Shown here: positions 1 to 39,100 of the stretch, one piece after another | Numbering within the stretch: position 1 is the stretch's first letter | Layout of the letters: each line of letters begins with the position of its first letter | From: a virus | Reading direction: 5' to 3' (one strand) | Virus record (IMG/VR): IMGVR_UViG_3300027898_000020 | Coordinates: 1 to 39,100 of that record | Length of the DNA: 39,100 bases | Program-made: the position numbers and the translations under genes | Notes under the pieces: model-generated | The model's database searches: none | What the model was told of the DNA's origin: nothing | What the model saw: the letters and a program-made list of their open reading frames with translations, nothing else

Positions 1-295
1 CCTGGAGGACCGCGTGGTTCGGGCTCCAGTCCGTCACCTTCGCGGCCCCGACCGACGGCCCGCCGCCGGGCGGCACCACGTACGCCTCGCCGTGGTAATC
101 GGCGGCGCCCACGGGGCGCGCGCCCTTGGGATCGAAGGGCGGGGTGCCGTAGCAGTTGATGACCCCGGTGTTGCCCAGCATGGCCAGGTACATGGGGCCG
201 GCCCAGTCGCGCCGCTTGTACTGGAAGGGCGGCGCCTGCTCGTGGTGGAAGGACCTCCCCGCCGGGATCTTGTCGGGCGGCACCATCCACATGAC
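1..295 (-). CDS. Partial YfhO-like bacterial membrane protein, C-terminal part
   Basis: An uninterrupted minus-strand frame runs from about 295 to the window edge and reads like a real protein. It contains WAGPMYLAMLGNTGVINCYG, then DYHGEAYVV, then KVTDWSPNHAV. From memory, this order (a short 'N-G-V-x-C-Y' strand, a 'Y-x-GE' strand and a terminal W-S-P-N) resembles the soluble C-terminal end of bacterial YfhO-type multi-membrane-spanning glycosyltransferase-like proteins. GC is about 70%, clearly above the phage DNA that follows. No stop or start lies inside the window, so both ends are open. It is oriented against the phage genes and has no plausible role in the virus; I read it as cellular DNA joined to the phage sequence. 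Family assignment is moderate to weak; that the minus strand is the coding one is fairly sure. Confidence 0.5.
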
Positions 296-1814
296 GATGG
301 CCACGTTTGCAGCGGCCCCTGTGCTGGGCAGCTCGGACGGATGGCCGATTGGCGGCAACGTGGCTCTGGGCCGGATGCTGGCGAGTGGGGGAAGTTCCAA
401 CAACGCTACCTCTGCGGCGCTGGAAACATCGGATCAATCCACAGCGGCGCTGTCCGCTGTTTCAGCAGCGACATCAGCTGCCACAGAGTACGTCGATATT
501 TCTGCCGCTGCGGCAGATTCCGCTGTAGGCATATCGTCTGCGCCTACCGAAGTCAGTGACCTGGGTGCGGCCTCTCTGTCGGTGAGTAGCTCGGCCAGCA
601 TGTCGGGTGCGAGCACAGAGCTTGCGGACACCGGGGCTGCAACGCTGTCGGTGGTGATAGCGACGACTTCAGGTACGGTTGAATCATCAGACACAAGCAG
701 TGCCGCCGTCGCCCCGGTTGTGGCTGCCAGCGCTACCGGAACTGAAGCGCAGGATGTCGGCGCCGGTTTGCTGGTGGATACAGTAGGTTTTGTGTCCAGC
801 GTAACGGAAACTTCGGATTCTGGAACGGGCGTACTGTCCGCGCTGGCCTCTGCTGCCGGTGCATCCTTTGAAGCTGTTGATGTTTCTGCCGCTGGCGCCG
901 ATGCAGTAAGTGCTGCGAGTGCCGCGGATTACGAGCAAGCCGATACCAGCGCCGGTGTCGTGTCTCCGTCCGTGGCCGCCACGTCGACGGTGGTGGAGCT
1001 CCCTGACACCAGTGTAGCTTCTGGTTCCGTAGGAAACGTATCCAGCGCAACCAGCGCCGCGTTTGAATCGCAGGACAATTCCCAGGCGCTCGCGGATGCA
1101 CCCGCTGCGGCAATATCAGGCGTTTCTGAAACGCTGGACCTGGGCGGTGGCGCGCTGGATGCGCCGGCGAGCGTCACGTCGACTGGGGCGGAGCAGCCCG
1201 ATCAGGGAACGGCTGCAGCTGACGCTGTTTCCGTCTTGGCAGGAGCAAGTACAGAAAACCCGGACATATCCGTTGCTTTTGGGGGTGCTGCTGGCGCCGC
1301 GGTCTCTTTGGGTGGAGACTCATACGAGACCAACGATATATGCGACATCGAAGGTGTCGTTGCGTACCGCTCCGCGCGCACCAAAGAACAGGCTCTGCGC
1401 CTCATACGCGATGAGCGCGCTACGATCACCGGTGTTGGAGCCAAGGCGCGCGCCCGCGCGGTAAGCGCCCGCGCCGTCAATCCCCCGCTTGTACTGCTGC
1501 CGATGTTTGTGCCGCTGGTGCTGGAGGTACCGCCGGAACCTGAAGTGGAGGAGATCGCGGCCAAAGTCTGCGTTCTTGGCGTGCGCGCGTTTGCGTATGC
1601 TCGCTCGCCGCGTCCGCGTGCTGGAACCCACGCGTGTGTCACGCAGGCAAAAGGCACAGCCAAGGCGAGCTCCGCGGCGGCCAGTTCTTCAACTCATGTG
1701 GTGGTCGGGCACACCCGGGCGCGCATGGAGGCGAGGGAGCCTGACGAGGTGTACGCAGAACATGTTGACGACGATGACCTGTTACTGGCTACAATAGCCG
1801 AACTTTTAGACTAG
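291..1814 (+). CDS. Repeat-rich phage structural protein, 5' end uncertain or truncated
   Basis: I do not recognise a named family. The protein is built mainly of fourteen degenerate repeats of 21-24 residues (432-1334), each starting with D-x-[S/G] and ending with E-x-x. A non-repetitive tail of about 160 residues follows, with an Arg/Ala-rich part and an acidic C terminus (HVDDDDLL). The frame is open back to about position 99, but upstream of about 295 it is only antisense to the bacterial fragment. The ATGs at 291 and 297 are therefore just candidates, neither with a ribosome binding site, and the true start may be missing. It lies before the small virion genes and scaffold, where podovirus-like phages often carry fibre or decoration genes. 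The stop TAG overlaps the ribosome binding site of the next gene. A fibre, decoration or adhesion role is inference. Confidence 0.6.
   Translation: MTMATFAAAPVLGSSDGWPIGGNVALGRMLASGGSSNNATSAALETSDQSTAALSAVSAATSAATEYVDISAAAADSAVGISSAPTEVSDLGAASLSVSSSASMSGASTELADTGAATLSVVIATTSGTVESSDTSSAAVAPVVAASATGTEAQDVGAGLLVDTVGFVSSVTETSDSGTGVLSALASAAGASFEAVDVSAAGADAVSAASAADYEQADTSAGVVSPSVAATSTVVELPDTSVASGSVGNVSSATSAAFESQDNSQALADAPAAAISGVSETLDLGGGALDAPASVTSTGAEQPDQGTAAADAVSVLAGASTENPDISVAFGGAAGAAVSLGGDSYETNDICDIEGVVAYRSARTKEQALRLIRDERATITGVGAKARARAVSARAVNPPLVLLPMFVPLVLEVPPEPEVEEIAAKVCVLGVRAFAYARSPRPRAGTHACVTQAKGTAKASSAAASSSTHVVVGHTRARMEAREPDEVYAEHVDDDDLLLATIAELLD
432..1334 (+). repeat. Fourteen tandem degenerate 63-bp protein repeats
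   Basis: Translated in the frame of the host gene, the segment divides exactly into 14 units: eleven of 21 residues, two of 23 and one of 24, giving 301 residues. Every unit begins with Asp followed after one residue by Ser or Gly (for example DISAAAADSA, DLGAASLSVS, DTSSAAVAPV). Almost all carry Glu three residues before the next Asp; the interior is Ala/Ser/Val/Gly. The DNA copies are strongly diverged, so selection has kept a protein pattern rather than recent DNA duplication. Confidence 0.85.
1765..1795 (+). promoter_or_regulatory. Weak candidate sigma70-type promoter
   Basis: TTGACG at 1765-1770 and TACAAT at 1790-1795 with a 19-bp spacer, inside the 3' end of the repeat gene and about 30 bp before the next start codon. 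The spacer is longer than ideal and the site lies in coding sequence, so this is only a candidate. Confidence 0.2.
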
Positions 1815-1823
1815 GAGTGCCCC

Positions 1824-2003
1824 ATGACCGATGAAGTCACCAACCCAGACCCACAAGCGGTTGTGGAACCTGCAGCCCCCGTGGATTTTGCGGATCACCC
1901 CTTGCATGCGGGACTCGTAGCACACATCCACAACTATGGCGGGTACGCCGTGCACCGGCTGGAGCAACTCCTGGCAGAAATGCGCACCCTGTTGAGCAAG
2001 TAA
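1824..2003 (+). CDS. Small phage protein of 59 residues, unknown function
   Basis: The ATG at 1824 follows a TAGGAG ribosome binding site that overlaps the stop codon of the upstream gene, which makes the start convincing. The product has a Pro/Glu/Ala-rich N-terminal third and a helical C-terminal half (HAGLVAHIHNYGGYAVHRLE, then leucine-rich) that could oligomerise. No signal peptide or membrane segment is visible. It sits in a run of short genes before the scaffold and capsid genes, so a virion-associated or assembly role is likely by position only. I do not recognise the family. Confidence 0.7.
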   Translation: MTDEVTNPDPQAVVEPAAPVDFADHPLHAGLVAHIHNYGGYAVHRLEQLLAEMRTLLSK

Positions 2004-2011
2004 GGAATACC

Positions 2012-2359
2012 ATGGCTGCATTTTCCCCGATCCCGCTTGGAACCTACCAGTTTACGGTGGGCACCACCGCGATGAATATTACGCTGCCGACTCGCCCCGG
2101 CACCATCCGCGTACTCAACGCCACCGCAGCCAACCTGCTGTACGTCGAAATTGGCGGCAACACAGCCGCCGTCCCGGGAGCGGCGACGGGTTCCGGTGCG
2201 GTCGCTTTGGGAACTCCTGGGTCCATGGCCCTCGCAGGGGGCGCCGGCTCGATTCCGCTGCTGCTGGAAAAAGGCAACGCGACGCAGCTCAGCATGGTTG
2301 CATCCGCGGCGTCCACTCAGGTGTTCATTACCTTGGGATTGGGTGATACCGTAGGTTAA
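2012..2359 (+). CDS. Small beta-rich virion protein, unknown
   Basis: A 115-residue product that starts eight bases after the upstream stop behind TAAGGA. It is rich in Thr, Ala, Gly and Val (for example TIRVLNATAANLLYVEIGGN) with a Gly/Ala-rich centre (ALAGGAGSIPLLLEKGN), the composition of a small beta-sandwich decoration or fibre-base protein. There are no Cys, no membrane segment and no catalytic motif. The position just upstream of scaffold and capsid supports a structural role; a precise function cannot be given. Confidence 0.75.
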   Translation: MAAFSPIPLGTYQFTVGTTAMNITLPTRPGTIRVLNATAANLLYVEIGGNTAAVPGAATGSGAVALGTPGSMALAGGAGSIPLLLEKGNATQLSMVASAASTQVFITLGLGDTVG

Positions 2360-2362
2360 ATG

Positions 2363-2371
2363 TGGTATAAA
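2363..2371 (+). promoter_or_regulatory. Candidate extended -10 element
   Basis: TGGTATAAA in the 73-bp gap between two virion genes matches the extended -10 form TGnTATAAT except for the last base. No good -35 is found at the usual distance. The rest of the gap (2372-2432) holds only the ribosome binding site of the next gene. Confidence 0.3.
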
Positions 2372-2432
2372 GCGGCTGTCGGCGTATTCCGGTAGCGCTG
2401 TGCAAGCCGGTCACCGTCAAAAAGGATTCATC

Positions 2433-2789
2433 ATGCGATATGAGGACTTCAGCTGCAACACACTGCGCGTAGGCGCAGGTCGCGGTATCCCCGCTGCCGG
2501 TACCCAGTCAGCCACGGAACGCAACGTCAGTTCCCTGGTCAGCGTCACCTTGACTCCTGCATCTGTTGGCGCCGCCACAGTAGCAGCACAAACGTTGACC
2601 GGTATCCCCGGCGTCGAGTTGAATGACATCGTGGTGTGCGTGCGCAACCCGATCGCCAATGCAACCGCCGTGGCACTGTGCACGCCGAATGCCCAAAACT
2701 CTTTGTCTATCACGTTCGTGAACCCCACCGCCGGCGCCCTGACTCCGACGACTGGCACATACACGTTCCTGGTGCTCAAGACCCAATAA
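2433..2789 (+). CDS. Small beta-rich virion protein, unknown
   Basis: A 118-residue product. I chose the ATG at 2433 because it follows AAAGGA at a good distance; an in-frame GTG at 2400 has no such site. The sequence is Thr/Val/Ala-rich with repeated short strands (SSLVSVTLTPASVGAATVAA, later TGTYTFLVLKT at the C terminus), which suggests a small beta-barrel or jelly-roll, as in head-decoration or tail-associated proteins. The stop codon overlaps the next start (TAATG), so the two genes are translationally coupled. No family recognised. Confidence 0.75.
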   Translation: MRYEDFSCNTLRVGAGRGIPAAGTQSATERNVSSLVSVTLTPASVGAATVAAQTLTGIPGVELNDIVVCVRNPIANATAVALCTPNAQNSLSITFVNPTAGALTPTTGTYTFLVLKTQ

Positions 2790-2995
2790 TGCAAGTTCCT
2801 TCAGCTTACAAACAGTCGTTCGAGAGCCTCGCTCGGCAATACCCGGAGCTGGGGGAGTATTTGCGCAAGTGGCGGCAGGCAGAACTCGAAAAACTGCCAT
2901 TCGCTACGCAACCCAATTTGGACGTCCTTCGCGGCCGCGTCCAGAGCCTCACCGAAATTCGGGAGGTCCTTTTTGGCCGTGGTGATACTCCTTAG
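2789..2995 (+). CDS. Small helical phage protein of 68 residues
   Basis: The ATG at 2789 overlaps the upstream stop in TAATG, which fixes this start although the frame is open further upstream. The product is mostly alpha-helical and charged (SFESLARQYPELGEYLRKWR, then QSLTEIREVLFG), with no membrane segment and no Cys. It lies immediately before the scaffold gene, whose start is 20 bp downstream. It may be a head-assembly cofactor; function unknown. Confidence 0.75.
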   Translation: MQVPSAYKQSFESLARQYPELGEYLRKWRQAELEKLPFATQPNLDVLRGRVQSLTEIREVLFGRGDTP

Positions 2996-3014
2996 CAGTT
3001 GAAAGGCAAGGAAA

Positions 3015-3980
3015 ATGGCAACCCACCCAGAGCAACTTCGTAAACAGGTTGAAGCAGCGCAGGCCCTCGTTGATGCGCAGTACGGCAAGAAGCCGGCTGA
3101 CGGCGCGGTCACTGACGTCAATCCGAAACCCGCAGGCGAAGCTGTAGCGCCCGTCAAAGCGCAGGGGAGTGCCCCGGTAGAAGATGAAAACAGCCAGACT
3201 TACGCCCAGCGCTGGCGCTCGCTGCAAGGAGTGTACAACTCCGCCCAGCAGCGCGTAGGCACCCTGGAACAGCAAGTTCAGCAGTTGCAGCAGTTGGTTT
3301 CCACGTTGCAGACCGCCCCTGCCATGAGTGTGAACCCCAAAGGCCAGTTCCTGACCGATCAGGACACGGCGGATTACGGGAACGACCTCATCGACATGGC
3401 CCGTCGCGCAGCACGTGAGGAGCTGAAAGACTTTGCGGGGGCCGTGGGCTCCCTCAAGCACGATGTGGACAGCATGCGCCCCATCGTTCCGGTCGTTCAG
3501 CGCCTCACACAAGAAAACCAGCAGTCTGCGTCGGAGCGGTTCTTTGCCGCCCTGGCCCGGATTGTGCCGGACTACGAACAAGTCAACAGCAACCCGCAGT
3601 TCCATCAATGGCTGCTGACGCCTGACCCTATGACTGGCATTATGCGTCAGACATACTTGGTCGATGCGCAGCGAAGCGGCGATGTGGACCGTGTGGCCAC
3701 CATCTTCAACGCGTGGAAGTCTCTCTCTGGAACTCAAGGTCAGACGAACACTCGGACCAACGTGCAGCGTGAACTCGAACTACAGCAGGCTCCCGGCCGT
3801 AACCTGTCTGCTCCTGTGTCTGAAAAGACCGGGCGCATCTGGGACCCCCGCGAGATTACTGCCCTGTATGACGAGAAGCGCCGCGGCGGCTACGCCGGAC
3901 GTGAAGCTGAGTTTAAGGCGCTTGAGCAAGACATTTTTAAGGCGCAGCAAGAGGGGCGAATCGTCCGTAAAGCTGCATAG
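3015..3980 (+). CDS. Probable capsid scaffolding protein
   Basis: A 321-residue, charged, mostly helical protein directly upstream of the major capsid gene, the standard place for a scaffold in podovirus-like phages. The N-terminal 60 residues are Ala/Pro/Lys-rich. A Gln-rich coiled coil follows at about residues 67-100 (LEQQVQQLQQLVSTLQ), then a helical middle. The C-terminal end is basic (about residues 300-321, ending RIVRKAA), like the capsid-binding helix of known scaffolds. The ribosome binding site is AAGGAA about five bases before the ATG. No protease motif is seen, so capsid maturation may not need a scaffold-linked protease. Function is inferred from composition, length and synteny; sequence identity to a named family was not recognised. 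Confidence 0.75.
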   Translation: MATHPEQLRKQVEAAQALVDAQYGKKPADGAVTDVNPKPAGEAVAPVKAQGSAPVEDENSQTYAQRWRSLQGVYNSAQQRVGTLEQQVQQLQQLVSTLQTAPAMSVNPKGQFLTDQDTADYGNDLIDMARRAAREELKDFAGAVGSLKHDVDSMRPIVPVVQRLTQENQQSASERFFAALARIVPDYEQVNSNPQFHQWLLTPDPMTGIMRQTYLVDAQRSGDVDRVATIFNAWKSLSGTQGQTNTRTNVQRELELQQAPGRNLSAPVSEKTGRIWDPREITALYDEKRRGGYAGREAEFKALEQDIFKAQQEGRIVRKAA

Positions 3981-4005
3981 CGTTTAACTGATTTGGAGAT
4001 TCAAC

Positions 4006-4923
4006 ATGGCGTTTCCCGTTACCTCCGGTGGTGCAAACTATACCGGTAACTTTATTCCTGAAATTTGGTCGAGCAAGCTGATCGCCAATTTCTACGATGC
4101 AACCGTTTGCGCGGCCATCGCCAACACCGACTACTCGGGCGAGATCACCGGCTTCGGCGACAAGGTGAACATCCGCACGACCCCCGAACTGACCATCCGG
4201 GATTACCAGAAGGGTATGCAACTGCAGGTTGAGCGTCCTGACAAGCCCAAGCTGGTGCTGAACATCGACCAGGGTGACTACTTTGCCGCTGTGGAAGATG
4301 ACGTGGACCGCATCCAGGCCGACGTCAACCTGATGGACGCATGGACCCGTGACGCATCTGAAAAGATGAAGATCAAGATCGACGCCAAGGTGCTTACCGG
4401 CATCCTGCCGAACATCTCGCCGCTGAACTCCGGCGCTGCCGCTGGCCGTATCTCTGGCAACATCAACCTGGGCGCCACTGGCTCTCCGGTGCAGCTGACC
4501 AAGACCAACGTGATCGACTATATTGTGGACTCTGGTGCCGTCCTGGACGAAGCCAATGCCCCCGAGAGCGACCGTTTCCTGGTGATCCCCGCCTGGGTTG
4601 CAGCCATGATCAAGAAGTCGGACGTCAAAGACGCCTCGCTGACTGGCGACAGCCAGACTCCGCTGCGCAACGGCCGCCTGGGTACGATCGACCGCTACAC
4701 CGTGTATGTGAGCCACAACCTGAACCGCGTGGTGGACTCCGGCAACCAGTGCTTCAGCATCCTGGCCGGCCACAAGATGGGTCTGACCTTCGCTACCCAG
4801 ATGACCAACATGGAATCCATCCGTGCTGAGTCTACCTTCGGTAGCATCGTCCGCGGCCTGCAAGTGTACGGCTACGCAGTCGTCAAGCCAGAAGCGCTGG
4901 CTCGCATCTACGTCCGTCAATAA
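4006..4923 (+). CDS. Major capsid protein (P22-coat-like, HK97 fold expected)
   Basis: A 305-residue protein that follows the scaffold gene behind a GGAG site. The N-terminal part (FIPEIWSSKLIANFYDATVC, then a Tyr-x-Gly-Glu-Ile segment and GDKVNIRTTPELTIRDY) has the pattern I know from capsid proteins of the P22-coat-like group in environmental podoviruses. The middle has a long acidic helix with many Asp (DDVDRIQADVNLMDAW). Near the C terminus are the short strands and G-x-x-x-x-G-L-Q-V-Y-G-Y of the P-domain end. It should form the icosahedral shell by assembling on the scaffold protein. The codons are strongly GC-ending, consistent with high expression. Assignment is firm by context and pattern; the subfamily is less certain. 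Confidence 0.88.
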   Translation: MAFPVTSGGANYTGNFIPEIWSSKLIANFYDATVCAAIANTDYSGEITGFGDKVNIRTTPELTIRDYQKGMQLQVERPDKPKLVLNIDQGDYFAAVEDDVDRIQADVNLMDAWTRDASEKMKIKIDAKVLTGILPNISPLNSGAAAGRISGNINLGATGSPVQLTKTNVIDYIVDSGAVLDEANAPESDRFLVIPAWVAAMIKKSDVKDASLTGDSQTPLRNGRLGTIDRYTVYVSHNLNRVVDSGNQCFSILAGHKMGLTFATQMTNMESIRAESTFGSIVRGLQVYGYAVVKPEALARIYVRQ

Positions 4924-4942
4924 TTCATTGGAGTAACCCAAC

Positions 4943-5593
4943 ATGGCTGCAAATTACATTACCGACCAGAAAGGTCGTCTCCTGACTTCGGTGTTCACCG
5001 ACTACCGCGGCGATTCGTCTATCGGCGGCCCAGAGATTCTGGAAAGCACGATCGACCTGTCCACCATCGGTTCCAGCACCGCCTGGACCAACCTGATGGT
5101 GCCTTCCACGCTGCCGAACGCCGGCGTGGGCCTGGGCGCTGGCGACTCGATCGACATCGCTGTTCTGCCGTACAACTTCCAGGTGCAAGCTGTGCAGTTC
5201 ATCGCTGACACGAACGCCCCCACTCCTGACATTTTGCCCACCGGCAATCTGACAGGTCTGACCGGCCTGACGTACAGCCTGGGCCGCTACTGCGTTTCCA
5301 CTGTGGACCGCGCCACGGCCGTGACAGTGACCGGCTTCACACCGTCCGCTACCACGTACGCCAACGCTGCGACCCTGATGACCGGCAGCGCGATGAATGG
5401 CTCCTCGCTGGTGTACACCACCGGTACGGACTTCCTGCCGTACATCACCCCCGCTGCTTCCGGCTCGCTGGAAACCGCTCCTGGTGTGTACGTACTGCGT
5501 CTGACCATCGGCACGCTGACCGGCGGCTCCTCCACCGGCATCAAGACGGGCAAGTTCCGCCTGCGCATTGCTGGCGTCGCGTACAACATCTAA
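4943..5593 (+). CDS. Virion protein after capsid, decoration-like
   Basis: A 216-residue beta-rich protein immediately downstream of the capsid gene, with GGAG ten bases before the ATG. It is made of Thr/Ser/Gly/Val-rich strands (STIDLSTIGSSTAWTNLMVP; later VYVLRLTIGTLTGGSS and KFRLRIAGVAYNI at the end), with a single Cys. The final strand pattern R-L-R-I-A-G-V-A-Y is typical of a jelly-roll that ends in an edge strand. A transcription terminator follows at once, so it closes the head gene block. A head-decoration or cement role is inferred from position and composition; it could also be a head fibre. Confidence 0.75.
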   Translation: MAANYITDQKGRLLTSVFTDYRGDSSIGGPEILESTIDLSTIGSSTAWTNLMVPSTLPNAGVGLGAGDSIDIAVLPYNFQVQAVQFIADTNAPTPDILPTGNLTGLTGLTYSLGRYCVSTVDRATAVTVTGFTPSATTYANAATLMTGSAMNGSSLVYTTGTDFLPYITPAASGSLETAPGVYVLRLTIGTLTGGSSTGIKTGKFRLRIAGVAYNI

Positions 5594-5610
5594 GCTGTAC
5601 CGCGGAGAAG

Positions 5611-5633
5611 AGGCCCCTGCGGGGGCCTTTTTT
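5611..5633 (+). terminator. Rho-independent terminator after capsid block
   Basis: A perfect 7-bp GC stem, AGGCCCC (5611-5617) with GGGGCCT (5622-5628), loop TGCG, followed by a run of T to 5633. It lies 18 bp after the stop of the decoration-like gene. It should limit read-through so that capsid genes are made in excess over the tail genes. A TATATT at 5638-5643 just downstream could be a -10 for a restart, without a clear -35. Confidence 0.88.
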
Positions 5634-5668
5634 CTGCTATATTCCCAACGCACTCAGGAGTTTAGAAG

Positions 5669-5914
5669 ATGGCAGACCGTTTCTTGAAACACATCCCATC
5701 CGGCCACGTGTACATCTACGCCGAACCGTGGATCGGGCGTGAAGACTTTGTGGAAGTTGCCAATGCCGCCGGCGACGCGCTGCCGGAGCCTGAGCCGGAA
5801 GTGAACCCTCCCCCCAAAGCAAAAAAGACCAAGCTCACCGCTGTGGAAACCCCGCTTCAAGACGAAGCCTTGATGGCTGACGCATCGCGCGGCCTCGCTG
5901 CCAAGGGACTGTAA
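5669..5914 (+). CDS. Small phage protein with Pro/Glu-rich centre
   Basis: An 81-residue product behind a CAGGAG site. The N-terminal 35 residues look folded (HIPSGHVYIYAEPWIGREDF), followed by an acidic Pro/Glu run (PEPEPEVNPPPKAKKTK) and a short Ala-rich helix. Small proteins of this layout are often found after the capsid gene in podovirus-like phages, but I know no function for them. The stop overlaps the adaptor gene start (TAATG), so the two are coupled. Confidence 0.75.
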   Translation: MADRFLKHIPSGHVYIYAEPWIGREDFVEVANAAGDALPEPEPEVNPPPKAKKTKLTAVETPLQDEALMADASRGLAAKGL

Positions 5915-6579
5915 TGGCAACATTCTTGATGTCCCAGGTTGTGGCAGATGTCCGACTGGCCATCAATGATCTTGGAACCATTGCCCCACCTCGTTTTTCG
6001 GATGCGCAGATTCTGTCGATGGCCAATCAGTGCCTGAAACGCATCTGCATCCTGCGCCCCGACTTGTTTGCGCTGGTGACCACCATGAATACGGTGGCCG
6101 GAGCGTACCAGACACCCCCTGCAGACAGCATGCGTTTCATGGAAGCGTTGGCCGTCGTCGGAGTGAACAACCTCAACGAGACCAACCACGAAGCCCTGGA
6201 TTTGATGTCCAACACGTGGCAGTACGGCCCGCAGCAGTCGCCGACCAACTGGATGCGCCATCCACGCAACCCCAACCTGTTTCTGTTGTACCCCCCGCCG
6301 CCCGCCGGCGTGCAGCTGCTGATTGAGTACGCCCAGTCGCCGCCGTTTTACACGCTGACGCAGAACCCCGCCATCCTCCCGGATGCGTACTACCCCGTGG
6401 TGTTGGACGGCACTGTGGCGTTGCTGGAATCCACCGACAACGAAGCCGTGAATTCCGGCCGGGCCAAGGCTATGTACGATACGTTCCTGGCGCAGCTGCA
6501 GGCCAATGAACAAGCGCGCACTCTTACCGACAACGAAGGCGCCGGCATGACGCCGGGCACTGACCCAGGAGTCGTGTAA
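5914..6579 (+). CDS. Phage head-tail adaptor protein (DUF6682-like)
   Basis: A 221-residue protein with the usual plan of podovirus adaptors. A helical N terminus (MSQVVADVRLAINDLG, then FSDAQILSMANQCLKRICIL) docks under the portal; a beta-rich middle follows (NLFLLYPPPPAGVQLLIEYA), then a helical end in which DAYYPVVLDGTVALLE is typical. From memory this matches the phage adaptor family called DUF6682, related in role to P22 gp4 and T7 gp11. It would form a ring between portal and tail nozzle. The gene is coupled to both neighbours by TAATG overlaps. The assignment is good by pattern and synteny. Confidence 0.8.
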   Translation: MATFLMSQVVADVRLAINDLGTIAPPRFSDAQILSMANQCLKRICILRPDLFALVTTMNTVAGAYQTPPADSMRFMEALAVVGVNNLNETNHEALDLMSNTWQYGPQQSPTNWMRHPRNPNLFLLYPPPPAGVQLLIEYAQSPPFYTLTQNPAILPDAYYPVVLDGTVALLESTDNEAVNSGRAKAMYDTFLAQLQANEQARTLTDNEGAGMTPGTDPGVV

Positions 6580-7286
6580 TGGCTACCACCACATACCAGT
6601 CCGTATTCGGTGACATCATGGCCAACGTGCCGGGTGTGCCCGACGTGGTGCTCGGGTTCTACATGAACAAGGTCGTGATTGACCTGTGTGAGCGGGCCAA
6701 AGTGTGGCGCGTCAACTACGCCCCCGTGCCGCTCGTCCCCGCCGTGTACGACTCGACGGGCACCGTCATTGTCACGCCCGCTACCGTGACGTACACCGTG
6801 ACGTCGCCTGTAGCCAGCACGGAACTGTCCTCTATCCTACTGGCCAAGGTTTTCTTGAGCAACACGGTATCCTGGAAAGAGGTTCCCCCCGTTACTACGG
6901 AACAGGTGTTCGAGGTATCTCCGGCGTGGCCGGATCAGCTCAACCCGGGCGAACCCACCGCAGTGACGCGAACAGACGAGACCAGTGTGTCGGTCATCCC
7001 GGTGCCTGACTCACAACAGCCGTACAGCCTGTACCTGTACTGCGCCATCCGCCCGACGCTGAATGCAACAGGGGTGGACAGCACCATCTACGCGACGTAT
7101 CGGCGCGCGATCTACCACGGCACGCTGCACGAACTCATGATGATGCCCAAGCGACCCTGGACGGACACCGCCCGCGCGCAGTACCACGGCAAGCAGTGGG
7201 AGTTCATGGTCAATACTGCCCGGGCTCGGGCCAACAAGAGTTTTGGACGCGCCAATATCAGCGTCGTCCCGGCCCCCTGGGCGTAA
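6579..7286 (+). CDS. Second head-tail connector / adaptor-type protein
   Basis: A 235-residue protein that overlaps the adaptor stop (TAATG). It begins with a helix (YQSVFGDIMANVPGVPDVVL), followed by FYMNKVVIDLCERAKVWRVN. A strand-rich Thr/Val centre follows, and a helical end (AIYHGTLHELMMMPKRPWTD, then YHGKQWEFMVNTARARANK). The two-helix-plus-beta layout and the W-R-V / A-R-A-R-A helices resemble the adaptor partners found next to DUF6682 proteins in environmental podoviruses. It probably forms part of the connector or neck. No enzymatic motif is seen. It could equally be the attachment ring for the fibre gene that follows. Confidence 0.7.
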   Translation: MATTTYQSVFGDIMANVPGVPDVVLGFYMNKVVIDLCERAKVWRVNYAPVPLVPAVYDSTGTVIVTPATVTYTVTSPVASTELSSILLAKVFLSNTVSWKEVPPVTTEQVFEVSPAWPDQLNPGEPTAVTRTDETSVSVIPVPDSQQPYSLYLYCAIRPTLNATGVDSTIYATYRRAIYHGTLHELMMMPKRPWTDTARAQYHGKQWEFMVNTARARANKSFGRANISVVPAPWA

Positions 7287-7295
7287 AGGATCAAT

Positions 7296-8882
7296 ATGGG
7301 TACCGTTCTTCTATCCAACAACGCGCGCACAACTCTGGCGACGGGTTGCGCCTCCGGCGACACCTCGCTGACCGTCGCGTCCAGCACCACATTCCCGGCG
7401 CCCACCACGGCGTCCGGCAACTGGTTCTACGCCTGTCTGCAGGACACTTTCGCCAATCTGGAGATCGTTAAGGTAACCAACGTCAGCGGCGCGGTGTGGA
7501 CGGTGACGCGCGCCATCGGCGGCACGACTGCCCTGGCTTTCCCGTCGGGAACTGTGGTGGAGCTGCGGATCACTGCTGAAACGCTCAACGACGTGACCAA
7601 CTACAACGTCACGACCAACGCGCAGAACTCCACCCCGATGTGGATCACCGCGGTAGCCGGCACCAACACGATTACTGGCACGCTTCCTGCTCCGTTCACG
7701 GCGTACGCCGCCGGGCAGACGTTCCAGTTCATTGCTGCGGCAGCCAACACAGGCGCTGTGACCATCAACATCAACAGTGCTGGAGCTAAGGCCGTCACGA
7801 AGCAAGGCGGAATCGCATTCTCAGGTGGAGAATTTGCTGCAGGGACTACGTATATTCTGATATACGACGGCACCGAATTTCAACTTACCGGGGCTGCGAC
7901 CGGGGCGAACGGGGACATCAACAGTTTGAACGCGCTGACCTCCATCAACGGCGGTCAGTTGGCGGGGTTACGCAACAGGCTGATTAACGGGTCGATGTCA
8001 GTTGACCAACGAAATAACGGCAGTGTTGCTACACAGCCTACGAGTTTTGCGTACAACACTGTTGATCGGTGGTCTATATATCCTACCGGAGCCGCAGTTA
8101 CCGCAGCCCGAAATTTGAGTTCTGGAGCGTACAGACTTGCTATATCTGGAGCAACTTCTAATACTGGGTTTACTCTTTTTCAACGAATTGAATCTATCAA
8201 TATTGCAGACTTATCTAATGCAAATACCATTGTAACTTTGTCTGCAGTTTTGAGTTGTGATGGAGGAACTTTTCCTACAGTGCAGGCACAATACGCTATA
8301 CCGGGGGCCACAGACAACTACGGTACAAGCACAACTACGAACATAGGATCGCCTGTAACTCTCACTACAACTCCTACAAGGTACTATTGGACATTCTCCG
8401 TTTCCCCGTTTGCCGTGGCCGGCATGGCAGTCAATTTGACCTTTTCGGCGCTCATTGCCTCAAATATAATTTACGTAGCAAACGTGCAGCTGGAGCCGGG
8501 CCTTGTAGGTACCGTGTTCGAGCAGCGCCCATACGGACAAGAGTTGTTGCTGTGCCAGCGGTATTACCAGAATGTCGGTAGTAATTTCTCTGGGTCTACC
8601 ATAGCTAACACATACGAGATAAATGTCCCGTTCTGGATTCCCGTGCGAGCTACCCCTGGAGTCAGCGTCCGTTCAGGGTGCATCATAAGCGCGCGATCGA
8701 ACACCGGCGGAAGTGTGGGGGATTGGAACACCACAAGCCCAACGATCGCAAATGTGACCGCATCCACTTATGGTATTTGGCTGCAAGTAGCGACTTCTGG
8801 GCTTGGTGGCGGGTGGATTGTTGCGGGTAGGCACCAGAACGGCGATCTGGATAATTTCCTGGCTATTTCTGCGGAGTTGTAA
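7296..8882 (+). CDS. Tail fibre / receptor-binding protein
   Basis: A 528-residue beta-rich protein with no membrane segment. Residues 1 to about 220 are Thr/Ala/Gly-rich and include two short beta modules (FQFIAAAANTGAVTININSA and AGTTYILIYDGTEFQL) common in fibre shafts. At about residue 228 a second domain begins with NRLINGSMSVDQRNNGSV, and then TVDRW. The region FLVQLEPG-like to RPYGQELLLCQRYYQ at about 395-425 is a widespread C-terminal module of phage tail fibres that binds cell-surface sugars. GC falls from about 70% in the N-terminal coding part to 30-48% between about 8040 and 8400, so the receptor-binding part looks acquired from another phage. The gene follows the connector and its stop overlaps the next start. 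Confidence 0.8.
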   Translation: MGTVLLSNNARTTLATGCASGDTSLTVASSTTFPAPTTASGNWFYACLQDTFANLEIVKVTNVSGAVWTVTRAIGGTTALAFPSGTVVELRITAETLNDVTNYNVTTNAQNSTPMWITAVAGTNTITGTLPAPFTAYAAGQTFQFIAAAANTGAVTININSAGAKAVTKQGGIAFSGGEFAAGTTYILIYDGTEFQLTGAATGANGDINSLNALTSINGGQLAGLRNRLINGSMSVDQRNNGSVATQPTSFAYNTVDRWSIYPTGAAVTAARNLSSGAYRLAISGATSNTGFTLFQRIESINIADLSNANTIVTLSAVLSCDGGTFPTVQAQYAIPGATDNYGTSTTTNIGSPVTLTTTPTRYYWTFSVSPFAVAGMAVNLTFSALIASNIIYVANVQLEPGLVGTVFEQRPYGQELLLCQRYYQNVGSNFSGSTIANTYEINVPFWIPVRATPGVSVRSGCIISARSNTGGSVGDWNTTSPTIANVTASTYGIWLQVATSGLGGGWIVAGRHQNGDLDNFLAISAEL

Positions 8883-9259
8883 TGAGCGAATTTCTCACCA
8901 AACTGGATGTCGAACAGGTCGAAGATACCGGCGAACAGGGCCGGGGCACGTGGCGGCTTACCGCGCCGCTGGTGTATCAGTCAGACGTTGCCGGCAAGAC
9001 CATCACGGTCCCAGCCGGTTTTGTCACTGACTTCGCCAGCGTGCCGCGTATTCCAATGATCTTTGACTGGCTCGGGGACCGTGGCAACTTAGCTGCGACC
9101 GTCCACGACTTCCTGTACACCGCACCCCATGTCCTGAACAGCCGCGGGCTGGCGGATGCCGTTCTCCACGAAGCGCTGCTGGTGCAGGGTGTCGGCAACG
9201 ACGAAGCCGAAGCGATATACCTGGGCGTGCGCGTGGGCGGGGCGTCCCACTACGATTGA
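8882..9259 (+). CDS. DUF1353 family phage protein
   Basis: A 125-residue protein with the marks of DUF1353: VPAGFVTDFASVPR at about residues 42-55, then a His-Asp pair (ATVHDFLY) and an Ala-Asp (GLADAVLHEAL). The family is common in or beside phage lysis cassettes and its role is not established. The conserved D-x-x-S-x-P and HD residues suggest metal or catalytic chemistry and hence a possible cell-wall enzyme, but that is inference. It is coupled to the fibre gene by TAATG and opens the lysis region here. Confidence 0.85.
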   Translation: MSEFLTKLDVEQVEDTGEQGRGTWRLTAPLVYQSDVAGKTITVPAGFVTDFASVPRIPMIFDWLGDRGNLAATVHDFLYTAPHVLNSRGLADAVLHEALLVQGVGNDEAEAIYLGVRVGGASHYD

Positions 9260-9284
9260 GGCAGTTGCCGCCAAGCCTATACTT

Positions 9285-9290
9285 TATAAT
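9285..9290 (+). promoter_or_regulatory. Candidate -10 box before lysis genes
   Basis: A perfect TATAAT in the 58-bp gap after the DUF1353 gene. The best -35-like hexamer, TTGCCG at 9265-9270, is only 14 bp away, shorter than usual. It may give a separate promoter for the lysis cassette; evidence is limited to the hexamer and its intergenic position. Confidence 0.3.
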
Positions 9291-9317
9291 CCACGCAGTT
9301 CAACATGGAGCCGCTTA

Positions 9318-9665
9318 ATGCCTGACGACACGGACAACCTTCAATTTGGCCGCCGACAAACAGACAGCGGGATCATTGTGAAACTTGAATTGCTTCACGA
9401 AGATGTTTCAGATATGAAAACCGTGCTGCGTGAGATGACTGCCGCCATTAACCGGCTGGCATTGGTTGAAGAACGGCTGTCGCAAACATCTACCGCCCTG
9501 GAGCGCGCATTTACCGCGCTGGCCAAAGTTGAAGCCCGAGTTTCCTCGCTGGAGCTGTCCAGCGTCAACACCCTGCGAACGTCCTCCATGGTCGATAAGG
9601 GCGTCTGGTTCGTCCTGACCGCAGTGGCTGCCGGTGCGCTCACTTTCCTGGGGATTAAAAAATGA
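9318..9665 (+). CDS. XhlA-like membrane-anchored coiled-coil protein (lysis)
   Basis: A 115-residue protein. I chose the ATG at 9318; the frame is open upstream but that part only overlaps the DUF1353 gene. After a polar N terminus comes a long coiled coil (about residues 20-85, with KLELLHEDVSDMKTVLREMT and VEERLSQTSTALERAFTALA). One C-terminal membrane helix follows at about 94-112 (VWFVLTAVAAGALTFLGI), ending in Lys-Lys. This is the plan of XhlA-type hemolysin/holin-associated proteins. Its position between DUF1353 and DUF5675 genes fits a lysis function, perhaps as holin partner. The end overlaps the next start (ATGA). Confidence 0.7.
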   Translation: MPDDTDNLQFGRRQTDSGIIVKLELLHEDVSDMKTVLREMTAAINRLALVEERLSQTSTALERAFTALAKVEARVSSLELSSVNTLRTSSMVDKGVWFVLTAVAAGALTFLGIKK

Positions 9666-10072
9666 AGATCGAAGTTGTACGTAACCCTTCTGACGACACT
9701 TGCACCCTCGGCGAGATGCTGGTGGATGATGCTCACGAATGCTATACACTGGAGCCCATCATGCGCCCGGACGGCGCGGAAAAAGTGTTCGGTAAAACCG
9801 CCATACCGCTAGGAACCTATGCAGTCACTGTTACTTTTTCTGAGCATTTTCAATGCGATATGCCTCTCCTGGTTGGTGTACCTGACTTCGAAGGAGTCCG
9901 TATCCATTGGGGCAACGTTGCAGCAAATACAGAAGGATGCTGTCTCGTTGGCGAAGAGCAGAGCCGCGACGCCATCCTCCAATCCCGAGCCGCCTTCGAC
10001 CAGCTTTTCCCCAAAATACGGGATGCCGTCAGCCGCGGTGAACCGGTCTCGATCACTTACCGTATGGCCTGA
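9662..10072 (+). CDS. DUF5675 family protein, candidate cell-wall hydrolase
   Basis: A 136-residue protein with the DUF5675 pattern. A Cys-Tyr-Thr-Leu-Glu segment (HECYTLEPIMRP) lies near residue 27, a Thr-Ala-Ile-Pro-x-Gly-x-Tyr turn (KTAIPLGTYAV) near 45, then GVPDFEGVRIHWGN at about 72-85 and NTEGCCLVG at about 89-97. The conserved His, Cys and Gly-Cys residues give the family an L,D-transpeptidase-like look, and it is commonly found in phage lysis regions, but its activity is not certain to me. No lysozyme, amidase or endopeptidase of a classical type is visible elsewhere in the window, so this is the best endolysin candidate by elimination. Confidence 0.75.
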   Translation: MKIEVVRNPSDDTCTLGEMLVDDAHECYTLEPIMRPDGAEKVFGKTAIPLGTYAVTVTFSEHFQCDMPLLVGVPDFEGVRIHWGNVAANTEGCCLVGEEQSRDAILQSRAAFDQLFPKIRDAVSRGEPVSITYRMA

Positions 10073-10320
10073 TGATGCGCCAGTGGAAACTAAGCGACCT
10101 GTTCGTTGACCACGGCACTGGACGCCTGCGGGAGTCCAAGGTCTGGTCCAATATCGCCAAGGGGTCCATGACGTTCGGCTTTTTGTGGGCCGTCGTCCAC
10201 GGGCAGAATACGGACTGGCTCTGGACGGCGTTCGGCACCCCCTTGCTGGGCCATGAGCTGGTAGGTCGCTGGCTTAATCAAAAGGAACCTGGAAATGTTA
10301 CCCCCAAGCCTGCTGCTTAG
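10072..10320 (+). CDS. Small membrane protein, holin candidate
   Basis: An 82-residue product starting at TGATGATG, overlapping the DUF5675 stop. The N-terminal 30 residues are soluble and basic (MMRQWKLSDLFVDHGTGRLR). Two weak hydrophobic stretches follow at about 31-43 (GSMTFGFLWAVV) and 49-66 (WLWTAFGTPLLGHELVG), then a polar tail ending in Lys-Pro-Ala-Ala. Position between the wall-enzyme candidate and the spanins is where a holin or holin-like pore protein is expected. The hydrophobic segments are short, so this is a candidate, not a firm call. Confidence 0.6.
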   Translation: MMRQWKLSDLFVDHGTGRLRESKVWSNIAKGSMTFGFLWAVVHGQNTDWLWTAFGTPLLGHELVGRWLNQKEPGNVTPKPAA

Positions 10321-10777
10321 ACTCACTTTCGCCGCTGCCGTTCTGGGCGCATTCGCCTATACGGATGTGAAGAGCTACCACGCCGGCGAAAACTCCGTGC
10401 AGGTCGAGTTCGACAAGTACAAGGCCGCCCAGGTGCAGGCGGCGATCGCCGAACAGACCGCGCGCGCAGCCAAGGAACAAGCCCTCAACCAAGCCAACCA
10501 GAAAGTGACGGATGACTATGAAAGCCTCAAAGCTGCTACTGCCACTGCTGTTGGCGCCCTTACTGCTGACCGCGTGCGCTTGCAAGCCACCATCACCGCC
10601 GCTCGTCGTGCAGCCAGCCAAAATCCCACGCCCGGACCCAGCCCTGATGTTACCCCCGAAGACGGGGTTCTTGGAGAGTGCGTCCAGCGACGTGAAGAAG
10701 TGGCAGCTGATGCTGCAGCCCTCTCCGACCAACTGACAGCACTGCAGTCCTGGGTCAACACGGTGGTGCCTGAATAA
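10295..10777 (+). CDS. Rz: i-spanin (Rz-like)
   Basis: A 160-residue protein with a single N-terminal membrane anchor (about residues 5-22, LLLRLTFAAAVLGAFAYTD) and a long periplasmic Ala/Gln/Glu-rich coiled coil (about 40-110), then a Pro-rich linker and a second helix. This is the usual layout of inner-membrane spanins (DUF2514-like), which join the o-spanin to fuse inner and outer membranes at lysis. The start follows AAAGGA and overlaps the holin candidate by 26 bp. A complete Rz1 gene lies within it in another frame, which supports the assignment. Confidence 0.85.
   Translation: MLPPSLLLRLTFAAAVLGAFAYTDVKSYHAGENSVQVEFDKYKAAQVQAAIAEQTARAAKEQALNQANQKVTDDYESLKAATATAVGALTADRVRLQATITAARRAASQNPTPGPSPDVTPEDGVLGECVQRREEVAADAAALSDQLTALQSWVNTVVPE
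10512..10736 (+). CDS. Rz1: o-spanin lipoprotein (Rz1-like), embedded in Rz
   Basis: A 74-residue product fully inside the Rz gene, in the +1 frame. Residues 1-21 form a basic-then-hydrophobic signal peptide (MKASKLLLPLLLAPLLL). A lipobox Leu-Thr-Ala-Cys places the lipidated Cys at position 22. The mature part is Pro-rich (KPPSPPLVVQPAKIPRPDP), typical of Rz1. The fully nested arrangement is known from lambda-like and many other phages. It should sit in the inner leaflet of the outer membrane and bind Rz across the periplasm, which implies a Gram-negative host. Confidence 0.88.
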   Translation: MTMKASKLLLPLLLAPLLLTACACKPPSPPLVVQPAKIPRPDPALMLPPKTGFLESASSDVKKWQLMLQPSPTN

Positions 10778-12921
10778 TGGGCGCCGTCAGCATTACCAAG
10801 TTCATTGGTGAAGCGCCCAAGCTAGACCCAGAACTTCTCCCCAACAGTGCGGCGCAGATTGCGTCCAATGTCAAGCTGTACTCCGGGGATTTGCTGCCGT
10901 ACAACCAGTCGTCGTTGCAGTTCATTCTCCCCAAGACCGGGCCGATCCTGTCGATGTTCCCGCTGGTCAACCCGGCCGACGGCACGCAGAAGTGGCTGCA
11001 CTGGAATACGGACGTCGACACGATCTTGGCGCCGGTGCCCAACAACAGCACGGCGCAGCGCATTTATTACACCGGTGACGCGACCGGCAACGGCGAGCCC
11101 AAGGCATCCAACTACACCCTGGCAACCACCGGCGCAGGCACTTCGTATCCGTACGGGTATTACACCCTGGGCGTGCCGGCCCCTCTGACAGCGCCGACAG
11201 CAACGTCAACCCCTTTTACTCCGATCTCCGGCACCCAGGTTTCTTCCGTGGTGCGCTCGGCCGGTAACTTGGTGACAGTCACGACTGCAGCTGCCCACAA
11301 CCTGAATACTGGCGCGTATGTAACGATCACCAATATCACGGTGGACACCACATACAACGTCACCAATGCCCAGATTACGGTCACCAGCCCCACCTCGTTC
11401 ACCTACTACGCCAACGGTGCGGTAGGCAATATCGGCACCCCCTCGGGCTCCGGTAGTACCGGCATACCGCTGATCAACTTGTCGGGGCTGCAGCTTTCGC
11501 GCACCTATGTGTACACGTGGATGACCGCATGGGGGGAAGAGTCCGCGCCATCCCCGGCATCCCCGGCAATTTACCTGTATGAAGGCCAGCAGGTTACGCT
11601 GACCGGCCTTCCGTCAGCCTTCCCCACCACGGGTGTGTACGCTGGCGGTGTGTACCAGACTTCGGGGATGACGATAAACATCTATCGCACCGTGTCGTCC
11701 ACCACCGGTACCAACTACTTCACCACACCGGTGATGAACGTGGCCGTTGGGACCACCACTGTGGTTGACAACAACCCCGTGGCAGCGTTCGTGACCGCGC
11801 TTCCCAGCACCACGTGGTTCCCGCCACCTGCCGGGCTCACGGGCATCCGCGCCATCCACAACGGCATGCTGGTGGGCTTCACCGGGTCGACAGTCTGTTT
11901 CTGCGAGCCGGGCCAGCCGCACTCCTGGCCGCCGAAGTATTACCAGGAGCTGGGTACACCCATCGTGTCGGTAAGCAACGTGGGTACCATCATCGTGGTG
12001 TTGACGCAGGCCAATCCATGGATTATCCAGGGCAGCACGCCGCTGGCCATGCAGAAGATGAAGCTCGACACCAACATGCCTTGCGTGTCCAAACGCGGCG
12101 TGGTGTCCATGGACTGGGGCCTCTGCTACCCGACCCGCGGCGGTATTGCCGTGTTCTCCATGGTGCAAGGCGCTTCCCTGGCAACCAACTATGTGTATGA
12201 CTGGGACAACTTCCGCACCATCGTGGACCCGACGACGATCACGGCTGTCCGGTACAACAACAAGTACATGGCCAGCCACTCCCAGGGCGTGTTCGTTTTT
12301 GAGAAAGACGAGCACACCGGCGGCTACCTGACGGAGACCACGCAGCAGTTCAGCGCGGTCTATTACAACCCCAACACAGCAAAGCTCAACTTCGCTTTCG
12401 GCACGCCGTCCACCATGTACCTGTGGGACGATCCCACGCAAGGATTTACCAACTTCGAGTGGAAGTCCAAGGTGATGCGGGTCAAGGACTACATGAATCT
12501 GGGGGCTGCCCGGGTTATCGCCGACTTCAGCCTGGGCTCCAACTACGCGACCCAGAACGCTACGATCCTGGCAACCAACGCCGCGCTGATTGCTGCAGCG
12601 CAGGTAGGCGGCGCGCTGGCGGGCAACGGCAACCGGTTCGGCCCCAGCCCCACGGGCACGCAGAACGACATCGGCGCCTCACTGGCAGGAGTCCCGGTGG
12701 CCGCCAGTCGGCTCAAGCCGCTGCTGGGTACGGCAGCCACGCTGCAGTTCTACTTCTACGTGAACGGTGTTCTGGCCTTCACGACCCCTGTTATCAACGA
12801 TACGCCGTTCCGCCTGCCCACCGGGTATCGGGTAGACAAGTTCGAGGTCCGCGTAACCGGCAACGCGCGCGTGCGCTCCATCCAACTGGGAGAGACCATG
12901 CAAGGTCTCAAGACGGTCTGA
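10777..12921 (+). CDS. Tail nozzle-like protein (tail tubular protein B type)
   Basis: A 714-residue beta-rich protein. The N terminus has the signature of podovirus nozzle proteins: an early Pro-x-Leu-x-Pro-x-x-Leu-Leu-Pro segment (EAPKLDPELLPNSAAQIASN), then NVKLYSGDLLPY. An Ig-like insert lies at about 150-215 (AAAHNLNTGAYVTITNITVD). A propeller-like region follows with Trp/Tyr repeats (WIIQGSTPLAMQKMKLD, then MDWGLCYPTRGGIAVFSMVQ, and FVFEKDEHTGGYLTETTQQF). The C terminus is beta-rich. It would extend the connector as the distal tail tube. The length is in the usual range of 600-800. The gene overlaps Rz by TAATG and the next gene by TGATG. Confidence 0.72.
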   Translation: MGAVSITKFIGEAPKLDPELLPNSAAQIASNVKLYSGDLLPYNQSSLQFILPKTGPILSMFPLVNPADGTQKWLHWNTDVDTILAPVPNNSTAQRIYYTGDATGNGEPKASNYTLATTGAGTSYPYGYYTLGVPAPLTAPTATSTPFTPISGTQVSSVVRSAGNLVTVTTAAAHNLNTGAYVTITNITVDTTYNVTNAQITVTSPTSFTYYANGAVGNIGTPSGSGSTGIPLINLSGLQLSRTYVYTWMTAWGEESAPSPASPAIYLYEGQQVTLTGLPSAFPTTGVYAGGVYQTSGMTINIYRTVSSTTGTNYFTTPVMNVAVGTTTVVDNNPVAAFVTALPSTTWFPPPAGLTGIRAIHNGMLVGFTGSTVCFCEPGQPHSWPPKYYQELGTPIVSVSNVGTIIVVLTQANPWIIQGSTPLAMQKMKLDTNMPCVSKRGVVSMDWGLCYPTRGGIAVFSMVQGASLATNYVYDWDNFRTIVDPTTITAVRYNNKYMASHSQGVFVFEKDEHTGGYLTETTQQFSAVYYNPNTAKLNFAFGTPSTMYLWDDPTQGFTNFEWKSKVMRVKDYMNLGAARVIADFSLGSNYATQNATILATNAALIAAAQVGGALAGNGNRFGPSPTGTQNDIGASLAGVPVAASRLKPLLGTAATLQFYFYVNGVLAFTTPVINDTPFRLPTGYRVDKFEVRVTGNARVRSIQLGETMQGLKTV

Positions 12922-13304
12922 TGCCAAACAACATCCCCTGGTCCCCTATCCCAGACGTCCCGCTGGAAGGCCTCAACGCGGCCGAAAGCGGCCTGTTCCG
13001 TGCCATGAAGGAGAACCTGGAGCTGGCGGCGGGGGTGCGCATCCCTGGTATATACGCCCTGGGGTCCCCCAACGTGACGGTGGCTGTGCAAGATGTGCAG
13101 CAGATGAAGCACGTGAGTGCCGGCGCGAACGGGTACGCGGTCTCTTACCCCAACGGCGCATCTCTGGCGGCCGCCACCGGCGCGATCGTCATCATCAGCG
13201 CAACAGACTACGCCAACTTGATCTCCGATGTACAGGGGGTAGCAAACGATGTCGCCCGCTTGCAGAATGTTGTAAACTCGCTCATCGCCCAGCTGCAGAA
13301 GTAA
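12921..13304 (+). CDS. Small tail-associated protein with C-terminal coiled coil
   Basis: A 127-residue product whose ATG overlaps the nozzle stop (TGATG). It has a Pro-rich start (MPNNIPWSPIPDVPLEGLN) and a helix (ESGLFRAMKENLELAAG). Then comes a small Val/Ala/Gly-rich beta region, and a C-terminal heptad-like helix (DVQGVANDVARLQNVVNSLI) that could form a trimer. The layout resembles small tail needle or fibre-attachment proteins. No family recognised; the structural role is by position. Confidence 0.7.
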   Translation: MPNNIPWSPIPDVPLEGLNAAESGLFRAMKENLELAAGVRIPGIYALGSPNVTVAVQDVQQMKHVSAGANGYAVSYPNGASLAAATGAIVIISATDYANLISDVQGVANDVARLQNVVNSLIAQLQK

Positions 13305-13315
13305 AAGGAAGCCTT

Positions 13316-14611
13316 ATGGCAGATACACCGGTACTCCAGTCAGGCCAGACTACTGGCAGCGGACTCGACTCTAACACAGCCAGTGCCGACTGGTTGCAAT
13401 CCCCCAACTTCGGTTCCTGGAGCCATGCGAACGCTGCCCCCGCCGCCGCTCCTGCTGCGTCGGCTTCCGCGCCAGCGGCCAGGGGCGGAACTACCACAAC
13501 GGTGGACAACTCCACATGGGGGACGCCCGAGCAAAACGCTCAGGCCATGGGCTACGTGATGTCAGGACTCAATGCGGTAGTGCCGGGGATGGGCGCGTTC
13601 AATGCTGTTCTTGGGGCCGCACCATACGTGCAGGGGGTGTACAACCGACTGACGGCGCCTGACCAGACCGACGCGGAGACCACCCGGCTCGCAGCGCAGA
13701 ACGATCAGCTGGCGCAGAACGATCAGCTGGGCGCCCCCACTGGAACAGTCGGCAATGTCACGCAAGCACCTGATGCCTCTTCGCTGCCCGGGGGTCCTGC
13801 TGCCGCAGCTGATCCTACACTTGTGCCGGGGTCTCTGCGGAGCGGTTCTTCCACGACAGTCAACAATGGCGGCTTCGGCCCCAACGCGGGCGACGCGGGC
13901 GGTGTAGGGGCGGGGTCTATGAACTCAACCGGTGGCGTAACGTCGACCGGCACCTCCATGGCGGCTGACGGCGGCATGGCATCTCCTGGCGGTTTTCAGC
14001 GCGCAGGCCAGCCCGGCGCCCTCCCCGGCGCTCCTCAAGGACCAGGGCTGCAGATGCCCGGCAAGCCTTCGGCGCCTGCGCCGACCCAGCCAATGCACCC
14101 CGCCTTGGCCCAGTTGCACGTCCAGAACAAGATGGCCAACCCGCAAGTGATGCAGGGCATGAAGGCGCACATCAACCAGTTTATCCAGTCCGGGCAGATC
14201 AACCCCCAGCAATTGCAGTTGATGGGCCAGCTCGCGCAGTCGGCGATGCAGCACCCCGAACTCTGGGGCAAATTGCGCCAGTTCGCCATCCAGGCAGGCA
14301 TGCCCGACGCACAGAAACTACCCACACAGTTCAACCAGCAGATGTGTATGTCCATGCTGGCGGCTTCGCATGCCGCTTCCCACGGCGATCGCCCAGGGGC
14401 ATTCGCGGATGGCGGACAGATTCACGGCCCCGGTACTGGGATCAGCGAATCGGTGCATGCGCAGAACAGCAGCACTGGTCAGCCGCTCAGGGTATCGAAC
14501 GGTGAGTATGTCATCCCCGAAGACGTTGTAAAAATCAAAGGCAAAGATTTTTTTGACAATCTGGTGCGCAAGTATCACACGCCCGCGGCCATGCAACAAA
14601 ATCAACGATAA
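13316..14611 (+). CDS. Internal virion protein I, low complexity
   Basis: A 431-residue protein. The N-terminal half is Ala/Gly/Ser/Thr/Pro-rich with few large residues and includes an exact 18-bp tandem duplication (residues about 127-138, QNDQLAQNDQLG). The helical region at about 270-350 has repeated Gln/Met/Ala (QQLQLMGQLAQSAMQHPELW). The C-terminal 60 residues carry ADGGQIHGPGTGISES followed by SNGEYVIPEDVVKIKG and FFDNLVRKYH. That last module is common at the end of internal or ejection proteins of environmental podoviruses. Position ahead of the giant ejection protein supports an internal virion role; the exact job is unknown. Confidence 0.75.
   Translation: MADTPVLQSGQTTGSGLDSNTASADWLQSPNFGSWSHANAAPAAAPAASASAPAARGGTTTTVDNSTWGTPEQNAQAMGYVMSGLNAVVPGMGAFNAVLGAAPYVQGVYNRLTAPDQTDAETTRLAAQNDQLAQNDQLGAPTGTVGNVTQAPDASSLPGGPAAAADPTLVPGSLRSGSSTTVNNGGFGPNAGDAGGVGAGSMNSTGGVTSTGTSMAADGGMASPGGFQRAGQPGALPGAPQGPGLQMPGKPSAPAPTQPMHPALAQLHVQNKMANPQVMQGMKAHINQFIQSGQINPQQLQLMGQLAQSAMQHPELWGKLRQFAIQAGMPDAQKLPTQFNQQMCMSMLAASHAASHGDRPGAFADGGQIHGPGTGISESVHAQNSSTGQPLRVSNGEYVIPEDVVKIKGKDFFDNLVRKYHTPAAMQQNQR
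13694..13729 (+). repeat. Exact 18-bp tandem duplication
   Basis: GCGCAGAACGATCAGCTG occurs twice in direct succession (13694-13711 and 13712-13729), duplicating the residues AQNDQL in frame within internal virion protein I. It looks like a recent slippage event. Confidence 0.9.
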
Positions 14612-14620
14612 GGACGCATC

Positions 14621-15562
14621 ATGGATTTTGGTTCATTTGGTTCAATCTGGGACGCAGGACAAAATGCGTGGAACGCGTTGACTGGAGGCGGCAGCCCCGA
14701 CATATCAACCGGTGATCTTGGTGTTCCATCTCCTAGTTCTGGTAGTTACTCTGCGGCAGGAGACTACGCCCCCACAGCGCTAACAGGTCTGGACAGCCTT
14801 CCCTCCTCAGTCAACTCCGCCGCAGACGCGTTCGGCTCCACGCCCAACCTTCCGAATGCAGGTAGTTTTTCTGCCGGTTTGCAGCTTCCGGGCGATTCCA
14901 GCACACCAAGCGGCGTGGCTTCAGGCGCAGCTGCCTCGCAACCCCAGTACATGGCCGGCCTGGATGCCGCCAATGCAGCCGGAGGCCCGATCAGTGATGG
15001 CGCCAACGGAACCACAGCTACCACGTCACCCGAAGGTACGGATTGGAAGGGCATGATCAAGAAGAACGCGGGTCTGATCACTCCCGCGATCAACGCCATT
15101 GGGACTCTGAGTGCGAACAGCAACAATTCTCCTTCGCCGGCGTCGCAGCAGCAAGGCCAGATCGCTACCAACGTGGCCAACACTGGCGCCAGTATGGTGA
15201 ACCAAGCCCCGTTCATGGGGCAGAATTCCCAGAATCAAGCTATGATTGCTGGGGCCGCCGGCAAGGCCGCACTCCAGCAGCAGCTGCAACGCCAAGGCTA
15301 CAAGGCGGGAGACGCCGCGTACGATTCTGCCATGAACACCCAGGACATCGGCAACCGCACCAACGAAGCCACCGCGTACGCAGCGGGTCAGGGCCAGTCG
15401 ATGAATGCGGAGTCCACCGGTGCAGGTTTGCAGACCAACGCGAGCGCAGGACTGAACAATCTCAGCAACAACCAGAACGCGCAGCAGCAGAACCAGAACA
15501 AGAGCAACACCGCGCTCCTTGGCGATTTCGGCCAAGGTCTTGCGGCATACGCCGGTTCGTAA
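14621..15562 (+). CDS. Internal virion protein II, low complexity
   Basis: A 313-residue Ser/Ala/Gly/Gln/Asn-rich protein. It begins with MDFGSFGSIWDAGQNAWNAL, a short amphipathic start found in phage ejection-type proteins. A long disordered stretch follows to about residue 140, then a hydrophobic/helical patch (MIKKNAGLITPAINAIGTLS), and a Gln/Asn-rich tail with repeated Asn-Asn and Gln-Gln. There are no Cys or catalytic motifs. Between two other internal virion proteins and followed by the giant protein, it is probably an ejected component. It starts nine bases after the previous stop, with AAGGA upstream. Confidence 0.72.
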   Translation: MDFGSFGSIWDAGQNAWNALTGGGSPDISTGDLGVPSPSSGSYSAAGDYAPTALTGLDSLPSSVNSAADAFGSTPNLPNAGSFSAGLQLPGDSSTPSGVASGAAASQPQYMAGLDAANAAGGPISDGANGTTATTSPEGTDWKGMIKKNAGLITPAINAIGTLSANSNNSPSPASQQQGQIATNVANTGASMVNQAPFMGQNSQNQAMIAGAAGKAALQQQLQRQGYKAGDAAYDSAMNTQDIGNRTNEATAYAAGQGQSMNAESTGAGLQTNASAGLNNLSNNQNAQQQNQNKSNTALLGDFGQGLAAYAGS

Positions 15563-15574
15563 TCAGGAGCACGC

Positions 15575-17245
15575 ATGGACCTTTCCAACGCGAATTATGA
15601 TGTGACGGCGGATATGACGTCGCACATGGCAAATCTGCAAGCACAGGACGCCATGACTCGCCAATATCTGGCTGACGCGGCTACCCGCAAAGCTGAAGCT
15701 GCGCAAAACACGCAGTACGACGCCGGGCCGGATACCAACCGCCCTACTGCTGCAACTGTGAACGTGGCGGCCGGTGCAACTCCCGCATCTGGCGCGAACG
15801 GCGCCGGTGGACCGGCCGCTGCTCCCTACAATACATACACCAACTCCCCCACGTTGGCTGGACCGAACGACCCATACAAAGGCGTGCCTGCAGACCCCTC
15901 CGCAGGGATTCCACCACCCAATCCGAATGGACCGTGGGCAGGTCGAACCAACCAGTCGGTTGCGGATCAGATTGCGCAAGAACAGGCGACACAGGACAAC
16001 CTTCGCCAAATGCGGCTGCGCGCCAGCCCGATGGGGGGCGGACCCCAAGGGTCGGGGCTGGAAGATATTCAACGCCAGTTGGATGAATCTCAGGCTCGGC
16101 TGGCAGCTCTAAAAGCCGGTAAACTTCCCGCTTCGGGCACACAGGCAGCAAACCCTGCGTTCGTGCCGAACGGGGCGCCGTCTACGCCTCCATCAGATAC
16201 ATCCACCGGTTCTGACAACAGCCCGCAAGCGAACGCTCGCCGGGCATCTAGCGACGTGGAAGAACTGCAACGGGAACTCGCCCGGGTGAAAGGCAACACG
16301 CCTGCAGCTAATGACCAGCGACAAATTCTGCAGGCAGAACTCGCCAAGGCGCAACAAGCCGGAGGTCAAGCAGGCCAAGCCGCGCAGAGTCAACCGCAAG
16401 ACCAGCAAGGCGCCAGCGCTGCACCCGCGCCAGCGCCGCAACCCGCAACCCCCACCGGCCCAGGGCAGACGTATAGCCCACCGGCTGGCGCGAGCGACTT
16501 CAATTTCGACAACATCGCTGCGAACTCGCGGCTGCAACAAATCCAGCAGCGGTTCAAGATTCTGCAGTCCCAGCAGCAAAACGCCGCCACCGGTGCAGAA
16601 CGCAGCGCAGCTACCGCTGAGATGAACCAGCTCCAGACCGAGGGGCAGCAGTTGCACGCCGGCATTTTTAGCAACAACATGATGCAGGGTGTGCGTCAAG
16701 TAGAGTCGGGCAACCTGGGCGCCCTGGGCGAGATGATCCAGGCGTACGCGCAGAACACCCACACGCCGCTGGTGATCCACCAAGTCGGCCAGGGGCAGTA
16801 CGCGCTCTACACCCCGCAGGGGCAGCCGGTTACCCAGCCGGGCTCTGCTGTCGATCTGGCACGCTCACTGTATGGCAAGGTAGCACCAGACGGTCGCAAG
16901 ATGCTTGCCCAGAATGCAATGATGTTCCAGCAGGCGTACCAAACAGCGTTTGCCAAAGCGATTGCGGAGGCAGACCCCGCACAGAAACTGGAATTGCTCA
17001 AGGGTGAAGAGGCAGTACGGCTGGAGCTGGCAAAAGGTAATAACGAGCGTGCTCTGGAGCTTACCAGACAGATTGGTTTCGAGGCATCGCGCGACCCGCT
17101 CACCGGTCAGCTCACTTTGTACCGCAAGACTGGCGCCAACGTTACGCAGATTCCGCAGCAGCCTGTGGGCGGCGGTGGAGTTCCCAACTACACAGGGCAC
17201 GAAGTTATAATGCCTGGACCCGGACTCAGCAACGTCCCCAAGTAA
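15575..17245 (+). CDS. Internal virion protein III, Gln/Ala-rich
   Basis: A 556-residue protein behind an AGGAG site. The N-terminal 50 residues form a helix (MTSHMANLQAQDAMTRQYLA). A Pro/Gly/Asn linker follows, then two coiled-coil stretches (about 160-185 and 220-260, with EELQRELARVKGN), a Pro/Ala-rich spacer, and a folded C-terminal half from about 320 (LQQIQQRFKILQSQQQNAAT, later VIHQVGQGQYALYTPQGQPV and GNNERALELTRQIGFEASRD). The C-terminal region looks like a small beta-plus-helix domain. It lies directly before the giant ejection protein and is probably part of the injection apparatus. No family name can be given. Confidence 0.72.
   Translation: MDLSNANYDVTADMTSHMANLQAQDAMTRQYLADAATRKAEAAQNTQYDAGPDTNRPTAATVNVAAGATPASGANGAGGPAAAPYNTYTNSPTLAGPNDPYKGVPADPSAGIPPPNPNGPWAGRTNQSVADQIAQEQATQDNLRQMRLRASPMGGGPQGSGLEDIQRQLDESQARLAALKAGKLPASGTQAANPAFVPNGAPSTPPSDTSTGSDNSPQANARRASSDVEELQRELARVKGNTPAANDQRQILQAELAKAQQAGGQAGQAAQSQPQDQQGASAAPAPAPQPATPTGPGQTYSPPAGASDFNFDNIAANSRLQQIQQRFKILQSQQQNAATGAERSAATAEMNQLQTEGQQLHAGIFSNNMMQGVRQVESGNLGALGEMIQAYAQNTHTPLVIHQVGQGQYALYTPQGQPVTQPGSAVDLARSLYGKVAPDGRKMLAQNAMMFQQAYQTAFAKAIAEADPAQKLELLKGEEAVRLELAKGNNERALELTRQIGFEASRDPLTGQLTLYRKTGANVTQIPQQPVGGGGVPNYTGHEVIMPGPGLSNVPK
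17206..17211 (+). promoter_or_regulatory. Candidate -10 box before ejection protein gene
   Basis: TATAAT lies in the last codons of internal virion protein III, about 44 bp before the start of the giant gene. No good -35 is present at 16-18 bp. It is listed only because a perfect -10 is rare in this GC-rich sequence. Confidence 0.2.
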
Positions 17246-17254
17246 GGATTACTC

Positions 17255-20200
17255 ATGGCAATGAACCCCGCTGCGAAAGACCCCAATGCTTTCGCTTCCA
17301 CAGGTCTGAGTGGCGGGGGGGCAAGCAACGCCATCCTCGGCGTTCCGCAAAATCCGAATATGCCGCGCGGGCCTCAACCCGCCAGTAATCCGCAGACACC
17401 GTTGGCGCAGGCCAACGACGCGGCATTCGGCCCAGGGTACTGGAACACGATCAGCGCCAACGGTGGCTCCGGGCTGGCTGCTCCCGACTATGCATCCCAG
17501 ATCGCCGCGCACAACGACGCTATGATCCAGCAGATGCAGTCGCAGGCTCAACAGCCGCAGCAGACCCCGCAGCTGTACTACGGCGTTGGACCCAACAACG
17601 AGCTGCAAGTGGGCGATCAAGTCGTACCCATGGGGGACAACCCCACATCGGCGGCACAAGCCATCCAGCAGAACCCTGGGGTTGGAATAACGCAGTCGAC
17701 GCTGAAGCCTGGGTTTCGCCCGGTGGCAGCGAGCGACATCAATGAGTACCTGAGTGGTATCCAGCACGGCACACTGAGTGACTTGTATCAAGGGGGTAAA
17801 GAACTGGCCATCCGCACTCCCGGTGCGCTGCTGGGGTCGCTGGGTGCTGCATCCAAGTGGGCTGGCGCTGATACCGTGGGCGCGGGGCTGCAAGGTATGG
17901 GTCAGTCCGTTGACCAGATGACCGGTGCGGATCAGCCCGTTGACACGCTGGGTCGTGGCGCGGTGGGTAAGTGGTTCGTCAACAACATGGCGGGTGCAGC
18001 GCAGATGGTGCCGTTCATCGCCCAGAGTTTCCTGATGCCTGAGACGGCAGTGCCAAAGGCGCTCTCTATACTGGGGGACGTGGCGCTCAATTTCGGGCTG
18101 TTCGGCAGTCAGGCAGCGCAGGAGAAGAAAGAGTCTCTGATCGCCCAGGGCGTGGACCCCGCACAGGCCAACAAAGCCGGCTGGGTCGACTTCTTCTCCA
18201 CCGGTGGTGGCATGATGGCCATGGGTCACGCCAGCCACGCAGCCCTTGACGGCACATACAGCGGTGCACAGCAGATTGTGGCCAAGCTCAAACAAGCAGT
18301 AGGCAAAGGCGCCATGACGGCCGAAGAAGCCGCCGCCGCGGTGACCAACCCCGCACTCCTGGCACGCACAGCCGCAAACCTCGCGGGCAGTACAGCGGTT
18401 CAAGGTGCGGCCATGTCCGGCATGGCTGGCGCCAGTGCAGCGTCCAACAACGCGTACGGCGGTCAACACCAGGATGTCGGCGACGCGATGGCGAGTGGCC
18501 TGGGTACCGGTCTGTCCCTGGGCGTGCTTACATCCCCCTTGGGTGCTGTGCATACATGGCAAGATTCTGGCCGCCGGCGGGCACTGGGGGAAGCGCTCAA
18601 TACGCCATCCGAACAGGTGGACTTGCTCAACGCGCTGAAGCAACAGCAAGCCGCAAAAACAATCACCCCCGAAGTGGGCGCATTGGCCGGCGCCAAGCCG
18701 GCGCAAGACTGGGCGCAAGGTGTTACCGCCAAGGCATTCAACGCGGCTGATTCCAATCAGTTCCGTGCGGATCAAGCGGCGCAAGCCCAGGCCCAACCCG
18801 AGAGTTTCAGCCAGCCATATACACCCCCGGAAGCGCCGGCTGCCCCCGCCGCACCGCAGGAAAACGCAGCGGCCCAGCTCCATGCAGTCAAGGTAGATGA
18901 CACGCTCAAAGCTCTGGGTGTCGGACGCAAGGCACAGAAGGCCGTGCGCGCGGTGGCGGAGGATGCCGTTGCTTCTGGCATCGACCTGGAAAGCCCACAG
19001 GCGGACACGCTGGTTAAACTGCTGAAGAAGGGCACCAAGGGTGCTGCTGGTGCACAGGCTGAACTCGACCGACTCAAAGGACAAAAAGATGGCGTATCTG
19101 GACAACCCAACGATGGAATGCCTCCAAGCACTGGAGCTGGGGGTACTGACGTTGGAGGAGGCGTGGCGGATGGAAAACCTGCGGTTCCTGCCGGAGAGCC
19201 AGCAGGGGGATTGGCTGGTGCCGCCCCCGAGCCTGCAGCCCGCGGCGGAGAAGCTGTGGCTCCTGAGCGCGTGGACGCCGGAGCTGCGCCAGTAGCACCC
19301 AAGGCGGAAATTCCTGATTTTTCGGGCTCGCAGTATCAGCGCGCGCCGTCTACGCTGCTTGAGCGCCCAAGTGGGTCAGCATCGCTGGGGCATCTACAGG
19401 ATAAGTCTTCCCCGGAACACATCCAGGCAGCGCTTGAAGCCGGCCGCCTGACGCCTATTGAAGCAGAACGCGCGCTTGAAGAACTGCGTAAACCCCCTGA
19501 GCAGACGCGCAATTTGTCGCGTGCCACAGAGGAAGAAACTGGACAGGGGCGACTGTTCAAGGGGGAAGTATTCCCCAAGCGGCCGAAACTCCCCAAGGAT
19601 ACACAGCGGGCACGCGCTGCGGTAGACGCAGGCACACCTGAACCGGCACCAGCCAGCCAAATCACAGCGGTTGAAGCCAAGCAGTCGCGCAAACGCCAGG
19701 AGACGGAAGCCGCAGTCGAAGCCGCCAAATCGGAGGAACAGAAGTCCGCGGAGGCAGCGGCTAAGGACGTGACTGTTCCGCAAGATAAGTGGGAAGCAGC
19801 ATTCGGCGATACCCACGGAGAGCGTATCCACCGCGCCCTGAGCGGAGAAACCTTTGGCGCCATCGGGGCAGACCACGGCGTTCAGGAAGACGCGGTGCGT
19901 AAATCACTCAAACGCGCTACGCCGGACTCCATTGACAAGGCGGTAGTGGATGGAAAAATTGACGCGCTGACTGGTGCCGACATGAAGCGCCAGTTGGAAA
20001 AAGCCCAGAAGGGCGCAGTGGTGCGCAAGACTGCGGCTGAAGCCAACGCGGACGGAGGTTCTTCTGCCGGCGTGCATGAAGACTCCACTACAGATCAAAT
20101 CAAAGAAATTGTGGCGGACAAAGGGACGTTCATCACGGCGAGCACGAAGCCCGATGAGACAGCCGGCAAACTCAAGCCAAAAGAAACGCTGATCGCCAAG

Positions 20201-23200
20201 ACAGCCCAGCAGTGGGAAGAACAGCGCCGGGCCAACGCTGGCCCCAAAGGCGACAGCGCCAAATATGACGAAGCCGTAGCAAAGCTCAAAGAGCTGGCTG
20301 CTCAGTGGGGCAAAGCACCCAAATCGGACGCGGAAAAACTTGCCGACGTACAGCGCCAGATCGCCGCAGCGGTCAAAGACGGCGGAAAAGCACCAGCCAA
20401 GCTGGAAGCCAAGCGCAAAGCGCTGCAGGAAAAACTCGATGCTGCAGATGAGGAGGCTGAAAGCGAGGAGGCTGTGGATGACACGGGCGCGCGCGACCAG
20501 GATGAAAAACTGGATGCGCTGGACCAAGAATATGGCCAAGGTATGCAGTTTGGCAAGGGTGCCGGCCCAGCTGAAGGCGGACCCGCGTACACCGCAGCTG
20601 GTTTGAAGAAAGAAATTTCCGACTTTATGGGTGGCCGGGAGCTGCCCGAAGACCGCATCCACATCGTGGACAGCGCCGAAGACCTGGAGCATCTGCCTGA
20701 TCTGGCTGTCGCCATCAAACACGGCGACGCGTTTGGGTGGACCAAGGATGGGCGCGTGGTCATGATCGCCGACCGCATCCCGTCAGGTGAAGGTCGTGCC
20801 AAGTTCATGCACGAAGTGGGCACCCACCTGGGGCTGGAACACATCATGGATTCCGGTGACATCGACCTGCTGGCCATCCGCATCGCCAAGTGGGCTGACC
20901 GCATGGACGGCTCCCAGGAGTCGGAGCTGGCCCGGCGCGCGTTGGAGCGCGTGGGCGCTGCGGGAACCAAAGAAGACCAGACATCCAGCGAGACCGTAGC
21001 GTATTTCCTGGAGGAAGCCACCAAGGCAGGCATCGACCCGTCCAACCCGCGCGGCAAAGGGGAATTCACCGGCTGGCTGCGCCGCATCGCGCAGTCGTTC
21101 AAGCAGGCTGTGGCCAAGTTGCTGAACCTGGACCTGAAAAGCATCACCCCCCAGGACATCGTGGATATGGCCTACGGTGCGGCGCACTTGGCGTACGACA
21201 AGGCCCACCCAAGTAGCGAACGTTCACTGAAGCTGTCTTCCGACGAACGGGCGTTTTTTGAGTCTATTTTCAACAGCCCGGCCGACTTGGAAGGTTTGCA
21301 TGATGAGGTACCCTCTGCCCGAATGGAGGGTGGATTGCTCCGCTATGATCCTGCGGATCGAGAAGCACTCGAAGACTATGTAAGCAGCATGTGGGGGGCA
21401 GGAAAAAAATCGTACGGCGGGGAAGGTGCGGCGTCGTTACCCAAGTCTTTTGCCAACGCAGGTCGCAAATTTATTGACCGCCTTCGCACGTCGCCGGACG
21501 GCGCCGTAAAGTTCGGCAAGAACATCGAGCGCAATATATCCAAGCTGCCTGAGCGCTACCAGGAGCCAGCACGCAACATCACGGACACACTCAACCGGTG
21601 GACCAGCTCCGCACTGGACAAGATGGTGTTTACCAAGGACTTGGTGGAGCGTGGCGTCAAGCGCGGCATGACTGCGCTGCACACCTTTGATGAGCACCGC
21701 GAAGCCCGCGATGCACTGGCCGGTCACTACCAGAAGATGGCATACGACCACATTGAGCCGGTGCGCAACTTCAGTGATGCCGAAAAGCGCGCGCTGAGTG
21801 ATTTCCTGCAGCAGAGCACACTAGACAAGCAGTGGGGGTACGGTGAAAAAGCCGCTGGGTCCGCCAAGTCCATGTACGAAGCGCTGTCTCCTCGCGCCAA
21901 GAAAGTGGCGGAAGGGGTGTTCTCCCATGGGGACACCATCCTGAAGGAAAAGAAAGGTGCGATCCAGGAGCTGTGCGACAACTTGTATGGTTCCATGATT
22001 GATGACGCCAAGGCGGCTGGTCACACCAACGTGGTGGCTGAACTCAAGGCGGAGCGCGACGGCTTCCTGAAAAAATACAACCGGCTGATGGCCTTGGATG
22101 AAGGCAACCCGTACGTATCGCTGCAGCGGCGCGGGGACTTTGTGGCGGTTGGCAAGTCAGAAGAATACCGTCAAGCGGAGGCGGCTGCCCAGGCCAAAGG
22201 CGCGACCAAGGCAGACCGGGACAGACTGCAGGAAATGCAGACCGACCCCAACCATTATCTGGTGTCTTCAGCCCAAAGCATCGCAGAGGCCAAAGTGTTG
22301 CGCCAGAACATGCGCGATGCGGGATTTCCCGCAACGGGGGATCACACGTACTATCGCCCCAAGTCGGAGTGGGCGCGCGACGGCGCTGGGGGAGTGATCG
22401 CCGGTATGGGGCGCCTGCGCAACCAGCTCGACATGATGGCCCGGGAGTCTGCGAACCCGACGGACCGGGCGCGCTACGCGTCCATGAATCACTTGTTGAC
22501 CAACATGTGGCTGGACGCCCTGAGCCAGCGCAGCGCGCGCAAGGCGGAGATGCGTCGCCTGGGTGTGCACGGCACCATGGACGTGGTGGACTCGTTCCGC
22601 CAGTCGGCTGCCGCGGATGCGCATTTCATCTCCGGCATCAAGTACAACGACAAGATGCTCACTGCGCTCAAACAAGCCCGGGAGCAAGCCGACCGCGGCG
22701 AAGGTGAAGACCGCACCATCAACCTGAACATGATGGACGAATTTCTAAAACGGCACGAACAGAGCACAGCGGCTGTACCGACTCCGTGGGCCAACAAGAT
22801 CACCAAGACGGTGGCGCTGTGGCAGATCGCCACCAGCCCGGCGCACTACATCGGCAACCTGATGCAGCCATGGACCATGACGCTACCCTATCTGCAAGCC
22901 AAGCATGGGTACGGCGCGGCAACCAGTGAATTCTTCAAGGCATACAAGGAGATCGGCGGAATCCTGGCTAACACCGGCGTGCTCAACTCGCTCAAAGTGG
23001 ACGACATGCCCGCTGACGTACGCCAGCCGATGAAGCGACTGCTGGAACTCGGGCGCCTGGACATCGGCATGAACACTGAATACACGTCCATGGACCTGAA
23101 CATCATCCCGAAAAATGCAGCGGAACGCAGTATTGCCGCAGCGGCTGACCGGATTACCCAGGCTTCACTCAAGATGGAATCGCTCAACCGGCTCGCCAGC

Positions 23201-24304
23201 GCGGCCGCAGCCTACCGGCTTGAACTCAAGCGCACGGGGGACTCGGAGCGCGCCATGCACTACGCAGCTGACGTGGTGGCAGAAACCCACGGCGACCACA
23301 GCCGCGCCAACGCGCCACGGGTGTTCAACAGCGGGTTCGGCAAGGTAGCGCTGCAGTTCCGCAAATTCCAGCTGGTGCAGCTGACCCAGATGGCCAAAAT
23401 GATTGGCAACCTGCGCAATGCTGATCCTGTGGAGCAGGCAACGGCCGTTCGCATGCTGGGGTATACCTTGGCACACGTGGCAGCACTGGGAGGTGCGGTG
23501 GGTATGCCGGGTTTTGGAACATTCAGTTCTGCGGCGCAAAACATCCAGCATTTGCTCGGCCAAACCCAGGGCGAAGACTGGGAAACCCAGATTGAAAAAG
23601 CCGCTGGTGGACGCGAGATGGCCCAGTTGTTGCTTCGCGGTCTGCCTGGACTGGCCGGCGTAGACCTTACCAGCAAGGTAGGCTACGGAGACATGCTGGG
23701 CATTGCGCCCTACACGGATGTGGACGTGACAGACCGCAAGAGCGTGGTGGACGCCATCGGCCAAGTCACTTCAGGTCCGTTCGGCGGCCTGATGGGGCGC
23801 GCAGCGCAGTCGCTGCACCACGTGCTGGTGGGCAACTACTACAAAGGTTTGGAAGGGTTGATGCCACAAGGTATCGCCAACGTGATGAAGGGTGCACGCG
23901 AGCTGAATGAAGGTGTGACCAACACCAAGGGTGACAAGCTCATGAACATCAACGCTGGCGAAGCGATGTTGGAAGCCCTCGGATTCGAGCCGTCCAGCAA
24001 GGCCATGCAGGCCAACGAAACTGCGTCCATGATCAACTCGACAGAAGGGTTCAAAGACCGTCTGGAGATTCTCAAGGAGCGCTACGCCAACGACGCGCGC
24101 AGCGGGGGTGATGTGTCATCCACAGTCAAGAACCTCAACGCACTGCGGGCAGAGATGCAGGAGCGCGGCTTCCGGCCGGTGTCCCTGGGCGATTTGATCA
24201 AGGCGCCAATGGAGCAGCTTAAACGTGAGATGTTCACGACGCCCGGCGGTGTGCAGTACAACCCGAAAGAATCTGGGCGCGCTGTGGCCCAGCTCCCGAA
24301 GTGA
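17255..24304 (+). CDS. Giant polyvalent ejection protein with metallopeptidase-like motif
   Basis: A 2349-residue protein, the largest of the phage. In order: a Gln/Pro/Asn-rich N terminus (1-140); an Ala/Gly-rich, partly membrane-active region (about 180-370, with MAGAAQMVPFIAQSFLMPE); a long linker (about 490-760) that contains an overprinted gene; an HTH-like segment (about 845-890); charged coiled coils (about 950-1085); and a metallopeptidase-like segment with HEVGTHLGLEH at 1186-1196. Then follow helical domains typical of phage large polyvalent proteins, including PYVSLQRRGDFVAVGKS near 1619 and VALWQIATSPAHYIGNL near 1852. Such proteins are packed in the head and injected with the DNA. 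The motif is HExxxH, one residue longer than canonical HExxH. The gene ends at a shared terminator. Confidence 0.8.
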   Translation: MAMNPAAKDPNAFASTGLSGGGASNAILGVPQNPNMPRGPQPASNPQTPLAQANDAAFGPGYWNTISANGGSGLAAPDYASQIAAHNDAMIQQMQSQAQQPQQTPQLYYGVGPNNELQVGDQVVPMGDNPTSAAQAIQQNPGVGITQSTLKPGFRPVAASDINEYLSGIQHGTLSDLYQGGKELAIRTPGALLGSLGAASKWAGADTVGAGLQGMGQSVDQMTGADQPVDTLGRGAVGKWFVNNMAGAAQMVPFIAQSFLMPETAVPKALSILGDVALNFGLFGSQAAQEKKESLIAQGVDPAQANKAGWVDFFSTGGGMMAMGHASHAALDGTYSGAQQIVAKLKQAVGKGAMTAEEAAAAVTNPALLARTAANLAGSTAVQGAAMSGMAGASAASNNAYGGQHQDVGDAMASGLGTGLSLGVLTSPLGAVHTWQDSGRRRALGEALNTPSEQVDLLNALKQQQAAKTITPEVGALAGAKPAQDWAQGVTAKAFNAADSNQFRADQAAQAQAQPESFSQPYTPPEAPAAPAAPQENAAAQLHAVKVDDTLKALGVGRKAQKAVRAVAEDAVASGIDLESPQADTLVKLLKKGTKGAAGAQAELDRLKGQKDGVSGQPNDGMPPSTGAGGTDVGGGVADGKPAVPAGEPAGGLAGAAPEPAARGGEAVAPERVDAGAAPVAPKAEIPDFSGSQYQRAPSTLLERPSGSASLGHLQDKSSPEHIQAALEAGRLTPIEAERALEELRKPPEQTRNLSRATEEETGQGRLFKGEVFPKRPKLPKDTQRARAAVDAGTPEPAPASQITAVEAKQSRKRQETEAAVEAAKSEEQKSAEAAAKDVTVPQDKWEAAFGDTHGERIHRALSGETFGAIGADHGVQEDAVRKSLKRATPDSIDKAVVDGKIDALTGADMKRQLEKAQKGAVVRKTAAEANADGGSSAGVHEDSTTDQIKEIVADKGTFITASTKPDETAGKLKPKETLIAKTAQQWEEQRRANAGPKGDSAKYDEAVAKLKELAAQWGKAPKSDAEKLADVQRQIAAAVKDGGKAPAKLEAKRKALQEKLDAADEEAESEEAVDDTGARDQDEKLDALDQEYGQGMQFGKGAGPAEGGPAYTAAGLKKEISDFMGGRELPEDRIHIVDSAEDLEHLPDLAVAIKHGDAFGWTKDGRVVMIADRIPSGEGRAKFMHEVGTHLGLEHIMDSGDIDLLAIRIAKWADRMDGSQESELARRALERVGAAGTKEDQTSSETVAYFLEEATKAGIDPSNPRGKGEFTGWLRRIAQSFKQAVAKLLNLDLKSITPQDIVDMAYGAAHLAYDKAHPSSERSLKLSSDERAFFESIFNSPADLEGLHDEVPSARMEGGLLRYDPADREALEDYVSSMWGAGKKSYGGEGAASLPKSFANAGRKFIDRLRTSPDGAVKFGKNIERNISKLPERYQEPARNITDTLNRWTSSALDKMVFTKDLVERGVKRGMTALHTFDEHREARDALAGHYQKMAYDHIEPVRNFSDAEKRALSDFLQQSTLDKQWGYGEKAAGSAKSMYEALSPRAKKVAEGVFSHGDTILKEKKGAIQELCDNLYGSMIDDAKAAGHTNVVAELKAERDGFLKKYNRLMALDEGNPYVSLQRRGDFVAVGKSEEYRQAEAAAQAKGATKADRDRLQEMQTDPNHYLVSSAQSIAEAKVLRQNMRDAGFPATGDHTYYRPKSEWARDGAGGVIAGMGRLRNQLDMMARESANPTDRARYASMNHLLTNMWLDALSQRSARKAEMRRLGVHGTMDVVDSFRQSAAADAHFISGIKYNDKMLTALKQAREQADRGEGEDRTINLNMMDEFLKRHEQSTAAVPTPWANKITKTVALWQIATSPAHYIGNLMQPWTMTLPYLQAKHGYGAATSEFFKAYKEIGGILANTGVLNSLKVDDMPADVRQPMKRLLELGRLDIGMNTEYTSMDLNIIPKNAAERSIAAAADRITQASLKMESLNRLASAAAAYRLELKRTGDSERAMHYAADVVAETHGDHSRANAPRVFNSGFGKVALQFRKFQLVQLTQMAKMIGNLRNADPVEQATAVRMLGYTLAHVAALGGAVGMPGFGTFSSAAQNIQHLLGQTQGEDWETQIEKAAGGREMAQLLLRGLPGLAGVDLTSKVGYGDMLGIAPYTDVDVTDRKSVVDAIGQVTSGPFGGLMGRAAQSLHHVLVGNYYKGLEGLMPQGIANVMKGARELNEGVTNTKGDKLMNINAGEAMLEALGFEPSSKAMQANETASMINSTEGFKDRLEILKERYANDARSGGDVSSTVKNLNALRAEMQERGFRPVSLGDLIKAPMEQLKREMFTTPGGVQYNPKESGRAVAQLPK
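19089..19295 (+). CDS. Overprinted 68-residue protein nested in ejection gene
   Basis: A small gene in the +1 frame, wholly inside the giant ejection gene. Its ATG follows AAGGA at seven bases. Hand counting gives 61 of 69 codons (88%) with G or C in third position, against 29 of 69 (42%) for the ejection frame over the same bases, so the coding bias sits in the nested frame here. The product looks globular: Met-Glu-Cys and Leu-rich helices (CLQALELGVLTLEEAWRMEN, then FLPESQQGDWLVPPP, then AAEKLWLLSAW). Over the same bases the giant protein is a disordered Gly/Ala/Pro linker (residues about 612-680). I do not know its function. It may be an old separate gene that lay between two ejection genes now fused. 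Confidence 0.72.
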   Translation: MAYLDNPTMECLQALELGVLTLEEAWRMENLRFLPESQQGDWLVPPPSLQPAAEKLWLLSAWTPELRQ

Positions 24305-24332
24305 AAAAAGCCCCCGGCGGTTAACCGGGGGC
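24304..24332 (-). terminator. Terminator between converging arms
   Basis: A perfect 8-bp stem, GCCCCCGG (24310-24317) with CCGGGGGC (24325-24332), loop of seven. Read on the minus strand it is followed by six T (the A run at 24304-24309), so it best stops the leftward replication operon. On the plus strand it has no T run and is at most a weak stop. A second small hairpin, CCGGG (24355-24359) with CCCGG (24368-24372), lies just before it. The remaining gap to 24381 has an unused ACTCAAGGAG ribosome-binding-like sequence at 24342-24351 on the plus strand and no gene. Confidence 0.82.
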
Positions 24333-24381
24333 AAATACATCACTCAAGGAGAAACCGGGTTGCTCATCCCGGCAACTCGAA

Positions 24382-27357
24382 TTATGCACCAGCTTGTGGC
24401 TGCCCGGACGCAACATTGTCCACAACGAGCACGGGGCCGCTGGCTTCGAGCTTGGACAGGTTCACCACCACGCAGCGCTGCTGCACGCGCGGCAAGTCCG
24501 TCCCACGCGTCAGGGTGACACGCTCATCTTCGTGGATCAGGGCGCCGGCGTAGCGCAGATGGTCCAGCACGTTGTTGAAGTCGGTTCGGTTCTTCATGCA
24601 CCACTCACGCATGGCTTTCTGGCACAGGAACAGCCGCCCGGCCGTCTCTGGCGTATTACGCGTGCCCAGCACGTAGCGGCCAACGATGGAGCCCTTGAGC
24701 ACGTTGCGGGGTGTCTCCACACCGGCGGGGCTGCGGGAGTCCCTGAACTCCGACGTGACCACGATGCCGGGCATGAGGGAAGCCACCATGCGGCTGAAGG
24801 CATCCTCTGAGGTGACGGTGTTGTTGACCGTGATGTCGCGCGCCAGTTTCTGCATCAACTCGATGGCAAACTGCGTGAGTTTGGCCACGTTGAACTCGCA
24901 TATCCCCAGTTCCACGGCCATCTCTGCTGCGACCAGGGTGCACGCTGCGTGGCTACGGTAGAAGCGATACTTGGTGCCGGGGATGTGCTGGACCAGCATG
25001 CTGATCTTGGAGCGGATGCGCTCGTAAATGTCTTCCCGGTGGGTCACAGCGTAGTGGATCAGCGCTGCGCCGGCGGTGCCGCGGTTGGCCTTCATCTGGG
25101 CCAAGGCCATTTGGACTTCAGTTTCCTCCAGCTTGGGGATGGGGTAGCTATCCACGTGGATTTGCACCATGCGCACCGCTTCTGCCTGGGAGTTGGCCTG
25201 GGTGGCTGCCAGCACTCCATGCAGGTCCTTGTTGGCGGTACCGAAGGGGCTCATGCGCCAGGACGACTGGTTGGCAAATTTGACGCCGCTACCAGTTGAC
25301 TGGAGACGCGCACGTTCTTCACCGAGGCTCAACGTGTAAGTAAAATTCGAGAACCAGTCCGCTTCCACGCCGGTGAGTTCATCGAATATGAGCGGGAGAT
25401 TGTTGAACGCCCCCACTGTGGCCCAGAGCGCATTGCGAGTCCCCGCGTCATCCGACTTGAGGGCCATTGCGTTCGAGTCTCCGAAGGCGTAAACGGAAGC
25501 GTACGCAACAGTGGATTTTCCCTTGCCCGAGTCGCCACCAGTGATTGCCAGGAGGAGGCCACAGTAGAGCTCTTCGCAGAAGGGGTTGAGGATGGAACCC
25601 CAGCCGGAGCAAATAGCGTATTGAAGGCTTTCCATGCCGTCGCGGGCATATACATAGTTGAGCGGTTTCGCGTAACCATCCAGGGTGCCCTGTGGCGCGG
25701 TAAGAGCAGCTTGCTTCTGTGCCGCGTAACCTCCCAGTAAAACTCGTTTGACTGTGCCATCAGCGTGGTAATAGCGGTCACCGATGAGGAAGCCTTGCAT
25801 CTCGTCCTTCCAACCGAAAGTCGTGAGCGTATTGATCTCTTCAGCGCGCCGTTTAAGCTGTTCCAGTGAATCTCGAAGGTACGCAGTAAGGTGCGTGCCA
25901 GCGTTGGCGTGATTGGATTGCATAAGTTCATATTTTGCGAGTGATTTAAGCATATCGGACTGGGATGCCATGGCTTCAAACGGCATCTGGAAGTCCCGAA
26001 TCCGGTTGTTGTGAAGGTGCATGCGCATGCCGATGCGGTACGTGCCGTCTTCCCCGCGTATGCGCTGGGTGGGGTAGAACTGGTGCGACGTGAAGCTGTG
26101 CACTTGGTTGATGCCGTCCTTGTCGGGCAGGATGCGCGACAGCAAGCCGTTGTTCCACTGGTACCCTGGCGGGTACGCGGGGATGGTCACCGTCTCAACG
26201 ACATCCGGCGTCGCAGTCTCCACCGTGACTTCCTTGTCCTCGGTGACAGGAATTACACGCCCCAGCACCAACGGGGTGTTGACCTTGCCCTTGAACTCGC
26301 AGCCGGTGCAGCCGTCCGGGTTGCACTTGCTGAAAAACTCGCAGGTGGTGGGGCCAGCGTCCCAGGAGTCGTAGCGGATGTCCCAGTCCAGCTGGTCGTG
26401 ACCAGTGTTGGCGCGCTCGCTGCTCCAGTCTTGCGCCAGGGTGCGGCCCTCCTCGCAGTGGGTCAGCAGCCCGATAACGCCGCGCCAGTGGTCGTAGCCT
26501 ACATCCCCAGCCGTGTTGCGCATGACCGACGCCTGTGCGCACTTGTCTGCCATCTGATGGGCGTCCACCGGTGCGTTGCTGTATGGAAGGTGCGCGGTCA
26601 GGTCCGAGTTGTTGACCTCACCCTGCAAGTGCGCCGGGAGCTGCATCGCCAGCTGAGAGGCCGGCACCACCACGTTGTGAGTGGCTGCATACTCCTTGAC
26701 CGCAGAGTACAGCACCTTGGCATCCATCAGTGCGGATTCACGCAGGACTGCCACCCGTTTGCCGTTCTCTGGGTCTTTGCGATTGAGCGTGCCGGCCGGG
26801 CGCAGGATAGAGGCGAAGTCTGCTGTGCGGGAAGGGTCAGCGCGAAGGCCATATAAATCGGCTGCGGCTTTAAGGAGATCGGCACACTTCACCCAGCTCT
26901 CATGCTTGACGGCGCGCGCCAGGGGCCAGTACGCATGTAGCCCGTTGCCTGAACTGACCAGCATGGGCTGGGGCCAGCCGATCGCCTTGGCAAACTGCGC
27001 CACGGCGACTGCGGCGTCTTTCTTGGTCAGGTAGCCCTGGCCCTTTTCAAATTTGGCTTCCCCGCAATCCAGGTCCATCCAGAAGGACTTGGCGGTGGCC
27101 CAGTTCGGGGCTTTGCGCGCGATGCGCTTGGTCTTCCCTTTGACCACAACGTCCATGAACTTCTCACGGTAGCTGGAGCATGCGTGGTACACAGCCGTGT
27201 ACTGAGGATCGCGGTTGTAACTCGCAATGGCCGCAGCCATGTTCTCCAGCGAGGTGAAGGCGCGGTGCCTGGGATATGGGCGGTCCTTCTCGAACAGCAC
27301 CACATATTTGATGCCCGTCTCGGGCAGAATTGTTTGGAGAAACGTTAGGGCATCCAC
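24382..27357 (-). CDS. Primase-helicase fusion (AEP primase + DUF927-like ATPase)
   Basis: A 991-residue protein starting at GTG 27357, behind AAAGGG. The N-terminal domain has archaeo-eukaryotic primase motifs: MDLDCG with D95 and D97, SGNGLH with H141, and TADFASILRPAGTLNRKD further on (motif III region). A Cys-containing linker (about 350-375, FSKCNPDGCTGCEFKG) may bind metal. The C-terminal half is a DUF927/D5-type hexameric helicase: Walker A GGDSGKGKST at 607-616 and Walker B LIFDE with D659 and E660. The final part is helical with a winged-helix look. It should both prime and unwind DNA at the phage replication fork. It is the last gene of the leftward operon. Confidence 0.85.
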   Translation of the reverse strand: MDALTFLQTILPETGIKYVVLFEKDRPYPRHRAFTSLENMAAAIASYNRDPQYTAVYHACSSYREKFMDVVVKGKTKRIARKAPNWATAKSFWMDLDCGEAKFEKGQGYLTKKDAAVAVAQFAKAIGWPQPMLVSSGNGLHAYWPLARAVKHESWVKCADLLKAAADLYGLRADPSRTADFASILRPAGTLNRKDPENGKRVAVLRESALMDAKVLYSAVKEYAATHNVVVPASQLAMQLPAHLQGEVNNSDLTAHLPYSNAPVDAHQMADKCAQASVMRNTAGDVGYDHWRGVIGLLTHCEEGRTLAQDWSSERANTGHDQLDWDIRYDSWDAGPTTCEFFSKCNPDGCTGCEFKGKVNTPLVLGRVIPVTEDKEVTVETATPDVVETVTIPAYPPGYQWNNGLLSRILPDKDGINQVHSFTSHQFYPTQRIRGEDGTYRIGMRMHLHNNRIRDFQMPFEAMASQSDMLKSLAKYELMQSNHANAGTHLTAYLRDSLEQLKRRAEEINTLTTFGWKDEMQGFLIGDRYYHADGTVKRVLLGGYAAQKQAALTAPQGTLDGYAKPLNYVYARDGMESLQYAICSGWGSILNPFCEELYCGLLLAITGGDSGKGKSTVAYASVYAFGDSNAMALKSDDAGTRNALWATVGAFNNLPLIFDELTGVEADWFSNFTYTLSLGEERARLQSTGSGVKFANQSSWRMSPFGTANKDLHGVLAATQANSQAEAVRMVQIHVDSYPIPKLEETEVQMALAQMKANRGTAGAALIHYAVTHREDIYERIRSKISMLVQHIPGTKYRFYRSHAACTLVAAEMAVELGICEFNVAKLTQFAIELMQKLARDITVNNTVTSEDAFSRMVASLMPGIVVTSEFRDSRSPAGVETPRNVLKGSIVGRYVLGTRNTPETAGRLFLCQKAMREWCMKNRTDFNNVLDHLRYAGALIHEDERVTLTRGTDLPRVQQRCVVVNLSKLEASGPVLVVDNVASGQPQAGA

Positions 27358-27470
27358 ACGATGCCCTTTCGAGAAGTTTTCATACCGCCCCCGGTAAAGA
27401 GTTTTTGATCTTGTTAATGGCGGTTACGGTATCCGCCAGCCACCCAAGGTGGCCGATTCCGGGGGGTTAC
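27358..27470 (-). other. Structured gap before the primase-helicase gene
   Basis: This is the longest gap in the leftward arm. On the minus strand it holds two hairpins in a row: GCCACC/GGTGGC around 27440-27454 and TGGCGG/CCGCCA around 27418-27438, neither with a T run. A 12-codon open frame (start ATG on the minus strand near 27392) follows and ends over the GTG start of the primase gene. This could be a leader region that tunes primase translation or a processing site; no promoter is convincing. No larger gene was seen. Confidence 0.35.
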
Positions 27471-28439
27471 TTAGTCGTCAAAGTCGATGCCGTCGATGTC
27501 CAGATCAGGGTCTTCATCCACTACGGGGACAGCCTTGACCGGTGCGGGCTCGGGCTTGGGTTCCGGCTTCGGTTCAGCCTTGGGCTTCGCTGCAGCCCTG
27601 GGTTTGGCAGGGGCCGGTGCGGGCTCAGCAGGCGTTTCCGCTTTTGCGGGTGCTGCAGTCTCAGCGGGTTCCTCCGTGGACGCACCGACTGCGGGAGCGT
27701 CATGCCCCAGCAGGCCGGCTACGCCAACGATGTCTTCCGTGGTCTGGGACTCCATGGTCTCCTTGATCTGGGCGTAGTCATCAGCCGACAGGAAACCCAT
27801 GGGCTTGAACGTCAACTTGGGCGACTCTGCTTCCTGGTCAAAGGCGATCTTGGTAACCACCATGTTGTACGCCACACCGCGCTTAGCCAACATCTGGCCA
27901 TACTCACCCAGAGCCTTGATGGATGCCGGCGGTACGCGGATCAGATGCGGGTCGTTGAGTTGACCGTTGGGTACCACAGCAATGCGAACGCTGTCCTGGC
28001 ACGCCTTGCCCTTGGTAGCGATGCCCTTGTCATTGACAGCAGAGCCCCAGGCGTTGTGCGGGCAGACAGCGCAGCTGGTAGCCTGTTTGTGTTCTGCGTC
28101 CGCGGCCGGTGTGGTCCCGTTGGCAGAGTAGCAGTCGGGCTTCTGGGCCTTGTCGATGGCGTTGGGGTCGTACTTGTTGATGTAGAAGACCTTGGACTTG
28201 TCCTTGTTGGCCTTGACCAGCACCACTTCGATGCTGGTTGCAGGGCTGTCCGGGTCTTTCGGGTTGGGCAGCACAACGCGCTCACCGTCGCGCACCACGG
28301 CAAACACCTTGCCCTTGATGGAGATGACAGGGAAGCCGCCGCCGGCGTGGGCAGTCAGGTCTGCATTCAGCGCAGCGACGTCGATGCCAGCCAAGTGAGC
28401 GGGAAGTTTTGCGGATTCAAATGGGATCAGGTTAGACAT
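27471..28439 (-). CDS. Probable ssDNA-binding protein with acidic tail
   Basis: A 322-residue protein. The start at 28439 follows AAGGA; an ATG in frame 24 bases upstream has no site. The N-terminal two thirds is a globular beta-rich domain with four Cys (C103, C123, C126, C147; the central pair in SCAVCPHNAWGS) that could hold a zinc ion. After an Ala/Pro/Lys linker, the last residues are DEDPDLDIDGIDFDD, the acidic tail expected of phage SSBs such as T7 gp2.5, which contacts polymerase and helicase. It stands just upstream of the primase-helicase gene. The function is inferred from architecture and operon position; no strict family match is claimed. Confidence 0.7.
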   Translation of the reverse strand: MSNLIPFESAKLPAHLAGIDVAALNADLTAHAGGGFPVISIKGKVFAVVRDGERVVLPNPKDPDSPATSIEVVLVKANKDKSKVFYINKYDPNAIDKAQKPDCYSANGTTPAADAEHKQATSCAVCPHNAWGSAVNDKGIATKGKACQDSVRIAVVPNGQLNDPHLIRVPPASIKALGEYGQMLAKRGVAYNMVVTKIAFDQEAESPKLTFKPMGFLSADDYAQIKETMESQTTEDIVGVAGLLGHDAPAVGASTEEPAETAAPAKAETPAEPAPAPAKPRAAAKPKAEPKPEPKPEPAPVKAVPVVDEDPDLDIDGIDFDD

Positions 28440-28458
28440 ATTTTGGGTTTCCTTGAGG
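28440..28458 (-). promoter_or_regulatory. Repeated translation-initiation leader, copy 1
   Basis: On the minus strand CTCAAGGAAACCCAAAA lies directly before the SSB start. The same leader stands before the two preceding genes of the operon. It contains the AAGGA ribosome binding site with a long A-rich spacer. Confidence 0.7.
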
Positions 28459-28466
28459 TTCACGTG

Positions 28467-28943
28467 TTAAACAACTTGCCAATCATCAGCCAGCACATCA
28501 GTCTGTGAGGCCAGCCAAGGGACGAACTTGGCGTCCGCGGTCTTCATGCCGATCCAGGGCGCAGTGACAATATCCTGGTCGTCCATGCCAGCGGTGTCAG
28601 CAGAAACATCCCAGTCCGACGCGAACACGTGTGTCAGCCACATGCCCTTGCCGTTCCAGCCAGCGCGCGCCACCTTCTTCCCCCGCTTCAAGGCCTCGAT
28701 GGCAAGACCGAACGACATACCGGATGTGGCGTGGTACGCGTTCTCGAACTGAGCCTTCGGGCTCCATGAGATGTAGCCAACATGGCGCGAGTCGTTGGCT
28801 TTTCCGCCGTCCTGGTACTCGACCAGATAGCCTTCGTCCGCGCCGTTCTCGTTTTCAGGGAGAGCCCATCCGCGGTAGGTGTTGTATTCCGCGCGGCTCA
28901 TGGGCCGCGCCAAGATGATCTTGGTTCCGATGTAGCGTTTCAT
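28467..28943 (-). CDS. tad2: DUF2829 protein, Tad2-like anti-Thoeris candidate
   Basis: A 158-residue protein of two parts. Residues 76-158 are a complete DUF2829 domain: MSFGLAIEALKRGKKVARAG at its start, GWNGKGMWL, and the C-terminal PWIGMKTADAKFVPWLASQT followed by DVLADDWQVV. DUF2829 includes Tad2, shown in other phages to bind and remove the cyclic ADP-ribose-type signal of Thoeris defence. Residues 1-75 are another small domain (GYLVEYQDGGKAN, then GYISWSPKAQFENAY), which also occurs alone or fused in other phages. The gene lies between coiled-coil and SSB genes in the early arm, suitable for an anti-defence protein. The family call is firm; activity in this phage is inference. Confidence 0.85.
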   Translation of the reverse strand: MKRYIGTKIILARPMSRAEYNTYRGWALPENENGADEGYLVEYQDGGKANDSRHVGYISWSPKAQFENAYHATSGMSFGLAIEALKRGKKVARAGWNGKGMWLTHVFASDWDVSADTAGMDDQDIVTAPWIGMKTADAKFVPWLASQTDVLADDWQVV

Positions 28944-28964
28944 GTTTTGGGTTTCCTTGAGTTA
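28944..28964 (-). promoter_or_regulatory. Repeated translation-initiation leader, copy 2
   Basis: On the minus strand TAACTCAAGGAAACCCAAAA runs from the stop codon of the coiled-coil gene to the ATG of the DUF2829 gene. It is nearly identical to the leader of the SSB gene. Confidence 0.7.
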
Positions 28965-29348
28965 GCCGTTGTTGCGGCGGATTGCGACGGTGCGTTCGGT
29001 GCGGTAGTTCACACCTGGGGGCACATCCCCGTGCTCGGCAGCGTATGCGTCCACGGCGGTCTTGTTAACCCGGACGTCCATGAGATCGAAGGCTTGGTTG
29101 GCCCGCACGTGCGCCATAAACGCATCCTTGTCTGCGACGGTTGCGCTGGTGCGAGAGCTGATGTATGCAGTGCCGGCCGCTGTGCGCATGCCCTCACCAC
29201 CCAGCTTGTCCAGGGCGACCATGAGCTGGCCTTCCAGTTTGGTCATTTTTTCCTCGATGACGGCTTCCTCGGCCTTGCGGGCCTTGGAGATTTCCGCCTT
29301 CTTGTCGCGCAGGCTGATATACAGCTCGACGGCTTCTGAGAGTTTCAT
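28962..29348 (-). CDS. Coiled-coil phage protein, replication operon, unknown
   Basis: A 128-residue protein that begins with a long charged coiled coil (residues 1 to about 50, VELYISLRDKKAEISKARKA, then MTKLEGQLMVALDKLG). A compact domain follows (GMRTAAGTAYISSRTSATVA, later MDVRVNKTAVDAYAAEHGDV and PPGVNYRTERTVAIRR). The layout, helix then a strand-rich C terminus ending in a basic strand, is shared by a common phage family found near replication genes, which I know only as hypothetical. It resembles Siphovirus Gp157-type proteins in plan but I do not claim homology. The stop overlaps the leader of the DUF2829 gene. Confidence 0.75.
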   Translation of the reverse strand: MKLSEAVELYISLRDKKAEISKARKAEEAVIEEKMTKLEGQLMVALDKLGGEGMRTAAGTAYISSRTSATVADKDAFMAHVRANQAFDLMDVRVNKTAVDAYAAEHGDVPPGVNYRTERTVAIRRNNG

Positions 29349-29366
29349 TTTTTCTTCCTTGAGTTA
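29349..29366 (-). promoter_or_regulatory. Repeated translation-initiation leader, copy 3
   Basis: On the minus strand TAACTCAAGGAAG followed by A-rich sequence links the helicase stop codon to the coiled-coil gene start. It shares TAACTCAAGGAA with copy 2. Confidence 0.65.
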
Positions 29367-30932
29367 CGCTTCAACACCATTGTTCTCTTTGACCATATCC
29401 AAGAGAACGCCTTGCATGGACTGCTTTGCTTCCAGCCTCTTATAGATTGTTCGCTCCACGGGTGTACCCGCGATATGCACAATCACTGTCTTTTTTGTTT
29501 GACCCGGACGCCGAACCCGTGCGCAAGCCTGTTCGTATGTCTCATTCGAGTGAACAGGAGCATACCAGACAATTGTGGTCGCGGCGGTCAAAGTCAACCC
29601 ATGGCTCATTGTTTGCGCGTTGGCCAGCAGTACCCGGGGTTCGTCCTGGTTTTGGAATGCTCCAAAAATACGGTCTCGCTCGGTTTTGCTGGTGTCGCCA
29701 TTAACAACCTCCACGGTGAAGTACTTGAGTAATTCCGCCTGGATCGATTCCAGCGCGCCGGTCAAGGGGACAAATACTATCACCTTTCCTTCGGACTCCT
29801 CGATAATTTCCTTCACCAGCTCCAGCCGGGGTTTGGACGGTATGATGATGTTCTCGCCGTTGGTGCCGTACGCCACGCCGCACGCAATCTGGATCAGCTT
29901 GTTGGCCTTGACGGCTTCGTTGACGGCCAGAATCTGGCCACCAGAGGCTTCCGTTGACAGCCGGGCCAGCATGTCCTTGTAGGCTTTGTCCTGTTCCTTG
30001 GTCAGTTCCACTTCCCGTGTGATCACCGTTTGCTCGGGGAGGTCCACGCAATCATCCAGCGCGAAGCGGATGGCCGGCTGCATCGCCTTGAACACGGTGT
30101 CATTCGCAGTAGGTCGAGCAATCCACTTGAAGGGCGTCAATTGCCGCATCACGGCGTCCTTGAAGCGCCCGAAATACTTGGGCACTTCCACGTTGTCGGG
30201 GGTAATAAGGCGGCACTGAGCCCACGCGTCGGTAGGGGAGTTGGGCGTAGGTGAGCCAGTCATCCCCCACACGCGCCGGGGTGACTGCTTGTTGCATATC
30301 AAATTCAAAGTTTCCCATCGGTCTGTTTGTGCGTTTCGCGCCATTGCCAGTTCGTCGACGCAGATGACGTCAATGTCGGGGCGCGTTGCAAGTTCCTTCT
30401 TTATGATGGCCAAGCCATCAATGTTGATGATATAAACGTCCGCGTGCTGCTTGAGCAGCTTGATGCGGCGATCGCGTGATCCATAGAGCACGTTGTAATC
30501 CAGGTGCGGGAACGTCATGAATACCGCGTCCGCCCAGGTCCGCTCCATGGTAGACAGCGGGCACACAACCAGCATGCGCTTGGCCTGCTTGACCGTGCGC
30601 AGATAGTCGAACGCCCACAGTGCGCTGTTGGTCTTGCCGGTGCCCATCCCGTTGAGACAGAACGCCCGGCGGTTCATGGAGAGAAAAGACGCGGTGGTTC
30701 GCTGCACCTCAAAAGGACTGTGCCGCCCGTTGGCCAAGGGGTACTGGTAGTGGATCGGCATGGGGTCCGGTATATCGAAACCCAGGTTTCGCAGTACCCG
30801 GGTTTCATCCGGGCGGTGCGGGAGTGCCACTACGTGACTGTTGACCTGCTTGGCTGTCGTGATGACTGACGTAATCCTTGAGGGGTGCCGCAGTTTCATG
30901 ACCACGGCTTTTTTCTTTTTGTGGATGTACAT
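29364..30932 (-). CDS. SNF2-type DNA helicase / translocase
   Basis: A 522-residue superfamily 2 ATPase. Walker A is GMGTGKT at residues 95-101; the DEAH-like box is DELA with D193 and E194. The GMTGSPTPNSPTDAW segment is motif III. In the second RecA domain, NAQTMSHGLTLTAATTIVWY and QACARVRRPGQTKKTVIVHI are motifs V and VI of the SNF2 group. The start at 30932 overlaps the upstream stop (TAATG); a second ATG at 30899 is possible. Phage SNF2 proteins accompany PolA and VRR-NUC modules and are thought to help replication or recombination. Confidence 0.88.
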   Translation of the reverse strand: MYIHKKKKAVVMKLRHPSRITSVITTAKQVNSHVVALPHRPDETRVLRNLGFDIPDPMPIHYQYPLANGRHSPFEVQRTTASFLSMNRRAFCLNGMGTGKTNSALWAFDYLRTVKQAKRMLVVCPLSTMERTWADAVFMTFPHLDYNVLYGSRDRRIKLLKQHADVYIINIDGLAIIKKELATRPDIDVICVDELAMARNAQTDRWETLNLICNKQSPRRVWGMTGSPTPNSPTDAWAQCRLITPDNVEVPKYFGRFKDAVMRQLTPFKWIARPTANDTVFKAMQPAIRFALDDCVDLPEQTVITREVELTKEQDKAYKDMLARLSTEASGGQILAVNEAVKANKLIQIACGVAYGTNGENIIIPSKPRLELVKEIIEESEGKVIVFVPLTGALESIQAELLKYFTVEVVNGDTSKTERDRIFGAFQNQDEPRVLLANAQTMSHGLTLTAATTIVWYAPVHSNETYEQACARVRRPGQTKKTVIVHIAGTPVERTIYKRLEAKQSMQGVLLDMVKENNGVEA

Positions 30933-31210
30933 TAGAAATTTAGCTTGTCGGCTATCTCGTCATAGTGCAGCAAAAACCAAGTGCAAAGGTAGTCGTGGGT
31001 AATACCACCAAGGATGTATGGAATCTCGGCGATGGCTACGGCGCGAGCTTTTGCGCGTTCAGCCTCGCGTTGTTTCTTCGTGTCGGCTATGTGCTGGCGT
31101 TTTATCTGCATTACGCGTTCTGCAGATATATTTAGTTCGCGCGCAATATCACTGGATTTGCGACCGCGCAGTAACTCGTCATACACGTATTTGCGGCGGT
31201 AGATGTACAT
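30932..31210 (-). CDS. Small helix-turn-helix protein
   Basis: A 92-residue protein coupled to both neighbours by TAATG overlaps. An HTH lies at about residues 10-35 (DELLRGRKSSDIARELNISA, then ERVMQIKRQHIAD), followed by a basic helix and a C-terminal segment with many aromatic residues (ITHDYLCTWFLLHYDEIADK). It could bind DNA or regulate the operon. The C-terminal half is unlike simple regulators; no family is recognised. Confidence 0.75.
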   Translation of the reverse strand: MYIYRRKYVYDELLRGRKSSDIARELNISAERVMQIKRQHIADTKKQREAERAKARAVAIAEIPYILGGITHDYLCTWFLLHYDEIADKLNF

Positions 31211-31485
31211 TACTTCTTGTCCACGGGTACCTTGTAGTCACCCTCGCCCTTGCGCCAGCCGCGGTTTTTTGCTGCGGCTTCGACCTTCACGTTGGACGGC
31301 ACTGTCTTGCCGCCCTGGCTGGCCGGCTTGATGTGAGCGATGTCTCTGCCGTCGCCTATGGCCACCTTACCGGCAGCGATTTCATGGCGGCGCTCGCGCC
31401 GGCGCTCCACACCGAGTTCCTTCTGTGCAGGAGAAGCGTTATACGCCTTCTGATAGGCCAGCTTCTCTGGGGTTGATTTAGCCAT
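31210..31485 (-). CDS. HNH-like phage protein
   Basis: A 91-residue product. I chose the ATG at 31485 because it follows TGGAGG; the frame extends further upstream but only across the VRR-NUC gene. The C-terminal half has the shape of a small HNH-like protein seen in phages: DIAHIKPASQGGKTVPSNVK followed by EAAAKNRGWRKGEG, with a His-containing strand and an Asn in the loop. The Cys pairs and the last His of a full HNH nuclease are missing, so activity is doubtful. The N terminus is Lys/Arg-rich and probably binds DNA. The start overlaps the VRR-NUC stop by eight bases. Confidence 0.72.
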   Translation of the reverse strand: MAKSTPEKLAYQKAYNASPAQKELGVERRRERRHEIAAGKVAIGDGRDIAHIKPASQGGKTVPSNVKVEAAAKNRGWRKGEGDYKVPVDKK

Positions 31486-31783
31486 ATTTTTCCTCCAGTA
31501 TTTTAGTGACAAGAAATGCGTGCAGCTTCGCGGGGTCGTCAACAACAATAGCCCACCCGCCGTGTTTGTTTATGGCATCGATGTTGCGCTGTTGGTTGGC
31601 GGTGACGGTGGACGCTTTGCCTGGGGCTTTGGTTTCAATCGCCAGGAATTGGCCCTTCCAGCAGGCAATGATGTCGGGGATGCCCACAACACCCATGCCG
31701 TTCTGGACCGGCATGTAAAACCAGATGCCGTGCTGGCGCAGAATTTCCTTACACGCGACTTTTATTATCCCTTCAGGCGTCAT
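31478..31783 (-). CDS. VRR-NUC domain nuclease
   Basis: A 101-residue stand-alone VRR-NUC enzyme of the PD-(D/E)XK superfamily. The active-site pattern is visible: GIPD with D37, then FLAIETKAPG with E50 and K52, and a Q64 in NQQRNIDAINKHGG. Phage VRR-NUC proteins may resolve branched DNA or cut structured replication intermediates. It belongs to a compact nuclease/helicase set with SNF2, Cas4-like and PolA genes. The start lies inside the end of the upstream membrane peptide gene (11-bp overlap). Confidence 0.9.
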   Translation of the reverse strand: MTPEGIIKVACKEILRQHGIWFYMPVQNGMGVVGIPDIIACWKGQFLAIETKAPGKASTVTANQQRNIDAINKHGGWAIVVDDPAKLHAFLVTKILEEKYG

Positions 31784-31889
31784 GTCGGCTCCACAAACAG
31801 CCGACTATCCCTATGGCGACACATAGCAGAACCCCGAACGCGACCAGTAGAAGCGCCCAAAAAGCGAAAGTTTGACTGCACATCATCAT
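31773..31889 (-). CDS. 38-residue single-span membrane peptide
   Basis: A short gene with a very strong GGAGGAGGT ribosome binding site before three consecutive ATG codons. The product has one membrane helix (about residues 8-32, FAFWALLLVAFGVLLCVAIG) and a short basic tail. It overlaps the previous small gene and the VRR-NUC gene. Tiny membrane peptides in early phage operons often act on the host membrane or block superinfection, but nothing specific can be claimed. Confidence 0.65.
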   Translation of the reverse strand: MMMCSQTFAFWALLLVAFGVLLCVAIGIVGCLWSRHDA

Positions 31890-32029
31890 ACCTCCTCCAC
31901 TTCGCGCAGCTGGAACTGACGCCCCATGATGGTGATGTGACGCAGCCCGCAGGCCCGCCACAAGTTGTTGGATACCAAAGCGAGCTCAGCGCTGTAGCCT
32001 TGCTTCATCAGGATGGTCATGTAGTCCAT
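31886..32029 (-). CDS. 47-residue phage peptide, unknown
   Basis: A gene bounded by overlaps: the ATG at 32029 shares TGATG with the upstream stop, and its own stop overlaps the ATG of the membrane peptide. The product is a helix with MKQGYSAELALVSNNLWRAC followed by a strand (LRHITIMGRQFQLREVEEV). The last codons (GTG GAG GAG GTA) double as the ribosome binding site of the next gene. No family recognised; it is accepted because it fits exactly between coupled genes. Confidence 0.62.
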   Translation of the reverse strand: MDYMTILMKQGYSAELALVSNNLWRACGLRHITIMGRQFQLREVEEV

Positions 32030-32241
32030 CAGGCTACCTTGAACGCAGCTGCCGGGGTGCGGTGAATATTCTTCACGATCTGGCGCGCACGGCGCTCAAG
32101 CAAACCGTCTTTGAATATGTACACCGCGCTGCCGCAGCGCACGACAAACGGGTTGGCTTTGGCTTCCTCAAACGTGGTGCGCATGCCCGCTTTGATCGCC
32201 GCGACCAGTGCTGGTTTCGATTCCACAATCATTTCGTCCAT
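32029..32241 (-). CDS. Small phage protein of 70 residues
   Basis: The ATG at 32241 lies in TAATG with the end of the nuclease gene, behind AAGGAG. The product has a helix (PALVAAIKAGMRTTFEEAKA) followed by two strands (FVVRCGSAVYIFKDG) and a basic helix (LERRARQIVKNIHR). It resembles small phage DNA-binding or nuclease accessory proteins, but no function is known to me. Confidence 0.72.
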   Translation of the reverse strand: MDEMIVESKPALVAAIKAGMRTTFEEAKANPFVVRCGSAVYIFKDGLLERRARQIVKNIHRTPAAAFKVA

Positions 32242-32903
32242 TATCGTTTCTCCTTGTAGTAAGTACACGTCTTCACAGGACACCAGCCGTTGCAAAGGCC
32301 CGAAGGCTTAGCCGGCCACGCGTCGTTCTCATAGGCACGCTCCAGCCTACGAACACGGGGGATGAACCCCTGCCAAATTATAGGCACTCCGGTGTCAGCC
32401 TGGATGGTCGCCTTGGTTATTTTCTTTTCCTTGAGCCACACGAATGCGGTCTGGATTACCTCGACCTCCGGCCACTTGGCTTTGATGAAACCGGCGTACA
32501 ACTGCAGCTGCTCGCTGGGCTTGCGCTTGCCGGTTTTCCAGTCCGCCACCAACGCACGCTTCTTGTGGATCACCACCAAGTCGGCGATGCCGCGTGACCA
32601 GGAACCGCTCCAGCCCGTCGCCTGGAAATTGCGGTCAACAGCGAACTGGTACTCCGCCAGCTTCTCGCCAGGGAGCGCGTAGAACTTATCCGCCAGTGGC
32701 TGCCACTGCTTCATACCTTCCGGCAGCGGAGTGCCGTCAAGCATGGCGTGCTCAAACGCCGTGTGCACCTTGATTCCCCAGCGCTGCGCCTCGGTCTCCG
32801 GCTCCACGACGGAGCGGAGCACCTTGACTTCGTGGAACTGCTTGGGGCACGTCTCGAACGCATCGATGTGGCTATATGTGACAGGGGGTATTACTCTATC
32901 CAT
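32241..32903 (-). CDS. Cas4/RecB-like PD-(D/E)XK nuclease with Fe-S cysteines
   Basis: A 220-residue nuclease. The conserved residues are clear: His47 in the N-terminal helix, D108 in GIADLVV, D121 and K123 in LVADWKTGK, and Q132 with Y136 in the following helix. Four Cys (C19, and C204, C208, C213 at the C terminus) are placed as in the Fe-S cluster of Cas4 and AddB-type nucleases. It should be an exonuclease acting in recombination or DNA end processing beside PolA. There is no CRISPR array or cas gene nearby, so a CRISPR role is not indicated. Confidence 0.87.
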   Translation of the reverse strand: MDRVIPPVTYSHIDAFETCPKQFHEVKVLRSVVEPETEAQRWGIKVHTAFEHAMLDGTPLPEGMKQWQPLADKFYALPGEKLAEYQFAVDRNFQATGWSGSWSRGIADLVVIHKKRALVADWKTGKRKPSEQLQLYAGFIKAKWPEVEVIQTAFVWLKEKKITKATIQADTGVPIIWQGFIPRVRRLERAYENDAWPAKPSGLCNGWCPVKTCTYYKEKR

Positions 32904-33145
32904 CAGTGCTCCAGTGCGTAAACGGCGGCGATATGCCGCGCCACCTCCGGCGCCATAGTTATAACCTGAGCATTGCTGCGCAGGACGGTAGCCTTCCGGC
33001 TATCCCACCCATGTAGGGTCATGGCCTCCCACACAGTTCGGCGGCCAAACGCAAGTGCGAATGCAACCGAAGAGGGAAGCTCATCGAGTTGCTGCAAGGT
33101 CTGGATGTGATACGTCGGCAGAGAAGGTTCAGTGCGCAACGCCAT
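32903..33145 (-). CDS. Small phage protein of 80 residues
   Basis: The ATG at 33145 follows CAGGAG and overlaps the 3' end of the polymerase gene by 17 bp; the frame upstream of it is only antiparallel noise. The product has a Leu-rich N terminus (YHIQTLQQLDELPSSVAFAL), then WEAMTLHGWDSRKATVLRSN and a helix (VITMAPEVARHIAAVYALE). It could be a small helical DNA-binding protein. It ends by TGATG overlap with the nuclease. Confidence 0.75.
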   Translation of the reverse strand: MALRTEPSLPTYHIQTLQQLDELPSSVAFALAFGRRTVWEAMTLHGWDSRKATVLRSNAQVITMAPEVARHIAAVYALEH

Positions 33146-35072
33146 ACGTTTCTCCTGATCCGCTTTCGCTCCACTTGACCAACTCCGGCCACCAGCTGGT
33201 GGGCTCGCGCATCGTGTCATCCAGCAACACCTGGACTTGCGGAGCGTCCTCCGTCTTGACGATGGCCACGTATTCATCATGCACCAAGAGTGCCGGTCGC
33301 ACGCCGTGGCGCTTCCACATCTTTTGAACCACTTCGGCGATCACGTCGCGGGCCAAGGCCTGGACGATGTTCTCATCCACTTTTCCGGCGTATATACGTG
33401 CGCGGTTGCGTCCTTCGCCGTAGACCCACTCGCTCTTGCCTTCGCTGTTCTTCTCTGCGTGCAGACCTGGATACCAGATCGCGCGCCCGCTGGGCAGACG
33501 GATGTGATCCTTGCCAGTTGTGCACATGCCCCAGGGGTCGATGGGCCGTTCCACACCGCTGGCGATGTCCTTGAGCGCGTCGTGACAGGTGCGCCAGCCC
33601 TGCGCGATGTCACTGTACTCCAGGCGCCAAGCCTCCACCACTTCGCGGGCTTCTTCTATGGAGATGTCCACACCGCCCATGATCTTGGCGATGCGCTGGA
33701 ATGTCGCCGGACCTGCACCGAACCCCAGCCCCAGGTGAGCGACCTTGCCGATCTGGCGCTGCGCCTTGGTTACATCGGCCTTGTTGGGCACGGTGTACAG
33801 GTTAGCGGCAAATTCGCGGTACAGGTCCGCTTTGGCCGGGTCGTTCTGGAACAGCCGCATGCTGGACTGCACTTTCCACAGGAAGTGGTTGACACGCAAC
33901 TCAATGCCGCTCAGGTCCGACGTAACCACCGTGTGGCCTGGGGGGGCCATCAGGCAATTGCGCAGCGCGTCCGACAGTTTGGGCTTGCTGGGGTCGATGC
34001 GCGGCAGGTTCTGCGGATTGAACGTCTCTCCGCTCCAGCGCCCGGTGGTTGCCGCGCCGGCGTAGCGCAGCGGCATGGGGATGCGACCGCGCAGGCAGTG
34101 TGCCACTGTCTTGAACGTCTCGATGCGAGTTTCCAGCAACGTGCTCTTGGCCTCCAGTCGGGCGCGCGCCGCCGTCGCTACCACGGGGTCATCGTGTTCC
34201 TGCAGGTCCAGGAACGCTTGGTCCGTCTTGGACAGCGCCGGGATCATCTTGGCCGGGTCAGAGGGGGACACCTTCATAGGCACTTCCACGCCGCGGGACT
34301 CCAGCACTGCGGAGAACTTGGCCGCGGACATGAGCTGCGTCTTGACCCACTCCTCGGTGCGCTGGCCGCCAGTCTCCAACACGTGGGCTACCTGCTCTGC
34401 CTGGGTCATCATGAGGTCGGTCAGCTCCTTGAGGGAGCGCGCCTTTTCCTGCTGAACGGAGTACAACGTTTCATCCAGCAGCAGCTCATCCACAACGAAC
34501 TGGGGCTCGGTCAGCATGCGCGTGGTCAGGTCAATCTGCAACAACTCAGACACCGGGAAGCCTTTGGCCAGAATTTTGAACAGCGCCGCGCACTGATCCG
34601 TATCGGCCTTGTTGTACACGCTCATGGCCTGAACTTCTTCGGGTGTGAAGTCTTTGAGGTGGCGCCCCTTGGTGTTGAGCAGGGCACTGTTGTCTTTGAC
34701 GCCGATACCGAAGTGCTTGACCAGTGCCGCCAGCGAGCCGCCCACCTGGGCGTTGTACTTGGAGCGGGCCATGGCCAGCGTGCATCCCCACATCTTGGGT
34801 TTGACGCCGAAGCGCCACGCTGACAAAAGGTGGTCGAAACCGCTACCGTTGTGCGCTACAGCTATAGAATTACCCCAATCTACCGCAGCTATTGCTTTTT
34901 TTATGTTGCCTTCACCAAAATATACTTCGGTTGGTGCGACGCCAACTTTTATCGCTAGAGATATTACTTCTGTGTCCGGGTGAGTGATGTATTCTACGTT
35001 GGACATCTTTGAAAGCGAGTGGGTATTCGACCAGAAACTTTCGTAGTCCATAAATACTGGTTGTATTTTCAT
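33129..35072 (-). CDS. Family A DNA polymerase with 3'-5' exonuclease domain
   Basis: A 647-residue replicative polymerase. The exonuclease domain starts at D9 and E11 (MDYESFW) with HNGSGFD and a later D-T-D. Polymerase motif A is SDLSGIELR with D386 and E391. Motif B is RQIGKVAHLGLGFG, with R439 and K443. Motif C is HDEYV at 598-602. By alignment with the E. coli O-helix, position 762 is Leu (L447) and 766 is Phe (F451). Leu762 polymerases have been associated with less strictly virulent phages. The start overlaps the HNH gene by ATGA, and the first 70 codons are AT-rich (about 40% GC), unlike the rest. Confidence 0.93.
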   Translation of the reverse strand: MKIQPVFMDYESFWSNTHSLSKMSNVEYITHPDTEVISLAIKVGVAPTEVYFGEGNIKKAIAAVDWGNSIAVAHNGSGFDHLLSAWRFGVKPKMWGCTLAMARSKYNAQVGGSLAALVKHFGIGVKDNSALLNTKGRHLKDFTPEEVQAMSVYNKADTDQCAALFKILAKGFPVSELLQIDLTTRMLTEPQFVVDELLLDETLYSVQQEKARSLKELTDLMMTQAEQVAHVLETGGQRTEEWVKTQLMSAAKFSAVLESRGVEVPMKVSPSDPAKMIPALSKTDQAFLDLQEHDDPVVATAARARLEAKSTLLETRIETFKTVAHCLRGRIPMPLRYAGAATTGRWSGETFNPQNLPRIDPSKPKLSDALRNCLMAPPGHTVVTSDLSGIELRVNHFLWKVQSSMRLFQNDPAKADLYREFAANLYTVPNKADVTKAQRQIGKVAHLGLGFGAGPATFQRIAKIMGGVDISIEEAREVVEAWRLEYSDIAQGWRTCHDALKDIASGVERPIDPWGMCTTGKDHIRLPSGRAIWYPGLHAEKNSEGKSEWVYGEGRNRARIYAGKVDENIVQALARDVIAEVVQKMWKRHGVRPALLVHDEYVAIVKTEDAPQVQVLLDDTMREPTSWWPELVKWSESGSGETYGVAH

Positions 35073-35740
35073 TTGATCCTTTTTAGGTAATTACTAACCG
35101 CAGACTGACTAACCCCAAGTGTGGTGGCTATTTTTTTCTGGGTATCCCCAGCTTCGTACATAGACCTTGCTGTGATCATGTTCTGTCTAGCTGCCGTACG
35201 TTGCTTTTCTCCGCGCCCTAGTCCAGATACATTTTGTATCAGCTCCGTGTACGTACACCCTCTAAGTATGTTTCCAACAGTTACATCCGTTGTCCCATAC
35301 AAAGTTGCTATTTCTCTTTGGGTCTTTCCATTTTTGTACAAATGGAAAACCTGTTCCACTTGGGCAGAAGATAGTTTCCTGTGCGCAGAAGGCCCAAACT
35401 TACGCCCTTTTGGGTTACCAGGATTGGCCCGGTTCTTTTGCCACATGTCAGAAACATTGTCAGCACGGGTTCCTAAAAATAAATGCGCTGGATTACAGCA
35501 TTTTGGGTTATCGCATTTATGAAGTACACATAGTCCATCAGGTATCTCCCCGTTGTGAAGCTCCCAGGAAACACGATGGGCTAACAATTTTTTACCGCCT
35601 ACCTTCCACGTAACGTGCCAGCCGGGTTTGTTATACCCTCCGCGTACTGCAGGCCAACACTCGTTGTCTGTTTGCCGAAGCACATGGCGGTCGAATGCTT
35701 GTTTATGTGTTTGTTTGATTACCATATCAAACATTGTACT
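34861..35740. other. AT-rich tract over HNH gene and polymerase 5' end
   Basis: Hand counts give about 40% GC for 34861-35100, against about 63% for an ordinary polymerase stretch (34201-34260). The tract includes the complete HNH gene and the first 70 codons of the polymerase. The border inside the polymerase lies near 34860. It is consistent with transfer of the HNH gene together with flanking target DNA. Confidence 0.7.
35069..35734 (-). CDS. HNH homing endonuclease with two HTH domains
   Basis: A 221-residue protein with a full HNH core: HRVSWELHNGEIPDGLCVLH, then CDNPKCCNPAHLFLGTRADN, with H53, H72, N81 and H84 and Cys at 74, 79 and 80. Two helix-turn-helix units follow (about 120-145, QREIATLYGTTDVTVGNILR, and about 190-217, KKIATTLGVSQSAVSNYLKR), as in NUMOD-type homing enzymes that read the target site. 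It is free-standing, not in an intron, and sits directly upstream of the polymerase gene, a common position for phage homing genes. It starts behind AGGAG and its stop is fused to the polymerase start. Confidence 0.9.
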   Translation of the reverse strand: MFDMVIKQTHKQAFDRHVLRQTDNECWPAVRGGYNKPGWHVTWKVGGKKLLAHRVSWELHNGEIPDGLCVLHKCDNPKCCNPAHLFLGTRADNVSDMWQKNRANPGNPKGRKFGPSAHRKLSSAQVEQVFHLYKNGKTQREIATLYGTTDVTVGNILRGCTYTELIQNVSGLGRGEKQRTAARQNMITARSMYEAGDTQKKIATTLGVSQSAVSNYLKRIK

Positions 35741-35741
35741 C

Positions 35742-36008
35742 CTATTTCAGTTTTCCTTCAACGAGGACGGCCAGGATGGATTGAACAGCGGACTCCAGCG
35801 TGTCCCCTGCGTACAATTTCAAGCCAGCACCGGGGTCCGCTTGGTCAAACACACCCAGCGCGAAGCCGCTGACGGTCTCAAGCACTCGCAACTCGACACA
35901 CTGCTTGACGGCCAGGATTGCCTTGGTGTTGGGGTTCAGGTTGCCTTCACGGTGCATGATGGGCCACGCATCAATACCGTGGTCGGAGTGGTAGGGGCGG
36001 GTACTCAT
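35742..36008 (-). CDS. Hypothetical phage protein, 88 residues
   Basis: Start and stop overlap neighbours (ATGA at 36008; the stop precedes the HNH ribosome binding site). The product has an N-terminal loop with His/Asp (YHSDHGIDAWPIMH), a strand-rich middle (ILAVKQCVELRVLETVSGFA) and a C-terminal helix (ESAVQSILAVLVEG). No motif recognised. GC is normal for the phage, so it lies outside the AT-rich homing tract. Confidence 0.75.
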   Translation of the reverse strand: MSTRPYHSDHGIDAWPIMHREGNLNPNTKAILAVKQCVELRVLETVSGFALGVFDQADPGAGLKLYAGDTLESAVQSILAVLVEGKLK

Positions 36009-36235
36009 CCCAGCACCTCCAGCAGCTTGGTCAAGTAATGCTGCGCTTTGCGCAGGTCTTCGACACCGCCTTTATCGTTGCACCGCATGGTGTACTTGAT
36101 GACGTTGCCGCGCAGGTACCCGACGAACTCCTCCGCCGACATGCAGGACGCCATGGCGTCCCAGGGCTGAACTGCTTTGTCTTTGTAGTGGCTGCCGCCC
36201 ACCTGGATCAAGTTGGCACGTGTTGTATTTTTCAT
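36005..36235 (-). CDS. DUF3310 protein (T7 gp1.7-type)
   Basis: A 76-residue protein with the DUF3310 signature: GGSHYKDKAVQPWDAM at the start, then FVGYLRGNVIKYTMRCNDKG and GVEDLRKAQHYLTKLLE. In T7, gp1.7 with this domain is a nucleotide kinase, and stand-alone copies are common in phage early arms. The start is the ATG at 36235 in TGATG, behind TGGAG; the TTG just before it is not needed. It may help convert host nucleotides for phage DNA synthesis. The family call is firm, the activity here inferred. Confidence 0.9.
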   Translation of the reverse strand: MKNTTRANLIQVGGSHYKDKAVQPWDAMASCMSAEEFVGYLRGNVIKYTMRCNDKGGVEDLRKAQHYLTKLLEVLG

Positions 36236-36510
36236 CAATTCTCCAGTTTGTTGTCAACCAGCGCCCGTGTGATAACGGAGATCAGGCTGTCCCCCTCGGG
36301 GACGATGTAGCGACGGCCCTCGCAGATAACCTCACGTCCATTTTCCAGGGTCTCCACGACGATGCGCACGCTGCTGTAGCGGTGGCCCGCTGTGGTTTGG
36401 ACAGCGCCGGTATTGGCGAGCCACGGGCCGATCGCGCTTTCCGTAGCGAGCCCAGTATTAACCAGCATTGATTTAGCTTGCGCGGCCGCAATGTTCGGGT
36501 CAGTTTTCAT
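36235..36510 (-). CDS. Hypothetical phage protein, 91 residues
   Basis: The ATG follows AAGGA and overlaps the upstream HTH gene by 11 bp; the end overlaps the DUF3310 start. The N terminus is helical (PNIAAAQAKSMLVNTGLATE). A beta-rich centre follows (RYSSVRIVVETLENGREVIC, then EGRRYIVPEGDSL) and a C-terminal helix. No motif is recognised. Confidence 0.75.
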   Translation of the reverse strand: MKTDPNIAAAQAKSMLVNTGLATESAIGPWLANTGAVQTTAGHRYSSVRIVVETLENGREVICEGRRYIVPEGDSLISVITRALVDNKLEN

Positions 36511-36766
36511 TTCTTAAAATCCTTGAAACAGTCTTACGGGTGATATGGTGTCGGTCGGCAATGGCCTGCATGGTAAGTCCTGCAGTGCGGTCAATGCGCA
36601 CACGTCGGTCGCGTTCTGCACGATCCGCGCGTGTCAGCTGGTAGTGTCGATCCAGGGTGCGCCGCATCCAGGCAGCGCCTCCCATACGATCGAACTTGGC
36701 CCACTGGGTATCGGTCAAACGCACGCTGCGTACCTTGAGTTCCTGCGGTGGCTTGGGTCTGGGCAT
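36500..36766 (-). CDS. Small HTH protein, possible regulator
   Basis: An 88-residue product; the ATG at 36766 is chosen because the longer frame only overlaps the upstream gene. It has a basic N terminus (MPRPKPPQELKVRSVRLTDT) and a C-terminal helix-turn-helix (LTMQAIADRHHITRKTVSRI). Such proteins often bind DNA or act as small regulators. The HTH resembles the resolvase/homing-type reader more than a repressor. The ribosome binding site is weak. Confidence 0.75.
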   Translation of the reverse strand: MPRPKPPQELKVRSVRLTDTQWAKFDRMGGAAWMRRTLDRHYQLTRADRAERDRRVRIDRTAGLTMQAIADRHHITRKTVSRILRNEN

Positions 36767-36767
36767 G

Positions 36768-36956
36768 TTACTTTGGAAGGGTTGGCAGGGGTGCCCAGTG
36801 GGTCCAGAACGTGTCTTTGCCGTTGTATGGACTGTACACAGCGACACCGCCTTTACCCAGGAGCTGAACTTTAACACCGCGCGGGCAGCTGGTTATCGGT
36901 GACCAGTGGTATTCCCGGTCCACGGCGACGGTGCGCTCGGAGTTGAGTCCGGTCAT
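36768..36956 (-). CDS. Small phage protein of 62 residues
   Basis: Start at 36956 overlaps the previous stop (ATGA); the longer frame upstream is not needed. The product contains DREYHWSPITSCPRGVKVQL followed by GKGGVAVYSPYNGKDTFWTH and WAPLP, a pattern repeated in many phage hypothetical proteins: a small beta protein rich in Trp and Gly. Function unknown. Confidence 0.75.
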   Translation of the reverse strand: MTGLNSERTVAVDREYHWSPITSCPRGVKVQLLGKGGVAVYSPYNGKDTFWTHWAPLPTLPK

Positions 36957-37264
36957 TTCTTCGCTCCGTTGATTACTGCCAATGCGATCGCTTTCTGTGG
37001 GGTGTCTGCGTAGGTGAATTGCTCTATGAAGCCTTGATTGCGCACTCGCGTAAACCACACTCCAGGCTGACTATCCGAAGTCAGAGGAAACGCGTCATAC
37101 CGCTCCGCAATCGGGCCGATGACGTTCCAGTCGCGGTAGTCGAATATCTTCCAGTCATCCCACAGTCCAGGGTCAACGCTGCAAATCCCTTTGTATGTAG
37201 TAACTTTGTTATTGCTCCACCCAATCGCCAGCGCCAGGGCTTTGCTTATTTCGAGGTCTGTCAT
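36953..37264 (-). CDS. Hypothetical phage protein (DUF2591-like in plan)
   Basis: A 103-residue product starting at ATG 37264. The N-terminal helix (MTDLEISKALALAIGW) is followed by a Trp/Asp-rich centre (WDDWKIFDYRDWNVIGPIAE), RYDAFP and a C-terminal helix with TPQKAIALAVI. This resembles a common family of phage early proteins. Function unknown. It is translationally coupled at both ends. Confidence 0.75.
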   Translation of the reverse strand: MTDLEISKALALAIGWSNNKVTTYKGICSVDPGLWDDWKIFDYRDWNVIGPIAERYDAFPLTSDSQPGVWFTRVRNQGFIEQFTYADTPQKAIALAVINGAKK

Positions 37265-37395
37265 TTCAGCGCCTGTTTGCAAATGTTATCAAGGCAGTAT
37301 GCTGCGTCGTTGGCATATACGATGCGAAAGTATTTGCCGAAACGAAACTGTGTTCGCGTATATGCAAGCGCCCAAGGCCAGTAATCCACGTTCAT
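37261..37395 (-). CDS. 44-residue phage peptide between direct repeats
   Basis: The ATG at 37395 overlaps the upstream stop by ATGA, and its own stop overlaps the next start in the same way. The product is Tyr/Trp-rich (MNVDYWPWALAYTRTQFRFG, then KYFRIVYANDAAYCLD). Both borders share a 14-bp direct repeat (37261-37274 and 37392-37405). It could be a small cassette gained by recombination at the repeat. No function known. Confidence 0.65.
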   Translation of the reverse strand: MNVDYWPWALAYTRTQFRFGKYFRIVYANDAAYCLDNICKQALK

Positions 37396-37405
37396 TTCAG
37401 CGCCT
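37261..37405 (+). repeat. 14-bp direct repeats flanking a small gene
   Basis: TCATTTCAGCGCCT at 37261-37274 and again at 37392-37405. Each copy spans an ATGA stop-start junction of two minus-strand genes, so a gene between the copies can be gained or lost without breaking either neighbour. Confidence 0.8.
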
Positions 37406-37790
37406 CATTGATTGCGGTGATGGCGGCGCGGGCTTTATCTATTGCGCAGCGCTGGCTGAAAATAAATTCGCTCCGACTTTGACCAAACCGATCCTCAATA
37501 CTCTCCAGCGCATCCAGCGCCTGCCGCAGCAGCGCCGTGTGGTCGGGTGCGGGGTGGGTGTAGAGCTTGGTGTTTAGTGGTAAAGGTTTCAATGCCCGAA
37601 TACGGTTGTCTGCCAGATTGTCGGCAATAGCCACCGGCTCCTGCTCTCCCAGCATCTTCTCCCACTGCGCGTCACGGGCGGATTCGATGGCGCGGGCAAA
37701 ATTAACTTTGTCTTCCCAGTACCAGACAACTCCGAATTCCTGGGTATTCAACTTGGCAATATAATCGTCAGTAAGTGGTGTCGGTTTCAC
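37392..37790 (-). CDS. Hypothetical phage protein, 132 residues
   Basis: I prefer the GTG at 37790, which overlaps the previous stop (GTGA) behind GGAG; an ATG at 37814 would overlap more. The centre has WYWEDKVNFARAIESARDAQ, then an acidic middle, and LYTHPAPDHTALLRQALDAL near residue 85. The last motif is widely spread in phage early proteins with Ea22-like layout and precedes a C-terminal helix. Function unknown. Confidence 0.75.
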   Translation of the reverse strand: MKPTPLTDDYIAKLNTQEFGVVWYWEDKVNFARAIESARDAQWEKMLGEQEPVAIADNLADNRIRALKPLPLNTKLYTHPAPDHTALLRQALDALESIEDRFGQSRSEFIFSQRCAIDKARAAITAINEALK

Positions 37791-37984
37791 AGTTTTACTC
37801 CACACATAGGGCAATAAGTTGCAAAAAACATAGCCGGTTTCTTTCGCACTTTGTCATCTGCCTTGGTTGTCGCCAAGGCAATCCGTTCTGGGCCTTCGCC
37901 GAAATTTATGACACCCGTCAGCGCGGTGTTGTGTGGCTTGAGCAGTTCATTTACTCGCGCAACGCAATCGTGTGTTGGTTTCAT
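37787..37984 (-). CDS. Small protein with C-terminal Cys motif
   Basis: A 65-residue protein that ends with FATYCPMCGVKL, a single CxxC knuckle of a kind found at the end of many phage small proteins (often FCPFCGVK). One knuckle could bind zinc only as a dimer or with other residues. The front (DCVARVNELLKPHNTALTGV) is helical. The start overlaps the upstream stop (ATGA). Confidence 0.75.
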   Translation of the reverse strand: MKPTHDCVARVNELLKPHNTALTGVINFGEGPERIALATTKADDKVRKKPAMFFATYCPMCGVKL

Positions 37985-38670
37985 TCCCCCGCTCCTTCTG
38001 CGCTTTGCGCGTTGTCGCTACGCTCCCCGGCTGCTGTGATGGCGGCGCGGCATTGAGCATCTACTGCTCGTGTAATCGCGCAATAAGGCTCCGGTGCGTT
38101 TGCCACCACTGTTTTCAGCGCATCCAGCAGCATCTGATTCACCGGCTCCTGCGCAGTTGGTGCGGCGTAGAGTGCAGCCTTCCACGCGGCGGCCCATACC
38201 GATGCTTCTTTCCGCCAGTCTTTGTCAGCAAATGACTGGCCGTAGTACCGCTCAAAAGCGCCAATCATCCCTGGATATGGTGCTTTAGGTCCATCGCCTA
38301 TACCGGCGCAAAACTGCGCCCATGCGCTGTCTACTGTCGGGTTGTGTCGGTCACAGGTGCAAACTTCACCGGTAAGTGCAGGACACTTTGCATCGTGTAT
38401 TTCCAGCTCCTGCGCAGTGGGTGCGGCAAGCTGCCCCCGCAATTCGTCGCGCTGCTGCTCCAGATCGTTACCGAGTTGTGTCGCGCATTCAAGCTGAGAT
38501 TGCAGGGTGTTACGCTCTTTCTCAAGCCGGTTGCATTCGCTCATATAAAGCTGTGCCTGTTTCAGAGGTTCTTCGCGTTCTGCCCATTGGAGTTCGATAG
38601 TTTCTTGCGCTTCGGCAAGCTGGGATTGCAGGGCGTCACGCTCTGCCGTCAGTTTTTCAATTTCAGTCAC
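37981..38670 (-). CDS. Coiled-coil phage protein (Ea22-like layout)
   Basis: A 229-residue protein that starts at GTG 38670 behind GGAG. Residues 1-80 are a long coiled coil with two similar blocks (ERDALQSQLAEAQETIELQ and ERNTLQSQLECATQLGNDLE), partly duplicated in DNA. A Cys segment follows (CPALTGEVCTCDRH), then a helical region with WAQFCAGIGDGPKAPYPG, and a C-terminal Ala-rich helix. The AAPTAQE phrase occurs twice. This modular layout is typical of lambdoid Ea22/Eae-type early proteins. Function unknown. Confidence 0.75.
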   Translation of the reverse strand: MTEIEKLTAERDALQSQLAEAQETIELQWAEREEPLKQAQLYMSECNRLEKERNTLQSQLECATQLGNDLEQQRDELRGQLAAPTAQELEIHDAKCPALTGEVCTCDRHNPTVDSAWAQFCAGIGDGPKAPYPGMIGAFERYYGQSFADKDWRKEASVWAAAWKAALYAAPTAQEPVNQMLLDALKTVVANAPEPYCAITRAVDAQCRAAITAAGERSDNAQSAEGAGE

Positions 38671-38673
38671 GTA

Positions 38674-39057
38674 TTACTCCAGGGGAGCGCGTTCTGGGCG
38701 TTGCCCCAGACCGTCCCACATACTTACTATAGATTTGCGGCGCACACGCGCCTGGGTAGTGATAACGGCCTTGTGCCGGCGCCGGTAGCTCTCGTTGGTC
38801 TCCTTGCGTGACAGACGCGCGGGCTCCTTGGCGTCGTAGTTGCGCCCGGCGCGATACACCGGGGTCGCTCTTCCCGCCACGCCGTCAGGCTGGCGGTTGT
38901 ATGTAAGTATGAACACCTGCTTGTTCTCACGCAGCCGGCGCAGCGCTGCCCATACTTGGTTCTTGGTGAGCGCCGTGTGCGCCACCAGCTCCGTCACTGT
39001 CATGTCTCCGGCGCGCTGCAGAGACACCAGGACCACGATGTGCGGGCTCATGCCCAT
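38674..39057 (-). CDS. Winged-helix DNA-binding protein, possible operon regulator
   Basis: A 127-residue product with an N-terminal winged helix (MSPHIVVLVSLQRAGDMTVT, then ELVAHTALTKNQVWAALRRL and RENKQVFILTYNR) of MarR-like or phage-regulator type. The C-terminal half is very basic (PARLSRKETNESYRRRHKA, then RVRRK), also fit to bind nucleic acid. The frame stays open up to the window edge (with RHAWVYGGLCPAW upstream) and no ribosome binding site is seen before ATG 39057. The true start may lie outside the window. As the first gene of the leftward operon it could control early expression; that is inference. Confidence 0.7.
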   Translation of the reverse strand: MGMSPHIVVLVSLQRAGDMTVTELVAHTALTKNQVWAALRRLRENKQVFILTYNRQPDGVAGRATPVYRAGRNYDAKEPARLSRKETNESYRRRHKAVITTQARVRRKSIVSMWDGLGQRPERAPLE

Positions 39058-39100
39058 CCATGCAGGACATAGCCCGCCGTAAACCCAAGCATGCCTGCCG

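Follow-up and report, generated by a model that had tools for sequence, protein, structure and literature searches.

The window, that is the whole stretch of 39,100 nucleotides of IMG/VR virus record IMGVR_UViG_3300027898_000020 analysed here, carries a gene for a giant ejection protein that encloses a second, short reading frame. The features of this locus are:

17255 to 24304, plus strand: giant ejection/polyvalent protein of 2349 residues with a C-terminal PLxRFG ('tail-700', NF032893)/DarB-like region
19076 to 19081, plus strand: Shine-Dalgarno sequence AAAGGA of the nested gene, lying within the LKG codons of the giant protein and invariant in four lineages
19089 to 19295, plus strand: nested gene in the +1 frame of the giant ORF (17255-24304), 68 residues followed by TAG; product MAYLDNPTMECLQALELGVLTLEEAWRMENLRFLPESQQGDWLVPPPSLQPAAEKLWLLSAWTPELRQ
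19088 to 19294, plus strand: reading of the nested-gene bases in the giant frame, a Gly/Ala/Pro-rich linker with 88% disorder-type residues

Residues 1734-2284 of the giant protein match NCBIfam NF032893 (E 3e-75), and the protein also matches PHROG 10089 (DarB-like). Judged from its sequence, the host gene is a late, virion-class gene for a large polyvalent/PLxRFG giant ejection protein. The counterpart giant of the Bcep22-like phage JC1 was found to be virion-associated by mass spectrometry (PMC9144972). Relatives of the window giant were present in three IMG/VR lineages, namely L003 with its near-twin L010, L017, and L001/L002, the last two being counted as one lineage as their giant genes do not differ in sequence. 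Among the window, L001, L003 and L017, the central part of the giant protein is exchanged, the C-terminal 900 or so residues staying about 70% identical; the L001 giant has a HEXXH motif at residue 1316, and those of L003 and L017 contain an extra central segment.

The shift of the coding signal at 19089-19295 that was noticed in the initial annotation was confirmed, as was the linker reading of the giant protein over the same bases. Over the overlap, third positions have a G+C content of 0.884 when read in the small frame and of 0.420 when read in that of the giant, compared to 0.69 for the whole giant gene. Among 69-codon windows of the giant gene outside the overlap, the main-frame value never fell below 0.507 and the +1-frame value never exceeded 0.841. 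Given the amino acids of the giant protein, a main-frame value as low as that of the overlap is rare under synonymous randomisation (P = 0.00025). The length of the +1 ORF was dropped as evidence, since open +1 frames are common in such DNA, with 34% of the synonymous randomisations that keep the amino acids of the giant protein also leaving this frame open. The length is thus not surprising by itself; it is the conservation that exceeds chance. Antisense ORFs across the overlap were also considered and discarded, L001 having stops and L003 one stop in them. The frequency of open +1 frames is in line with a different explanation, according to which a GC-rich linker of low complexity gives rise to the ORF as a by-product and no protein is made. 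This explanation also draws on Thalassomonas phage BA3, introduced below, where the wobble positions of the small frame are similarly rich in G and C (0.79) against a third-position G+C content of 0.33 in the giant gene, so that the composition mirrors the giant frame. The 88% G+C at third positions highlighted in the initial annotation is therefore a real value, but it is not the plain gene signature it was taken for, and its use as a mark of old codon usage is weakened by the BA3 case.

The nested frame has its own ATG and a ribosome-binding site, the end of AAAGGA lying 7 bases upstream of the start codon, as had been reported for the window. In each of the four lineages, the ATG is preceded at a distance of 5-8 bases by AAAGG, and both elements are present at all nested loci. 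When the giant genes were scanned, the nested ORF was the only out-of-frame ORF with an ATG start and a Shine-Dalgarno sequence common to the four lineages. The start region is among the least structured positions of the giant mRNA (lowest 0.3% in the window and 6.5%, 12% and 4% in the other lineages). An in-frame TGA is located 3-4 codons upstream of the ATG in L003, L017 and L001, so that a long extension of the frame upstream is ruled out and there is hardly any space for entry by frameshifting. A GTG start at 19041 is unlikely for a similar reason, a stop lying between the GTG region and the ATG in three relatives. Programmed frameshifting from the giant protein, rather than internal initiation, could be suspected from an A-run (CAAAAAG) just ahead of the nested ATG in the window. 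However, this run is not kept, L017 reading GGCTCAAATG, and the Shine-Dalgarno sequence and the ATG are kept in all lineages. On these grounds and that of the upstream TGA, access by frameshifting was rejected, and we give it hardly any chance of being correct. Ribosomes would instead initiate internally on the late giant-gene mRNA, at the nested ATG with its own Shine-Dalgarno sequence.

A homologue of the nested ORF occurs in the three independent IMG/VR lineages at the same place, in the +1 frame and with a Shine-Dalgarno sequence and ATG. The predicted product is intact in L003 (67 residues) and L017 (66 residues), and its identity between lineages ranges from 38 to 71%. Only in L001 (6750-6953) and L002 is the ORF not intact, an in-frame TAA following after 52 codons; the codons beyond it still resemble those of the intact relatives, and the gene may be shortened, read through or newly broken in this lineage. 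Frame-disrupting changes in close relatives, which had been named in the initial annotation as an argument against a gene, are thus found in one of the four lineages of the close group, the frame being intact in the other three.

Evidence for a gene comes from the pattern of substitutions in the two frames. With the amino acids of the giant protein fixed and the codons redrawn, the +1-frame similarity between lineages is 7-9.5 standard deviations above a null that ignores shared ancestry, for which reason the rest of the giant gene was used as a control. The +1 score minus the main-frame score amounts to +30 to +90 points at the overlap and to at most +20 elsewhere in the giant gene. For L003 and L001, a pair with a sound main-frame alignment in this region, the z-score is 9.6 at the overlap versus at most 5.2 elsewhere. 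In the mirror test, in which the small protein was fixed, the similarity of the giant frame gave z values of only 1.7-6.0, indicating stronger constraint on the small protein than on the giant one. The MAFFT main-frame alignment of the window with its relatives misplaces the linker gaps and hides the signal; in its place, local scores and an alignment guided by the small frame were employed. The synonymous variability of the giant gene, proposed earlier as a check, proved to be lower in the overlap than in the rest of the gene: wobble differences of the giant frame per site drop to 0.17-0.44 there, from 0.56-0.61 for the gene as a whole. At the same time, the first position of the giant frame, which is the wobble position of the small frame, becomes the most variable position in the overlap. 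In a sliding-window control, the difference between first and third positions seen at the overlap was unmatched elsewhere in the gene for the pairs L003-L001 and L017-L001. The suppression of giant wobble differences is also observed within the BA3/FGH group (0.20-0.25 in the overlap vs 0.51-0.54) and within the VvAW1 group (about 0.12 vs 0.27-0.29). These patterns indicate that the small frame is under purifying selection.

The link to other phages arose from structure prediction. The first AlphaFold model of the nested product had a pLDDT of 65, and its sole notable Foldseek match was A8HNW3, a viral protein of 110 residues (probability 0.97, E 0.39), presumably from Thalassomonas phage BA3. 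While this match served as a lead only, the claim of a nested family rests on sequence tests. In the BA3 genome, a gene for 110 residues (BA3_0004) is annotated in the +1 phase inside the gene for the 2631-residue giant BA3_0002. Comparison by hhalign of the window-group alignment with that of BA3, FGH and VvAW1 gave a probability of 93% (E 3.4e-7). When the six frames of the window-group contigs were searched with the BA3/VvAW1 HMM, the nested ORFs ranked at the top (L017 4e-7, L003 1.4e-3, window 0.043), with noise starting at 1.2; in the reverse search, all six nested ORFs were the top matches at 2.7e-8 to 4e-5, with noise from 3. The copy of the window itself matches the distant groups least well, being marginal on its own at E 0.043, and it is L017 and L003 that provide the link. 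The BA3/FGH and VvAW1 groups are connected by tblastn matches with E-values of 4e-3 and 7e-3 in the whole phage collection. Homologues of the 68-residue product, for which a search among phage proteins had been suggested in the initial annotation, thus exist in BA3, FGH, VvAW1 and IMG/VR contigs, and these sequence comparisons indicate that the nested ORFs of the window, BA3/FGH and VvAW1 groups belong to one gene family.

A scan of IMG/VR added the nested copies L051-L060. All 14 loci examined have the ORF at +1 within one open giant frame. The giant ejection/polyvalent genes with a nested copy comprise 2,350-3,640 codons, the nested ORF is situated near codon 470-656, and each record searched contained one copy. 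As far as its sequences indicate, the family is so far found only nested, in the +1 phase, in giant-protein linkers of podovirus-like phages. As polyvalent proteins, the host giants contain methyltransferase, helicase or LPD38 domains, those of BA3 and VvAW1 combining LPD38 and methyltransferase domains. Among the genomes examined, only the BA3 copy had been annotated, those of the Vibrio phages FGH and VvAW1 being unannotated; this conserved gene was missed in every genome but BA3 because gene callers discard ORFs inside larger genes. The deposited start of BA3_0004 (L043, 8141-8473) is probably wrong and too early, as the conserved part begins at a methionine about 47 codons into the annotated 110-residue frame (MPEWL...).

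Taken together, we consider it highly probable that the +1 ORF of the window is a genuine overlapping gene, internally initiated and encoding a small helical protein, over which the giant protein reads a linker. The by-product explanation is contradicted by a small-frame similarity far above the null with the giant frame fixed, by the depletion of giant wobble substitutions in three phage groups, and by a cross-group homology that is stronger in the small frame than in the giant frame (24 of 55 vs 10 of 49 matching positions between L017 and FGH), and we regard it as very improbable. The conservation, the purifying selection on the small frame, the homology and the fixed phase are established by computation, and the nested gene is presumably translated in vivo. 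The earlier proposal of an overprinted, selected gene inside the gene of a polyvalent ejection protein has thus gained support both from the homologues and from the reduced synonymous change in the giant gene.

The way in which the two frames share the bases offers an explanation for the compositional cue. The wobble base of the small frame is the first base of the giant frame, and across the groups it is T in only 1-5 of 61-68 codons. The near-absence of T at the first position of the giant frame results in no stops and few bulky residues there, and hence in the linker reading: G, A, P, E, S, T, Q, D, N, R and K make up 82-89% of the giant linker over the nested gene across groups. Keeping T out of this position also accounts for the G/C-rich wobble of the small frame even in BA3. 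The composition therefore appears, on sequence grounds, to be a mark of dual coding and not of the ordinary codon usage of the small gene. According to the mechanism that we propose, a wobble base kept as G, C or A would bar stops and bulky residues from the linker while costing the small protein nothing, the giant protein would use the overlap bases for nothing but a flexible linker, and the internal start would give rise to a small protein, soluble and helical, that is some 61-68 residues long.

As to its origin, the first proposal of the initial annotation was an independent gene between two ejection genes that was trapped when these fused. Both the compact product and the fact that the giant protein reads only a linker at this place would agree with such an event. 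However, no split giant gene was found, with nesting in one open giant frame at 14 of 14 loci, and no free-standing copy was detected in IMG/VR, INPHARED or one genome per GTDB species by searches that included motif and profile scans; the giant gene itself was searched for in the GTDB genomes and was also not found. The fusion claim is thus left without support, and we judge it to be quite unlikely. The second proposal made in the initial annotation, namely that a linker evolved over a pre-existing gene, may apply, since the family is older than the giant protein of the window. The nested gene is absent from five close relatives of BA3 (41E34, D478, X14, 1.183.O and 1.211.A), which differ in the linker and are about 70-77% identical to BA3/FGH over most of the giant, and it was not found in the Bcep22-like records searched. 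These absences show that the gene is dispensable. In the BA3 relatives L047, L048, L049 and L050, another sequence with a ParB-like look (...VPQFKEGANVKGVVEPLGGKFERTG...IWVREDGRKEVISGRHRLDLAERSG...) occupies the place of the BA3/FGH nested gene, and the linker of these giants looks like an exchange site. The giants of BA3 and VvAW1 have homologous N-terminal domains, and no relation of the N-terminal domain of the window-group giant to either of them was detectable. Either the giants of all groups share a common ancestor too remote to be seen, or linker and gene have moved as a cassette. We tentatively put forward, as a possibility rather than a probability, that the two form a dual-coding cassette which passes, without any change of phase, among giant ejection genes that are otherwise unrelated. 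If this holds true, insertion of the linker keeps the giant gene open and delivers a complete second gene at once.

The nested product is acidic and mostly helical by prediction. Its net charge is -6, compared to -5 to -8 in the window group, -4 to -5 in VvAW1-type copies and near neutrality in BA3 and FGH. Adding the BA3, FGH and VvAW1-type sequences raised the pLDDT of the model from 65 to 77.5, and the improved predicted model consists of two short helices, a small hairpin and one long helix. Neither of the two predicted models had a meaningful Foldseek match in the PDB, and the product had no relative in Pfam, PHROG, NCBIfam or the PDB. A nested lysis gene of the E or Rz1 type was considered and rejected, the longest uncharged run comprising 12 residues (WLVPPPSLQPAA) and neither a transmembrane segment nor a lipoprotein signal peptide with a lipobox being present. 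The most likely role, though short of probable, would be that of a late, small, soluble helical accessory protein produced alongside the giant one, for instance a partner in its assembly or ejection, or a protein that is ejected with it. About equally likely, and likewise short of probable, is that the gene is real but encodes a host-takeover or anti-defence factor, an exchangeable accessory module of polyvalent proteins rather than a part of the ejection apparatus. The latter role would fit the patchy presence of the gene, with BA3 and FGH carrying it and their relatives carrying other linker sequence, as well as the nature of the host giants, since polyvalent proteins are a class that has been linked to counter-defence (PMC5512222). 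Against it, late ejection genes are the only location of the nested gene, which never occurs among the early ones, and no defence or counter-defence family was matched in Pfam, PHROG or NCBIfam.

No description of a gene nested in that of a giant ejection or polyvalent protein was found in the open PMC text; overlap or nesting is mentioned neither in the VvAW1 paper nor in the survey of polyvalent proteins (PMC5512222), and the word 'overlap' occurs once in the X14 paper, in a reference title. No gene family appears to have been shown before to occupy a constant phase within the giant polyvalent ejection proteins of distinct phage groups. The present one provides a clear rule for two frames sharing DNA, in which the wobble of one sets the linker chemistry of the other, and makes it testable whether the linkers of giant virion proteins routinely carry second genes.

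Nested genes as such are of an old kind, as exemplified by E within D of phiX174 and Rz1 within Rz. Like these, the window gene is small, lies wholly inside another gene on the same strand and has an internal start, but its product differs in having no membrane segment or lipobox, and it resides in an ejection gene instead of a lysis or assembly gene. As a separate observation, the window has a gene for an Rz-like spanin at 10295-10777 that encloses, in a different frame, an ORF of 74 residues (10512-10736), the arrangement expected of a nested Rz1. The chaperone genes of the gpG/gpGT type next to tape-measure genes resemble the window gene in that a small helical late protein is encoded beside the gene of a giant virion protein. 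They differ from it in that the window gene lies inside the client gene, with a predicted internal start in place of a frameshift, and in that its product has no sequence match to chaperone families and no fold match. Elsewhere in the window, a tail-assembly-chaperone-like gene (8882-9259, PHROG 1158) is overlapped by an ORF of 169 residues (9156-9665) without a PHROG match, possibly as a frameshift pair or as a start overlap. The copies in BA3 (BA3_0004), FGH and VvAW1 are without the first 11 or so residues of the window group, and the giants of BA3 and VvAW1 differ from that of the window in their N-terminal domain, as described above. In spite of these differences, they share with the window gene the core V-[ILV]-[ST]-x-x-EA ... 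P-x-x-L-x-x-A-x-x-[RK]-L-x-L, the +1 phase in the linker of a giant ejection/polyvalent gene, and an ATG and Shine-Dalgarno sequence of their own.

Follow-up and report, generated by a model that had tools for sequence, protein, structure and literature searches.

What a second small domain is doing on a predicted nucleotide-signal sponge is the question raised by one gene of a viral genome. We analyzed a stretch of 39,100 nucleotides from this virus (the window), in which a Tad2-like domain, of the kind that captures Thoeris signals, is joined to an N-terminal domain within a single open reading frame. Sponges are compact, single-purpose proteins that belong to unrelated families. Finding one domain on three such families with its core unchanged, as described below, suggests an unstudied shared step in signal capture.

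The two-domain gene and its operon

The open reading frame at 28467-28943, for which the original prediction had stated no strand, is real and lies on the minus strand; it starts with the ATG at 28943 and encodes 158 amino acids followed by a stop, while the plus-strand reading of the same interval is interrupted by stops. All three motifs quoted in that prediction (GYISWSPK, PWLASQT, and DDW) were found in the protein. The match to phrog_872 spans residues 1-158 (E = 8e-63), and an AlphaFold2 model of the window protein built with 55 homologues had a mean pLDDT of 93. Homologue alignment and this model together place a short linker, TSG, at residues 73-75 (28719-28727, minus strand), separating an N-terminal domain of residues 1-72 (28728-28943, minus strand) from a Tad2-like domain of residues 76-158 (28470-28718, minus strand).

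Reading the sequence upstream of the start, we found a likely ribosome-binding site, AAGGAA, at 28953-28958 (minus strand), inside the leader CTCAAGGAAACCCAAAACATG. A common leader, CTCAAGGAAACCCAAAA[CT]ATG, stands ahead of both the two-domain gene (28943-28963) and the next gene (28439-28463). Because the two genes have this leader in common, the likely start of the next gene, a 330-aa open reading frame, is ATG 28439 and not GTG 28463; this downstream neighbor (27471-28439, minus strand) has no assigned function. On the other side, the gene is preceded by a 128-aa neighbor (28962-29348, minus strand; phrog_13900, with a weak match to DUF7307, Pam3 gp33-like) and by a DNA helicase of the same operon (29364-30932, minus strand; phrog_62, E = 9e-97).

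The original prediction had placed the gene in a replication operon, and correctly so: DNA helicase, exonuclease, DNA polymerase, and a primase/helicase-like protein are among its neighbors. This setting is the argument for reading the protein as a replication factor that matches its operon and not as an anti-defense sponge. We consider that reading very improbable, since in other phages the same gene adjoins lysis, capsid, or virion RNA polymerase genes, and often Acb4-family genes, and since the pocket motifs described below are retained. Elsewhere in the window, the virion genes end with a 2349-aa protein (17255-24304, plus strand) that has a C-terminal match to phrog_10089 (DarB-like antirestriction).

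The Tad2-like half and its predicted ligand

Profile, fold, and the pocket motifs that it retains all support placing the window protein in the Tad2 family. The C-terminal 83 residues had been said to carry the whole DUF2829/Tad2 pattern, and PF11195 indeed aligned over positions 1-73 of its 73 (E = 6e-25), with a score of 87.9 bits for residues 76-158 against a cut-off of 25. PF11195 is the sole Pfam family above cut-off in the protein, from which the PF13876 domain is absent. By sequence, the window protein matched ModTad2, SPO1 Tad2, SptTad2, HgmTad2, and AcrIIA7 in the PDB. Comparison of the model with solved structures agreed with this assignment: residues 75-158 aligned with ten Tad2 entries at Z 10.0-11.2, against 4.0 for the highest-ranking unrelated row, and the significant PDB matches of the model were solved Tad2 chains only.

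Tad2 is a homotetramer with its ligand pockets between protomers, and the gcADPR pocket includes the beta1-beta2 loop and the beta4-alpha3 loop, among others (review, PMC12043709). Alignment places the corresponding motifs of the window protein at residues 95-102 (GWNGKGMW, beta1-beta2 loop; 28638-28661, minus strand) and residues 143-149 (WLASQTD, beta4-alpha3 loop; 28497-28517, minus strand). Among the 55 homologues, G95-M101 are invariant, as are W143, Q147, and D149. The predicted pocket thus appears to be kept, its GWNGK and W-x-x-SQTD loops being invariant or nearly so across the family.

HgmTad2 and SptTad2 belong to a cyclic-dinucleotide-binding subgroup of Tad2 that has a long beta2-beta5 insert, and SptTad2 binds cGG. 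The two pocket motifs are 47 residues apart in the window protein, 48 in both SPO1 Tad2 and ModTad2, and 60 in SptTad2, so the long insert of this subgroup is not found in the window protein. An ADPR-type ligand is favored because the insert is short, as in SPO1 Tad2 and ModTad2, and because SPO1 Tad2 does not bind 3'3'-cGAMP (PMC11722364). Judged from these features, the Tad2 half is a predicted sponge whose ligand is probably an ADP-ribose-type Thoeris signal. Some members of the family have ModTad2-like loops (SVND, SGSD), so ligands may differ within it.

Assembled as other Tad2 proteins are, the Tad2 half would hold its signal, an ADP-ribose-type Thoeris molecule that is most likely gcADPR, in pockets made by the GWNGK and W-x-x-SQTD loops; with the signal sequestered, the host effector would stay off. 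Among 30 bacterial genomes with proteins carrying the N-terminal domain, a ThsB-like match was present in 10 and a ThsA STALD domain in 1. As these numbers are low, other signals may be the target, and the counts neither prove nor exclude Thoeris in that role.

The N-terminal domain and its fusion partners

Modeled alone with AlphaFold2, residues 1-72 reached a pLDDT of 96. We found no meaningful Pfam match, no PDB sequence match, and no confident fold relative for these residues; support for the domain comes from this model and from its conservation across partners. NCBIfam searches returned nothing. Two identities were considered and not adopted. A tandem Tad2 repeat, suggested by the echo of the C-terminal Tad2 half in GYLVEY..DGG..GYISWSP, was not supported by hhalign (probability 0.4% against Tad2) or by Foldseek (E = 2.3 to an SPO1 Tad2 chain, not significant). 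For a Tudor, SH3, or chromodomain identity, the best match (6au3; Z 4.0, or 2.9 for the domain alone) was too weak.

The fusion itself is common and does not appear peculiar to this phage: it makes up the whole of phrog_872, is present in gp49 of phage N4 (50% identity to the window protein over residues 4-155), and is the commonest arrangement of the N-terminal domain. Relatives are encoded by at least 593 viral stretches, far beyond chance, and 89 phage records have a match covering at least 80% of the window protein. In PHROGs, phrog_872 is entered as function unknown. At the N4 locus (L082, 5603-6456), gp49 consists of the N-terminal domain and Tad2 and has no PF13876 match, and the PF13876-type gene is gp48; the Pfam label "N4 Gp49" for PF13876 is misleading. 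In Klebsiella phage myPSH1235 (L384), the last part of the major head gene and the sequence just past it hold a Tad2-like stretch (2501-2857) that is mostly unannotated.

To obtain proportions of fusion partners, we used 51 loci from genome contigs that were retrieved with the N-terminal domain alone as query. The partner was Tad2 in 33 of these loci, crAss001_48 in 10, Acb4-like in 3, Tad1 in 1, and Tad2 together with crAss001_48 in 1; the remaining 3 had none, and one of these 3 is truncated. A sample of short forms of the domain, in 24 clusters, gave 15 with Tad2, 4 Acb4-like, 2 with crAss001_48, and 3 others, two of which resemble crAss001_48 by eye. Part of our wider locus sample (L139-L184) was retrieved by a Tad1-fusion query and is therefore biased.

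Fusions with Tad1 occur in two lineages. The first consists of an Acinetobacter prophage (L105) and about 32 close relatives; the C-terminal half of the L105 protein matches the solved Tad1 structure 8kbb (E = 6e-17), and its Pfam hairpin match falls just below the cut-off. In the second, independent lineage (L291), the Tad1 half is 52% identical to SBSphiJ7 Tad1. Only such relatives have the Acb2/Tad1 hairpin domain; the window protein did not match it. A further match of the Tad1 half of L105 is to chain I of PDB entry 8y6v (gp184, 230 aa; E = 2e-7), which we take to be a phiKZ capsid protein.

In other phages the N-terminal domain is fused to PF13876, and the profile of this partner matches the Acb4 structure 9e4w (E = 1e-7). 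SPO1 Acb4 is a member of PF13876, all 8 of the 8 homologues tested bound 3'3'-cGAMP, and Acb4 is structurally unlike Acb2, Tad1, and Tad2 (PMC11722364). One single open reading frame (L122) has the Acb4-like domain upstream of the N-terminal domain, which can thus precede or follow its sponge. Acb4 is also found next door: 36 of 159 non-redundant loci have a separate same-strand Acb4-family open reading frame no more than 1.5 kb away, most of them at 130 bp or less, whereas the rest of these loci, 1.36 Mb in all, gave 2 Acb4-family matches. In phage N4 the Acb4-family gene, gp48, precedes gp49. A profile search of the window found no Acb4-like gene.

The partners of known function are all nucleotide-signal sponges and come from three structurally different families (Tad2, Tad1, and Acb4). 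Fusion with Tad2 is already widespread; what is new is that the N-terminal domain is common to Tad1 and Acb4 partners as well. We found no description of a domain common to Tad1, Tad2, and Acb4 in the literature searched, and key Tad2 papers lie outside that coverage, so novelty is unproven.

Candidate roles and comparison with known sponges

We favor, with a probability of roughly 0.7, a modular sponge in which the Tad2 half would take up an ADP-ribose-type signal and the N-terminal domain would be a shared accessory with a constant target, a role read from its fusion partners. Residues K8, G38, Y43, Y57, S59, W60, and P62 of the domain are at or near 100% conservation whatever the partner. 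Because these core residues are constant and the partner folds are unrelated, we infer a constant target and not an interface with one particular partner. As an interchangeable accessory of several unrelated sponge families, the domain would have its own binding site for something constant, whether a moiety that nucleotide signals share or a common partner in the cell. The original prediction had allowed the N-terminal domain a second activity, and this idea gains from the same domain, core unchanged, on Tad1 and Acb4; the domain may bind a ligand, a protein, or something else.

If the constant target is a moiety of the signals, the N-terminal domain would be a second ligand-binding unit for a nucleotide or nucleotide-derived signal, and one protein could take two kinds of alarm molecule. 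We hold this to be plausible, if tentative. It is consistent with the nature of the known partners, with K8, Y43, Y57, and W60, which resemble a small-molecule site and stay the same across partners, and with a few N-terminal domains that apparently stand alone. However, such copies are few and include truncated or mis-started ones, the L122 domain is fused to an Acb4-like domain, and neither a fold relative bearing a nucleotide site nor a link to a known binding fold was established for the N-terminal domain.

If the target is instead a cellular partner, the domain may dock the sponge on a protein or location that does not vary, for example a defense synthase, an effector, or a phage replication site, and so raise its local concentration. 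That a single domain serves structurally unrelated sponges speaks against a role bound to one partner fold and so for docking, as does its position before or after the sponge. Still, phages of very different hosts, crAss-like phages included, carry the domain, so a docking target would need very wide conservation, and the domain has no known partner protein; we find docking possible, though rather doubtful. On sequence grounds, a nucleotide-type ligand seems slightly ahead of a protein target.

Loci L103, L135, and L255 have N-terminal domains that are 87-92% identical in DNA (89% for L135/L103 and 92% for L135/L255), each before a different, unrelated C-terminal part, demonstrating ready recombination. 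Parsimony on a tree of the domain gave 31 partner changes, a hint only, as the tree is built on about 70 columns. These exchanges would suit a folding, solubility, or assembly aid that has no target of its own and has moved between small accessory genes through recombination. We think this unlikely, since mean column conservation in the N-terminal domain (67%) exceeds that in the Tad2 half (50%) and since near-invariant polar and aromatic residues would be unusual in a mere spacer.

Beyond the modular sponge, the N-terminal domain might be a general accessory of nucleotide-signal sponges, binding a feature that the signals or the defense machinery have in common, and crAss001_48 (PF21825) might be an unrecognized sponge family; we would put the odds of this broader idea somewhat short of even. 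crAss001_48 is joined to the N-terminal domain more often than Tad1 and Acb4 combined. That this commonest partner after Tad2 has no assigned function counts against the modular-sponge reading. It showed no relation to the Tad1 hairpin by hhalign; its PDB matches were partial ubiquitin matches and were discarded. If the idea is true, the partner list of the domain is a catalogue of sponges, with crAss001_48 and the AWHC-type domain of Rhodoferax phage P26218 as candidates by company. In the latter phage (L134, 2879-3421), the N-terminal domain is joined to an unrecognized C-terminal domain with AWHCNIAMSAFDAG, for which we found no PHROG or PDB match. N4 is a classic phage of E. coli K-12, and its Acb4-family gp48 beside the fusion protein gp49 makes the idea testable in a standard laboratory system.

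Compared with known systems, the window protein is closest to Tad2 (PF11195; SPO1 8sme/8smf, ModTad2 9eib, SptTad2 8wjd, and HgmTad2 8kbj), with 39-50% identity over the residues aligned with 75-158. It differs from these solved proteins in its 72-residue N-terminal domain, which they do not have, and from the cGG-binding SptTad2 in its short beta2-beta5 insert. Within phrog_872, where N4 gp49 has both domains in the same order and at full length, it is an ordinary member. The Tad1 fusions (L105, L291) have the N-terminal domain and its core residues in common with the window protein, but their sponge half is Tad1, of a different fold. Acb4 (PF13876, anti-CBASS 4) likewise shares the N-terminal domain by fusion in some phages, while its fold and its ligands, cyclic dinucleotides, differ from those of Tad2.
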